From assembly GCF_003473485.1 (NCBI RefSeq), contig NC_053049.1, positions 10,478,001 through 10,542,000 on the forward strand: 64,000 bases of DNA. Reading direction: 5' to 3'. This DNA comes from Medicago truncatula. Lineage: Eukaryota; Streptophyta; Magnoliopsida; Fabales; Fabaceae. Under the pieces are notes generated by a model. It worked only from the letters and a program-made list of their open reading frames with translations. It was not told the DNA's origin and made no database searches. This document shows positions 1-64,000 of the stretch, in pieces (position 1 is the stretch's first letter; every line of letters starts with the position of its first letter). Position numbers and translations under genes: made by a program.

Positions 1-316
1 GGGGATCACTGGTTAATCAGTAGACAAAATTCATTTGTTTTTTACTGTGTTGGGAAGGAACGAGATGAAAGTAAAATAATAACAGCTACATGGACTGCAA
101 TTGTATTTTCTAACTTCTAAGTGCTAGTATTCAGCCAAGCAGGTTTGATATTTAATCTGGTAGGAGAAATGAGAATTAGACATGTGACCAGAAGCAGAAA
201 TACAATCAGGTATATACTTCTCATCCTATTTTGATTATTACTCCATGCGAGTTAATTAGCAGAGAAAAAAATATAGAAATTTATGTGTAACAAAAAACTA
301 TGCTCCAGAAACTTAC

Positions 317-2967
317 TGTAACGTTATATTTGAAATAAACATTCAGCGTTGTCAGGAAATAATCATATTCATTATGAAACACAGGAGACGAGCATGTACC
401 ATGCTTTTCTGCAAATAAAATTTCAATATTAGAATATTGGAATATTGGAATATTAATACAAGAAAACCAAAAGATTTTACCTCAAACAAAACGCATAAAA
501 TATTTAAACCAAGTGACAGAAGAAAATTTTGTAACTAAAAATAAATGTTGAAACTTTGAAGACTTTGTACTTTACCAAACTAATATTCTATATAACCTAC
601 ACAAATTGTTTAGAAAAACAGTCAACAATTACTCTCCAGCAGCAAGAGTAAGACATTGAATGAACTTCTTAACTCTTGTAAGTGAGAAAAGACTATAAAA
701 GATTCTTACCCCACTGCGAATGTGCACCGACATGGTAGTCCCAGAAACATAGACCATATCAAAAAATAAGTTAGATTTGATAATAATTTAAGGATAAATG
801 AGAAAATAAGTAATTTTAAGTGACCACCTCATGACCCCAAAATGTACCCTTTCCACCACTGCATGATGATGGTGAGCCACAGCTCAATGATGGCCAATAT
901 TTCTCTAAAGCCTCATTCAATGTTGATATCTGCACACATAAAATGAAAAGGTAAAACTTTGAAAAGTTGAAATGGAGTGCTAATGCAACAAATTGGATTT
1001 TTTTTTTATATTTTTTATCAAACTGCAACAAATTGGATTAAAAACAAACTCAAAGTTCTAATGGTGGTATAGATATAAATGCAACACTAACACAACCAGA
1101 ATGTAAACTAAACTTAAACCAGTGAAAATTTCAAAATAAAAAAATAAAAATATGCAGTTTCAACAGCTAAAAAAGTGTTTTTTTTAATGGCAAATGTTAG
1201 TAGTTAGTAGTTCTTGAGTTTCATCAATTCAAAATTATTTATCAATAAGTTATCGGATAAAACTAAAAATTATTACTAGAACTTCCTGCTATAACTAAGC
1301 AAGGTAATTCAATTTTATTTTGTCCAAAATTTGTCAGTCCAAGCATGAAAAGTTGAAAACTGATACATATGGTTTGTAATGTAATGATTTGCACATTATG
1401 GTCGGAAATTGTACCTCTTTTGGATCAAAATGAGATTTAGTGCAACAGGATGGCCAAGTTCCATCATTGTAGTCAGGCCAGAGTCCATCTATTATACAAG
1501 CACAAATAATGATCAGTTAAGATAATTGTTGTAGGAATATCCATAGTCCATACACAGAAGAGACACAGGTTGGTATATAGTTTACCTCCATAACAGATTT
1601 TGATTTTTACAAACAAAAGAACTCCACAAATCATAAGTAGAATTTGATTCAAAACACATACAATACAATTTTTTAAACCCAAAATAGACAGGTAAACAAG
1701 AAAGAGCCATTTCAACATATCTAAATTATCAATGTAACAATAACAAATTTGAAAATTTCAAACTCACGTATTGTGAATATTCCGGGAGAATTGGAGCTGA
1801 AAAGGAGCAAAAGAAAAAAACAAAATTAGCTATCAGAAATTTAACAATGTCACTCTCATATCAAGTATTTTTATATAAAATGCAAAATTAAAACCAATTT
1901 CATTCCACAAGTCCATAAGTATAAGTGGTATTAAAACAATAATAATCCAAAAAAAATTCCATAAGTATAAGTGGTATTAATAATGTAATTACATTTATTT
2001 CAAAAGTTGAATCATTCATTTATATAAGATTTAAATATGATTTTAGTTCTTGCAATTATAGCATTTTTTAATTTTAGTCCTGTAAATTTATTTATTTTAG
2101 ACCCAATCTATGCAAATTTAGAAACATGGGACTAAAAGCAATAGTTTCTGAATTTGTAATGACTGAATTCAAAATAAAAAAATAAAAAATAAAACTTAAG
2201 AGGACCAAGGGTCTGTTTGTTAAGACACCTATTCGAGCTTATAGCTTATAAGCTCATATGACTAAAAATACTTAATGAGTTTATAGCATTTTTGGGTAAG
2301 TTAGTTCAAGTAGTTTATAACTTGTCATTTTTTACCCCTGCAATCTTAATTGAAAAAAATTAGGCTAGCTTATCCGCTGTGAGCTAGCTTAAAAAAAAAA
2401 AAAAAACTATAAGTTAGCTTATAAGTCATCCAATATAAGCTAGTTTGTTAGCTATCCCATATTTTTATCAAACAGAGTCTACACCTTTATATAATTACTA
2501 CTGACGACCAAAAAATGAGATGGTAATTTTGATAAATATACCTTTTTTAAATCACAAACAGATTACTTAAACAAGTTAATTCAACTTAAGATATGACAAA
2601 AATGAATAAATTAAACCTAACAACTTGGTAATGTTGAAATAATAATTAGATATTCATATTGAAATGAAAAATGAAAAAATGGAAAATGAAAAGGAAAAGG
2701 GGAAGGTTGTTACCCTCTGCAACAACCATTATTGGCACAGCAATGGCGCGTGCGTTGACAAAAAGTACCAGGCCATTGTAACGCCAAAGCGAAATAATCA
2801 AACTCTCTTTGCTTTCCTCCTCCTCCACCACCACGCTCCAGCTCATCGGAGGCACGTGCCGGAGAAACTGTTCCGGCGAAGACGACGATGAGAGAGAGGA
2901 ATAGGCATAGAAGAGGAGGAGAAGACATTGTTGCGTGATGCGTTTGGGTTGGTATCAGAAAATGCAA
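317..2967 (-). CDS. RNS2: RNS2-like S-type ribonuclease T2 (5' part, 3' end outside window)
   Basis: Secreted or vacuolar T2 endoribonuclease that cleaves RNA through 2',3'-cyclic phosphates; plant RNS2 acts in rRNA turnover in vacuole/ER. Six exons are visible on the minus strand: 2714-2967, 1768-1796, 1415-1488, 828-929, 710-713 and 317-408. All joins stay in frame, giving about 185 residues. An N-terminal signal peptide ([16 protein letters not shown] region) precedes the [10 protein letters not shown] block, a Cys-rich [11 protein letters not shown] stretch, active-site block CAS I ([19 protein letters not shown]) and CAS II (WGHEWEKHGTC), both with the catalytic His. The order and spacing match Arabidopsis RNS2 as I remember it. 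The start may be 2967 or the Met at 2928; the latter gives the cleaner signal peptide. The 3' exons (after NVT) lie left of position 1. The 4-nt exon 710-713 is required to keep CAS II in frame. Confidence 0.9.
710..713 (-). other. 4-nt microexon (TGGG) of the RNS2-like gene
   Basis: On the minus strand the sequence reads ttcgcag/TGGG/gtaagaa: a good acceptor, four bases and a consensus donor. The preceding exon ends in phase 0 at His-Glu (CAT GAG, 828-830), and the following exon begins AAAAGCATGG at 408. Only insertion of TGGG restores Trp-Glu-Lys-His-Gly-Thr-Cys, the conserved CAS II active-site block. Joining exons 828-929 and 317-408 directly would shift the frame in the catalytic motif. 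Confidence 0.85.
2209..2482. mobile_element. MITE, GGGTCTGTTTG family, in RNS2 intron 1
   Basis: The ends are imperfect inverted repeats: GGGTCTGTTTGTTA on the left and, reverse complemented, AGACTCTGTTTGATA on the right. The body is rich in cttataagct-type motifs. Related elements lie at 15665-15878, 38341-38594, 51981-52190 and 57770-57859. The superfamily is not certain. Confidence 0.55.
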
Positions 2968-5719
2968 TGAAATAGGAAGGACTTGGTTGTTTTTAGATTG
3001 GGTAGTTACGAATTAAGCGAGTTTGTTTCGTTATTTATTGCATTAAATTCGAGGTTTCCACGTAATATGATTCTCTTTGTTTAGATATTTTGTCTTCTCA
3101 CGTAATTTTAATCAATTGGCAATTTTAATATTTTTCATTTCATCAAATTTTTTTTTTTTTTGTTCTTATTCTTATAATACCCTTACTTATTTAGTAATTT
3201 GTTATGGTATTATTGACGATTAATAATTGATGTTGTGTTGGATGTTAGAAAATGATAAGTTATTATTGACAATTAATTAAAGTTTTTCTACAAAAACACG
3301 ATAGGTAAAATACTAAAAAGAGAAAAATTGGAGTTGAATCTTCTAAAAGAGATTGTTCATGACATGATAAATCGATTTTAAAATATCAAACTAAAACATG
3401 TCAACATTTACTATGCAGTAACGCTCCAAGTAGATGGATTGTTATTTAAGTAACCATGAAGTAAAGTGTAGACACCAAAATGTTTCGCAATCTAGGGAAA
3501 TTATTGAAGTATATAAATGGTATTATGTTAAATTGTTAATATTTTAAAATATAAATTATATTTTTCTTTTTCAAAAAAATATAAATCATATTTATATCGG
3601 AAAAATGATAATTAATTTGAGATATTCTAAACATTTCTTCTTTTTTTTACGGATTTTCTAAACATTTCTTTCTTTGGTCAGTAAAAATTTGCTTGTTATT
3701 TTTTTTACGAAAAAAGGTTGCTTGTTATTAGAAATTGAATTTTCTCACTGCAAAAAAAAAAAAAATAGAATTTTCTATAAGCATATTCCTTTGTACCTTT
3801 TGAGGATGTCGTATTCGCGGAAGTAGACAAAAATGGATTGCTCAATATAGTAAGCTGGTCCATAATTACGATTTTTTAGGATTAGTTTTTTTTCTAGGCA
3901 GTTTTAACTTTTAAGATTGACGATGGGACTACTTTTTTAATATTGAATTATATTGAGATTGACTAGTAAGAAAATAGATTTTCCAAAAATAGTACGTGGA
4001 AGACTCACAAATGATACAACAGAAAGTATTTATAAAAAGTTAAAAATATACTCGGTCATCAGAGGAACATAACATATGCATAAAATATGTAAGATTTAGG
4101 TTCAAATCCTGGACACCACCAAAAAAAGAGGAACATAACATCTGCAACGAAAATATTCATTTTTGAGTTTAAGTGAAAATCACACTACAATCATTTATTA
4201 ATAATTTTTAACAGTGGCATCTAATAAGTATTCAGTCCCTCCAACCATCTCACACAAATATTTTTTTAGTAATTTTACACAAATATCTTAAACAAGAGTC
4301 ATTAATCATCTTTCAATAATTTTATATTATTACATTTTATTTATAATATTGAAAAATGTGAATCTCACTTAAGAGGTCTTCATTGAGACCTTATACTTAA
4401 TAGGTATTAAAAATTATTTCTCCCAACAACGTACTTAATAGATATTAAATCTTGAAATTTGAGACACCCTTATTGAAAATGATCTTATGTTTTATATGTA
4501 TTCTGGTTCTAATGTTATATCAAATAAGGTGTTGTCTCTTTCTCTATTCTTCCGAAGTCCACAAACCCCTTCCCGATCAAACTCTCAAAAAATGCATAAA
4601 GTTTTGTTTGGGAGCTACGAAGAAAATGGAGGAAGACTTTGAGATTATGAGAGGAAGAAAAAAAGGAGAATTCATCGATTAATTATTGACACTTTTCTCG
4701 ATTAGTATACAAAGGAAATGTATAGAGTAGTATAGACCTCTTATATCATTTTTTTTTTGAAATATATAAAGTAGTATAGACCTCTTATATCATTGTACAT
4801 AGAAAAATCGAGTTTGATTATACCACTATAATCGTTGAGATGAATTCAAAATATAGTTTGGGTTGAGTCTTAAATGTTAGTTAAAAATTCTACATTTGAT
4901 TGAAACTTTTCACCTTATTTAAATAAGTAACTTTGTAGAGAATGATAAGAGAAAACTTCTAATTAATATATTTTTCATTTTAAAGTATTATAACAAGATA
5001 AATGGAATTGAATTTTCCTATAAACATGCCCTTTTCTAAACCTTATAGAATAATTATGTGTTTTTATTGTGGTTTAGATGTTGAACACCACGAGTTATAG
5101 ATATGAGATTAATGGGCAGTTGAGGGACACGAGTGTCCTAGATGAGATTTGCCCCTCCTGCATAACATGATAAGTATCATTATGCCTCTTGATGAAATAT
5201 GACTGTAAATATTGGTCTGGGGGGCCAAAATGCAAAATGGACAGTACTTAGAGAGCTGAATTGTTTTTATTTTGTTAGGGGCCAAAATTGCATTTTTATT
5301 GATACTTAGGGGGCCAAAACTACTATTAAGCAAAAATTTATAAGGACTAAAAGTTGAAGAAATTTTTTAGAGAAACTAAAATAAAAAGATGATATATTTG
5401 TAGGAATTAAAAATATATTTAACCCCAAAAAAAATATTATTAAAAAATTTAAAGATAGTTAAACAAATTTAAATTTGGCTTTTTAAAAAAATAAATAATA
5501 ATTTGGCAGAAAACTAAATCCCTATGCTAAAAATTCTTAACAGAGTTCAAACATATGATCTTGATATATTTATCCAACGGCCAAGATTCACGCTACAGCA
5601 AGCGTAGTTAGTAGAGAACGACGTCGTTAACCTGTGCGGGTTATCTCAATCCACCACCATCGACACGGTGAAGCTCTGTTGTTCTACGGCGGTGACATTT
5701 GGGAAGAAGAGAAGTAAGG
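2968..5719. other. Intergenic spacer between RNS2-like gene and small membrane protein gene
   Basis: AT-rich spacer shared as promoter region by two divergent genes. I see no credible coding sequence. It holds a short truncated SINE (4076-4126), a duplicated sequence containing agtatagacctcttatatcat (about 4726-4795), and a degenerate stretch of gggggccaaaa-type MITE sequence near 5210-5430. The last 100 bp before 5720 are less AT-rich and probably contain the downstream promoter and 5' UTR. Confidence 0.6.
4076..4126 (+). mobile_element. 5'-truncated tRNA-derived SINE
   Basis: A 15-bp direct repeat, agaggaacataacat, lies at 4061-4075 and 4127-4141. The insert contains a pol III box B-like GGTTCAAATCC and ends in an A run just before the right repeat. 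This is the expected structure of a truncated SINE copy inserted by target-primed reverse transcription. Confidence 0.6.
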
Positions 5720-8700
5720 ATGATTCGAACTCGATTGCTATGGTTCAGCTTAGGATTCACCACTTCAGCTGCGGTTGTTTCCCATTTCGTTTGGAAGGAT
5801 CTCTGGGTTGATCGTCACGCTTTATCTTCTCACGTAACTCAACAATTCGACGCTCTTCAAACTCGAATCTCAAATCTCGAATCCAATTTGCAGAACCACA
5901 CTCCTGTTTCCAATCATGATCAGGTATTTTCCTTAATTGCACCAATCAACAACAATTCAAGTTGTTCGCTCAACACTAGGGTTGCATTCTTATCATTATT
6001 TTCATTTTCATTTTCATTTTCATTTTTAACTGATTTAATTGACAATCTAGGATTTGCACCAAAATTTAAATTGTTATTCATAATATTATCAGAGAGGAGT
6101 GTTTGCATTACATTCTTTGAATTTCATCCGAACTCTACCATTTTAGGAATAAGTGTTAAGAATTCGAAATATGACCTAACAATGTGTTTATAAGTGGGAG
6201 TTATAAACCTGTTTTGTAGGGTTGAGTCAGACCCGACGAAAATTCTAAAATAGTATCCGACCCAATTAGGCCACTCGCTCCTGACCACTAGGGTTACACT
6301 TCAGATGATCGATCCTTGGCGTGAGTGTGTATGTTGAGAGAGTTCCACATTATATGAGATATAGCCTGAAAATGTGTTTATAAGTGGGAGCCAGTCTCTA
6401 ACCTTCCAAGTCAACTTTGTAGGTTTGATTTAGGTTTGATAATCCATATTGTAAGATTTTTAGAGTTAGTTGGAACTGTTAAAGTTGGTTATGATATTAG
6501 TTATTTTGTTAGGTTTAGTTAGCTTAATTAGGGTCTCTATATAATAAAGTGTATCCTACACTATTTGTTGGGTCTCTGTATAAAGTGTATGCTACACTCA
6601 TTGTAATCAAGTTTTTTCATTTTATCAATTTCAAATAATAAATCCTTCTCTCAATTAATTTTTCTCTTTGTTAGAATCTACCATCTTTCTCAATCATAAT
6701 TCTCGCCAAATCGGAAAATGAGACTCACATGATTTAGTAGAATTCACTTGAATTTATTTAAGGATAAAACTTATAAACAGTTCCCTAGGTGCTGTTTTAA
6801 CTGTTTTCCAATAAAATTGAGACAAGTGGATTACTTATTCCACGTCTGACCCGCTATCGAAACTTTGACCTTAAATCTATATCGCTTCCGTTAACCCTCT
6901 TGCCTCCGTTAACTTCCAATGTGAAAGTTGCCTGAAAGACTCCAATTCACAGGATTCACTTGCAACAACCACCGACAACCATGGTATCTCAAAACTACAA
7001 TTAGATTTTACACCAATTTTTTTTTTTTTTTTTTTCAATTAATGAAACCTCTTAATTTACCTCTCAAAACACCTCTACATGTTTCACTTTTTTTCAATCA
7101 GATTTTTATTTGGGTCCTCAATGTCTCTCTCGGGATGTGCCATTGCAAGATTCAAAATAGGATGTGAATGTTGTTGAATGATTTGTAAGGATTGGAAGAT
7201 CCTTAGTCAATTGCACAGCAAACGTGATTTCATTAAAAATAGTAAACGAAGATAATCTCCACTGTATCAAATACTTAGCATGTCTCACAAAACAAAAAAC
7301 CACATAGATGTAGAAGGGAGGCCATGGGCATTTGTTGGAGGTGACAGAGACGCAGTAGCTCCTGGGGAGGATGCCGGCACGAAAGTTGGTTCGTAGTTGA
7401 TGTTGGTCATGCCAGGAAGAAAGTTGGGCTTTAATTGTTTCGTAGGTTAACAGCCGTAAAGAGAGAGTTAACGAAAGATTAGATGACTATATTAAGAAAT
7501 CCACTTGTCACAAATTTATTGGAGAACAGTACCAACAGCACATAGGGAACTGCATCTAAGTTTTGTCCTTTATTTAATAAAGAAGAGAGTCTAGAAGAAA
7601 AATGAGACCAGCATGATTTAGTGGATTTACAGAAATTTTACTTAATATAAGAGTCTTGAAACAAAAACAAATAATTGAGAATGTCCTGTTTGCACTCTTC
7701 TTATTAGAATGTCCTGAATTTTATGAGCTTAACCTCGCCTATTGATTTAGGATGCATGTTATTTTCTGCATAAGCTTAGCAAGCGATGACTTAGGAAGAA
7801 TCACTAGTCTTTTGCAATGGACTATGGAAATCACTTCTTATTCATACCAAGTTTTATAGTTATCGATGCGGATACTGGTATTCTGATACTAAAAAGATTA
7901 GCAAGATGAAAGCATCCTCGGACCAAAAAGTCTCATAAGCCTTACACTGCTACACCTTACCACCATTGGTTTACTGCATAATGTGATACTCGTTAGTAAT
8001 AAAAGGTAGCCTAGTATTTTGGTTTATAAGATTTGGAATTGCTATATCTAGGAAAATATTTGGTTTGCATCAATTAAGGTGAAGATAACAGAAACTTGTG
8101 TCTGTGGGTAGGTAAGTGGGAAGAAAACTGGGTTCTTTTGAGAAAAGGGGATAAATTTACGATAAACTGGTGCTCTGAATCCTATGATTAAAAGGGGGGA
8201 AAAACAGTGTAATTTAGTTCTTTTTTTCATAGAACAGCTGGCACAAGAGCTTTGCCTACATTCTCTATAATCCCACTGACCCTTCAATCGTACCAACTAA
8301 CCAATAATTTTGCAATTTTTTGAAGAGTATAATAAAATTTCTCGCTGAATACGTCAGGCTAGGGCTTTATTATTTTAATTGTTTTCATCTTCAATTGTAA
8401 GTGAGAAAATTGACAATCTAGGATTTGCATCGAAATAGAAATTATTAGTAATATTATTAAAGAAGTGTTTGCATTACATTCTTTATGATGCCTTTGCTAT
8501 TGATTGAAATTCACGTGAACTCCACCACTTTTGGAATAAGTGTTTAGACTCCCACACTGTATTGAGCTATGTGTTTATAAGTTAGGTCTAACCCAAATTT
8601 TAAGATGGTATCAAAGTCTTACCAAGATTACCACTCGGGTCACGCTCTAGATGTTCGATCCTTGGTGTGCGGGTGTGTGGTGAGAGTCCAAAATCAGATA

Positions 8701-10370
8701 AGGTGTAGCCTGAAAATGGGTTTGCAAATTGGAGACATCCCTCATTTTTCATTTCAGTTTTGTTGGGTTGAGTTAGGTTCAATCAAATTTTAAGATTGTT
8801 GGAATTAATTGGAAATTTTTAAAGTTAGTTACATGTTGGTTAGATTTTAGTTATTCTGTTAGAATTAATTAGGATTGCTATATGAAGTGTATCCTACACT
8901 GGCAATCAAGTTTTCTCATTATATTAACTTTCAAATAATCAATCTTTCTCTCAATTTATTTTTCTTTTTGTTGGTTCTATCATCTTTCTCAATTTTAAGT
9001 CTCATTGAATTGGAAAAAGAGACTCACATGATTTATTGGAACATAATAAAGGAGACAATCTAGATAAAAATAACAAATAGAGAATGTGTTACTAGCACTG
9101 TATTTCTTATTATTAGATAAATGAGGAAAGGTGTTGATGGTTGTGGAATAATATATTATATTTGATTTTAACCTCGCCTAATGGTTAAGATTTGTAAGAA
9201 AATTAAGAAAAATTCCATTGCTATGTCAGCAGTATGTGTGAATTTTGACTCTGGTGTGGCGTGGGATGGTGTTATCTTCTTTATGGCATAGTTTTTTTTT
9301 GTCAAGTTCTTGAAGCAGTGACTCAGAGGAAGCATCTCCGGTCTTTTGAAATGGAATATGGGAATCATGATTTATTCATAGCAAATTTTATGATTGTTGA
9401 TGTGGATGTTGATATTCTGATTCCGATATTCATGGTGGAAACAATCTGCATCTTACACTTTGAAAATATTTAGCAGGATTAAAGCATCTTCAGATCAAAA
9501 AGTCTCATAAGCCTTATAGTGCTACCCCCTACCACCATTAGTTTACTGATACATTAGTAATAAAAGGAAGTTGAGTGTTTTGATGTATAAGATTAGGAAT
9601 TGATATATCCAGGAAAATATTGGGTTTGCATCAATGAAGGTGAAGATAACAGAAACCTGTGTCTGTGGGTTGGTCAAGTGGGAAGATAACTGGGTTCTGG
9701 TGAAAAAAGTGGATAAGTTTAAGATAATGATTCTCTGAATCCCTGTGATGAAAAGGAACAGAGGAATCTCTGAAAAAACATTAGGAGAGATTATTAAGAA
9801 AAACTTTGTTAGAAATGGTTTTGCTAAACATTAGCCTTTTGATAGAGCCAAATGCCATTGATTAATTCATCATGTAATTGCCTAACTGACCCGCCTAATG
9901 GAATAAGGGCATAAGGCTTAGTTCAACCATAAAAGACACCACTTTCATCCTATGAATCATGATCTGTTAGTGAAACTATGAAATTCACTACTTTTTTTTT
10001 TTATGCGTCTGGTGAAAGATCTTTGACTACATTCTTTTTAGTCCTGCTGACCCTTTAATTTTTCAATTTTACGTTGAGTGCTTGAACATCTGGAAATACT
10101 AATCTGGAATCAAAACATATCACACTTGAAGGATTTGAAACTAGATTCTACCGTAGAGGGTGGCACATATTAAAAGTATATGTTCTTTCCATCTAGACTA
10201 AACCAATAATATTTTCTGATGGTAATTAATTAGAGTTAGAGAGATAATTTGGGAGATGGAGATTCAGTTATGATTATTTTATTCTTACAAAGATGTTCTT
10301 GTTAGTTCTAATTTCCGTGGAAGTGGTGTATTGATGATGTTTTTCTTCTCTTTGGCAGGTTGAAAGTTAG
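5720..10370 (+). CDS. Small plant-conserved single-span membrane protein
   Basis: Two coding exons, 5720-5923 and 10359-10370, are joined across a 4.4-kb intron (donor CAG/gtattt, acceptor ttggcag/GTTGAA). The product is 71 residues: a hydrophobic N-terminal segment ([20 protein letters not shown]), then a charged [13 protein letters not shown] stretch and a coiled-coil-like [17 protein letters not shown], ending in VES. This matches the form of a family of about 70-residue uncharacterised plant proteins that starts [11 protein letters not shown] and often ends in VEG. The function is unknown; a membrane-anchored helper with a short cytosolic or intermembrane coiled coil is an inference only. 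The start is the ATG at 5720, since the upstream in-frame codons contain no ATG. Reading through the donor would add about 90 residues of unconserved, low-complexity sequence, which is unlikely. Confidence 0.65.
6180..6700. mobile_element. TRIM-type LTR relic (unit 1)
   Basis: Two stretches sharing tgtttataagtgggag (about 6184 and 6373) flank a short interval holding a primer-binding-site-like segment after the first. The second stretch ends in a T/A-rich 3' part near 6600-6690. The arrangement LTR, primer site, tiny internal region, LTR without coding capacity fits a terminal-repeat retrotransposon in miniature. It is an old, broken fossil that predates the surrounding duplication. Confidence 0.5.
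6762..7568. mobile_element. Mutator-like MITE (long TIR, 9-bp target duplication)
   Basis: The element is 807 bp. It begins GGATAAAACTTA and ends TAAGTTTTGTCC. Terminal inverted repeats extend with mismatches for well over 75 bp on each side (for example acagttccctaggtgctgtt against aacagcacatagggaactg). The 9-bp direct repeat tttatttaa flanks it exactly at 6753-6761 and 7569-7577. No transposase is encoded. Long TIRs with 9-bp duplications are characteristic of the MULE superfamily. Confidence 0.85.
8410..10070. repeat. Tandem duplication in the intron, unit 2
   Basis: Second copy of the intronic duplication, lacking the Mutator-like MITE of unit 1. The corresponding site near 9040-9070 reads ataataaaggagacaatctag, which resembles an unoccupied target. 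This dates the MITE insertion after the duplication. Confidence 0.7.
8545..9010. mobile_element. TRIM-type LTR relic (unit 2)
   Basis: Duplicate of the TRIM relic in unit 1. A tggtatcaaagtc stretch at about 8607, resembling the Met-tRNA primer site, follows the left LTR-like part. A second LTR-like part starts near 8680 and ends near 9000. It is broken and non-coding. The family is shared with the relic at 27809-27928. Confidence 0.5.
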
Positions 10371-11158
10371 ATATTCGGCTCCAGTAAAACGTTTTTCACA
10401 AGGATCTCAGAGCTATATGCTTGGTTCAAAATGTTTGTAGAGGAAATGTCCATAATAAAACAGATTGTTGAGGCAACCTTAGAATTCTTACCCTGCTTTT
10501 TTATCTGTCTCCCCAAGAGATTCCCCCATACTGAGGGAAGAAAGAAATGAGTTCAGCAAAACTTACTATTCGGTGTTTACCAAATATTAATTTTTTATTC
10601 ATGTTTAGTGACTTTGACCACAAGTGCTTGGATGTTTGCTTCAGTACAAGAGCTTGAGCTTTTCTCTATTGCCATATTTATTTCTGTTTAGCAATTTCAA
10701 CATTGCAGAAATGAGTGACATGAAGAAACTAAATTTGAAAGTGCTGTTAAAATTTCAAACTGGCGAAGTATTCTGTGTATTGATTTTTCTCTATTTTAGG
10801 TTGTTTTACGAGTTTATATGTCTGAGCAAAGCTTCCTTATAAATTTTGTCAATGTTTTGTTTATATATGATACTAAGAAAACTTATTCAATTAGGAAATC
10901 TGTTCTCCTCAACATTTCTCATTAGGCCATGTGACAATCTGAAATGAGCTTAAAAAAGTGTTTTTTAACCAAATAATGATCACAAACCCAGGCAATGATC
11001 AACAAACGTGTTCATAAAATCATATACAATTAGTTGCACATTGATCAAAACAACACTTTATATACCATACACCACATAGTCAATGAGCCAAGGTACAAGA
11101 GAATGGTGAAATGTATGCTACATCATTTGCAACCAAAATGAAAATTTGTTTATGAGAA
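10371..11158. other. 3' flank between convergent genes
   Basis: Non-coding interval between the convergent small membrane protein gene and the NdhV-like gene, presumably containing both 3' UTRs. I see no repeat family or coding signal here. Confidence 0.5.
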
Positions 11159-13625
11159 TCAATCTTTCCATACAGGAATAATCCCTTGTGCTGCCAAACG
11201 TTTTTCAACCCAAAAGACAATGAGTTTTGAATTAACTTTCTTCTCATCAACTAGAAACGGTTCAACAGTGCTAGCTCCTGAGTTATATGATGACAGAGAA
11301 AACCCCTTTGGACCTATTCAAGCACGTAATGATGGTGACATTTGTTAATAAGTGCATTTAACTCAATGTTAGTGAGAAATTACTTTCTTAATAGCAAGCA
11401 CAAAATGCTCATACCTGTAAGTCCTGTGGGAAAGAAGGCCCAAAATGAATAGGGATTGCCTTTTTTCAGAAATGAACCTTCCAACTGTCGGTCATAATAT
11501 CAGATTAATCAAATGTTATAAGTAACTTGTTTCAATAATTTGAAGCTCTTACTAAATGAACATGCTTGAAAAGACACTTATAATGCATCTGGAACTGCAT
11601 TTAGAGCACAAAAACATGTTTTCAAGGCTCAAGACTTAATTTCGTGATATTTTTAAAATGTTAACAGACACTTTTCCTTTATTTTTCAACTATGGTTTGG
11701 GGATTGAAACATGGTTTTGATAGAAGGAACTTTATCTAGCTTTTGATGCAACTGACTAAGGCAACTTCTACACCGTGGAACATTATTTGAAACTGTATGA
11801 AACTCCAATGATGACTTACGTTACGTCGACTCCTAGAAGTAAAAGTTTATGGTTTTTCTTGCTGTAAAGTCTGAGACAATGACTAATTGGTGTCAGTTTC
11901 GCAAAAACAAGAGAAATGCTCCTCAAAACATAACTAGTATGTGTTTGTCATTGCTTTTGTCAAATTGACATCGATCAAGTCATTGTCTTAGTTGTGAGGA
12001 TGAAGAGGACCATGATCATCTACTTCTGAAGGACGGAGAGCCGTTGATATTTTGTGCAATTTTTAAGTGTCAGTCCATTATGGACTGCCTATCAAGAAGG
12101 TTCACTGTAGAACTTGCCACAAATAAAATCTAAACATAAGTCGTTTCATTTCAAACCAATTTTGTAAAATCAAGTTAATTTTGTCCAAACACATACTTAA
12201 GGCATATTAAGATTCATGTTTTTGAGCTCCTAACCCCCTTTGGAGCTCTCAACTTCTCAAGTGTGATTTCCAAACCAACTTGTTTGATCACTTCTAATCA
12301 AACATGATTTTACTTCTGAGACGATGTTAGACCGAAAAGTGAACAACTATAATTTTGGTGTTACATTGGAAATTTCATACTAAACCATACTACTAACTTG
12401 CTTTTGAAATAAAAAAATTCAAACATAAATCGTTTTACTACAAAGTAACATTCAATTAGGATCAAAATTGCAAAATCAAGTTCATCGAACACTCTTCATA
12501 GTTCATTTGAGTTTTGCTGATCCTAGCTGAGAGTTGGAGGATGGAAGGGGAATAGGCCAACAAGGTACCTTGTTATATAGCGTAGATCGCAATCATTACA
12601 AAGAGAGTAATTTGAACAGACATAGAAAGCATAGCTACATTACTAACCTTATTGTCCTGAAAAACCAGCTCAATATCAGAGAGATCTTGTTGGGCTTCTA
12701 ATATTGCTTTCAATGAAGGAATCACATCCTCCTCCATCATCTGAGGTAAAGGCTTAACTGGAGCTTTAGCAGGAGTCTTCTTTACTGCTGCTGCTTTTGG
12801 AGCTTCTTCCTTTACCTCCTCCTTTGTTTCAGCAGTAGCTAAAACCACAAATTTTAATTACATTACAGTTTCAAAACCAAAATTAATGATTTAATTTGTG
12901 CACAACATCAAGCCTAAAAATGTTTTATATACGAATCCGATCATACTTAATCAGTGTGACGTTCCTAAAACATCTTTACAAATATCTATGAGAAAATATG
13001 TGATTGAATGTATGTGCGAAACTTTTTTACACTGACGTAGCATACCAATTAAACTAACAAAATAAACCAAACCTAAGTTTTGATTATGTTCATTTAATAA
13101 CATACCTGATGTACTAGTAGATGATTCTTGAACTGCAGAGCAAGTAATCTTGTTTCTGCTTACTGCTTTAAATCTACTTGCAATCTGCAACACAAGAAAA
13201 GAAACATAAAAATTAATCATTTGGTTACTTCAAAAACAAAAGCAGTAAATGTAATTGATATATAATATTTTAGTTGCATAAGTTCAACTTTAAATTAGAA
13301 GAATCTCATCCAAAACTTATAAAAGTTGACTTAAAAGTTAAACTTAGTTCTTATCTATTGAATGAAACGCGCACGCGTGCGCATGTACATGCAATATATA
13401 TACGCATAGATAGATAGACAGACATATAGAATAAATTTTATTAATTGATAAATTAATATGAGCTGCATAAATGAGACATACCAAAGGTAATATTGGTGAT
13501 GATGTTGAGTTGGGTATGACAACATTTTGAGAGACATGCAAAGAAGAAGAGGTTGAAGTTAAAGAACACAAACGAAAGCTAGAATCTCCAAGTGCTCCAC
13601 CTCTTAACAAAAGTGCCATTTGCAT
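11159..13625 (-). CDS. NDHV: NdhV-like DUF2996 chloroplast protein
   Basis: Five exons on the minus strand: 13482-13625, 13106-13184, 12648-12838, 11415-11484 and 11159-11313, all in phase, giving about 212 residues. The N-terminus is Ser-rich and lacks acidic residues, as in a chloroplast transit peptide. An Ala/Lys/Pro-rich linker follows (EEAPKAAAVKKTPAKAP), then the conserved core: MMEEDVIPSLKAILE, FQDNKLEGSFLKKG, YSFWAFFPTGLTG, PKGFSLSSYNSGASTVEPF, VFWVEKRLAAQGIIPVW. The core matches the DUF2996 family, whose Arabidopsis member At2g04039 was described as NdhV, a stabilising subunit of the chloroplast NADH dehydrogenase-like complex in cyclic electron flow. There are no membrane segments, in keeping with a peripheral stromal subunit. 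The name is from memory; the exon structure is from the sequence. Confidence 0.75.
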
Positions 13626-14367
13626 TATGATTCTTGTGTGTTCTTTTCTTATTATTTTTTATTTTCTATTCCATTTTCTGTTACTGGTTTATTGATGGTT
13701 TTTGTCAGAAGCATACGTTGGAGGAACAAAATGAATGAACCTTCTGATCCACATGGTTTTTGAGACAATATGTGCCACTGATTTTTCTGCCTCTTCTATC
13801 TATCTATTTAATTTAGAAACTAGGAACACTAGAATACAAACACAACCAGTGGAAAATAATGTGTGACTGAATATCAATCGCATATAAATTGCCAAAGGCA
13901 AATTGATTTTTTGTGAAAGTAAAAAAGAGATCTTAAAAGATAAATTAGTTGAGAAGCTATATATTATGTTAGTTTCATCTAAAGTTGGTTATCTATTTTG
14001 GCTTTGCAATTCAAAATAATAATTTTTTACTATGATGAACACAGTCTAAATGTGTCACATAAGATTCAAAAAATATTAAAATGATTCTTTTTTATTGATT
14101 CAAGCTAAATATCATTTTTGTGTCAAAAAGCTAAATATCATTTTCTTTAAAATGATTTGCTTTTAACCTTTGTGAAATAATTATTTGTAATAATTTTGAA
14201 GAAAAAAAACTTTTTAATAGTTAGAAATGAAAAATAACCAATGAACATTGAGTCTAGTAGAAAGAGCTAAACTCCCACAACATGACGAATTAAAGTTCAA
14301 ATTTTGGCTGAAAGAAGTATCTATATTTAATGTCCAACTTGTCTAAAATAAGATTACATTCACAATT
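13626..14367. other. Upstream region of NdhV-like gene
   Basis: AT-rich non-coding sequence containing the presumed promoter and 5' UTR of the minus-strand gene. No repeat family is recognised. Confidence 0.4.
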
Positions 14368-14441
14368 GGCCCATTAGCTCAGTTGGTTAGAGCGTCGTGC
14401 TAATAACGCGAAGGTCGCAGGTTTTGACCTGCCATGGGCCA
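14368..14441 (+). tRNA. trnI-AAU: tRNA-Ile (anticodon AAU), with unusual T arm
   Basis: The 74-nt sequence folds as a cloverleaf. The acceptor stem is GGCCCAT/ATGGGCC, the D arm GCTC..GAGC, the anticodon stem TCGTG/CGCGA with loop CTAATAA (anticodon AAT), and the T stem GCAGG/CCTGC. A run of six T follows at 14444-14449 as a pol III terminator. The T loop is TTTTGA (6 nt) rather than the usual 7-nt TTCGAGA type, and one extra C sits between the T stem and the acceptor stem. The gene may therefore be a mutated or weakly functional copy. Confidence 0.85.
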
Positions 14442-15253
14442 ATTTTTTGTCTTTTTTATTAAGGAAAATAATTTATTTTGTCATTTCTTAATAATATTTT
14501 ATTAGTATCTTGCCTTTTCAATTTATAATGATTAATTAACAATTTTTCCTTAAAAAAAACTAATTAACAATTTTTGATTTTTTTTTAAATATTTCAAATT
14601 TAAATAATAAATAGATAAGCATTATTGCATTATCGGTGAATATTGACTAATTGAAAAATAATACAATGATAGATAATTTAGATAACCAAAGTTATTTTTT
14701 TTATGTTATAAGCAATGATGGGCAATATTTTGCTTCTTAGAAGAATATTGAGATCCTTACATGGCAATTTTTCCTTCATAAAAGTTGGATGACATTAAAA
14801 ATAAAATATAGCAAAATTGGAGGATAATAAACTATACTTTAAAACTTTTTTACTCCTAAAATGATATAAATTCTAAGAAATGGATCAACATATATAAAAA
14901 GTATGAAATAATAAATTAAGCAGATATTTAAAGAGAATTATTGCTACTAAAACATAACCAATCAAATATATTATACATAATACATGTATTTTGTCTTGTT
15001 AGTTTCCTGATAACTCTAACCAACATAAATTCAAGATACATTGGTACCTCAATTACAAAGAAACATAGCATGGCAAAGATATTGAGAACCTTACATACCA
15101 CAGCTTGCCATGCCTGGCAAAAGGTATCATGAAGAAAAAAGTACCTTGCAAAATTAACATTGCAGTCTACTAAGAATAAAATGCAAGAAAAGTGTTTTAC
15201 ATCAGCAAATTAATTTGTAATTTTGGAAATGCAGCCAATCTGATTGAACCAGA
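14442..15253. other. Spacer between tRNA and MutY gene
   Basis: AT-rich spacer with no coding signal or recognised repeat. Its right end is the 3' flank of the MutY-type gene. Confidence 0.4.
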
Positions 15254-18200
15254 CTAGTTTTTCTTGGTTGTTCTAGTTCTCTTTTTGGTTGGCACAAGGT
15301 TAGAAGGAAGTCTTTTCTGCTTAAATTTTTTAACCATGTCATACACCTGCAATAGTATACCAACTTTAAGATACGGAAATACGGTATCAAGATTTAAAGC
15401 AAGAAGAATAATAAACTTCAACTTTGATTCTTTGAATCTAAAGAATATAACGGCCTATTTGGTTTGAGAAAACATTCTTTGTACAAGTATCTGAAAACAA
15501 GAAACAAAGTAAAAACTATACAGCCGTTTCACAATTAAAAATGATAACAAAAAACAAAGAAAAGAAAAAAGTTTCCTGACACCAACAGACCCTAAAACCT
15601 TAGTATAGTAAATTCACTAATGAATTGCACCAAATACACAGAAGGATAACATGTAACCACTAAAGGTCCTGTTTAATTTCTATAACAAAAGATAAAATAA
15701 AGTCAAACTGTTTTATATAAGCTTTAAGTAGGTTTCATAAGCTATCTTCGAGAGCTTATAGAAATAAGCCGAATACTGCTCAAGGAAACATCATAAGTTG
15801 TTTTTTAAGCTCTCTAAAATTGTCTCACAAGTGATTATGCCATTGGATAAGTTCAAATAAGTCAATCCAAACATGCCCAATGTCAACTTGGAATTGCTAA
15901 GCCTAAGTGCATCATACTACCTTTCTTACACTGGTCGTCAGTCCCATATTTGAGAGAGCATTGCTTTCAACACATTTCCAAGTTGTAGTTTCATCGTCCT
16001 TGCTTTTCAACAAATCACCTACTGTCCCTTTTAAGGGGGAAAACAGTTAGTACAAAAGGGTATCCTTAAAATGTAATCACTGTATTCATTTTCATGCACA
16101 TCTGTATGATGATAATGTATAATAAATAACCTACATAACCTATTTAAGTAAAGTAAATGTGATGTGGAGAAACTGAAAGATTAAATTCAACTTGTAATGG
16201 CATATAATAGAAAGAGGTTCAAACCTTTCAATTGTAGCACCAGCAACTCAACATACAACTTGAGGCGAATGTGACTAAAAATATGAACAAATTCCCCGAC
16301 ATCTTCCCTCAAAACAACATCGCAGGTCTTTCTGATGTCAATTTTGAGACTTTTTTTCAAGAAACAATCGGTTGCTTTTCGTCTAGCTAATGGAGCAGTT
16401 TCTCCATCTACTAAGACAGACGGAAACTCCCATAAACCGGCAAGCAATCCTTCGTCGGGCCTTTTTACGAGAACAAATCTGCTGCTAGATTGGTTTTCAC
16501 CTCCAAGTAATTCAACAACACATACAGCACAAAAATCGGATCTTGGTTTAACCTTCACAACCTTAATCGGATAATCTGTAACTGCTGCCGTACTATTATC
16601 TTTAGCAATTGATAGTGCGTGACAAAATTCTGATGCTGGACACGACGAACAGCTTGGGTTCAAAGGGGTGCATACAGTTGCACCGAGTTCCATGAGAGCC
16701 TGATTGAAATCTCCTGGACGAAGAGGATCGACCAACTGAGCAGCTATTTCCCTTAATCTCCATTCCAACAACACACATCAATAGAGAACAAAATAAGTAA
16801 AGGAATAGAAATGCAAGCAATGATTATAAAGTTTTATGAGATAAAGTGATGAATAACTTGTTCCAGAAGTTTACAAACACTCACCAAAATCTCTTAATGA
16901 TTACCGAGTCTTTTGGATTTTCAGAAATGGCCCTTAGCCTGGCAATCACCCTTATCACATTTCCATCGACAACAGGTACCGCCTGATAATTTAATTCATT
17001 AGAAATAGCCAATATTTACTTTTCAATAACAAATATGTAGCACCGACACTTAGAATTAAAGGTGTGTCAAGTGTCCAAGATGTGTCAATGTCCGACACCG
17101 ACACAACACCAATACATCTAGTTACATTTAATCACTTTCACTTTTGTAAATTATTACTGGTGTCAGTGTGCGACTGTGTCAGTGCTTCATAGACAAAAAC
17201 CACAGAAACTACCCACCTCTTTGAATGCTATAGATGCGATTGCACCAGATGTATAATCTCCAATTCCAGGAATCTTTCGTAACGTAGAAGCTGTTTTTGG
17301 AATACTACCTCCTTCTGCAACTATTTGTTTTGCCCCCTAAACAAAGAAATGTTAAGAGCCTGGTTAAACCTTGCAGCATGTATTGGTATTATTAGCATAC
17401 TTCTCTCGTATTGATCTGTTTTTACTTTCTTTGAGAGGGTTACTTACCTTCTCGTTATTCATAACATGATATCAAGGATCTTTTAGCATACATCAAAAGC
17501 AGAAGGAGAAGTTGTTCAATATGAAACTGGAGATTCTACGGAGGCTATGTTTGACAAGATCCATATATGAGACTTTGATTTATACATTATAAGCCTTTTT
17601 TTGACTGTTTCTTAACTCTTACTAAGAAGGCAAAAAATATAATGTGATAGAGGAAGACTCATATTATCCATTTGAAGTTCAAGCAGTCCACAGTCTATTA
17701 AAATTTATAAGTGAGACCTGTAAGGTATAGTCAGAAGAAAAACAATGTAGTAGTGAGAGCGCACCTCTAAAAGAAAACGAGCTCTCCGATAGTATCCCAA
17801 ACCGGCCCAAATCTCATTTACTTCCTGCATAGAAATCAAAACAAATGCTTGCTTTTAAATTTCATAACTTGAATGTGGAATCCTATCATCAAATAATCGG
17901 CACTAAATTTCACAACTTGTCAACATCATAGTGTCAAAGCAGAATATTTTCCGAATTAATTCATGGCCCCCAAAAAAATGACAGGAACTTGACAACATAA
18001 TAACATAACATTTGCATTTAAGTTCACAACTTTCGCAACTTGATAACATAAGTTTGACAGAAAAATAAACAACAACCAAGCTTGTTCCACCTGGTGATGT
18101 TTTCCACGTGGATCAGTCAACTAAACCATCTAACTCAATCTTTTAGACTACCTCTATCTACTCCAGTCCAATGAAGCACTGACAGATGTAGACACTGAAC

Positions 18201-19562
18201 ACTGTTTCATAGACATCGATAATAATTTAAGAAAATAAAAGTGATTGAATGTTACTACATGTGTCGTTGTCGTGTCTCACACTATACAAGTCTTCAATCT
18301 TAAGTGCGGGTGGCACATAGCTCCACTCCTCTTATAGCTTCCACAAATCTTCTCCATTCATGTTAAATCCACTTAAATGAGATTATGTCATCTTGTCTAT
18401 CATAAAGCTTCACAAAATTCTGTTTAATGATTATATTTTAATTTATGATAACCACCAATCCATCATATTATGTGTTAGAACAGAAAATCTCCTATACTAC
18501 GTGTTAGAACAGCAAATCTCCCAAATCAGATTAATAAACACCCACAAGAACACAAACAATCGATAGTGGAGTTTAGTCAATTGTGCCTACATCTCTGACA
18601 CATAAGTGATGGCTGTAGTTTTTCCATTATACAATACTTAGGGTTACAAAGTACGATCCAATGTTTAAATACTAATGTCCACTCACTCCGCTCCACTACA
18701 CTCGACACGCGTACCCAGTTTTCAATGAATGAGTCATACTCAACAATGTGTTAACTAACAAAAAGGTAATGAGTCAAAACCTAAAGAGAAGCAATTGCAA
18801 TAGTTAGGGCTGCATACTACAATGCAGTATTTAACTACTATAATACAGTCCAGTCACTCCGCTATGCTCGAGCACCTACCCACTTATCAGTAAATGAGTC
18901 ATATTCGACAATATCTTTGAAAAAGAAGTCCCTGAAGGAGGACCATGATTCAATCCCTGCTAACATTTCCCCCTCCCGTATAACAATATACTAACAACCT
19001 ATGAAGCACGAATGCAGACACGGCCATCAAACACGACACTGACAAGTAATGATAATTTGAGAAAATGACATAATTCAATGTAATGTCCGTGTAGGACACT
19101 GATACGTGTCAGACACCGGAGCTAACAACTAACATTTTGACTATAAAAGAACAATTTTTACAAACAAAAAGGGAAAAGGAATGAATGAAAATGAACCTCA
19201 AGAGAAGCCTTAGCGAGATGATGAATGGTGGGCCATTTAAGCATCCAACGGTTAAAATAAGCAATAACAGTCTGAACCCTTGTTTGCTGTAACATAACCT
19301 CTGAAACCCAAACACCATAAGCTCTCTTTTCAACTTCTTCTTCTTCATGTTCATCATTCAACGTTGTTCTCCAAGGAAGAACCCTTTGGTTACGATCATA
19401 CCAATCCAATAAAACCGTTCTCAGTTTATGGGTTTCATCTTTGGAGAAGAATGATGGTGAATCTTCTATGTCTTCTGTTTTTACCAAAGTTGGTGTCTTT
19501 TTGGTGACACTATTAATGTTACGCTTTCGGGTCTTGTTCTTGTTTAAGGTCTTCTCTGACAT
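15254..19562 (-). CDS. MUTYH: MutY-type adenine DNA glycosylase
   Basis: Base-excision repair enzyme that removes adenine mispaired with 8-oxoguanine. Seven exons: 19197-19562, 17765-17824, 17217-17336, 16885-16982, 16225-16751, 15921-16027 and 15254-15346, all in frame, giving 456 residues. A basic N-terminus precedes LPWR and the catalytic Glu helix [16 protein letters not shown]. Then come GLGYYRRAR, the helix-hairpin-helix [20 protein letters not shown], the catalytic Asp in [13 protein letters not shown], and a 4Fe-4S cluster Cys set C-x6-C-x2-C-x5-C ([18 protein letters not shown]). The C-terminal part is the NUDIX-like 8-oxoG recognition domain ([19 protein letters not shown]) and ends in a basic [10 protein letters not shown] tail, possibly nuclear-targeting. 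For exon 5 I chose the acceptor ttaag/GGAAATAGC, which gives [11 protein letters not shown]. The Met at 19562 ([10 protein letters not shown]) is preferred over 19625. Confidence 0.92.
15665..15878. mobile_element. MITE, GGGCNTGTTTGGAT family, in MutY intron 6
   Basis: Left end GGTCCTGTTTA; the right end, reverse complemented, reads GGGCATGTTTGGATTGACT. The interior shows the same ataagctt/aagctatctt motifs as the relatives at 38341-38594 and 51981-52190. It is non-coding. Confidence 0.6.
17036..17198. repeat. Dispersed MITE, 'atgaagcac..gtgtc' family, copy 1
   Basis: Contains repeated gtgtc/gacac words (gtgtccaagatgtgtcaatgtccgac, gtgtcagtgtgcgactgtg) around an AT-rich core with taatcactttcac, ending at tgcttcatag. 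The same layout recurs at 18166-18295, 18994-19120 and 52216-52362. It lies inside MutY intron 3. Confidence 0.55.
18166..18295. repeat. Dispersed MITE, 'atgaagcac..gtgtc' family, copy 2
   Basis: Starts atgaagcactgacag, with aataatttaagaaaat in the core, and ends in gtgtcgttgtcgtgtctcac. It lies within the large first intron of the MutY gene. Confidence 0.5.
18994..19120. repeat. Dispersed MITE, 'atgaagcac..gtgtc' family, copy 3
   Basis: Starts cctatgaagcacgaatgc, with a taatgataatttgagaaaat core, and ends in gacactgatacgtgtcagac. It is the third copy inside this one gene, in intron 1. Confidence 0.55.
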
Positions 19563-19809
19563 GTTGATGTTGGAAATTAGTGACAGTGTTGATGTTGGTG
19601 ATGGTAAACAAAAACAAAGAAACATAAAATGGGGTTTAACGATTCTTCTATCTAACGTTGGTGTCGTTCAAATTCCACTCATAAAAAAAGCGGTACTTTG
19701 CTCTTAATCTTACCTCTCCAAATTTGAAAGAGTAAACGAGTCAATTTAGTCCCAAAAAGTACCCTGTTACTTTTGTTTGGTTTGGTTTCTGATTCAATAA
19801 AAAAAAAAA

Positions 19810-20178
19810 GCTTAAACACAATTCTGACCCCTAACTTTCCACTGGTTGCAATTTTGGCCCCCTATTAAAAAAAATCACATTCCAGCCCCCTAAGTTTATG
19901 TTTTGTTGCAACTTTCAATTTTGATCATTCAAAATCAACAATTCAAGACATTAAAAACAAGTGGGGTGTTTTGTTGAGCAAGTTTTAGATTTATAACGCA
20001 AAGAATATGTGTTGGAACTGGTTTCTTGATCTTCTACCGTCTTGAATGGTTGATTTTGAATGATAAAATTAAAAGTTGCAATATAAAGGAAACTTAAGGG
20101 GCTGAAATGTAGATTTTTTTGATAGGGGGCCAAAATCGCAACTAGTACAAAGTTAGGAGGTTAAAAGTGTGTTTAAGC
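19810..20178. mobile_element. Foldback MITE with about 145-bp inverted repeats
   Basis: Begins GCTTAAACACAATTCTGACC and ends with GTTTAAGC. The two arms, with motifs such as ttggccccctat, cagcccc and attcaaaatcaac, match each other in reverse complement for roughly 145 bp with scattered mismatches. The arms are separated by about 80 bp. It is non-coding. Confidence 0.75.
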
Positions 20179-20896
20179 CTAAAAAAAAAAAAATTTGGTT
20201 TTAGGACTAATTTGAAATTATTATCAAATAAGAGATTAAACTAAATTGATAGAGAAATGAGAAATGCACTTGTAAGAGATTGAATCGAGCCTAAAAAATT
20301 ATGAGTGGTCAAATTAGATCTTTGAAAATTTTGGCTAAAAATCTTACTCCTATATCTTATTCTAGAGCGAACAATCATTTTTTTAAGAGCGGAAATATTC
20401 ATATTGTTTTTTAATTTTAGGTAACATATTAGTTTTTTTTTCCACCTTTTTTTTTTTTGTCTTTCATCTATGTTTGGATATGGATTTCAATCTTCAGATA
20501 TATGGTTTTCTTTTCATGCAAGCTCAAACTTAAATATATTTTAAAAAAGTTGGATTACCGAAATCACACATGGCTCAAATTAGATGGAGCAAGAATGTAA
20601 TCAAGTCTTAAAGTTGCAAAAAAATTTCCTCCAGTATTACAGACACACAAAAATTACATATGAATGGAAGGTAAACGGGCAACAAACTGCACCGATAAGT
20701 CTTTTTAGACGATAAAATCAAGCATTGGAACACGATATTTATGAACCTTGGAGAGATAATATTGTTATACATGACCGTTTGAATTATATATAGAAAGTCG
20801 GCAGTTTCTGGTGCTAGGAAACTAAAACTGTCAAAAGTACAATGGTATAAAAGATATTAATCGTCAGAAGAACACGATTTCTCATATTTTTCACTG

Positions 20897-21095
20897 AGTA
20901 AATAGTCAATTTCCCCCCTGAAATTGTAAGTTTCATCAATTACCTCCCTGAAATTAACAAAACTTCAATTACCCCCCTGAAATTTCACAACGTTAGTCAA
21001 TTTACCCCCTCCGTCAAATTTTTCTGTTAGTGAACATGACGTTTTGCAAATATCCCCCTGAAGTTTTGCACTTATGTGCAAAATGCCCCCCAAAC
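20897..21095. repeat. Fragment of the 'gtgaatagtcaat..ccccctga' repeat family
   Basis: Carries several copies of caattaccccctgaaatt-like words and then ccgtcaaatttttctgttag. The stretch at 47640-47757 (opposite strand) has the same order of motifs, ending in ggctattcactcc. Probably a MITE-type dispersed repeat. Confidence 0.45.
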
Positions 21096-21419
21096 TTAAA
21101 AATTTATATTATTTTTTTTCTTAAAAACAAACAATTAATAGTTAAATATTAAAGCTAACTATTAATTTTGGAGTTTGGAAAAACTACATACATATATACA
21201 TCAAAATAGGGAAAAATGTGTATTTTTAAAGTGACAATAATGATTATTTCTAATAGACAAATTATTATTTTTAGAGGTTTATAAACAAATTAATAATCAG
21301 ATTTAAATTTATATTTTCTCCTCCACCATCTTAGTCTTTTAACTCCTCCAACTCCTTCAACAATTTGCTCAAACCATTTAAACTACACAACCCCCAATAT
21401 TAATCCACAAATCATCCTA

Positions 21420-21640
21420 TTATTGAAGTGTTTATGCAGGGTGCATAAGGAAATGGCTTATGCATAATAACTTTGTCCATCTAAGATTCCTAAACCGCAA
21501 ACCAAATATCCTGCAACGGAATTTGTGTTACTCATTGATGGGGGAGAACCAAAGTTTTATGAAGAAGCTATGATGGATGACCACAAAGAAGAGTGGTTGA
21601 AAGCTTTCTCATAGGACTACCTAAACAGAAAAAGTCATAC
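21420..21640 (+). mobile_element. Copia-type LTR retrotransposon remnant
   Basis: A short stretch of translated sequence (GEPKFYEEAMMDDHKEEWLKA) resembles the region just before the reverse transcriptase of Copia polyproteins (the P..YEEAM..D..EEW..AM motif). Only a small, broken fragment remains and I see no LTRs. Confidence 0.6.
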
Positions 21641-21769
21641 GAAGTAGTTTTATTGCATAAAATAGACCCAATGTAGGATAAAAGTACTTGCACATCATAA
21701 AATAAAACTTATTAATAGTAAAAGTAAACTTAATACAGGGGTCATTTGTTACAAATTATAAAAAAAAAA

Positions 21770-22075
21770 GATTTTAACATTCTAAAATAATTTAGAGATT
21801 CTAGAAAGAAAAAAAAAAAAAAAAAAGAATCAATTTTATGTTTGTAAGAAAATACTCTTTAAATGGATTTTTGTCGAATAACCAATTTAAAAGAGATACC
21901 TTTGTTAGAAAATTTTCAATAATTTGGAGATTTTAGAAAGGAAAAAAAAAACAATCAATTTTGCGTTTGTTGGAAAATACTCCTTAAATTGATTTTTTTT
22001 CATTTTTTTCAAATAACAAATTTAATTTGTTTAGATGCAACTATAGAAAAGGGATATTTTTGTTAGAAAATTTTC
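21770..22075. repeat. Imperfect AT-rich tandem duplication
   Basis: Two units of about 140-150 bp each read (aa)tttagagattctagaaag, a long A run, caattttatgtttgt, gaaaatactctttaaa and gatacctttgttagaaaa-like words. Spacing and wording agree, with many differences. Confidence 0.6.
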
Positions 22076-23219
22076 TCCATCTTTTGATACTTTTTATTGT
22101 CTTTCATCTAAAAGAAATCTATTTTTTTGTTTTATAAAATTACCTTTTGACAACTTTTTATTTGAAGCTGTTTTTAGAATTTTTGTAGATTATGATTTTT
22201 TAAAACTATTACAAACAAATACAATACTCTTTAAATTGATATTTTTTTTTTAAAATAAGTGGGATTTTTTTTAAAGTTATCACAAACTTCCTCATAGACC
22301 TGCTTGTTACGGGATTAAATAAAAATGATTTTGACATTCAATAATTTAGAGATTTTTTTTTTAGATTTTCTTATAAAGAGAAAAATTATAGGTTTATATT
22401 CATCAATTAGCATAATTTTAGTCGTAGGATAGGAAGTTTATGTTAATTAAGTTAAGTTTTAGTTGAGTTTTACGAAAGAATCCATTCAAAAACTCACGAA
22501 AAACCAAGAGGCGGGAAGATGCCTTGAAGCCATGGAAATCCAAATGAACCAGACAATTTTGTAGCCGTAATATGCATTTTACAAATTCAGCATTGATTAA
22601 GATTGAGGCATAGTCGTTACAGACGTTTTGATGAGAAAAAATTGAAATAAGGAATCAACGGAATTCAAAAGTGATCGCTATTGTCTATCTCGCACTGCGG
22701 ACTATAAGCTCTGCATCCCGAGATAGAACAATTAGGTCAAAAGTAGATGCTCTCAGACTATCTAGTAATGCAAAGTAAAATTCTAGATATTTATTAATTA
22801 ACCTTGTATTGAATCAACTCCGTTTAATATAATGTGTCTACAATATCGTTTACCCCATGCAACATTATCAAAACTTGAATATTTGACTCGTTCAAACAAA
22901 AAAAAAAACAAAAAAGAACTTGAATATTTGATTGATTTAGAAGACCCATGGGTTGTTGGATGAGATACTAAGAGTATTAACTACAATTTTTATTTTTTTT
23001 GCAAAAGCCAAAAAAGAGTATTAACTACAATTACTCCGACTGTGTAAAGTTGACGTCCCTTAGCGTATCCTTTAGAATATAGTTAAGTTTGGTCCATTCT
23101 ATTTCTTTCTTTGCCATCTCTTGTAGGGTAGAAGGGTCGTTGAAAGCCGTCCCTTAACATTAAAAAAAAAAAGGTTAAATATTATAAAATTTAACTAATG
23201 GAGATAGTTGTTACTGCAG

Positions 23220-23226
23220 TATAAAT
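23220..23226 (+). promoter_or_regulatory. Putative TATA box of the receptor kinase gene
   Basis: TATAAAT lies 49 bp before the ATG at 23275. This would leave a short 5' UTR. No other motif supports it. Confidence 0.35.
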
Positions 23227-23274
23227 GCTTCCTTGTATAGAATTAACACTTATCAGTCCATAATTGTATCCCTA

Positions 23275-26200
23275 ATGAAACAAACAATGATGAGAATGTT
23301 ACTGCATTTTCGTTCCATATTGCTTGGCGTTCTTACTATTTTGGTTTTGATACAAGCTCAGGATCAATCAGGTTTGTTTATGAATTTGTCTATAGCATCT
23401 TTATATCACATAGTAATTACGAGGGTATTTTTGTCCATTTCCATGCCATTTTGCTAATTTGATGACGTGGCAGTGATTAAGTTGGTCAAAAGACGAAATT
23501 TTAAATGATTAAACAATGCAAGGGTAAATTGCCAGGATTAGCGATTACAGGGACTAATTTTTAAATGACACCTAATTGCAAGGACGAAACACATCATTAA
23601 ACCTAGTAATTATTATTTGTATGTATATATAGTTAAATAAGTTATCTTAATTTATATATGTCTCAGGATTCATTAGCATAGATTGTGGTCTACCTCAACA
23701 TTTGAGCTATATTCATGAGAGCACATACATAAATTACATTTCAGATACCAAATTCATAGATACAGGTGTAAGCAAGAGGATACAATTTAAAGATGATATT
23801 CAACAGCAACTAGAATATGTGAGGAGCTTTCCTAGTGGAGTGAGAAATTGTTACAGAATAAATGTTACAAGTGGTATTCAATATTTAATCAGAGTTTCTT
23901 TCTATTATGGAAACTATGATAATCTAAATGAAACACCACAGTTTGATCTTCATTTTGGACCTAATGTGTGGGATACAGTGACGTTCTCCTCCAATGATTT
24001 AGGGTTCGCATTCAAGGAGATCATATACACTCCATCACAAGATTACATACAACCATGTCTTGTTAACACAGGCAAAGGGATTCCATTCATTTCAGCTATA
24101 GAATTGAGGACTTTGAACAATAATACTTATACCACACACTCAGCTAAATCAGTATTATCACTCTCTGGACGATTTCACATGGTTTCCAAATCCATCGAAA
24201 ACTTACAATATCGGTAAGATCAAGTCAGCTATAGCAGCGTCTTTTATTATAAATTACTGATAAGTTTTTTGGTCATGAACAAACAACACAGGTACAAAGA
24301 TGATGTTTTTGACCGCATCTGGTATTCTCAACTATACAATAAAAATGTGGCACGATTAAACACCACCCTTCACAGTGATGATCTACATCAGAATGATTTT
24401 GAACCACCAGCAATTGTGATGAGCAGTGCTCTTACACCAGTAAATGCCAGTGACCCTTTAGAATTGTATTGGAATGCAGATAATGGAAATGACCAATACT
24501 ACCTCTACATGCACTTTAATGAGGTTGAAAATCTGGCACCAAATGAAACTAGAGCGTTCAACATCAGAGTGAGTGACACGTTTTGGCATGGACCTGTGAT
24601 ACCTATATACCGGAAAGTAAAAACCATATATAGTACAACACCTTTAACTGGAGGCACACGCTATCCAATTTCCCTTTTCAAGATAGAGAATTCAACCCTT
24701 CCACCAATCGTCAATGCCATTGAAATTTATAAAGTAAAAGACTTCTCACAGCCAGAAACTAAACAAGATGATGGTAAGCAAGCCCTTTAGTTTATTTGAA
24801 AAACATGTTACCTCGGTTCTTAAATATAGCATCTTATTGATATATTTTCATATGCGTTAATTGTTTATTTTAAACTCTAACTATTGGTAACTAATGTTTA
24901 TATATTAAATATTTTCAACAGATATTAGTGATCAAAGGTTTTTTTAATAGAAAAATTTTAAACTAATGGAGCTGCCTTTAGAGAAAAATGATAAATTGTC
25001 ACAAGATAATTATATTTAATGTTTGACATGAATAAATAAAATTACTTTTAATTGAGGGAACTTGTGAATTTATTTTTCATTTTGTTTGTTTCTTATTCTC
25101 TCTAAACAGATTTAAAAGACCTCTATTTAAATTTTGATTGGGGCCTAGAAATATATTAGGCTGCTCTAATGACTATATTAAATTGTCAAAATGGTCTCTA
25201 TATTTAACCACTTTGAAGATGAACATATTTTAAAGCGCAAATCAACACCACCATATCAATTCAAGTGGAGTTATTAGTTCATAAGAATTAGTTTCCTATA
25301 TTTTAACAATTTACTATCAATTTGGGTCATATATTTAATCACTTTCTATCAATTAACCATTACATTACTACTGAATTTGGTCCTCAACTCTAATATGATT
25401 AAAATTTGACGGAATTTGACACTATATATTCATAATCAAATTAACCTATTTAAAAACATTTTATAAAGTAAGAATCAATTTTGATAGTTTACTCTAAATA
25501 CTATAATAAAAAAATAAATAATTCTCTCCTAAAGAGTAAATTTATAAAATAATATTTCTACCAAATTTTCTAATTTGCTTAATTTAGTAAATTATATCTT
25601 ATATTTAGGACAAAAAAATATATATGATTTTTAGTATAATTTGTGGTGTAAAGTAAAGTAAATTGTGCGTAAATTGGCTTGAAATATTTTGACCTGTTTT
25701 TCTTAATACCAAATACTAGTTGATACTATCACAAACATCAAGAATGCTTATGGGATGGCTAGAAATTGGAATGGAGATCCATGTGGTCCAGTGAAGTATA
25801 TGTGGGAAGGCCTAAACTGTAGTATTGATGGCAATAACATTCAAAGAATCACATCTTTGTAAGTTTAGAATCACTTAAAATATACATAAATTCAAAAACT
25901 TTAATTGTCCTCTGAAATTATATTTGAAAATGCAATCAGGAATTTGTCTTCAAGTGGATTGACTGGTCAGATAGCACCTTCCATATCAAAGCTCACTATG
26001 TTACAGTATTTGTGAGTTCCTAATCTCATTGGATTAAATAAGCAGTGGAGTAGTGTATGTTTGGTTGAAGGGTATTGAAATTGATGGAATATCTAAAAAA
26101 ATTCTTCTTTTTAAATTAAATAAATTGTAAAATGTTTTTAACATAAATCAATTGTCATTAAAATGTTATATGATTATATGTCATGTTTTTTTTTTTTTTA

Positions 26201-29139
26201 AGGGGATTATATGTCATGTTATTACTTCAATTATTTAAAATATCAAATAAATACCAAAGTATAGTGACTATAGTATGTTTCTAGGATAAATCTCATTTGG
26301 TTAAATGATGAAATTCTCTCTGTATTAGGAAAATTCAATATTGTAACGGCATATAAATTGTTTCCTTTCAGGGATTTATCAAACAATAGTTTAAAGGGTT
26401 CCTTACCTGATTTTCTGATGCAACTGCGGTCACTAAAAGTCTTGTAAGTCCTATGTCAATGAATCACAAATGTAATTTCATTGATTATTAGTATAAAAGG
26501 TAAAACAGTGTCATCTTTTTTGTCATGTGTTGGCAGAAATGTGGGGAAGAACAAACTTACAGGGTTAGTTCCAAGTGGACTCCTTGAGAGATCAAAAACA
26601 GGTTCACTATCGTTGAGGTATGCTTTGTACACAAAGCTACAAATATGTCAATTTTTATAGTTTAACTCTTAATTCTAGCTGTTATTTTTCTAAGTCTTCA
26701 GCCTCTATTCTAAATTTTTGTATAATGCAAATATCACCAATGATATGATAACTAATCTTTTAGCACCTTTAACTTCTTTCAGTGTGGATGATAATCCTGA
26801 ACTTTGTACGACGGAATCCTGCAAAAAGAAGAACATTGTTGTACCACTTGTTACATTGTTTTCAACATTAATTGTAATCCTTTTGATTTCTCTTGGATTT
26901 TGGATATATAGAAGACAAAAAGGTACTTCATTAATCATGTCCACATTTATGTTTAATTTTTGTTTTTGTTAATCCACTTATTTCTAAGGGAAAGAGACCC
27001 TAGTAATCTAAGTTTGACTGAGAGGTAAGTAAAGTTCATTAACCACTTAAACTCAATTGTTTGGTTTATCATTACATTATTATAAGACAAATGGTTTTTC
27101 TCCAATCTCTATATCTACATTCATGTTTAATTTTTTTTTCCACATCCTTGCATATTTTCATTCAATTTTCTTTATCACTGTAGCTACATGGTCAAAATCT
27201 AAGAAAAAGGATTCAATGAAATCAAAGCATCAAACATTCAGTTACACTGAAATTCTCAATATTACTGATAACCTCAAAACTATTATTGGAGAAGGAGGAT
27301 TTGGAAAAGTTTACATTGGCATTTTACAAGATCAGACCCAAGTAGCTGTAAAATTTCTTTCAAAATCATCAAAGCAAGGTTATAAGGAATTTCAATCTGA
27401 GGTTAGTTTTTAGATTCAAGTTAACCAAAGCACAATGGATTCATTCATGATTTTAGTCAAGTAGTAATAGTATTCACATTAAGACTCCTGCAATATTTTC
27501 CGCAGTTAACTTTGGTAGACATAACATTAACTTATAAAATGCAGGCACAACTTCTAACGATTGTTCATCATAGAAGTTTGGTCTCTCTCGTTGGATATTG
27601 TGATGAAGGTGAAGTTAAAGCATTGATCTATGAATACATGGCTAATGGAAATCTCCTACAACACTTATTTGGTAAAGTATATTTTATTTTTAGTTATCTT
27701 AATTGTAGTTTTTGTCCTCTTGTTATTCTTGTTCACATAATAAGTCCTCCCTTTTACAAATAATTATTTTGTTCATCAATCATATATTATACTAAAAAGT
27801 GATGATATTGTTAAGAGTCTCACATCGGATAGGACATGGCCTGACAATGTGTTTATAAGTGTGGGCAATCCTCACCTCAGAAGCCGGTTTTGTAGGGTTG
27901 TGTTAGGCTCAACCACGATTTCTAAGAGTTATGACAAGTTTTTTATTGATGTGTAGTGAAACCTAATATACTAGGATGATTCCACATCAACAGTTTTTAT
28001 GTAATGTCAATAAAACATAATCCATTTGGAAGAAATTTTTTCCATCTTTTCATTTTAAAGAGTGCTTATGCAAAACTTCAATGACTAATGCCTATATGCT
28101 TGCATGCAGATGGTAATACAAATATCTTGAAATGGAATGAGAGACTCAAAATTGCGGTTGATGCAGCACATGGTAATGTACATTTTACTTTTAGTATGTC
28201 TCTTGATTCTTTTAAAGAGTTTTGGTGTAGCGGTAAAGTTGTTATCACGTGACTGAAAAGTTACATGTTTAAGTCTTGGAAACAGAGTAAGATTGCAAAT
28301 AATACATCAATTGACGTGACCCATTCTCAATCCCTGCATATGTAGAAACATTAGTGCATCAAACTGCCTTTTTTTTTTATGTCTCTTGGTTCTCTCTTGT
28401 ACCCTTACATTGTAGTAATTCTTTTGGATTTTCAGGATTGGAATATCTACATGATGGATGTAAACCACCGATTATGCATAGGGATTTGAAGCCTGCCAAC
28501 ATATTACTAGACGAGAATATGCATGCCAAGATAGCTGATTTTGGCCTAAGTAGAGCTTTTGGTAACGATATTGATTCTCATATATCCACCCGACCTGCTG
28601 GTACACCAGGTTATATTGATCCTAAGTAAGTGTCAAATGCCAATATTATTCTATAATCTAACATTAGATTGAAAAGAAGCAACATATTATATCAATATCA
28701 CTAATTTTGTTATTTTATTTGTTTTCTTAATAGATATCAGAGAACAGGAAACACAAATAAAAAAAATGATATCTACAGCTTTGGAATTATTTTATTTGAG
28801 TTGATCACCGGTCGAAAAGCAGTAGCAAGAGCATCTGATGAATACATTCACATACTTCAATGGGTTATTCCCATAGTTGAAGGAGGAGATATTCAAAATG
28901 TTGTTGATCCAAAGTTGGAGGGTGAATTTAACATCAATTCAGCATGGAAAGCTGTAGAGATTGCCATGTCATGCACATCATCAAATGAAGTTGAAAGACC
29001 AGACATTAGCCAAATATTGGCAGAGCTAAAGGAATGTCTATCTTTGGAGATGGTTCAGAGAAATAATGTAAGCACGAGAGCTAGAGATGAATTGGTTTCT
29101 ATAGCTACTATATCAGAAACCACTATTTTAGCTAGATAA
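23275..29139 (+). CDS. Malectin-like LRR receptor kinase (LRR-I type)
   Basis: Thirteen exons: 23275-23371, 23667-24213, 24292-24773, 25720-25858, 25940-26011, 26372-26443, 26537-26617, 26783-26922, 27184-27401, 27545-27671, 28110-28172, 28436-28625 and 28734-29139. The product is 877 residues. Domains in order: signal peptide; malectin-like ectodomain (starting [10 protein letters not shown], through [10 protein letters not shown] and the EIYKVKDF end); the juxta-LRR motif [16 protein letters not shown]; LRRs on 72-bp exons ([42 protein letters not shown]); one membrane segment ([22 protein letters not shown]); and a kinase with [29 protein letters not shown] and [10 protein letters not shown]. 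The catalytic Lys, the HRD and the DFG are all present, so it looks active. This architecture belongs to the large plant LRR-I/malectin clade with roles in defence or symbiosis; the ligand is unknown. Confidence 0.92.
27809..27928 (+). mobile_element. TRIM-type LTR-like relic in kinase intron 10
   Basis: Begins tgttaagagtctcacatcgg and continues through tgtttataagtgtgggcaat, agccggttttgtagggttg and tttctaagag. It matches the LTR-like parts at 6180-6700 and 8545-9010 in word order. A solo, broken, non-coding fossil. Confidence 0.5.
28205..28330 (+). repeat. tRNA-like dispersed repeat in kinase intron 11
   Basis: The stretch tgtagcggtaaagttg followed about 45 bp later by catgtttaagtcttgg resembles pol III boxes A and B, as in plant SINE families. 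The ends are not defined. The same sequence is copied at about 32631-32756 as part of the gene duplication. Confidence 0.35.
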
Positions 29140-29913
29140 CCACCATTTATAATGATATTTTTGTGCTACATATTTGGTGTCACTTCATTGTTGTATTTGT
29201 TAGAAAATCTAGTGTTATAACTGGTGGTTGAATGTTTAGTAGCATTTGATTGTAGAAGGAGATAATATATTGCGATGAAGCTTCAATGTTACTGACACTA
29301 ATCTCAAATGTCCTAGTAGTCTAGAATGTTCACGACATGTTCTTATATTAGTTTATTCGTAACTATTCAAGTATTCTATAAAGATCTATAAGTGTACATT
29401 ATTATTGGTTAACAAAGTGATTATATATCTTTATAATGTATTCTAAAAATATTTAAAAATGTGCATCATATTTCAACAATATTTATAATAATTTGTAGAG
29501 TTAAATATGTTTTTAGTCCCTATAAATATACTTTTGGTCCATAAAATACAAATGTTTTGAATGAAAGCTACAAAACTAACCTCAAGTTACTACTTTTAAA
29601 TCATAAGGATACAAGATTTTTTGATTCAAATGAAAATGTACACACTTTCTAATTTATACTATAATGATTTAGGTAGACGTAAATTTGCATAATCTTTTTT
29701 TATAAATAAAGAGAATGTTAAATAGTGTTTTCAGGGCATTGGTTAAGCAACTAAAACAAGTAATTTTTTTATAAAAAATGGTGTAAATTATTACTTAATC
29801 AAAAGTCAAAACTTATATTTTTAATACAAAATTTTTATTTATAGTTTCCTTAACTATGATCCTGAGAGCACTGGTTAGCAAGACCCAATAAATAAATAAC
29901 ATCCAAGTCCATT
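29140..29913. other. 3' flank of receptor kinase gene
   Basis: AT-rich flank. Its first 150 bp or so are similar to the flank after the pseudogene copy (33565-33720) but clearly diverged. No gene is seen. Confidence 0.5.
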
Positions 29914-30541
29914 ACCGATAAGTTTTTTGGTCATGAACAAACAACACAGGTACAAAGATGATGTTTTTGACCGCATCTGGTATCCTCAAATATATTCAAT
30001 AATAATTGGGCACGATTAAGCACCTACCTTCATATATAGTGATGATCTACTTCAGAATAATTTTGAACCACCTGCAATTGTGATGAGCAGTGCTATTACA
30101 CCAGTAAATGCTAGTGACCCTTTACAATTGCATTGTGATGTAGATAATGTAAATGACTGATACTACCTCTACATGCACTTTAATGAGGTTGAAAATCTGG
30201 CACCAAACGAAACTAGAGCGTTCAACATCAGAGTGAGTGACTCGTTTTGGTATGCGCTTGTGATACCTATATACCGAAAAGTAAAAACCGTATTTAGTAC
30301 AACAACTTTAACTTAATTTCCCTTTTCAAAATAGAGAATTCAACCCTTCCACCCATCCTCAATGCCATTAAAATTTATAAAGTAAAAGACTTCTCAAAAC
30401 CAGAAACAGAACAAGATGATGGTAAGTAAGCCCTTTAGTTTATTTGAAAAACATATTACCTCGGTTCTTAAATATAGCATCTTATTGATATATTCATATG
30501 CGTTAATTCTTTATTTAAAAATCTAACAATTGGTAACTAAT
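29914..30541 (+). pseudogene. Decayed copy of receptor kinase exon 3
   Basis: Matches 24252-24895: the end of intron 2, exon 3 (ggtacaaagatgatgtttttgac onward) and the start of intron 3. It has many substitutions. CAA of the parent (N-D-Q-Y) reads TGA here near 30158, and the segment encoding TGGTRYP is largely missing near 30315, so it cannot be an active exon. It is the left part of a partial tandem copy of the 23275-29139 gene. Confidence 0.85.
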
Positions 30542-32291
30542 GTGTTTATTATTATTATTATTATAATGATGCATGTTTCAAAAGTAATGTATTATTTAAT
30601 TAATTTTGAATGAGAAGTTTCACATGTTGTTCCATTTCGGAGAAGGTTAGTACTCAGAATGAGAAGTTAGGTGTGATGGTAACAATCTTGGAGTTAGATT
30701 AGTGCTAGATATAGTTTGAAGGAATATGATGCATGAGTTCCGTATTGAGTCTTAACAAGTTAGGATGGTGGTATGAGTTGAGAATTTTTGGTTCGACCTT
30801 CTATGTATAACTGTGGGCGAATAAGTTGTAGCAGAATGATGGATGTGGTTTAGATTAGTTATCAGTTAGGATAAGAATCATTTGGCGGGACGTGTTTAAT
30901 ATGGATAGTCATAAGATGTTAAAAGAGAAGGATATTTTTGGAGAACGTATGTTAGGTAGTATTTGCTTACAAAATGGGAGATATAAGTTTTGATCAGTTG
31001 AAATAACCTAGCAGGAGTGCAGTGTTGGCGACCTTTTGTTGTATTTTAAGCTTTCATTTGGATTATTATAGGATAGGTTGGTAATCCGAGTGGACATGCC
31101 TTATTTTAATGTGAAGGATTTAGTATATAGCAAGTGATGGTGGGGTATAGAGGAAGGGTGGTGCGTAAAGGTGTAGGATGTAGTTGGATTATACTAGTTC
31201 GGATCTAAATATTCACAACTGGACATGGACTAGAGAAATAAAGGATGATTGTAATGTAATAAAGTATAGTAGAGTGCCAGTGAGTAATGACGCGACCGTT
31301 GAGACTTGGTCTTGTGGATAGAAGATTGCAAGGTGAAACACTTGGGAGGTAAAGGTACCCGACTAAGTAAAGGTGGGGTAAGGGAGACCTGTCGGGGGAA
31401 GTAAAGCGTACAGTTGGAGAATAGGATGAGGGAATCATATCCGGAGTTATTTCCTTCGGATAATTTTCGAGGACGAAAAATTATTTAAGTGGGGGAGAGT
31501 TGTAACACCCCAAATTTTTATTTAATTAATTTTGTGAGGTTAAATAGGTGGAGTCGTGTTTATTATGATTATAATGATGCATGTTTATGAAGTAATGTAT
31601 TATTTACAAGAGAATAGAGTGTTGATGATTAGTGATATATTGTGAGGGCTAATAAGATGAAGTGAAGAATTAAGTAAAAATAATATGAAGTCGGAGGTGT
31701 AGGATATAAGTTTTAAATAAGTGGGGGAGGGTATGAGTAAATAGAGGAAAAGAAAATTATAACAAGTGACTGACCCAAATATAAATAGAAACATTAGGAG
31801 TTAGAAGGGTCACTTTTGTTGACCGTGAAAAAGGGAGAAGAGAGGAGGAGATAAGGAGAAACCCTAGTTGCGACGAAATCAAGCCAAAGCTGAAAATTTC
31901 CAAAAGAATCGAGGTAAGGGGAAGAATCTTTGAACTTTAGGGTATCTTAATCTATGATGGGTGGGTTGTCCTATATTTTAATATGTTTTTGCTGTTATGG
32001 TGTGAATTTTGATGAGAGAATGATGATGAACGAATTAAAATATGATGTTGAAAGATGAGAATAAAGGAAACTAGTTTCGGTTTTTGAATTGAGTTTTTAG
32101 CCCTAAAGAGAATAGATAATCTGGTAGGTTAATGAAGAAGTAGTGTTTGGATGATAGGGTAACCCTAGGTAATGTTTCCTATCAATTTAGGGTCAAACGG
32201 GGTCGAAAACAGGGATTTTTAGCCAAGTTAGGAGCAAATTCGAGGGTAAAAATGATGTTTTGTGGGTTTTGAAATTGTCACAATCGTGCTA
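30542..32291 (+). mobile_element. Broken Gypsy-type LTR retrotransposon fragment
   Basis: Lies between the two parts of the duplicated kinase. It includes a typical 3' end of a Gypsy internal region (ttttcgaggacgaaaa, aagtgggggagagt) followed at about 31501 by an LTR beginning tgtaacaccccaaattt. A short stretch at 30549-30612 resembles part of the same LTR (about 31560-31612). It looks broken, with most of the coding body missing and no complete LTR pair, so it is a fossil whose age cannot be read from LTR divergence. Confidence 0.65.
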
Positions 32292-32535
32292 CAATCCTCA
32301 CCTCAGAAGCCGGTTTTGTAGGGTTGTGTTAGGCTCAACCACGATTTCTAAGAGTTATGACAAGTTTTTTATTGATGTGTAGTGAAACCTAATATACTAG
32401 GATGATTCCACATCAACAGTTTTTATGTAATGTCAATAAAACATAATCCATTTGGAAGAAATTTTTTCCATCTTTTCATTTTAAAGAGTGCTTATGCAAA
32501 ACTTCAATGACTAATGCCTATATGCTTGCATGCAG

Positions 32536-33564
32536 ATGGTAATACAAATATCTTGAAATGGAATGAGAGACTCAAAATTGCGGTTGATGCAGCACATGGT
32601 AATGTACATTTTACTTTTAGTATGTCTCTTGATTCTTTTAAAGAGTTTTGGTGTAGCGGTAAAGTTGTTATCACGTGACTGAAAAGTTACATGTTTAAGT
32701 CTTGGAAACAGAGTAAGATTGCAAATAATACATCAATTGACGTGACCCATTCTCAATCCCTGCATATGTAGAAACATTAGTGCATCAAACTGCCTTTTTT
32801 TTTATGTCTCTTGGTTCTCTCTTGTACCCTTACATTGCAGTAATTCTTTTGGATTTTCAGGATTGGAATATCTACATGATGGATGTAAACCACCGATTAT
32901 GCATAGGGATTTGAAGCCTGCCAACATATTACTAGACGAGAATATGCATGCCAAGATAGCTGATTTTGGCCTAAGTAGAGCTTTTGGTAACGATATTGAT
33001 TCTCATATATCCACCCGACCTGCTGGTACACCAGGTTATATTGATCCTAAGTAAGTGTCAAATGCCAATATTATTCTATAATCTAACATTAGATTGAAAA
33101 GAAGCAATATATTATATCAATATCACTAATTTTGTTATTTTATTTGTTTTCTTAATAGATATCAGAGAACAGGAAACACAAATAAAAAAAATGATATCTA
33201 CAGCTTTGGAATTATTTTATTTGAGTTGATCACCGGTCGAAAAGCAGTAGCAAGAGCATCTGATGAATACATTCACATACTTCAATGGGTTATTCCCATA
33301 GTTGAAGGAGGAGATATTCAAAATGTTGTTGATCCAAAGTTGGAGGGTGAATTTAACATCAATTCAGCATGGAAAGCTGTAGAGATTGCCATGTCATGCA
33401 CATCATCAAATGAAGTTGAAAGACCAGACATGAGTCAAATATTGGGAGAGTTAAAGGAATGTCTATCTTTTGAGACGGTTCAGATAAATAATGTAAGCAC
33501 GAGAGCTAGAGATGAATTGGTTTCTATAGCTACTATATCAGAAACCACTATTTTAGCTAGATAA
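32536..33564 (+). pseudogene. 5'-truncated receptor kinase copy (kinase C-lobe only)
   Basis: Exons 32536-32598, 32861-33050 and 33159-33564 copy parent exons 11, 12 and 13. Splice sites, reading frame and the [11 protein letters not shown] and DFGLS motifs are intact, but the receptor domain, membrane segment and kinase N-lobe (with the ATP-binding Lys) are absent. The alignment starts inside parent intron 10 (27866 corresponds to 32292). Up to about 33430 I count only about three differences from the parent, introns included; after that the last 130 bp of coding sequence and the 3' flank diverge sharply. If transcribed, it would encode a kinase-dead fragment. Confidence 0.85.
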
Positions 33565-35651
33565 CCACCATTTATAATGATATTTTTGTGCTACATATTT
33601 GGTGTCACTTCATTGTTGTATTTGTTAGAAAATCTAGTGTTACTGTTAGAGCTGGTGGTCGAATATCTAGTAGCATTTTATTATAGAAGGAGATAATATA
33701 GTGCGTCGTAGCTTCAATGTTACTTACATTAAATCTCAAAAATTTGAATACAATTGTAGAGAGATAAATTACTAAATTCTAGAATGTTCATGATATTTTC
33801 TTATATAAATGTAGTATTAGTTTATTCTACTAACAATTCAAATATTCTAGAAAGATCTATGTAAGTGTGCATTATCACTTAATAAAATGATTCTATAAAT
33901 CTTTATAATGTATTCTATAAATATTTAGAAATGTACATCATAATTCAACAATATTTATAATAATTTGTATTCTAGAATTTTCTAGGAATAAAAAAAGAAA
34001 AAATTAGTGTGTCAACTACTACGACATGAATGATGCTTAATTAGAAGCATTATTTTTCCTCCTAAATTGTCACAAACGGGAAGCAAGGATTAGCAAGCTC
34101 TAAATCTAAAAGATAAATAGATAAGTTGCAAGCGACAAACCTGTCAAAAAAGGGTTTCCAAAATCCACCAATGTTGAGAAAAGTTCCCGATAACTTTATT
34201 GAATGATGTCTTTTAAGCTACGAAAGTTTAGTTTAAATACTAGGAAAATAACAAACCCTAATTGGGCCGAAAATAACAAACTGAAGAAAAAAAACAGAAA
34301 AATAATAAAATTGTGTTGAAATAATAAAAATCCAGTTTTGCGCTTTCAGATAACTTCCAAATGCTAAGTTTCTGCTTGCTAATGAAGCTGCTGATTTTAT
34401 CCGTCTCAATCTTTGTGATTGAATTCAAACTAATTACGATTATGAAGGTCTAAGTGTCAGCTTGCTAATGGAGTTGGTTCAAAGTATTATTTGGCTCGAA
34501 AGGGCAGTTATCATTTGTTGCGGTTTGCAAGAGTTGATAGATCTTAGATGCTTCTGTGTTGGTAGAAGATTCATACGTTAATTTGAACTTTTCATTCACT
34601 ATGTTTGACTTGAAGTGTGGGGCTCGAAAGGGCCATTTAGCTTGTTATCATTTGTTACAAAGTCGATGGTATGTGAACTCTACTTCTGTGTTGACGGAAG
34701 ATCCAAACACCGCATTGAAGACTTTTGATTAATTTTGGGATTAATTACACTTTCGTGTGAATTTATCGAGTTATGTTTATGTCCCCATATTTTTTTTTTA
34801 TTTCTTATGTATTTTCCCCTTCTAAAAAATGTAGATTTACAATAAAACTTTTCTTTTCGATTTAATTTTAAAAAGAAAACATGGGAGTGAGTTTTTTTTT
34901 GGTAGGTAGATAGAAGAAATGGTAAAAACTATCGTAAACTCACACATACAAAATGGAGATGCCAGAGTCCGAACCCCAATCATGACGGACTAACAATTTC
35001 GACATTTTTATCAGTTGAGCTAAGATTTATGGACAACATGGGATTGAGTTTAAATAGTTAAGAGTCTTGTTAACCGGTGTCCCAGGGCACTAGTTAACAA
35101 ACTTAAAGTAGAAAGAAATGTAAAATTTTACATTAAAAAAAAATATTTTTCAACTTTCAAAAAGTATAATGCACAATTTCCAAAATAATATTTCATTTTA
35201 TATTCACTTAACAAGTGCCCCGAAACATTTGTTAACATTTTCCAATAGTTAAATACTGTATTTTTATACTTTAACTTATTTTTGAGATGCAAGTTGGTCC
35301 CTCAATTTTTAAAAGTGTCAATTTATCTCTTTAAATTAAGTCAATTGATCCATTAACATATTTGGATTATTTTATTTTTGTCTTTAAAATCCTTATATTA
35401 AATAATAAATAATCAGATATTAAAAATGAAACGTGCTTAAAATTTTCCATTTTCATAGTGAACCAATCATAACGAAAAGAAATGTACGTTTTATTTTATT
35501 ATTTTAATTTTTTTTAAATAAGAGATTTATAATCATCCATTAATGGCTCTGATATATTGATTGATGATTATAAAGGAAGGGTCTTTATCGAGAGGAAGAA
35601 GAAGAAGAAAATAGTGAGAGTGAGTGATTAAACAGTGAATTACTTTCAAAA
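33565..35651. other. Spacer between kinase pseudogene and GLYR1-like gene
   Basis: About 33565-33990 still resembles the 3' flank of the parent kinase gene. The stretch 34060-34780 is unassigned, possibly old retroelement sequence. A SINE lies at 34895-35034. A TATAAA at 35569-35574 may serve the gene starting at 35652. Confidence 0.45.
34895..35034 (-). mobile_element. tRNA-derived SINE
   Basis: Read on the minus strand it begins near taaatcttagctcaactgat (box A-like), has GGGGTTCGGACTC (box B-like) and ends in an A run (the T run at 34892-34900 on the plus strand). It is flanked by near-identical 17-bp repeats aacatggga(g/t)tgagttt at 34878-34894 and 35035-35051. This is a complete short SINE of about 140 bp. 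Confidence 0.75.
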
Positions 35652-38600
35652 ATGGAGATTGGATTTCTGGGTTTGGGAATAATGGGCAAAGCCATGTCAA
35701 TTAACCTTCTACGCCATGGCTTCAAAGTCACTGTTTGGAACAGAACCCTCTCCAAGGTACCCACTTTCTCTATTTCATTTTACTCTTTAATTTATCTTTT
35801 GTTATCCAAATAGCTTATACATAACTGATTATGCTATAACTGCTTAAGTAAGTTTTATTTATAGAATTACTAAAGATAGCTTGTAGTAGTGACTCAATTT
35901 TGTGACATCTGATTGTAGTGTGATGAACTCGTGGAACATGGTGCTTCAGTTGGAGAAACACCTGCAGCTGTAGTCAAGAAATGCAAATATACAATTGCAA
36001 TGTTATCTGATCCTGCAGCTGCTTTGGCGGTCAGTGGTTGCGAAATTCATCCTTGATGTGACTGACACCGATTTATTTTCTCATACTTAAATTCCGTTTC
36101 GTGTTGAATTTTTTAGGTTGTGTTTGATAAGGATGGTGTTCTCGAGCAAATTAATGGAAAAGGTTATATTGACATGTCAACAGTTGATGCTGAGACATCT
36201 ATCAAGATATCCGAGGTTACTATACTATGTTGTTGCTCATGTGTATTTTAATAGCTGAAAAATGTTGCCAAAATCCTTTAATTGACATGATCAAGACTCG
36301 TAAGTTTTAATATTAACTATTAAGCATCGAAGTAAGCATTTTGGTTTTTATCTAATTATAAATATGTGATTGATTGCAGTCATTAATTTGAATTTGGTCA
36401 TTGAAAATTTCTGTTTTTAGGGATATTTAGTTTGCTGAGAAGTCTATAGTACTGGAGATTATGTTTGAATGAGGAATACTTAAGTATGAAGTTAAGCTTT
36501 CCTAATTTTGAATGCGAGAATTAAAAAGACTATGTACTACATTATTCACAGATTCTTGCCGTAGAATGTTTGAATATACGCAATTTCGTTCAAAAAGAAA
36601 AAAAATTGTGTACATCCACTACTTTTCTTTGACTAAGTTCTGTATGTATGAATCATTGGTTGACTGAAGTAACTATATTTGCATATCAAGGCTGTAAGCA
36701 TAACCTGGTAGTTTGCATTTTACATGATAATCGACTTTTCAAATGGAATTGGAAAAAAGACCTTTGATATAAATTGCAACTTAAAGATCTGCCTACTTTC
36801 TACAGGCAATCAAAGCAAAAGGTGGTGACTTCCTTGAAGCTCCTGTTTCGGGTAGCAAGAAGCCTGCAGAAGATGGTCAACTAGTTATACTTGCTGCCGG
36901 AGACAAGGTATTTTTAAATATAAAAGTTGTTGATTAATTTTATGTCATCTTGCTTCCTTCCTGCTCTGCTGTGCTTTTAGCCATTTGGAGAGTTGAACTA
37001 TCCAGAAATGTTCTCAGTTCTCTTATCATGTGATATGTTTCCTCATGCCTTTCAAACGAGTGTGTGTTTTATTATCACCTTCTTTCTCAAGTATTACTTT
37101 AAGTTCCCAAATGAAAATACACTGGAATCTACTTGAAGATATTTGAGTAATATATATAAAATGTAATGAGATGACAATAAATGTGGAATTAAAATCTTTA
37201 CAGTTTGAAAGCATCAATTTACAATTATTATCCAGATTAGCTATCAGAAAGCTCAAAATTTTCATGATAGAGTTTTGCCAGTCCATTTTAGATTGCATTA
37301 TTGAAAAGGCAACTGTGAGCATAATGCTATTTTGAAAATAAAGTTGTTAGAGAAGAAAGTTTAAGAGGGGGAGTGAGGTATGTTGAAAGAATGTGTAAGG
37401 TGCGGGACTATATACTAATTCTTATGTTTAACGCCAGCTTTTCGATTACATTTTAACTCCATATCATTTTTTAATGTATGTAAGAATATACGGTTACAAT
37501 GTCGACTTTGTTTAAATTGGTTCAATTCTCTTCCTGTTACTGTAGAAACTTAGTTTGTGAGAGAGAAATGGAACGAGTGGTCTCACAATTTAAAATCTGC
37601 GGGACAATGCTTTTTTTTTTTTGTTATTTACTCACTTGCCTTGTATTTCTATGCCTTGTAATTGTATTTATGCGGTTATAGTAGGAGATATTGAAAAACT
37701 ATCCGCCATTCCCTTTTATATAGAAGAGACGTAGAAATTTATTAATCATTTTGCTGGCATTTGAAGTGTTATACTTGCTATAGGCTCTCATATGATAAAG
37801 GCTTAATTAAGCTTGTTATGTAAACATCGCCGTAATAGGTTGACAATAGGTCCATTTGGATTGCACAGATGAGGGCTGCCTCTCATTAGGCTTTAATCGA
37901 ACGGTTTAAATTAAGCACTGAAGATTAACCAAATAGACTAAACTATAATGAATACAAAGACTACATGGATCCTGATTACTGTACATGATTTGTCCATCCT
38001 ATACAACAAATCTACTCTCTAGGCATATTCTACTCTCTAGGCATATGAAAAGCTACAAACATGCATTTTATCGCCGTATATATCAAATTCAGTGGTGGAT
38101 TTGTTTGATATATAGGCATTCTATGATGAAGCACTTCCAGCATTTGATGTACTTGGAAAGAAATCTTTCTTTTTGGGTGAGGTTGGAAATGGAGCAAAAA
38201 TGAAACTTGTTGTCAACATGGTAATGGGAAGGTACTTTTCATCCCTTTTTTTCTTCCTTCTATTTTTAATTTGGTAGTGGGAAGGTGGATAACTTGCAAC
38301 TTCAGTTTAGAGCATTGTATGAATCAGAAAACAAGAAAAAGGCTGTGTTTGGATGAATAGCTTAATTATGCACTTAGCATACACACTTATCATGTATAAG
38401 TTATTTCTACAGATAAAATAAGTCAAACTATTTTCATACAAGCTATAAGTGGTTTTCATAAGCTATCATGTAGAGCTTACGGAAATATGAAAACATGTTA
38501 CGGACATGTCATATTTTCTTCCATAATCTCTCAAACAGTCTCATAAGTGCTTAACCAAGCAGATAAGTTCAGATTGGTCAATCTAAACAAGCCCAAATTC

Positions 38601-39357
38601 ATCCAGATTGCATATTAGCGGTCCTTATTTGGTTGCTAGCTAGATTGCATGTCCTTATTTTATGTTTTGTTCTGTAAATTAGTTATTCTCTTGTGTCTCT
38701 GTTACAGTATGATGAATGCTTTCTCTGAGGGACTGACACTTGCTGAAAGAAGTGGCTTGAACCCTAGCACACTTCTTGATGTGCTGGTAAGTTACTGTGA
38801 TAAAGAGGATTCTTGTTAATGCCTTTTATTAACATTCTGAGAATATCTGCGGTATTTTTTTGCAGGATCTTGGGGCCATAAGTAACGGCATGTTTAAATT
38901 GAAAGGACCGACAATGCTTAAGAACAGTTACGCCCCTGCTTTTCCACTGAAACATCAGCAGAAGGACATGAGACTGGCTCTTGCCCTTGGAGATGAAAAT
39001 GCTGTACCAATGCCTGTCGCAGCTGCAGCAAATGAGGTAATACTATATAGTGAGGACATTTTTATGTTTGTTGAAAGTTATTTAATGGTCTCATGACCAC
39101 TTTGAAAAGTCACGTGACTTCAAGTTTAAACTTGTAGCATTCATAGTTAGATGGCCATTAATGATTTACTCCTCAGTCACATTTCATTGCCAAAATACGT
39201 AACTATCTGATAATGCTTCTTTAGATGTTCACTGACTCTATCTAATAAGTTTCACGAGGTAATAAAGTTTGAACTCTGTTTGTAGGCATTCAAGAAAGCC
39301 AGAAGCTTGGGATTAGGAGACCTTGATTTTTCAGCTGTCCATGAGACTTTGAAATAA
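35652..39357 (+). CDS. GLYR1: Glyoxylate/succinic semialdehyde reductase (cytosolic type)
   Basis: NADPH-dependent reductase of the beta-hydroxyacid dehydrogenase family that reduces glyoxylate to glycolate and succinic semialdehyde to 4-hydroxybutyrate. Eight exons: 35652-35756, 35919-36029, 36117-36215, 36806-36907, 38116-38231, 38708-38786, 38866-39036 and 39286-39357, giving 284 residues. The Rossmann motif [12 protein letters not shown] is at the extreme N-terminus with no transit peptide, which points to the cytosolic GLYR1 rather than the organellar GLYR2. Further family motifs are [10 protein letters not shown], the substrate motif [15 protein letters not shown], the catalytic Lys helix [12 protein letters not shown], and [15 protein letters not shown]. 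Length and motif order agree with Arabidopsis GLYR1 (At3g25530). The C-terminus is HETLK. The gene is convergent with the RPL5 gene downstream. Confidence 0.92.
38341..38594. mobile_element. MITE, GGGCNTGTTTGGAT family, in GLYR1 intron 5
   Basis: Left end GGCTGTGTTTGGAT; the right end, reverse complemented, is GGGCTTGTTTAGATTGACC. The interior shares words with 15665-15878 and 51981-52190 (aagtcaaact, caagctataa, ttttcataagctatc). It is non-coding. Confidence 0.65.
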
Positions 39358-41439
39358 AAGCTATTGATCATTCATCGTTGACATGATTTTCTTTCTGAAT
39401 TGATTGAACTACTGTTATCAGCAACAACAGCATGATGTAAACCACATATATATATGAAATGGCTGTTTGAGCATAGGTCATTACTATATTCTCTCATTTG
39501 AATGCATTGATGAACCTTGTAAACATTTGCACTCTTCAAAACATGAAATTTTATTAGCTAGCGCATGGATTCGGTTCAATACGTTGCTTGCTGTAGATTG
39601 CATTGGCCATATGTCCGCTGACATAAATGTTTTAGGCCATTTAAAAGGTATATGCATAGGTCTCTTGTGTGTTGTACCCAAATACTATTACACTGGAGTA
39701 ATTTGACTTCAATGCGAGAGTGAGCGCGCACAAGTGATTATGAACTACACATTATTATTAAGTAACCCTCCAACTATGCATATTTTAAATGAGCAGTAAA
39801 AGTTGGCCACATTGTAATTTCTACTCAACAAAGTCGCAATCATCCTCAATGAGTTCTTTCATAGAAAGTAAGGCTAGAACCCTATGTTTCTGTCCCTCTT
39901 CTCTGTCATTTTTCATTCCCTCACCTCCCTGTAATTTTACTATATAAGCTATCAATGAGAAGAAACTCAATGAGTTGGGGGAGTAATTAACCCTATATTT
40001 TAAAAAAATGAAATGAAAAGAGTTTGTTAATTGAGAATTTTTTTGAACATAAATTTAACCAAAATTTTAAATTTGCAATGCTCTTTCACTTTAATTAATA
40101 TTGGAGTGTAACATGCAGAAAATGATTGAAAATAATCTTAAACTAAACACACGCCACCAGCATCAATGATGTTTAAGTGAATTTAGGGTATTTACCATTT
40201 GAAAATTGCGAAATGATCTCGTGAGATACTTACCTCTAAACATTCATCTATTTGAGATTGATTTCTTATTTTATGCTTAAAAGATTCAGTTATCTACCAA
40301 CTGCGCAACATAGTATTTGTCTTGCAAATTTACACGTCACGTCTCAGCGAATATGACGGTAAAGAAATATTGTTTCATCTAAATTTATTGATCCATCATT
40401 CAATTGGTTGAATATCTTATATAAAATTTATCTTTCACAATCAAAATGAAGTCGTCGCCATGACCCATATTCGCAAGGATGTCAACACATCAGTTCAGAG
40501 GAACGAAGAAGCTTCAATATATCAGCAGGGTTACTGGTTACCATAGTGGCATTTTACCATCGGATCAAACAAAAGATTTTTGTCCCATTATCTTTCACCA
40601 CCATTATACCACATCTTCTCAAAAACTAAACCTAACGAGTACATGATTCAGTTTCAAGAATTGTTTTATGTAAGAAGAAATAGTAATCGATATGAGTTCC
40701 TTGTCATTAGACGAAATCAAAAAGCAAACAGAAGCTTGTTTTAAGATAGAAAATAGCGGTCGGTAATAATGGTGACAAGAGAGACTACTAAAAGCAACAT
40801 CCCTATTATAAGGGCATTTCCCCATTATAAACTCCATCTCTGAGCCGAAGGGTATTTAGTACACGCTTCTGTTACTAAATCTTCCCAGGATTGAAACCTC
40901 ATAAAAACATTAGCTTCACTTGGAAGTACATCAATTGGGAAATTTAGTTTAATAGAGAGTAAAATGTGAAGGGAGAAAAACCATTTAGATTAACACTAAA
41001 AAAATTCCTAAATCTTAAAATAATACGTCATACTGATGCATAACCGGAACGCTCCATATTGTTACACAACATAACATATATTTTAGTTTCTAAAATTGTG
41101 TTACTTAGGTAATTAATTCTCTTAAAAAACAAAATATTTCATACCAATATTGCGTATCTTTTAATGGCCAACATGAAAGGTATTATAAAACACATAAACT
41201 ACAAGAACCAAGTGAGCGACTAATAAAAGTAAAGAAACTTGTATGCAAGAGAAAATCAAGTTAAAAACACATTAACCCAGAAAGTTGAACCAGTGAAAGG
41301 CCAACATGTAATTATCCAAAATTTTAACCTCAAAAATAAACAGTACAGGCAACAAAAATTTTCAAAAAAACGTTTATCTAATTGCAAATTCATAAAAAGT
41401 TCTAGATATCCATCACTTGGGCTGCAAACACAATGTCTT
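39358..41439. other. Spacer between convergent GLYR1 and RPL5 genes
   Basis: Contains the 3' UTRs of both genes and otherwise AT-rich sequence. I see no gene, no clear repeat family and no RNA gene. Confidence 0.5.
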
Positions 41440-43998
<2,559 letters not shown>

Positions 43999-44051
43999 TG
44001 TTGCAGACGCAGCTGGATCCGCAAGAGTTGATGGGAAGAGTGAGAAGGAGC

Positions 44052-44059
44052 TAGGGTTT
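44052..44059 (-). promoter_or_regulatory. Telo-box in RPL5 5' region
   Basis: AAACCCTA on the minus strand, 54 bp upstream of the RPL5 ATG. A second AAACCCTA lies on the plus strand at 44146-44153. Telo-boxes are standard in plant ribosomal protein promoters. Confidence 0.6.
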
Positions 44060-44118
44060 GAGAGGCAAGGTTTTGGTTATATAGATTGATTTCGATGGGT
44101 CGGGTTAAAATGGATTAT

Positions 44119-44130
44119 TGGGCTTGGGCT
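44119..44130 (+). promoter_or_regulatory. Double site II element (TGGGCT TGGGCT)
   Basis: Two adjacent TGGGCT hexamers, about 120 bp upstream of the RPL5 ATG. The TGGGCY (site II) motif binds TCP factors in ribosomal protein and other growth-linked plant promoters, and works with the nearby telo-boxes. Confidence 0.6.
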
Positions 44131-44786
44131 GGTTTTGTCTAATTCAAACCCTAAAAACAGACAGCTTTTGTCAATCTTATTTATTTTATTTTTTACAAAT
44201 TATGGTGGTCGATCGTATAATAGATATTGTGCTCGTGACCTTAACTCAGTTAATATGAAATGTATTAATGGTATGGAGAGTTTTTTTTGTTAGTCAATCG
44301 ATTCTTATATGAATATCGTTTTATTCATTCGAAGTTTGACAAATAAATAAAGTTTTGATTAAGAATTGTTCCACTCAAATCGAACATGGGTTCTCTTAAA
44401 TAATTTGATTAGTCATTTGGTGGAGTTCATTGAACCATTTTAGCTCGATCACTTATTGTTGTAAATAATATATTTGATCTCGATGGAAGTTTCAAGATAT
44501 CTCAATGGCTTAAACCATTAAGTTTTCCATGGGACTAATCATGGAATCGGTGGAAAAACATTTGAATCAGATCGAGAATCGAACCACTGAGAAATTCTGG
44601 TCAAGATTTAATATGTCGGACCACCCTTGAACTAGGTTATTAATAAATAAATGTATAAATATAATTAATCTTTTATTGTGTGAACTATGTATTATTTACA
44701 CCCAACTGCAAAGACAAATCTCTCAATCCACATAGGTCCGGTACCACTTGTTGGGAAGTTTAAAGGAGTGTCAAGAGTAACAATAA

Positions 44787-45113
44787 GTGTGCGTTTGGTT
44801 TGCAAAACAGCAAGTACAATACAGGAAAGAACAACACAATACAAGGGAGAACAGCACAGGACAAATTTTTATGACATAGAATAATTTTTTGTTTTATACG
44901 ATTTTTGGGGGACAAAATGCTATTTTGATATTTTAGACAACTTGTACGTGGGACAAAAAGTTGTGTTGTGGTTTGCTGAGGAACAAAAATATCAGTTTTT
45001 GTCTTGTCTCTTGCCTCCAGTTTGTCCTGTACCTAAAACAGTTTTACAAATCAAACACTGGACAACTAGAGTTGTTCTGTCCTGTCCTTCATTTTTTAGC
45101 AAATCAAACGCAC
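44787..45113. mobile_element. MITE with GTGTGCGTTTGGTTTGC ends
   Basis: Left end GTGTGCGTTTGGTTTGC; right end GCAAATCAAACGCAC, its imperfect inverted match. The interior has further inverted words (aggacaaa and tttgtcctg). No clear target duplication is seen, and there is no coding. Confidence 0.6.
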
Positions 45114-45231
45114 AATGCTCTAGGACCACAAGAGTGGGAGATTCCACGTCTCCACACAAAAACCTCAAGGCAATATGAGACAATATTAATCACAGTTGAA
45201 TCCAACAAGTTTGCTTCTAAAATAAGTTTTT

Positions 45232-45498
45232 GGGTTAAATATATTTTAAGTCCCTAAAAAATTACAAGCTTTCAAGTTTAGTCCTTACAAAAAATTTATT
45301 CATTTTTAGTCCCTATTTGCATTTTATAGGGACTATTTTGGAGGACTAAAAGTGTCCATTTTTTTGTAAAAAGTTTTCAAAATAGGGACTATTCTTACAA
45401 GTTACAATATTATGGAGGATTAAAATTACCATTAAAATTTTATAAGGAATAAACTTAAAAATTTGTGATTTTGTAGAGACTGTAAAAATACTTAACCC
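45232..45498. mobile_element. Mutator-type foldback MITE, 9-bp target duplication
   Basis: Begins GGGTTAAATATATTTTAAGTC and ends in acttaaccc. The inverted repeats run for about 80 bp with mismatches (tttagtcc motifs against ggattaaa and ggactaaa). The 9-bp repeat taagttttt flanks it exactly at 45223-45231 and 45499-45507. Confidence 0.8.
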
Positions 45499-46471
45499 TA
45501 AGTTTTTTAGAGGATTGTGAAATAAGTTAATAGAATGAAAAATTACTTTGCATCACTTTTTCCCCACTTGTGTGTAAAGTGTAACCAAACGTGCTTTAAA
45601 TAATTGAGATCAAGAGGTTAAAAATTTTCAATGACTTGATGATATGTTACATCGAGCGGGAGATAATCAAGTCATTTGATGATGTTGATATTATTCGAAC
45701 ATGCATCGGAAAGGGTATTTACCTCATAATTTTATTTAGCACAATATTGACAAGTTATGTTTCATCTCTCTTATTTCAAATTGTACTTTTATCAATAAAA
45801 TGACGAGCCTCTTTTATTTCGATTTATGACTATTTATATATTATTTCGCATGTGAATTTGTGGTTAAAATTTTCCCATACGATTTATGACTATTCATGTA
45901 ACACGACGTAATTAGCCATAAAACAAGGAATAATTCTTATATGGACACATCTTTTAAACACGCACAAGAAAGAAAAAAAGAAGAAAAATGATAATTAAAT
46001 AATATGTATTTCAAATAATTATATGATATGCATTTTGTAACTGTGTTTGAATAATATGTCTAATCTTTGTGCCCACACATGTCGGAATTGAGATGTACTC
46101 ACCCTTAGACCAAACACATAAAACCAACAACCCTTGACCCAAAAAAAAAAAATCAACATTAGTACATTTACCATAAATCTTTACAAAGAACTTATACAAG
46201 AGTGAAATAAATCTCTTTTTTACCAAAGAGAAAAAGAGGAATGCTTCAAAAAGAGTAATTCTGTACATCAGTTATCTAGTGGTGTAGTAATCTGGCAACT
46301 AAAAAATTGAGTACGTGGATGCAATATTTTGCAGGAGCATATAATTTATTTTGAAAAATTGTTTGCCTTAAACATTGAGATTCAAATTCTGTCTTGTATG
46401 CGTACTATAAAATGCAAGCTTCCTTGAATGGAACTCAAAAGCCAAAAGAGAGCAATCTGAGGATATGGACA

Positions 46472-46692
46472 AGGCCGTATCTGGGGTAGGGCGAAGAGGG
46501 CGACTGCCCTAGGCTTCAAAAATTAAGTACGAAATTTGGTTCCCAATTTTATTTTTAGGGGTTTATTAGGCTCTAAAAAAATTGCTTAGTTCTTTGCATA
46601 AATTTGATGTTTATATACATATATATTCATTAATTAGCCCCTAAATTGTAGGTTCCCTAAGACCACCAAAATCTCAGAAACGACCCTGGATA
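46472..46692. repeat. Dispersed element with GGCCGTATCTGGGG start
   Basis: Starts ggccgtatctggggtagggc, with gcgactgccctaggc, and ends accaccaaaatctcagaaac followed by gaccctgg. The reverse complement of the end (ccagggtcgtttctg) resembles the start only loosely. A non-autonomous DNA element is likely; the family is not determined. Confidence 0.4.
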
Positions 46693-47639
46693 TGGACATG
46701 ACTGATGTTGAACCAACTGATATTGCTAATGTCTAATGATATTTCTTGTTGTGCTGTTGAATCATATTATATTGCTATATCTAGTGACGGCAAAGATTTT
46801 AGGACATATGTGGTAAAATCTTTAGAAAAGACTCCAAGTTGCACACAAGAGCAAGATGGTATTGATATGACTAGCTTTGGTCCTTCTGCATTCAGATTCT
46901 CAAGTGTGGCTTTATTTATTCAAGTGTGGCTTTATTTATTCATTAAAATGTTAGTAAATAATCTGTACATTTAATTACATTTAGGCATTTATCTATAACT
47001 TATAGTTATCCTTGGGATATTGAGCATTTAGACATTTTAAAAATATGTTACCCACTCACTGAATTTCAAGACACATGTTACTCATTATTGGATTCTCTAA
47101 CACGCTAGCTTACTAACATGCAAGTTGTGATGAAACAAATTCCCCTTTTTCTCTTCATGAAACAATTTCTCTCTCATTTCTGACTGCTACTATTCATATT
47201 ACTAACTTGCAATTCCATTTATGACCTCTTTTTGACACAATGTCAACATTCATTAAACATGTTAGAGATTGATACTTTGTCTCTCTGATTTTGATCTTAA
47301 TTCAGCTGTCAGTTTTATGAATGTCATTTTGATACTATCAAACTCCAATTACTAAAGTTGCATGGAAACACTTCCAAGTGTTATATTTCAGGGACCAATT
47401 TGGCTTTTTATCATCAATTTCACAGTGCAATTTGCACAAAAGTGTTAAATTTGAGGGGGTATTTACATATTTCAAGGTAGGCGAGGTTATTTACCCTTGA
47501 AAGATAATAAATCCAGCAATCTTTTTTCTTAAAAAAATATGCAAATACTCCCCTATGACGTGGCATAACCTTCAAAACATGTGGCACTATTAGGTCGATA
47601 GTTAACGACCACATCATACTCTCAAACGGCGAAAACTAA

Positions 47640-47757
47640 CGGAGGGACTGAGTGGCAGAAGCTTAGCAAATTTTGGGGGATTTTTGCTATTTTGCAGATT
47701 TAAGGGAAGTATTCGAGTGAAGATACAAATTCAAGGAGGTGATTGGCTATTCACTCC
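47640..47757. repeat. Fragment of the 'gtgaatagtcaat' repeat family
   Basis: Reverse complemented, it starts ggagtgaatagccaatcacc and later has ctccgttag, the same order as 20897-21095. The full element may extend left to about 47395. Confidence 0.4.
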
Positions 47758-49528
47758 TTCAAACAAATGATAACTTTAGGAAGAAAAAAAAAATCAATAT
47801 CAATTCTTCATCTTATTGTGGAAATCTAGAAATCCTAAATCATCTTCTTTAATTGTTCAATTTTATAAGTGGTGTGGAGTGAATCTTTGAAATGGCGGTC
47901 TTCCCATTTGGGAGACCCGACCATATGGTTCTCTAGCATCTAGATAGTATGGAAAACTAGAGATGCTATGCGTTCTTTATTCTGCTGCGTATTACGGACC
48001 ACGTTACCTATTGAGCAAGGAGCAGCATTTCAACTCTCGAGTACTTGAGAGATCATGATGTTTCTTTTCAGGAACTTTATGTTCTTTCACTGTTGGATTG
48101 GTCTGTGGTTTGCTGATGTAGCTTTGATGTGTCTTAGAGTGGAGTCGATGGTAGCATAAAGGTTAAGTTGAAATCTACAAAATTATGCAGTATATGATGT
48201 TATACATTAATGAGGGGAGCTAGTAGTGATATTCACAATGTATGGCAAGGAGCTGCAGATTTTCTTCTGCAGAATTTTGCAGTAAATGGGCTGGTTGTAG
48301 GTGCTTTGAGGTAATGCCATGTTGTGGGTTGGGAGTGATTTTCTGCTGAACAATAAAGTTTTAGTCTTGTTATAGGTGCTGTCTAAAACTAGGAAGCTTT
48401 GTTTTGGCATGCTTAAGTGTTCAAGGATGATGTTGGAGCTTAGGAAGCTTTGTGTATTAGAGGTTTAGATTGTTTTTGGTGATTGGTGTTGTAATGTTTC
48501 TCTACTTTTTCATTGTACTCTTTTTGCTCCACTCTTTGCACACCTTGTGTCTAGTGTAGTTGGTGGTAATATATTTCGCTCTATTTTTATATTTATACTA
48601 TTAAGATGTAGTACTTAAGGTAACTTTGAACAATCAACTAAATAACATTACATTGTTCGAGTGGAGTTGGACTCAAATCTTTTAAGCAAGATCTCGAGTT
48701 TGAGTCTTGGGGATGAAAAAAAAATGATTAGAAGGGGAGGCCCCAGTAAAAGTAGCCAATCAGGTTCTCTGACAAAGATTATTCGTCGAAAAAGTTAGTG
48801 AATACTTCACACCAATAACATGACTACCCAAAAAACACACCCTCTAAATGAAAAATATATTATATCTATCCAACTTATTTTACTTAATATTTTATAAATG
48901 TTGAATTTCACCCTTTTGAAATTTGATAATACTTGCATAACATATAATGAAGTTGGACATGGTCCCTATTTGACAAATTTAACTCTATTGTTGCAACAAT
49001 TTAAAACGTGTACTATTTGATGCCTTGTCTTATATTATAGCAAGTTGTAGCACAAGTTAGTGTACAGGCACAACACTTCAGCTTGCTATCAAATTAAACA
49101 AACAAATCAAGCACTACGCAGTAAAAAAAAACTACACAGTTAACAATCTTTTTTGTATTTAATTAAGCCGTAACCTTTGTTCCAATTTTAGCTTGTCAAG
49201 GGTTGAACATGATCGAAAAATGCATACTTGTTCTCAAAGTGACAGTATGTATTGAGATCCCTCAGGGGTACAAATTACAATACTAGTGTACTTCCATCCA
49301 ATCCAATTCCAGAATTATTTGTGTGCATATTTATGACATATGATAATCTATACCAGGTAGTATCTAAATAATGTATAAATAGAAGTAACCACAAGTTTTA
49401 AAATATATTTTATACAAATAAAGACCTTATAAGACAACTGATAAATATTCTCAGCTGTATGCAGACCTTTCTCTATAATGAGAATACATTTAATGTCTAG
49501 ATTGTTGATAATTCTGTATCAGCCAGTA

Positions 49529-50716
49529 TCATCTGAATGGGGAGTAAGGCTTTATGCACATTACCTCTTCTTCCTTTATGCAAACATCGCCTCTATGAGA
49601 CTTGAATAACTCTAATGCTAAAGGTGTCACTCGAGCACAACCATTCAAGTACAAAATGGAGAGACTTCTGCAACCGTCTCGTAACGCCCGCAAGCCATTA
49701 TCAGTAAGATTGAGGCATCGATTCACATGCAGTCTCTTCAAATTCTGGCAATATAACCCCACTGCTTGCCATCCAGATATACTCACCTCATGACATAATG
49801 CTAAGTTCCATTCTTCAAGTAGTGTACATCCCTTGGCTATTGCAATAATAGAAGCATCAGAAACTGATCTACACATTCGAAAGTTTAGGATTTTGAGGCT
49901 TGAGGAAAATCCTATTCCACGCAAGGGATCTCCTGAAGGTGACCAACTTAAGCAAGATACATCTAGATGCTCTATTCCGCCACCGCTAACAATTCCGACT
50001 ACCCCTTCTAGGCTAAGTTTACAAGACTCGGCCTCTACGTGTACGAGAGATTTGGAACACCCTTCGAATCCAACGCCACTTATACGCTCACAGTGTGATA
50101 CGTTAATAGCTTGAAGCTGGCGACACTGCTGAGTAAGAGCTTTCAACCCTTTGTCAGATATTTGTGAGCAGTATGACAGGTTTATGCATTTCAAAGATAA
50201 GCAAGCAGTGGTTAAAGTCTCTAATCCTTCATCAGTAATGATAAGACACCGATAGAGACTAATTGTTGTCAATGAGGGGCAACCAGAAGCAACTAGGGAT
50301 AGCCCGTAGTTAGTGACTTTCAAACAACAATCCAGATTAAGTTTTTGTAAATTTGAACCGTAGCTTAGCAAACGGGTTAGTCCTGAATCATCGAGCTCCG
50401 TGCAACCACATAGAGATAAAGACTCTAAATGTTGAAAGCGCCTTAGCAACCTATGAATATGGACGGTGTAAACATCAAGACCCTTAGCAGACAAAGAGGA
50501 AGGGTTTAATATACTAAATGAACACTCAAATTGCAGAGTCCGACGGTTGAAATTTTGGATACGGAGCCATCGGCGGCAAGTCAAGCCAAATGATTCACGA
50601 TCAGTACGACAATCTAAACCATGAAAAATAATAGTAAGGCAGTCATCTGGTAAGTGCGTGATGGAGGTAGCGCCAAGTTTGGAAAGATCTTCCATGTCAA
50701 CCTTTTCAAGACTCAT
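49529..50716 (-). CDS. FBL12: F-box/LRR-repeat protein, FBL12 type
   Basis: Single-exon ORF of 395 codons. The F-box lies at about residues 16-55 (ATSITHLPDDCLTIIFHGLDC, FGLTCRRW) and is followed by about ten AMN1-type leucine-rich repeats of the form LxxLxLxxCxxLTDxGL (for example LESLSLCGCTELDDSGL, LQKLNLDCCLKVTNYGL, LKRLHVNRCLNLTDNGL). Such proteins are substrate receptors of SCF (SKP1-Cullin-F-box) ubiquitin ligases. Wording and length match Arabidopsis F-box/LRR-repeat protein 12 as remembered. The first ATG (50716) lies within the last codons of the upstream ORF, overlapping it by 11 nt in another frame; the second Met (50695, MEDLSKLG) lies just past that ORF's stop. There is no room for an ordinary promoter outside the upstream gene. 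Confidence 0.9.
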   Translation of the reverse strand: MSLEKVDMEDLSKLGATSITHLPDDCLTIIFHGLDCRTDRESFGLTCRRWLRIQNFNRRTLQFECSFSILNPSSLSAKGLDVYTVHIHRLLRRFQHLESLSLCGCTELDDSGLTRLLSYGSNLQKLNLDCCLKVTNYGLSLVASGCPSLTTISLYRCLIITDEGLETLTTACLSLKCINLSYCSQISDKGLKALTQQCRQLQAINVSHCERISGVGFEGCSKSLVHVEAESCKLSLEGVVGIVSGGGIEHLDVSCLSWSPSGDPLRGIGFSSSLKILNFRMCRSVSDASIIAIAKGCTLLEEWNLALCHEVSISGWQAVGLYCQNLKRLHVNRCLNLTDNGLRALRDGCRSLSILYLNGCARVTPLALELFKSHRGDVCIKEEEVMCIKPYSPFR

Positions 50717-52549
50717 CTGAAGAAGGCTGTAATGATCGAATCTTTACGGTGAATTTTGTCAGAGAGCCAGGTGAAATGGAAGGCTCACATCCACAAAGTG
50801 CAGGTGATTCTCTACTATAACCATAACCAATATGAACCCCACATTTGCGGCAAAGCAGTTTAGTCTTTGAACGAGACAACCATGAGACTGGAAAACAATT
50901 TATTTCATCAACCTGTGTAAAACGGCTGAGATCAACTGAAGAAAAGGAGATTGATCCTTTATTAACAGACTTTTGGTATTCTGATGCAATGTTAGATGTG
51001 ATACGATTTGAAGATGTCAATTTCAGAGGGTATCCACAAGAGCCGCAGCTGCAGTGGACACCAAAATCTCAAAATACAATTAAAACAAAACTATAGAACA
51101 AAACAATAGAATAAATCATGGATTTTTCAAAAATAAGAACAACATCCCATGTCAAGTCAGAAAAATTCAGCATGCTGAGCGTTCGTTAATTCTTTCATTA
51201 TATACTATAACTATTACCATATAATGCTAATTAGTAGATTTTTGTCTTCCAAGCTTAACATGTTACATCATATCATAATTATCATTTGTAATTTTTCATT
51301 TATTCATGACCCCTTACATCCATAAAAGTGCTAGAGTCCCCACTTCTACAATTTCATCCATCCTTACCCTTCTGAAATTTCAATATTTTCAAACCGAAAA
51401 TCAACTCTTCATCCCATACATTGCAAGATTTTGATTTCTAAATGTTGAAGCCCATTACCCGAAAAAGGAACTAGCAAGACACACACAAGAGCCAAAAATA
51501 AAAAGGAAAAGATAGCCAGATAATCTTCAAGTTCTAACGACGCATACAAACACGACAAAAGCAGTAACCAACTAAAAAAAAAAATCACAATATGCATTTT
51601 CATGTCAGCATAAACTGAACACTAGGAAGTTAGAAAATAATTAAAAAAAGGTCAGCAACATCCAAGGTTTTAAATAACGGTTGTGGCCGTAACAGTGTTT
51701 CGTCGCAGCTGTAATGTCGTTTCGTCGTGATTTTTGTTCACTCTGTAAAAACAGTGAAAAACAGTAATGTCGGCTACCTATACCACCTTTTTGTCACGGC
51801 CTTTTTCTCAGTAACGGACCGTATTTTAAAACCTTGGCAACATCATACTAGGAGAAAGGTATGCCTATGTCTTGTAGTGTAAGCACTACTTTGATCATGT
51901 TTCTAGACTTTTGTTGAATTGAACCTTAACAAAGTTTAGATAATTAGATTCGTCTTGTATTGTAAACAGAACCATAGTAAGGCTATGTTAGGATAAACAA
52001 CTTAATTAAATGCTTATGCTATAAGCTTCTATTGCATGGACAAAAATAAAATAAAATAAGTCAAATTGTTTTGATACAAGTTATATGATGTTTTCATAAG
52101 CTATCCTGAACTTGTGGAAATAAGCTGAAAGCATATTACCATAAACTCTCTCAAACAGACTAACAAGAGCTTATATTCAGACAGTAACACACATTTCAGT
52201 TGACAACAATGAAGCACAAACACACCTTGGATTAGGTGTGTCCAGGTGTCGAATACGTATGTGTCCGACACATGTGATTAAATTGAATTATATCATTTCT
52301 CAAATTATTATCAGCTTCGGTATCGGTGTCTCGTGTTCTGTGTCGTGCTTCATAGGTTGTGAAAGATATCATAATATCTAACCTCAGAATAACACACGTG
52401 TAAAAACATTCAGAACCGTGAAAGCATTCAAAATCACGTGAATTAAGCAACAAGGAAAAAAAAAAACATAATAAGCAGCAAAAAACAAAAGCGAAAAGAA
52501 AGAAGAGGGAGTTGTTAGCATACCAGTAAGAGACATAAGTTTGTGACAT
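50706..52549 (-). CDS. Small zinc-ribbon-like protein, At4g08330 type
   Basis: Two exons, 52524-52549 (MSQTYVSY plus two bases) and 50706-51048, joined by donor TACTG/gtatgc and acceptor actgcag/CTGCGG, giving 122 residues. The N-terminus MSQTYVSYCCGSCGYPLKL is followed by SSNRITSNIASEYQKSVNKGSISF, VDLSRFTQVDEINCFPVSW, KLLCRKCGVHIGYGY and KIRSLQPSSDES. It matches the family of Arabidopsis At4g08330, annotated as a chloroplast protein of unknown function. Two CxxC pairs (CGSC and CRKC) suggest a zinc ribbon. The stop TGA at 50706-50708 lies 8 nt past the ATG of the FBL12-like ORF, and the C-terminal SSDES matches the family's normal end, so the two ORFs are not an accidental split of one protein. 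Confidence 0.88.
51663..51836. mobile_element. hAT-type MITE with 8-bp target duplication
   Basis: The 174-bp element begins CAAGGTTTTAAATAACGG and ends CCGTATTTTAAAACCTTG. The 8-bp repeat gcaacatc flanks it exactly at 51655-51662 and 51837-51844. TIR plus an 8-bp duplication is typical of hAT elements. It lies in the intron of the At4g08330-type gene. Confidence 0.85.
51981..52190. mobile_element. MITE, GGGCNTGTTTGGAT family (diverged)
   Basis: Starts ggctatgttaggataaacaacttaatt and carries the family's internal words (aagtcaaattgttttg, ttttcataagctatcc, ctctcaaacagactaacaagagc). The right end is diverged, so its limit is approximate. Confidence 0.5.
52216..52362. repeat. Dispersed MITE, 'atgaagcac..gtgtc' family, copy 4
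   Basis: Read on the plus strand it has ccttggattaggtgtgtcc, gtgtccgacacatgtg, a tttctcaaattattatc core and ends gtgcttcataggttgt. It is in opposite orientation to 18994-19120, with which it agrees best. Confidence 0.55.
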
Positions 52550-52904
52550 CCTTCAGTGGTTGAAATTGCAATCGCCATGTTCATCCATTATAACTCTGAT
52601 TTTGTTGTTGAAAAAGAAAGAGAAAATTGAGGAATATCACCTTTCTTCCTTACTTGTCAATTCCATTTTCCGTGTCGATCGATTCTTTCTTTGCTTCTTT
52701 TCTAACTCTTACCTAAATTCCATAAATAAATGTCACTCGGTTTGGTTTTGTTTTTAATAAATTCAACACAAACACGTAAGCAAACAAAAAATAACAATAG
52801 TCGGTCCTGTTTTTAAGGTAGAGTTTAATCTTTATACGTCAACTGTAACATTATTTATTTTACAGATTAAATAGTGCCACAATTATTCCCGGCGTGTAAC
52901 ATGA

Positions 52905-52997
52905 GCTCGGTTGATTGTGATATTGTAAAATGTATGTAGAAGATGAGTTCGAACTTCCACTTTAAAATGAATTTCTAATTATTAAACAATTTGATAA
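52905..52997 (+). mobile_element. Probable tRNA-derived SINE
   Basis: Box A-like gagctcggttgattgtg, box B-like gagttcgaacttcc about 45 bp later, and a terminal A run near 52996-53004. Target repeats were not found, so the limits are approximate. Confidence 0.45.
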
Positions 52998-53074
52998 AAA
53001 AAAAACACTAACAATGTATATAAATTAAATCTTTTTAATATTGGTTTTAATTAAAAAAAATGCTATATATTTGG

Positions 53075-53270
53075 AAGAAAGTCTTGGTTGGACACAAACC
53101 TAACACTTTAATTTTGGGCACACACAGAAAAGCAAGAAAAAGTTAATAGAAAATAAAATTATAATATATCAAATGATTTGATTAAATACTTTTTATTTAA
53201 TTTTGTTAGTTTTGTGTGAGTATATGCCCAAAATTGAGATGTTGGGTATGTGCCCAAGGAAGACTTTCTC
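53075..53270. mobile_element. Mutator-type foldback MITE with 10-bp direct repeats
   Basis: Starts AAGAAAGTCTTGGTTGGACAC and ends GTGCCCAAGGAAGACTTTCTC. The inverted repeats cover about 50 bp (including attttgggca against tgcccaaaat). The 10-bp repeat atatatttgg flanks it at 53065-53074 and 53271-53280. It is non-coding, 196 bp. Confidence 0.75.
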
Positions 53271-54096
53271 ATATATTTGGTTAGACACGTGAATAAAATA
53301 TTTTATATCATGGGTGTATATAAATTAAATTCTTTAAATTTTACTTGTTAACAAGTACATACACATTCTTGTCAAAACAATTGAAGAGTATGAGAAATTT
53401 GGAAGAATGATGGTAATTGATATATTTTCTAAATTTGGAATGGAATCTGCCTCTCAATAAAAATTGGAATGGAATTTCAACACACCTAAGAGATAATTAT
53501 ATTTATTTATGTAGAGATTCAATGAATCAATATACATGGTGTTAACATCAATCCTCATAAGAACAAAATATAACATTGGTTTTCATCTCTTGTCATTATA
53601 TTTTTTATGATAAATTTAAAATATTTTCCTCAAACGATGAATCGTTGAAGAAATTCGAGTTTAATTTTTGTTTGGAACCGGGGATTAATAAAAAAAGACA
53701 TGTTTTATAATCTAATTATTGGAATACCGTAATGGTGCCACTCTTAGTCCTGCTTCATTTTTCTAGTATTGTTGAATGAAAGTAATTTGAGCTAGATTTT
53801 TCTATACTGACTATCTTAAAACTCCAAGCTGAGCTAGATTTTGAGGTGAAACTTTTCTTTCCACCTTCACATTGTGTAATTCCTCCAAGGATTTTCCTAT
53901 CCTCATTGTTGACAGGAGAATAACTGAAGGTTGATGTTGTTAACAAGCTTACCAGGCTTGTTAACTTTTTATACTCAAGCGATTCGCTTGTTGAATACCA
54001 CAAACCAGCAATATGTTATAGAAATTCAATGACCATATCATGCTTTTTTTTTTCTTTTTTTCTTTTTGAGCACTATACATTAGTAAAGTTACATCA

Positions 54097-55250
54097 TCTT
54101 CTTATATATTAAAGTTAACAAGTAAGCCCTAATTTTAACCTAAACCCTATTGCATAATTTTACTGTTTTAACCCTAATGTTCACACCTAATCTCCTATTT
54201 TCATGAACAATCTTCTTATATATTAAAGTTAACATGTAAGCCCTAATTTAAACCTAAACCCTATTGCATAATTTTACTGTTTTAACCCTAATGTTCACAC
54301 CTAATCTCCTATTTTCACGAACAATCCTAATGCTCTCTCCTAATCTTCTTATATATTAAAGTTAACAAGTAAGCCCTAATTTTAACCTAAACCCTATTGC
54401 ATAATTTTACTGTTTTAACCCTAATGTTCACACCTAATCTCCTATTTTCATGAAAAATACTAATGCTCTCTCCTAATCTTTTTATATATTAAAGTTAACA
54501 AGTAAGCCCTAATTTTAACCTAAATCCTATTGCATAATTTTACTGTTTTAACCCTAATGTTCACACCTAATCTCCTATTTTCATGAACAATCTTCTTATA
54601 TATTAAAGTTAACATGTAAGCCCTAATTTTAACCTAAACCCTATTGCATAATTTTACTATTTTAACCCTAATGTTCACACCTAATCTCCTATTTTCACGA
54701 ACAATCCTAATGCTCTCTCCTAATCTTCTTATATATTAAAGTTAACAAGTAAGCCCTAATTTTAACCTAAACCCTATTGCATAATTTTACTGTTTTAACC
54801 CTAATGTTCACACCTAATCTCCTATTTTCATGAACAATCCTATTGCTCTCACCTAATCTTCTTATATATTAAAGGTAACCCGTAAGCCCTAATTTTAACC
54901 TAAATCCTATTGCATAATTTTACCGTTTTAACCCTAATGCTCACACCTAATCTTATATTTTCATGAACAACCCTAATGCTCACACCTAATCTCATATTTT
55001 CATGAGCCCTAATTTTAACCTAAACCCTGTTGCATAATTTTACCGTTTTAACCGTAATGCTCACACCTAATCTTATATTTTCATGAACAACCCTAATGCT
55101 CACACCTAATCTCATATTTTCATGAGCCCTAATTTTAACCTAAACCCTGTTGCATAATTTTACCATTTTAACCCTAATGCTCACACCTAATCTTCTATTT
55201 TCATGAACAACACTAATGCTCACACCTAATCTCCTATTTTCATGAACAAA
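54097..55250. repeat. Tandem repeat array with higher-order structure
   Basis: Units carry tcttcttatatattaaagtt, gtaagccctaatttta, acctaaaccctattgcataa, ctgttttaaccctaatg and ttcacacctaatctcctatt. The start word tct(t/t)cttatatattaaag occurs at 54097, 54211, 54344, 54477, 54591, 54724 and 54857, giving spacings 114, 133, 133, 114, 133, 133. This is an exact 380-bp higher-order repeat present twice, then diverged units without the start word to about 55250. Confidence 0.9.
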
Positions 55251-55912
55251 GCAAATCGGCATCGCTTTATTTCCCCTATTTCTTCAAAACAAATCGCCCT
55301 ATTTCTTCAACAAAACAAATCGCCCTATTGGAATAAAAGGGTTTTGAAAGATTATAGCAACATTTTTTTTTGTTAATATTACACTTTTCATCCAAATTAG
55401 AACTGAACTCTCTTTGTTAAATATTTACCACAAAATGCACCTGAATTTTGCAATCTATATAAACAGGTGGAAGAAACATTTCAACAAACAGTTAAAGGGT
55501 ATCATTTACGGTAAAGGCCAAATATTCGATAAAAGGAAAATTATTTAAATAAAACATTTTACATGTTCAGGTTAAGAATGAACTATTTTTAGGTACATAA
55601 TATAACATTAACATATAATTTTTACAAAAGAATGAAGTAACATTTTTTCAAAAAAAAAAAAGAAAAATATGAAGTAACATACCAATAATATAATATTGAC
55701 ATATAATTTTAACAAAAGAATGAAGTAACACACGATTGATAAAAATTAATATTTTTTTGGTGAATAAGCGTGGTGTCTGAGGTTCGAATTCCAACATCTG
55801 CATATATTTGTGACCACATATTTCATTCTCTTTGATATGCATTGAGATTTGTTTTTGTCTACTATATCTACAATGTATATGACCCGTGCGGCAGCACGGG
55901 TGGAAAGTCTAG
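54097..55912 (+). mobile_element. Non-autonomous Helitron with internal tandem array
   Basis: The 3' end has the hairpin ACCCGTGC-ggca-GCACGGGT, then ggaaagtCTAG, followed by host T at 55913. The 5' end begins TCTTCTTATATATTAAAG right after host A at 54096. The TC start, the hairpin 7-8 nt before a CTAG end, and insertion between A and T are the hallmarks of Helitrons. The first 1.15 kb is a tandem array, in which the 5'-terminal sequence recurs several times. The right part holds T-rich sequence, a SINE-like segment (about 55757-55850, ggttcgaattcc) and no Rep/helicase gene. Which of the repeated 5' ends was used in transposition cannot be told from one copy. Confidence 0.8.
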
Positions 55913-57390
55913 TTTATTATATAGTGAATATCCTAATTCCTAACCAAGCTTCCTAGCTAACTATTCTAATCAGAATATTCGATAGGTAAAAAAAATGCAG
56001 GGCTGTGAAAGAATTCCCAAGTTACATCTTATATGATATAATAATCTTATGTTTTTCGATGTCTTAAAAATATTTTTGAACTAATTTTAACTAATGTTCC
56101 AACATTTTCGTATATAGCTATTGCTTATTCCTGTAAACAATTAAAACACCATCATCCAGTCCAATTTATTCATTGTCAAATACTACAAGATCATATTCTC
56201 TTTGAAAGTCTTTCTCTTGGTGAGTCTTTGTTGAATTGGTATGCTTTTATCACTTAAACAAGATAATGAGTACATGGTTGGATTAGTTAAAATGCCGAAT
56301 AACAGTTTTAAGAAACTAAAATAGTATTCCTCATGGAAGAAGTATGCAGAATTATCATCTGCTGAAAGCTCTATGAACAGGAAACTAAAATTATTAGGTA
56401 GAATTTGATGCTTAATAAGTTATATGCAATTGATAATGGTAAATTATTTCAAACAGAATTGATTCCATTGGAAATCGTATAATCAGCAAGAGTATTTTCT
56501 TCGTATGCGTGTATGTATGGTGCAGAAGAGATAACAAGCAAATACCATATGCTGAATATGAGGCTAAGACAATAATGTGTGCTGAAGCTCTCTTGATAGA
56601 ATATGAAAAGTGTGGGCTACTTTGCGATGCTTTATAAGGAGTATGAAACCTACCATTTGTGAGCTCTTCGGATGCTGCTTTTATCTTCTCCGATGACATA
56701 CCAGTCCATCATCTTCAAAACATGAAACACAACTAAACATTAAAAACATCAAATAAAAAGTATGGCTTTCCGTAAACATACTAAAAGAACAGAGTTATTA
56801 CAGGTTCCAAACAAAAAACTACTTCATTTCCCTCTCAACATCGAATTTACAGAAATAAAATAGTAACCATAAACCAGAATTCAAATTTAAATGAAGAACC
56901 TTATACAAATGAAATAATTGAAACATATAGAATTAGATGATTGGTTCCTATGAAAAAAAATTATTAGCGCCATATATTAGGTACATCTACACGTAAAATA
57001 GACACATTATATACACTACCAATTTTTTCTAATACGAGTGAAATATGCAATATGTGTTTATACTTAGAGATGAAGTGAGATATTATTTGATTTATATTTT
57101 CAAACATTTAATTAGAAAAATTAGCATGGTTTGGAAATTACAAACAACTTCTTGGTTGCCCAATATCCAAATTGAATGTATAAAAAGAGGGGTGTGTGGA
57201 TAGCAAAAACAAGAGCACATAAGCTAAGCCCACTTAAATATAGGCCCAATATTCAGGTCACCGTCTTCTTCACACAACAATGGTGAACGCGAATCAAAAC
57301 CCAAAACCCTGAAACGGTTCGCATAACATTGCAAATTCTCAAAACCCTAAACCCCCAAATTCATCTCAATCTCTCAAATCTTACTCTTCA
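55913..57390. other. Spacer between Helitron and DapB gene
   Basis: AT-rich spacer. Near 56220-56700 there are short open stretches (for example W-K-K-Y-A-E-L-S-S-A-E-S-S-M near 56335) that could be remnants of a gene or element, but I could not assign them. The last 180 bp contain the DapB 5' UTR and promoter, including gcccac and aggcccaa motifs and a telo-box. Confidence 0.4.
57342..57349 (+). promoter_or_regulatory. Telo-box in DapB 5' leader
   Basis: AAACCCTA (within aaaaccctaaaccccc), 49 bp before the ATG at 57391, as is common in leaders of plant housekeeping genes. GGCCCA at about 57242 on the plus strand is a site II-like motif (TGGGCC on the minus strand). Confidence 0.45.
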
Positions 57391-60300
57391 ATGTCAACAT
57401 TAACGCTCAAAATCGCAACAAATGTGTTCCACAGACACCAAAACAACCTCTCATTCTTCTCCAATAGCACCACTACAATGAGAAATTTCCCCATTTCTCA
57501 GAAGAGCAGGTCACGTTTGATACCAACAGTTTCAATGTCAGCAGCCACAAATGTTCAAACTTTTCTTGAAAAGTCTGCACCTTCAGCTCAAAACACTGCA
57601 CTTCCAATAATGGTGATTATCCATAACTTGTTTCAATGCTCAAGTTTTGTTTTTTAGTAACCCAAGTTGTGAAACGGTTTGATTTGCATTGCTCTAAGAA
57701 CATTGTTTTTATAAATTCAACTAGTGATGGATAAATTTTCAATCTTGATGTTTACATAAGTTCGACTTTGGGCCGTTTGGATTGGCTTATTTTTGAGCTT
57801 ATGAAAAATAGCTTATTTATTTGCATAAGCTAAAAAAATAAGTCAATCCAAACAGGTCCATAAACTGTTTATAGGTTCAGAGATAAGATATAATTTCTCA
57901 AGTAACTATATCATGTTATTTATGTCCATATATTTATACTTTCTGTAATAGCTATGCAATTCCCCATGTATTGTATATGTTTTTAACACATAATTCAGAA
58001 TCTAATCCAGTGTTGTCAATAGTGAAAAATAGAGGTTTGTTCAAACTCTGCTACATTGTAGTGCTATATTTCTGTTGTTGCCGCTGTTTGACAATGTTTT
58101 GTGCCATATAGTGTATGACGAAATAATAGAGATTTGTTCGAATTCCACTATGCTATAGCGTGGATATTTGAAAAAACTGATCTAATCACTTCTGCACGTG
58201 TCATTCTTATCTTCCCTTAAGATTTTATCCACTTCATTATTTTTAAGAGGGGAATTACGTTTACCTCTCTTGAGATCTCTTTAAATCACATTGACACTCC
58301 CTCTAGTTTTGTAAGCAACACTAACCTCCCCTACTTATTATTTGATAAGACACGCGCATCCCTACCAACTTAGCGGAGTTGGTGCTCTGTTAACAAAGTA
58401 GCCATTAGTTTTCCTCTGCTTATTCATTCATAAACTGTGCGCACCATAATTTCATATTCCCCTCAACAGAATTCAAGTACTCATATGAAAGTTGGTGCTT
58501 TACTCCAATGTTTAGTAGCACCAACCAGATAAGAAATCTAGCTGTTATGTTAGTGCAATATATTTCTTCAAATTCCTGCCGCCAATACGCCATTCTTTCA
58601 CATAAATGGTCATCCAATTTTAGTTGCCCCAGAGTTTGGTCCTATGAAGTTAATAGTGGGCTGTAACTTTCATCCATAATTGCTAATGGCTTGTGTGGCA
58701 ATTGTATCTTGACCCGGTTAATGTTGGTTGTTACAGATAGATCTTTCATTCATTTTTGTCTAACCACCATAGATAGTCCGTGAGCAAAAGACTTGTTAGT
58801 AAAAAATTATGAGAGAATATAACAATGAGGGAGATAGATGAGAGTAACACCTCTCATCATGTTTAATGTTACAGGGAACAATTCAATTTCAGGGAAGAAG
58901 AAAGCATCTAGATCATTCATTTTTCTGGAATGCATAACAATATCACGCCGAATTTTTTTTATTTGAAATATGAAACGTTGTCCAAGCTATGTGAAAACCG
59001 GGGGAGTTGATTGTTTTTTTAAAATTAGAGGGGTGTTGAGTGTTATTATTAGAGACCTTAGGGGAGGTCAATGTAATTTTCCCTTATTTTTAATTCATTT
59101 TATCTGTTTGAATGTTCTCTCCCTTAGTTTCACGTATATCTTTATAAAATCTGTTTCATATTTATAAGTATTTCTTACACGTTGGCCTGTCTTTAGTTTT
59201 AAACACTGGCTGTGAAACACTGATGTTGTTTGTTTATTCTGTTTAGGTTAATGCATGTACTGGAAAAATGGGAAAGGCTGTCATTAATGCAGCAGAAGCT
59301 GCTGGACTGAATGTTGTTCCTGTGTCGTTTGGGTGTGAAGAAGAGTCCGGGCAGACTTTTGAGGTCTGTGGAAGGGAATTCCTCGTGCATGGTCCATCTG
59401 ACAGAGAGAGTTTTCTTGAATCCGTCCTTGATAAATATCCAAATTTGATTATTGTGGACTACACAGTACCAGATGCAGTTAATGGTATGTATCATTATTT
59501 TGAAGCATTTTTTCTTATCATTGGAGAGAAGTATAAATTATTAGAACGAAATCTTGTTTTAGTATAAATTACGAAATCTTATATGTATGTGGCAGAAGAA
59601 AGCTAAAATCACATGTTTCAAATCAAGTATATTAGAACGAAAATCTGTACATTCTTTTGGAACACTACTATTTACATTTTAAGCATGAGTTGAGGATACT
59701 ATATTTGATGGCAGAGAATATGTGGCTGTACCTGACCTTCACGTCTCTGGACTTTCACAATAGAATTGTTATTGGACTTTTAAATTTTATGATATGGGAT
59801 TAGGATTATTTTATAAAGATTATAATGGTGTTTGTGCTATTTATTGATTCATTCCCTTTTCCAGGCAATGGTGAGTTATACAGTAAGGTCGGGGTTCCCT
59901 TTGTGATGGGGACAACCGGTGGAGATAGGGACTTGTTGTATAAGACTGTTCAAGACTCGAAGAATTATGCTGTGATTTCCCCGCAAATGGGAAAGCAGGT
60001 AAATCATTGAATACCTGGACCACTTTCCTATTTTTCACGACAATCACACTAATGTATTTTGTCATCCTTACGCTGCTATATTTTCCCTTTAGGTTGTTGC
60101 TTTTCTTGCAGCTATGGAAATTATGGCAGAGCAATTTCCTGGAGCCTTCTCTGGGTATTCCTTACAGGTATCTCTTTTGCTGTATTTACAGTTTGTGGCT
60201 GTGGGAATTCTTATATAGATCATGTCCAATGATAGGCAATTGAAATTTGAATCTCTCTTAGTGGTTTTCGGGTCACAATTTTCTTTGGTCCACTCTACCA

Positions 60301-62809
60301 ACTATTGGGCTATACAGCGTATGGTGTATCTTCTCTTGGGCTATGCCAAGCATGTCCACAAAACCGCATAAGGACGAGACTCTAAAATATTTTCTACAAT
60401 TATTTCATTCCTTATTTTTTGTCATAACATTCTTACTGAAACTAAAAGATTAAATGACATGATAATTTTACTCAAATTGGTAGCAGCCTGACCAACACGG
60501 TAAATTGAATCATGGAATTATGGAGAAAAATCAACAGAAACACAGATGAATAAATGGGAAATGGGTGTATTATTAATGATAAAGGAAATAGTAGAAGAGG
60601 CTACTCTTAGAGCAAAGCTCCAGCTCAGAGAAAATATTTATTCTCTGGCCTTAACATAATCCCATCATACCCTCTCTCCTATGAATCTCCTTATACACTA
60701 AGAGGATATTCCACTATCTGGCCACCTCACTAGTCTTCTTAGGCTTTTTTTGGGAGTTTGGAGGGGGTGGGAAATATAAGGGGAAATGAAGAAATCTTTT
60801 ACATTTTTTGAAAGTGTTTTTTTAGAAAATGATAAATTAATGCTTGTGGTTAATATTTTTCTAATCTTAAGAATATTATAACAACATAGATTAAATTTTG
60901 AAGAATTCATACAAACACTTCATCACAAATAGACAGATTGATCAAATAATATATGAACAATTTTAAATTGCTAGAAACTTGAATTGACTGCTGGGCAAGC
61001 ATGGTTGTCAAACTCAAGTTAACTCATAGCATTCAGATACCAAAATTAGTTAACTCGCCTATAAAACCATGCGTGAGTACTTGCACCGAGTCATGCATTT
61101 GAGGACTATTGCTCGAGTCTATAATGAATCTGGTCTGGTCTGGTCTGCATACACTCAGTTAAATTCACTGATTGCTTGCGATAATATTGAAATTTTGTTG
61201 TTGTGGTTTGCTTTATGCGCATGGTCTGGCCTAGTCTGGTGTGCAACCTTTTGTTTGAGTAAGTCTGGCCTAGTCTGGTGTGCAATTGTGTTTAAGTAAA
61301 TCGAATGGTACTGGCATGTCTTGTTTTAGAGAGTACTTTCCTGTGGAGTGCAGGTTGTAATTTGAAAGAAAAATTGTGGTTACGCTTAAATTAGTTACAT
61401 ACTTATTGCCAGACCAAAAGTATTGTAAAAGATTCATCTCTTTACACAAGATAGTATTGCATACTCTATGTTGCTTAGTCTGTGATTAGTATATTTTTAT
61501 CCGGTTTCAGAGGGTAAATCTTGCTTGTATATATGCATAGTTAAAATGTTTCATGTTGGTAAAAATAACATTAGGTTTCATAAGTTCTTCAGTTTATTGG
61601 ATCTCATCCTTTATTAAAGCTTCAGTTTGATGCAATATTAAAATCTGATGCATTTTTCCAAGATTGTAGGTATTAGAGTCTCATCAAGCAAGCAAAGTTG
61701 ATGCATCTGGAACTGCCAAGGCTGTGATATCTTGCTTCAATAAACTTGGGGCTTCTTTCGATATGGACCAGGTGTGTTAGGTCACATCGCATGGTTCATT
61801 TTGTACAACTCTGCATCACATTTTTATCGACTGTTGCTAATCCCATTTTTCTGAGTAATGTGCATGATTTCATGTTGGCTGGCTCACAAACCGCACTGAA
61901 AAATTAGCATACTTATTAGTCTTTGTATTAAAAGAACCATAAGTTCTTACTGGATTTCCCCCTTTTTTCCAATGAATTTTGTTAGATACAATTGATCAGA
62001 GACCCCAGACAACAAGTCGAAATGGTGGGAGTCCCAGAGGAGCATTTGGCGGGTCACGCATTTCATATGTATCATTTGACATCACCAGATGAAACGTAGG
62101 AATTAACATTTTCATATTCTGCTCTTGTTCCTTTTGTTTTTGACATACTCCTTGTTACTTACTATTTTTTTTTTATTGTGTTGTTTCTTTTTAAAATTGT
62201 TGCAGAGTTTCGTTTGAATTTCAACATAATGTGTGTGGTAGATCAATATACGCTGAGGGTACTGTTGACGCTGTACTATTTCTTGCTAAGAAGGTGCATA
62301 TTCTTCCATTAAGCTTACTTCTCTTGTCATCTAATTTATTAATCTTTATCTACATGATTAGAGTGATGTGCAACATCCAACTAGTTGTAATATTTCAACA
62401 AGTAGTGCATTTCTCACATATATTATAGGAATTGAATTTATATACAATGATTTTGTAAAACTTTTTTACACATGCATCCAATCATACCATTCAATGATTT
62501 CATTTTGTTACATTTGTTTGTAAATTATCTCCACAAATATCTACAAAGTGAAAAATGTTATTTGGATGCAAGTGTAATAAAGTTTTACACTTTTGGTACG
62601 TAGCAGTTAATCTCTTCCTATAATTATAATGCTATCAAGAAGATCACATTTTAGTATGTTGTGTTGTTTAGCATGAAATGCACAACTGCAATCATTCACC
62701 TTATACTGTTTCTGATTCAAAAATTATTTGATGCATGCAGATTGAAGCAAAGGATCCCAAGAGAATATACAATATGATTGATGTCTTGCGAGAGGGAAGT
62801 ATGAGATAA
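57391..62809 (+). CDS. DAPB: 4-hydroxy-tetrahydrodipicolinate reductase, plastid form
   Basis: Second committed enzyme of plastid lysine synthesis, reducing hydroxy-tetrahydrodipicolinate with NAD(P)H. Eight exons: 57391-57612, 59247-59484, 59865-59998, 60093-60167, 61670-61771, 61986-62095, 62206-62293 and 62741-62809, giving 345 residues. About 55 N-terminal residues form a Ser/Thr-rich chloroplast transit peptide. The nucleotide-binding loop VNACTGKMGKA is followed by DYTVPDAVN, GVPFVMGTTGGDR, ISPQMGKQVVAFLAAMEI and the substrate motif ESHQASKVDASGTAKAV. The last block differs from the bacterial HHxxKxDxPSGT form in the way known for plant DapB. The C-terminal FEFQHNVCGRSIYAEGTVDAVLFLAKK also matches the family (At2g44040/At3g59890). 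Intron 1 contains two MITEs. A possible poly(A) signal lies at 62877. Confidence 0.95.
57770..57859. mobile_element. Short MITE, GGGCCGTTTGGATTG ends, in DapB intron 1
   Basis: A 90-bp element. Left arm GGGCCGTTTGGATTGGCTTA; right arm, reverse complemented, GGACCTGTTTGGATTGACTTA. The arms agree for about 25 bp with three mismatches. It is the smallest and cleanest member of the family also seen at 2209, 15665, 38341 and 51981. Confidence 0.8.
58247..59083. mobile_element. Mutator-like MITE with 10-bp target duplication in DapB intron 1
   Basis: An 837-bp element starting GAGGGGAATTACGTTTACC and ending GGTCAATGTAATTTTCCC. Terminal inverted repeats run about 60 bp with mismatches (gacactccctctagtttt against aaaattagaggggtgttga). 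The 10-bp repeat ttatttttaa flanks it exactly at 58237-58246 and 59084-59093. There is no transposase. A 65-codon minus-strand frame (58420-58617) inside it might be captured host sequence, but I do not recognise it. Confidence 0.85.
61120..61285. repeat. Short 'tctggtctgg' simple repeats in DapB intron 4
   Basis: A ctggtctggtctggtctgc run at about 61131-61148, then the 20-bp word ctggcctagtctggtgtgca twice, near 61225 and 61265. Local slippage-type duplication. Confidence 0.7.
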
Positions 62810-62876
62810 ACATTTCTATATGGAATTTGATGCAAGATGTCACCTGTTGAAGTTGCTTAACGAAATTTGGCTTTCT

Positions 62877-62882
62877 AATAAA
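62877..62882 (+). terminator. Putative poly(A) signal of DapB gene
   Basis: AATAAA, 68 bp after the stop codon, the first such hexamer in the 3' flank. Confidence 0.45.
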
Positions 62883-63574
62883 GCAATTTTCACCTTCTGT
62901 CCATTTTTCGTGTCTATTTATTTGAGGAAAGTTTAGTGACAGGACCATACTATGTGCCATTGTGAGTCATCCAAAACTGAGTGTTTTTGTATCAATTTTA
63001 GTTTCCCATTACTTTTATGTATCAGGCAACCTCAAAAACAATTTTGATTCATCTATCTTTTTCAATTATTCACCAAAAAGAGAATTAAATCACCCTAGTC
63101 AACTTAACTAATCTATTGATGTGTTTGGATAAGTTACGCCATTGAGTATTTATTTAATGAGCCATTTTAGATAATTGGTTTGAATGTTAGTAATTTTTTT
63201 GTTGCTAATTATTGAATGTTAGTAATTCATTAGTTGTATCGGAGGTTGTTAAAAATTGCGGTATAATTTGTGTACTAATGTACATTCATGTATTTTCCCT
63301 TTAAACAAAAGAATGTACGTTCACTTATTTTAACAAATTCAAATAAATAATGAAAAGTCCTTACAACTCAACACAGATTGTAAAAGATTACAAGAGCATT
63401 TTGATATGTTAGGAAGCAAATTATGCAATTTTCCATTTTTCAGCACTTAGTGTGTGTATATTGTATAAGTTTCGCCGCTAGGTTCTTCGGAAGAAAAAAA
63501 AATTAATGTACAAACCATTCAAGTTTATTTAAATTAGTCTTTTCACTAAAAACTGCAACAGCTATGTTTGTAAG

Positions 63575-63790
63575 AATTAGGGCTGGACAAAAAAGCTCCG
63601 CTCGACCCAATCCGCCCGGTCCGAAATACCCGTTGATGTGCGGGTCGGATGAAACGGGTTGGACGGTTTATACGGATGAACAAACTCGGTTAATCAAGGC
63701 TTGTAACAGTCGGTTGCGGGTGGAATACTTGAATCCTTCGGAAACCGAACCCGTCCGTTTATTATTACTCCATATGTATGATATAATTTC
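63575..63790. repeat. GC-rich dispersed repeat fragment
   Basis: Starts gggctggacaaaaaagctccgc and continues with ccgcccggtccgaaatacccg and cgggtcggatg. Such ggctgg(a/g)caaaaa..ccga/cggt wording is common in non-autonomous plant DNA elements. The ends are not defined. Confidence 0.4.
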
Positions 63791-64000
63791 ACGTGGCTTA
63801 CTTAACATGTACCGAGAGCTTTGACTGCCAACTGCCAAGTCCAATCAAATAAAAGTTGTACACAGTTTGTCAGCTTATCACCTAAACAAGTGGACACAAC
63901 ATTTAATTTGTTTATTTTGAGAGATTCCATGGTTCTTTACTCCAAGTTTTCCAACATTACCCTTCTTCTCTTCTCTTCATTTCCTCATAATCTATCTTAG

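Follow-up and report, generated by a model that had tools for sequence, protein, structure and literature searches.

In Arabidopsis, the TIGR reannotation described at least 20 mRNAs spanning two adjacent genes, several of which were accompanied by single-gene cDNAs, and its authors suggested that they could correspond to failures of transcription termination while leaving room for a role of these molecules (PMC1082884). A different situation has been described for bicistronic nuclear genes of green algae, where, according to the report on them, leaky scanning past the weak start of ORF 1 gives access to ORF 2, whose expression is lowered by AUGs placed in good context (PMC11892635). A third group is formed by the genes with conserved-peptide uORFs together with HG8 and HG30, two putative plant dicistronic families, in which a conserved protein ORF is found upstream of an unrelated main ORF (PMC3426882).

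In this work we have analyzed a pair of genes from Medicago truncatula, both encoded on the minus strand of a window of 64,000 nucleotides (NC_053049.1, bases 10478001-10542000, contig C8), against the background of the whole genome (429.9 Mb in 42 contigs). The upstream gene, hereafter gene A, is of the At4g08330 type and the downstream one is an F-box/LRR ORF. Like the Arabidopsis two-gene mRNAs (PMC1082884), the Medicago pair consists of adjacent genes with two ORFs and stop codons between them; unlike those cDNA-based cases, it is known from DNA alone, and its ORFs are either spaced by 10 nt or overlapped by 11 nt. With the green-algal genes (PMC11892635) it shares the presence of two ORFs, which in algae are often in different frames and sometimes separated by short spacers, but it differs from them in that 10 AUGs precede ORF 2 (for an assumed 5' end) and exon 2 of gene A is not poor in AUGs; the sequence did not clearly point to selection for scanning across gene A, in contrast to the algal pairs. 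As in the conserved-peptide uORF genes and in HG8 and HG30 (PMC3426882), the main ORF is preceded here by an unrelated, conserved protein ORF; the Medicago pair is set apart from them by the lack, in its own genome, of any F-box/LRR match within 300 kb of the four other loci of gene A among the 81 matches listed (105 of 277 candidates scored).

Results

Layout of the Gene Pair

Two unrelated and complete-looking genes abut at this locus with hardly any DNA between them (Table 1), which we consider firm. The preliminary description of this DNA had placed the TGA of gene A at 50708-50706 and the first ATG of the F-box ORF at 50716-50714, on the same strand and in different frames, with a second Met codon at 50695 and an intron of 1.5 kb in the upstream gene; these positions were correct (the second Met occupying 50695-50693), and the intron measured 1475 nt (52523-51049). 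The same-strand overlap drawn from them stood only in part, as 11 nt are shared when the first F-box ATG is used, whereas a gap of 10 nt is left when the second Met, in better context, is taken as the start. Because an overlap of the coding sequences requires the first ATG, whose context is weak (cagATGa, with C at -3 and A at +4), as against the strong second one (gacATGg, with G at both -3 and +4), we regard such overlap as doubtful, a gap being the likelier arrangement. The border between DNA derived from gene A and DNA derived from the F-box gene would fall within approximately 50708-50696.

Table 1. Features of the gene A and F-box/LRR pair (positions in the window).
Feature	Position	Strand	Remarks
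Upstream ORF MDEHGDCNFNH plus stop	52553..52588	-	11 codons, strong context, frame of gene A, ends 3 nt before the ATG of gene A
Gene A exon 1, coding part	52524..52549	-	MSQTYVSY plus 2 bases of a Cys codon; donor CTG/GTATGC after 52524
Gene A intron 1	51049..52523	-	1475 nt, phase 2
Gene A exon 2	50706..51048	-	ends in LQPSSDES and stop, TGA 50708-50706
CAG adjoining the first F-box ATG	50717..50719	-	possible 3' splice site, would skip exon 2 of gene A
F-box/LRR (FBL12-type) ORF from the first Met	49529..50716	-	395 aa, intronless ORF
Spacer, TGA of gene A to preferred F-box ATG	50696..50705	-	10 nt
Second in-frame F-box ATG	50693..50695	-	strong context gacATGg; preferred start, 388 aa

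A gap in the assembly at 50700, which the preliminary description had mentioned as a circumstance that would undo the arrangement, was not borne out: the 301 bases from 50600 to 50900 were placed only once in the assembly, at their own position, and the window contained no N. Both ORFs are open, and no second close copy of the F-box gene was present among the matches scored; in addition, exon 2 of gene A displayed dN values of 0.40 and 0.49 vs. a dS of about 2.1 (saturated) with respect to two of three paralogs (dS not being computable for the third one), which argues against a dead copy. No observation spoke for a misassembly or a dead copy at 50700, and this is the most improbable of all the explanations that we have considered.

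Gene A and Its Paralogs

The spliced protein of gene A (122 residues) matched the Pfam family PF24046, "At4g08330 beta-tent", with 145.2 bits (cut-off 27) and covered positions 3-129 of the 129 positions of the profile, thus belonging to this family; exon 2 alone reached 137.1 bits (E 4.5e-40). Comparison of exon 2 with the PDB returned 16 matches up to E 1, none of them meaningful (best E 0.15), and single-sequence structure prediction yielded mean pLDDT values too poor for use (exon 2, 37.0; F-box protein, 55.8).

Relatives of gene A were found at four other loci of the genome, three with clear similarity (57, 61, and 45% identity) and a weak fourth (36%, E 8.9e-4). The position and phase 2 of intron 1 were common to the paralogs on contigs C1 (1946 nt) and C3 (1316 nt), whose introns were proposed by pattern; in gene A the intron falls just 5' of a CGxCGY motif, as it does, also by pattern, in these two paralogs. 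The intron comparison covered the C1, C3, and second C8 paralogs rather than the weak relative on contig C5, and exon 1 of the second C8 paralog (at 43.7 Mb) was not found by pattern search. Using an approximate plant matrix, the donor of exon 1 of gene A ranked third among the 225 GT sites present on the same strand in 49500-53200.

Both proteins had been described previously as complete and conserved to their ends. For gene A this was true of the domain, but its last residues vary among paralogs: in the alignment with three of them the conserved part runs to QPSS, which is followed by DES and the stop in gene A, by SDESGIPVLA in the C1 paralog, by SQECGNGISVLA in the C3 paralog, and by an immediate stop in the second C8 copy. 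From this alignment of the tails, the final codons of gene A, which lie beneath the first F-box ATG, look to be of gene A origin. At the other end, a longer exon 1 opening with MDN is present in the C1 and C3 paralogs, with a start similar to that of the MDEHGDCNFNH upstream ORF; since these paralogs begin at a similar place, the N-terminus of gene A may have been truncated by a stop codon, or else the 11-codon ORF may act as a regulatory uORF.

The interior of exon 2 presented, on the minus strand, a good acceptor-like site (4.09), which would open an exon at 50935, and a donor-like site (2.96) after 50913; as these sites outscore or approach the real ones, exon 2 may have additional splice forms. 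In the intron of gene A, positions 51661-51838 hold an element of 176 bases that has inverted ends (CAAGGTTTTAAA...) and an 8-bp flanking duplication (GCAACATC), for which at least 40 genome matches, its own copy included, were obtained among 66 candidates; by these traits it looks like a hAT-type MITE. Upstream of gene A, a tandem array with units of around 114-133 bases (TCTTATATATTAAAGTTAACA...) extended over 54096-55232, for which higher-order units of 247 and 380 bases are an alternative reading.

The F-box ORF and Its Start Codon

The product of the F-box ORF, which we take to be of the FBL12 type, displayed three LRR families above the Pfam cut-off, including LRR_6 (54.3 bits, cut-off 23.4) and LRR_4 (35.5 bits, cut-off 27). 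F-box families matched residues 19-53 just below their cut-offs (22.0 vs. 24.3 bits for F-box-like and 19.7 vs. 20.5 bits for F-box), and F-box_5 scored 17.7 bits for a cut-off of 25.5. Among solved structures, the protein was related to FBXL2 (E 8.7e-35), FBXL17 (E 1.5e-25), and COI1 (E 3.7e-14), and also to TIR1. Elsewhere in the genome, the best match was 33% identical over 204 query residues, among the 105 of 277 candidates scored. A recent retrocopy of the F-box gene was considered but was not supported, there being no close parent within that same set and no long A-run in the 200 bases past the stop.

The F-box frame is open for merely nine codons above the first ATG (a 404-codon frame for a 395-residue ORF), and for this reason one extra in-frame ATG in that stretch could have arisen by chance and is not remarkable. 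The start of Arabidopsis FBL12 presumably lies near the second Met as well, which provides a lead.

Relatives of the F-box protein and of the gene A alignment were absent from the viral and prokaryote collections searched, as expected for plant genes, and Rfam gave no match at gathering score over 47000-54500. Among the papers listed, judged by titles and the openings of abstracts, none dealt with this gene pair, and no paper was found for At4g08330 or At3g07550.

AUG Content of a Shared mRNA

A spliced dicistronic mRNA was modelled with its 5' end assumed at 52640, the strength of AUGs being assigned by the -3/+4 rule. In this molecule the ORF of gene A has 122 codons and 10 AUGs precede the first F-box ATG (three strong, two adequate, and five weak), so that, for the assumed 5' end, the AUGs before ORF 2 are neither few nor uniformly weak, as leaky scanning would call for. 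Exon 2 contained six ATGs including the F-box one, vs. a mean of 5.0 (sd 1.2) in synonymous shuffles, or 4.6 when the stop codon was omitted. Among the four family members compared, its ATG density was the lowest (1.77 per 100 nt, vs. 1.78 in the C1 paralog and 2.92 and 2.20 in the others), and none of the four, when set against its own shuffles, showed the AUG depletion that would point to leaky scanning. Efficient leaky scanning to the F-box ORF is unlikely because of the 10 upstream AUGs, three of them strong, and because exon 2 is not depleted in AUGs. If the leader were unspliced and began at 51100, it would retain five AUGs ahead of the F-box ORF.

On general grounds, reinitiation is expected to be inefficient once 122 codons have been translated, and it has been described to work best after ORFs of few codons (PMC11892635). 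Translation of the F-box protein from a dicistronic RNA thus looks poor as judged by the composition of the leader. The RNA molecule itself is plausible even if little F-box protein results from it, because gene A lacks an intergenic 3' region of its own.

Candidate Splice Site, Promoter Signs, and 3' Ends

The preliminary description had presented a choice between a dicistronic mRNA and a promoter internal to the upstream gene. The dilemma is real, but it does not require an overlap, as Met 50695 lies 10 nt past the stop of gene A, and a third route was omitted, namely the splicing of exon 1 to CAG/ATG at 50716 without exon 2. The bases immediately 5' of the first F-box ATG (CCTTCTTCAG) form a possible 3' splice site. 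Using approximate plant frequencies instead of a trained matrix, this acceptor scored 1.58 and ranked 12th among the 187 AG sites in 49500-53200, close to the acceptor of gene A itself (1.77, 10th), the acceptors of the paralogs scoring 5.83, 4.68, and 1.82. Scores of at least 1.58 were obtained for 461 of the 6883 AG sites on both strands of the window, that is, about 3.6 per kb per strand or around one per 280 nt. Joining exon 1 to 50716 would leave upstream ORFs of 11, 23, 21, 8, and 7 codons, all of them ending at or before 50706; after that join the ORF in the frame of gene A would have eight codons, and the last base of its TGA would be the first base of the first F-box ATG. The CAG/AT motif is also given by the Ser-Asp codons of gene A, and a similar SSSDES is present in the C1 paralog.

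A leader with its 5' end in intron 1 or exon 2 is just as possible as the spliced one. A single TATAWAW site (51204) was found in the 3.7 kb scanned on the minus strand, fewer than expected from the 1.57 per kb per strand averaged over the window, and we thus see no positive promoter sign inside gene A. The A+T content ranged between 53 and 61% over 50705-49506, from the stop of gene A through the F-box ORF, and then increased to 75% at 49505-49356, and this jump places the first normal-looking 3' region beyond the F-box ORF, probably below 49505. Between the two stops only one of the four poly(A)-like hexamers sought was present (ATTAAA at 50510), and AATAAA occurred twice within exon 2 of gene A. 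Poly(A) signals in plants are loose. The ATTAAA at 50510 could mark an end of the gene A mRNA within the F-box ORF, in which case a dicistronic RNA would not be needed.

Discussion

The explanation that we favor, with slightly more confidence than an even chance, is that of two abutting genes in which the mRNA of gene A is dicistronic as a molecule, the F-box protein being obtained mainly from a second mRNA. RNA from the promoter of gene A would often continue through the F-box ORF into the A+T-rich region below 49505, and the mRNA of gene A would thus carry both ORFs; the second mRNA, from which the F-box protein would chiefly derive, would either start inside gene A (in intron 1 or exon 2) or come from the promoter of gene A by the splice of exon 1 to CAG/50716, and it would be read from Met 50695. 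This is consistent with a gene A whose domain and intron fit its family, with an intact F-box ORF for which the matches scored include no further close copy, with a strong second Met after a weak first one, and with the 7-23-codon size of the only upstream ORFs in an mRNA lacking exon 2. The rise in A+T at 49505-49356 is as expected of a first normal 3' region, and the two-gene mRNAs of Arabidopsis, sometimes found beside single-gene cDNAs, offer a parallel (PMC1082884). Against it, the acceptor at 50716 does not stand out from chance sites and is outscored by 11 nearby AG sites, the single TATAWAW is no positive sign of a promoter, ATTAAA at 50510 could end the mRNA of gene A early, and the unspliced leader from 51100 retains its five AUGs.

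Some of the alternatives share steps with the favored explanation, and the weights that we give to the latter, to the splicing route and to separate transcription overlap and do not add up to one. Ordinary neighbors transcribed separately, with a promoter in intron 1 or exon 2 of gene A, a poly(A) site of gene A inside the F-box ORF, and no dicistronic RNA, are a tentative second choice, clearly less probable than the favored explanation: the contrast between the weak first and the strong second ATG, an overlap that exists only via the former, and the hexamer at 50510 agree with it, and an intron of 1.48 kb would be roomy enough for a promoter, but that length is ordinary for the family, given the 1946 and 1316 nt proposed for two paralogs, and a distinctive promoter was not found. 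The use of a shared promoter with alternative splicing of exon 1 to CAG/ATG at 50716, which is a sub-case of the favored explanation, seems rather unlikely when taken by itself. The acceptor scores nearly as high as that of gene A (1.58 vs. 1.77), the donor of exon 1 ranks third out of 225, and the join leaves only short upstream ORFs; nevertheless, acceptors scoring as well are common (461/6883), those of two of the three paralogs score far higher (5.83 and 4.68), and the Ser-Asp codons, with SSSDES in the C1 paralog, already account for CAG/AT.

Less probable still would be a true dicistronic expression, in which one mRNA yields the F-box protein by reinitiation 10 nt past the stop of gene A or by leaky scanning. 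The very short spacer and the strong context of 50695 speak for it, as do the green-algal pairs, for which leaky scanning has been described, together with a working reporter whose 14-nt inter-ORF spacer was taken from one of the natural pairs (PMC11892635). By AUG content, dicistronic translation is nonetheless the least favored route, given 10 upstream AUGs of which three are strong, a first ORF of 122 codons (for the assumed 5' end), an exon 2 without ATG depletion with respect to its shuffles, and the lowering of algal ORF 2 by upstream AUGs in good context (PMC11892635). An operon-like unit can also be conceived, in which a single promoter would serve the beta-tent protein and the F-box protein, the latter as a substrate receptor, for joint action in protein degradation, with a switch consisting either of reinitiation across the 10 nt or of exon 2 being kept for gene A and skipped for the F-box protein; we consider it improbable, more so than dicistronic expression as such. 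The beta-tent fold is also present in cereblon, an E3 ligase receptor, and the pairing of such a domain with an F-box protein gives no more than a loose hint of function.

A dicistronic mRNA and an internal promoter had both been called unusual in plants. Near-zero intergenic DNA is uncommon, but plant precedents exist. For annotation it carries a warning, as the overlap of the two coding sequences depends on picking a first ATG of weak context. If the RNA is shared, the pair would constitute a clean natural test of how a second long ORF is accessed in a flowering plant, with two unrelated full-length proteins and a spacer of 10 nt; if the transcripts are separate, it would show a limit of intergenic shrinkage, with a promoter or a splice site buried in the intron or in the coding exon of the neighboring gene.
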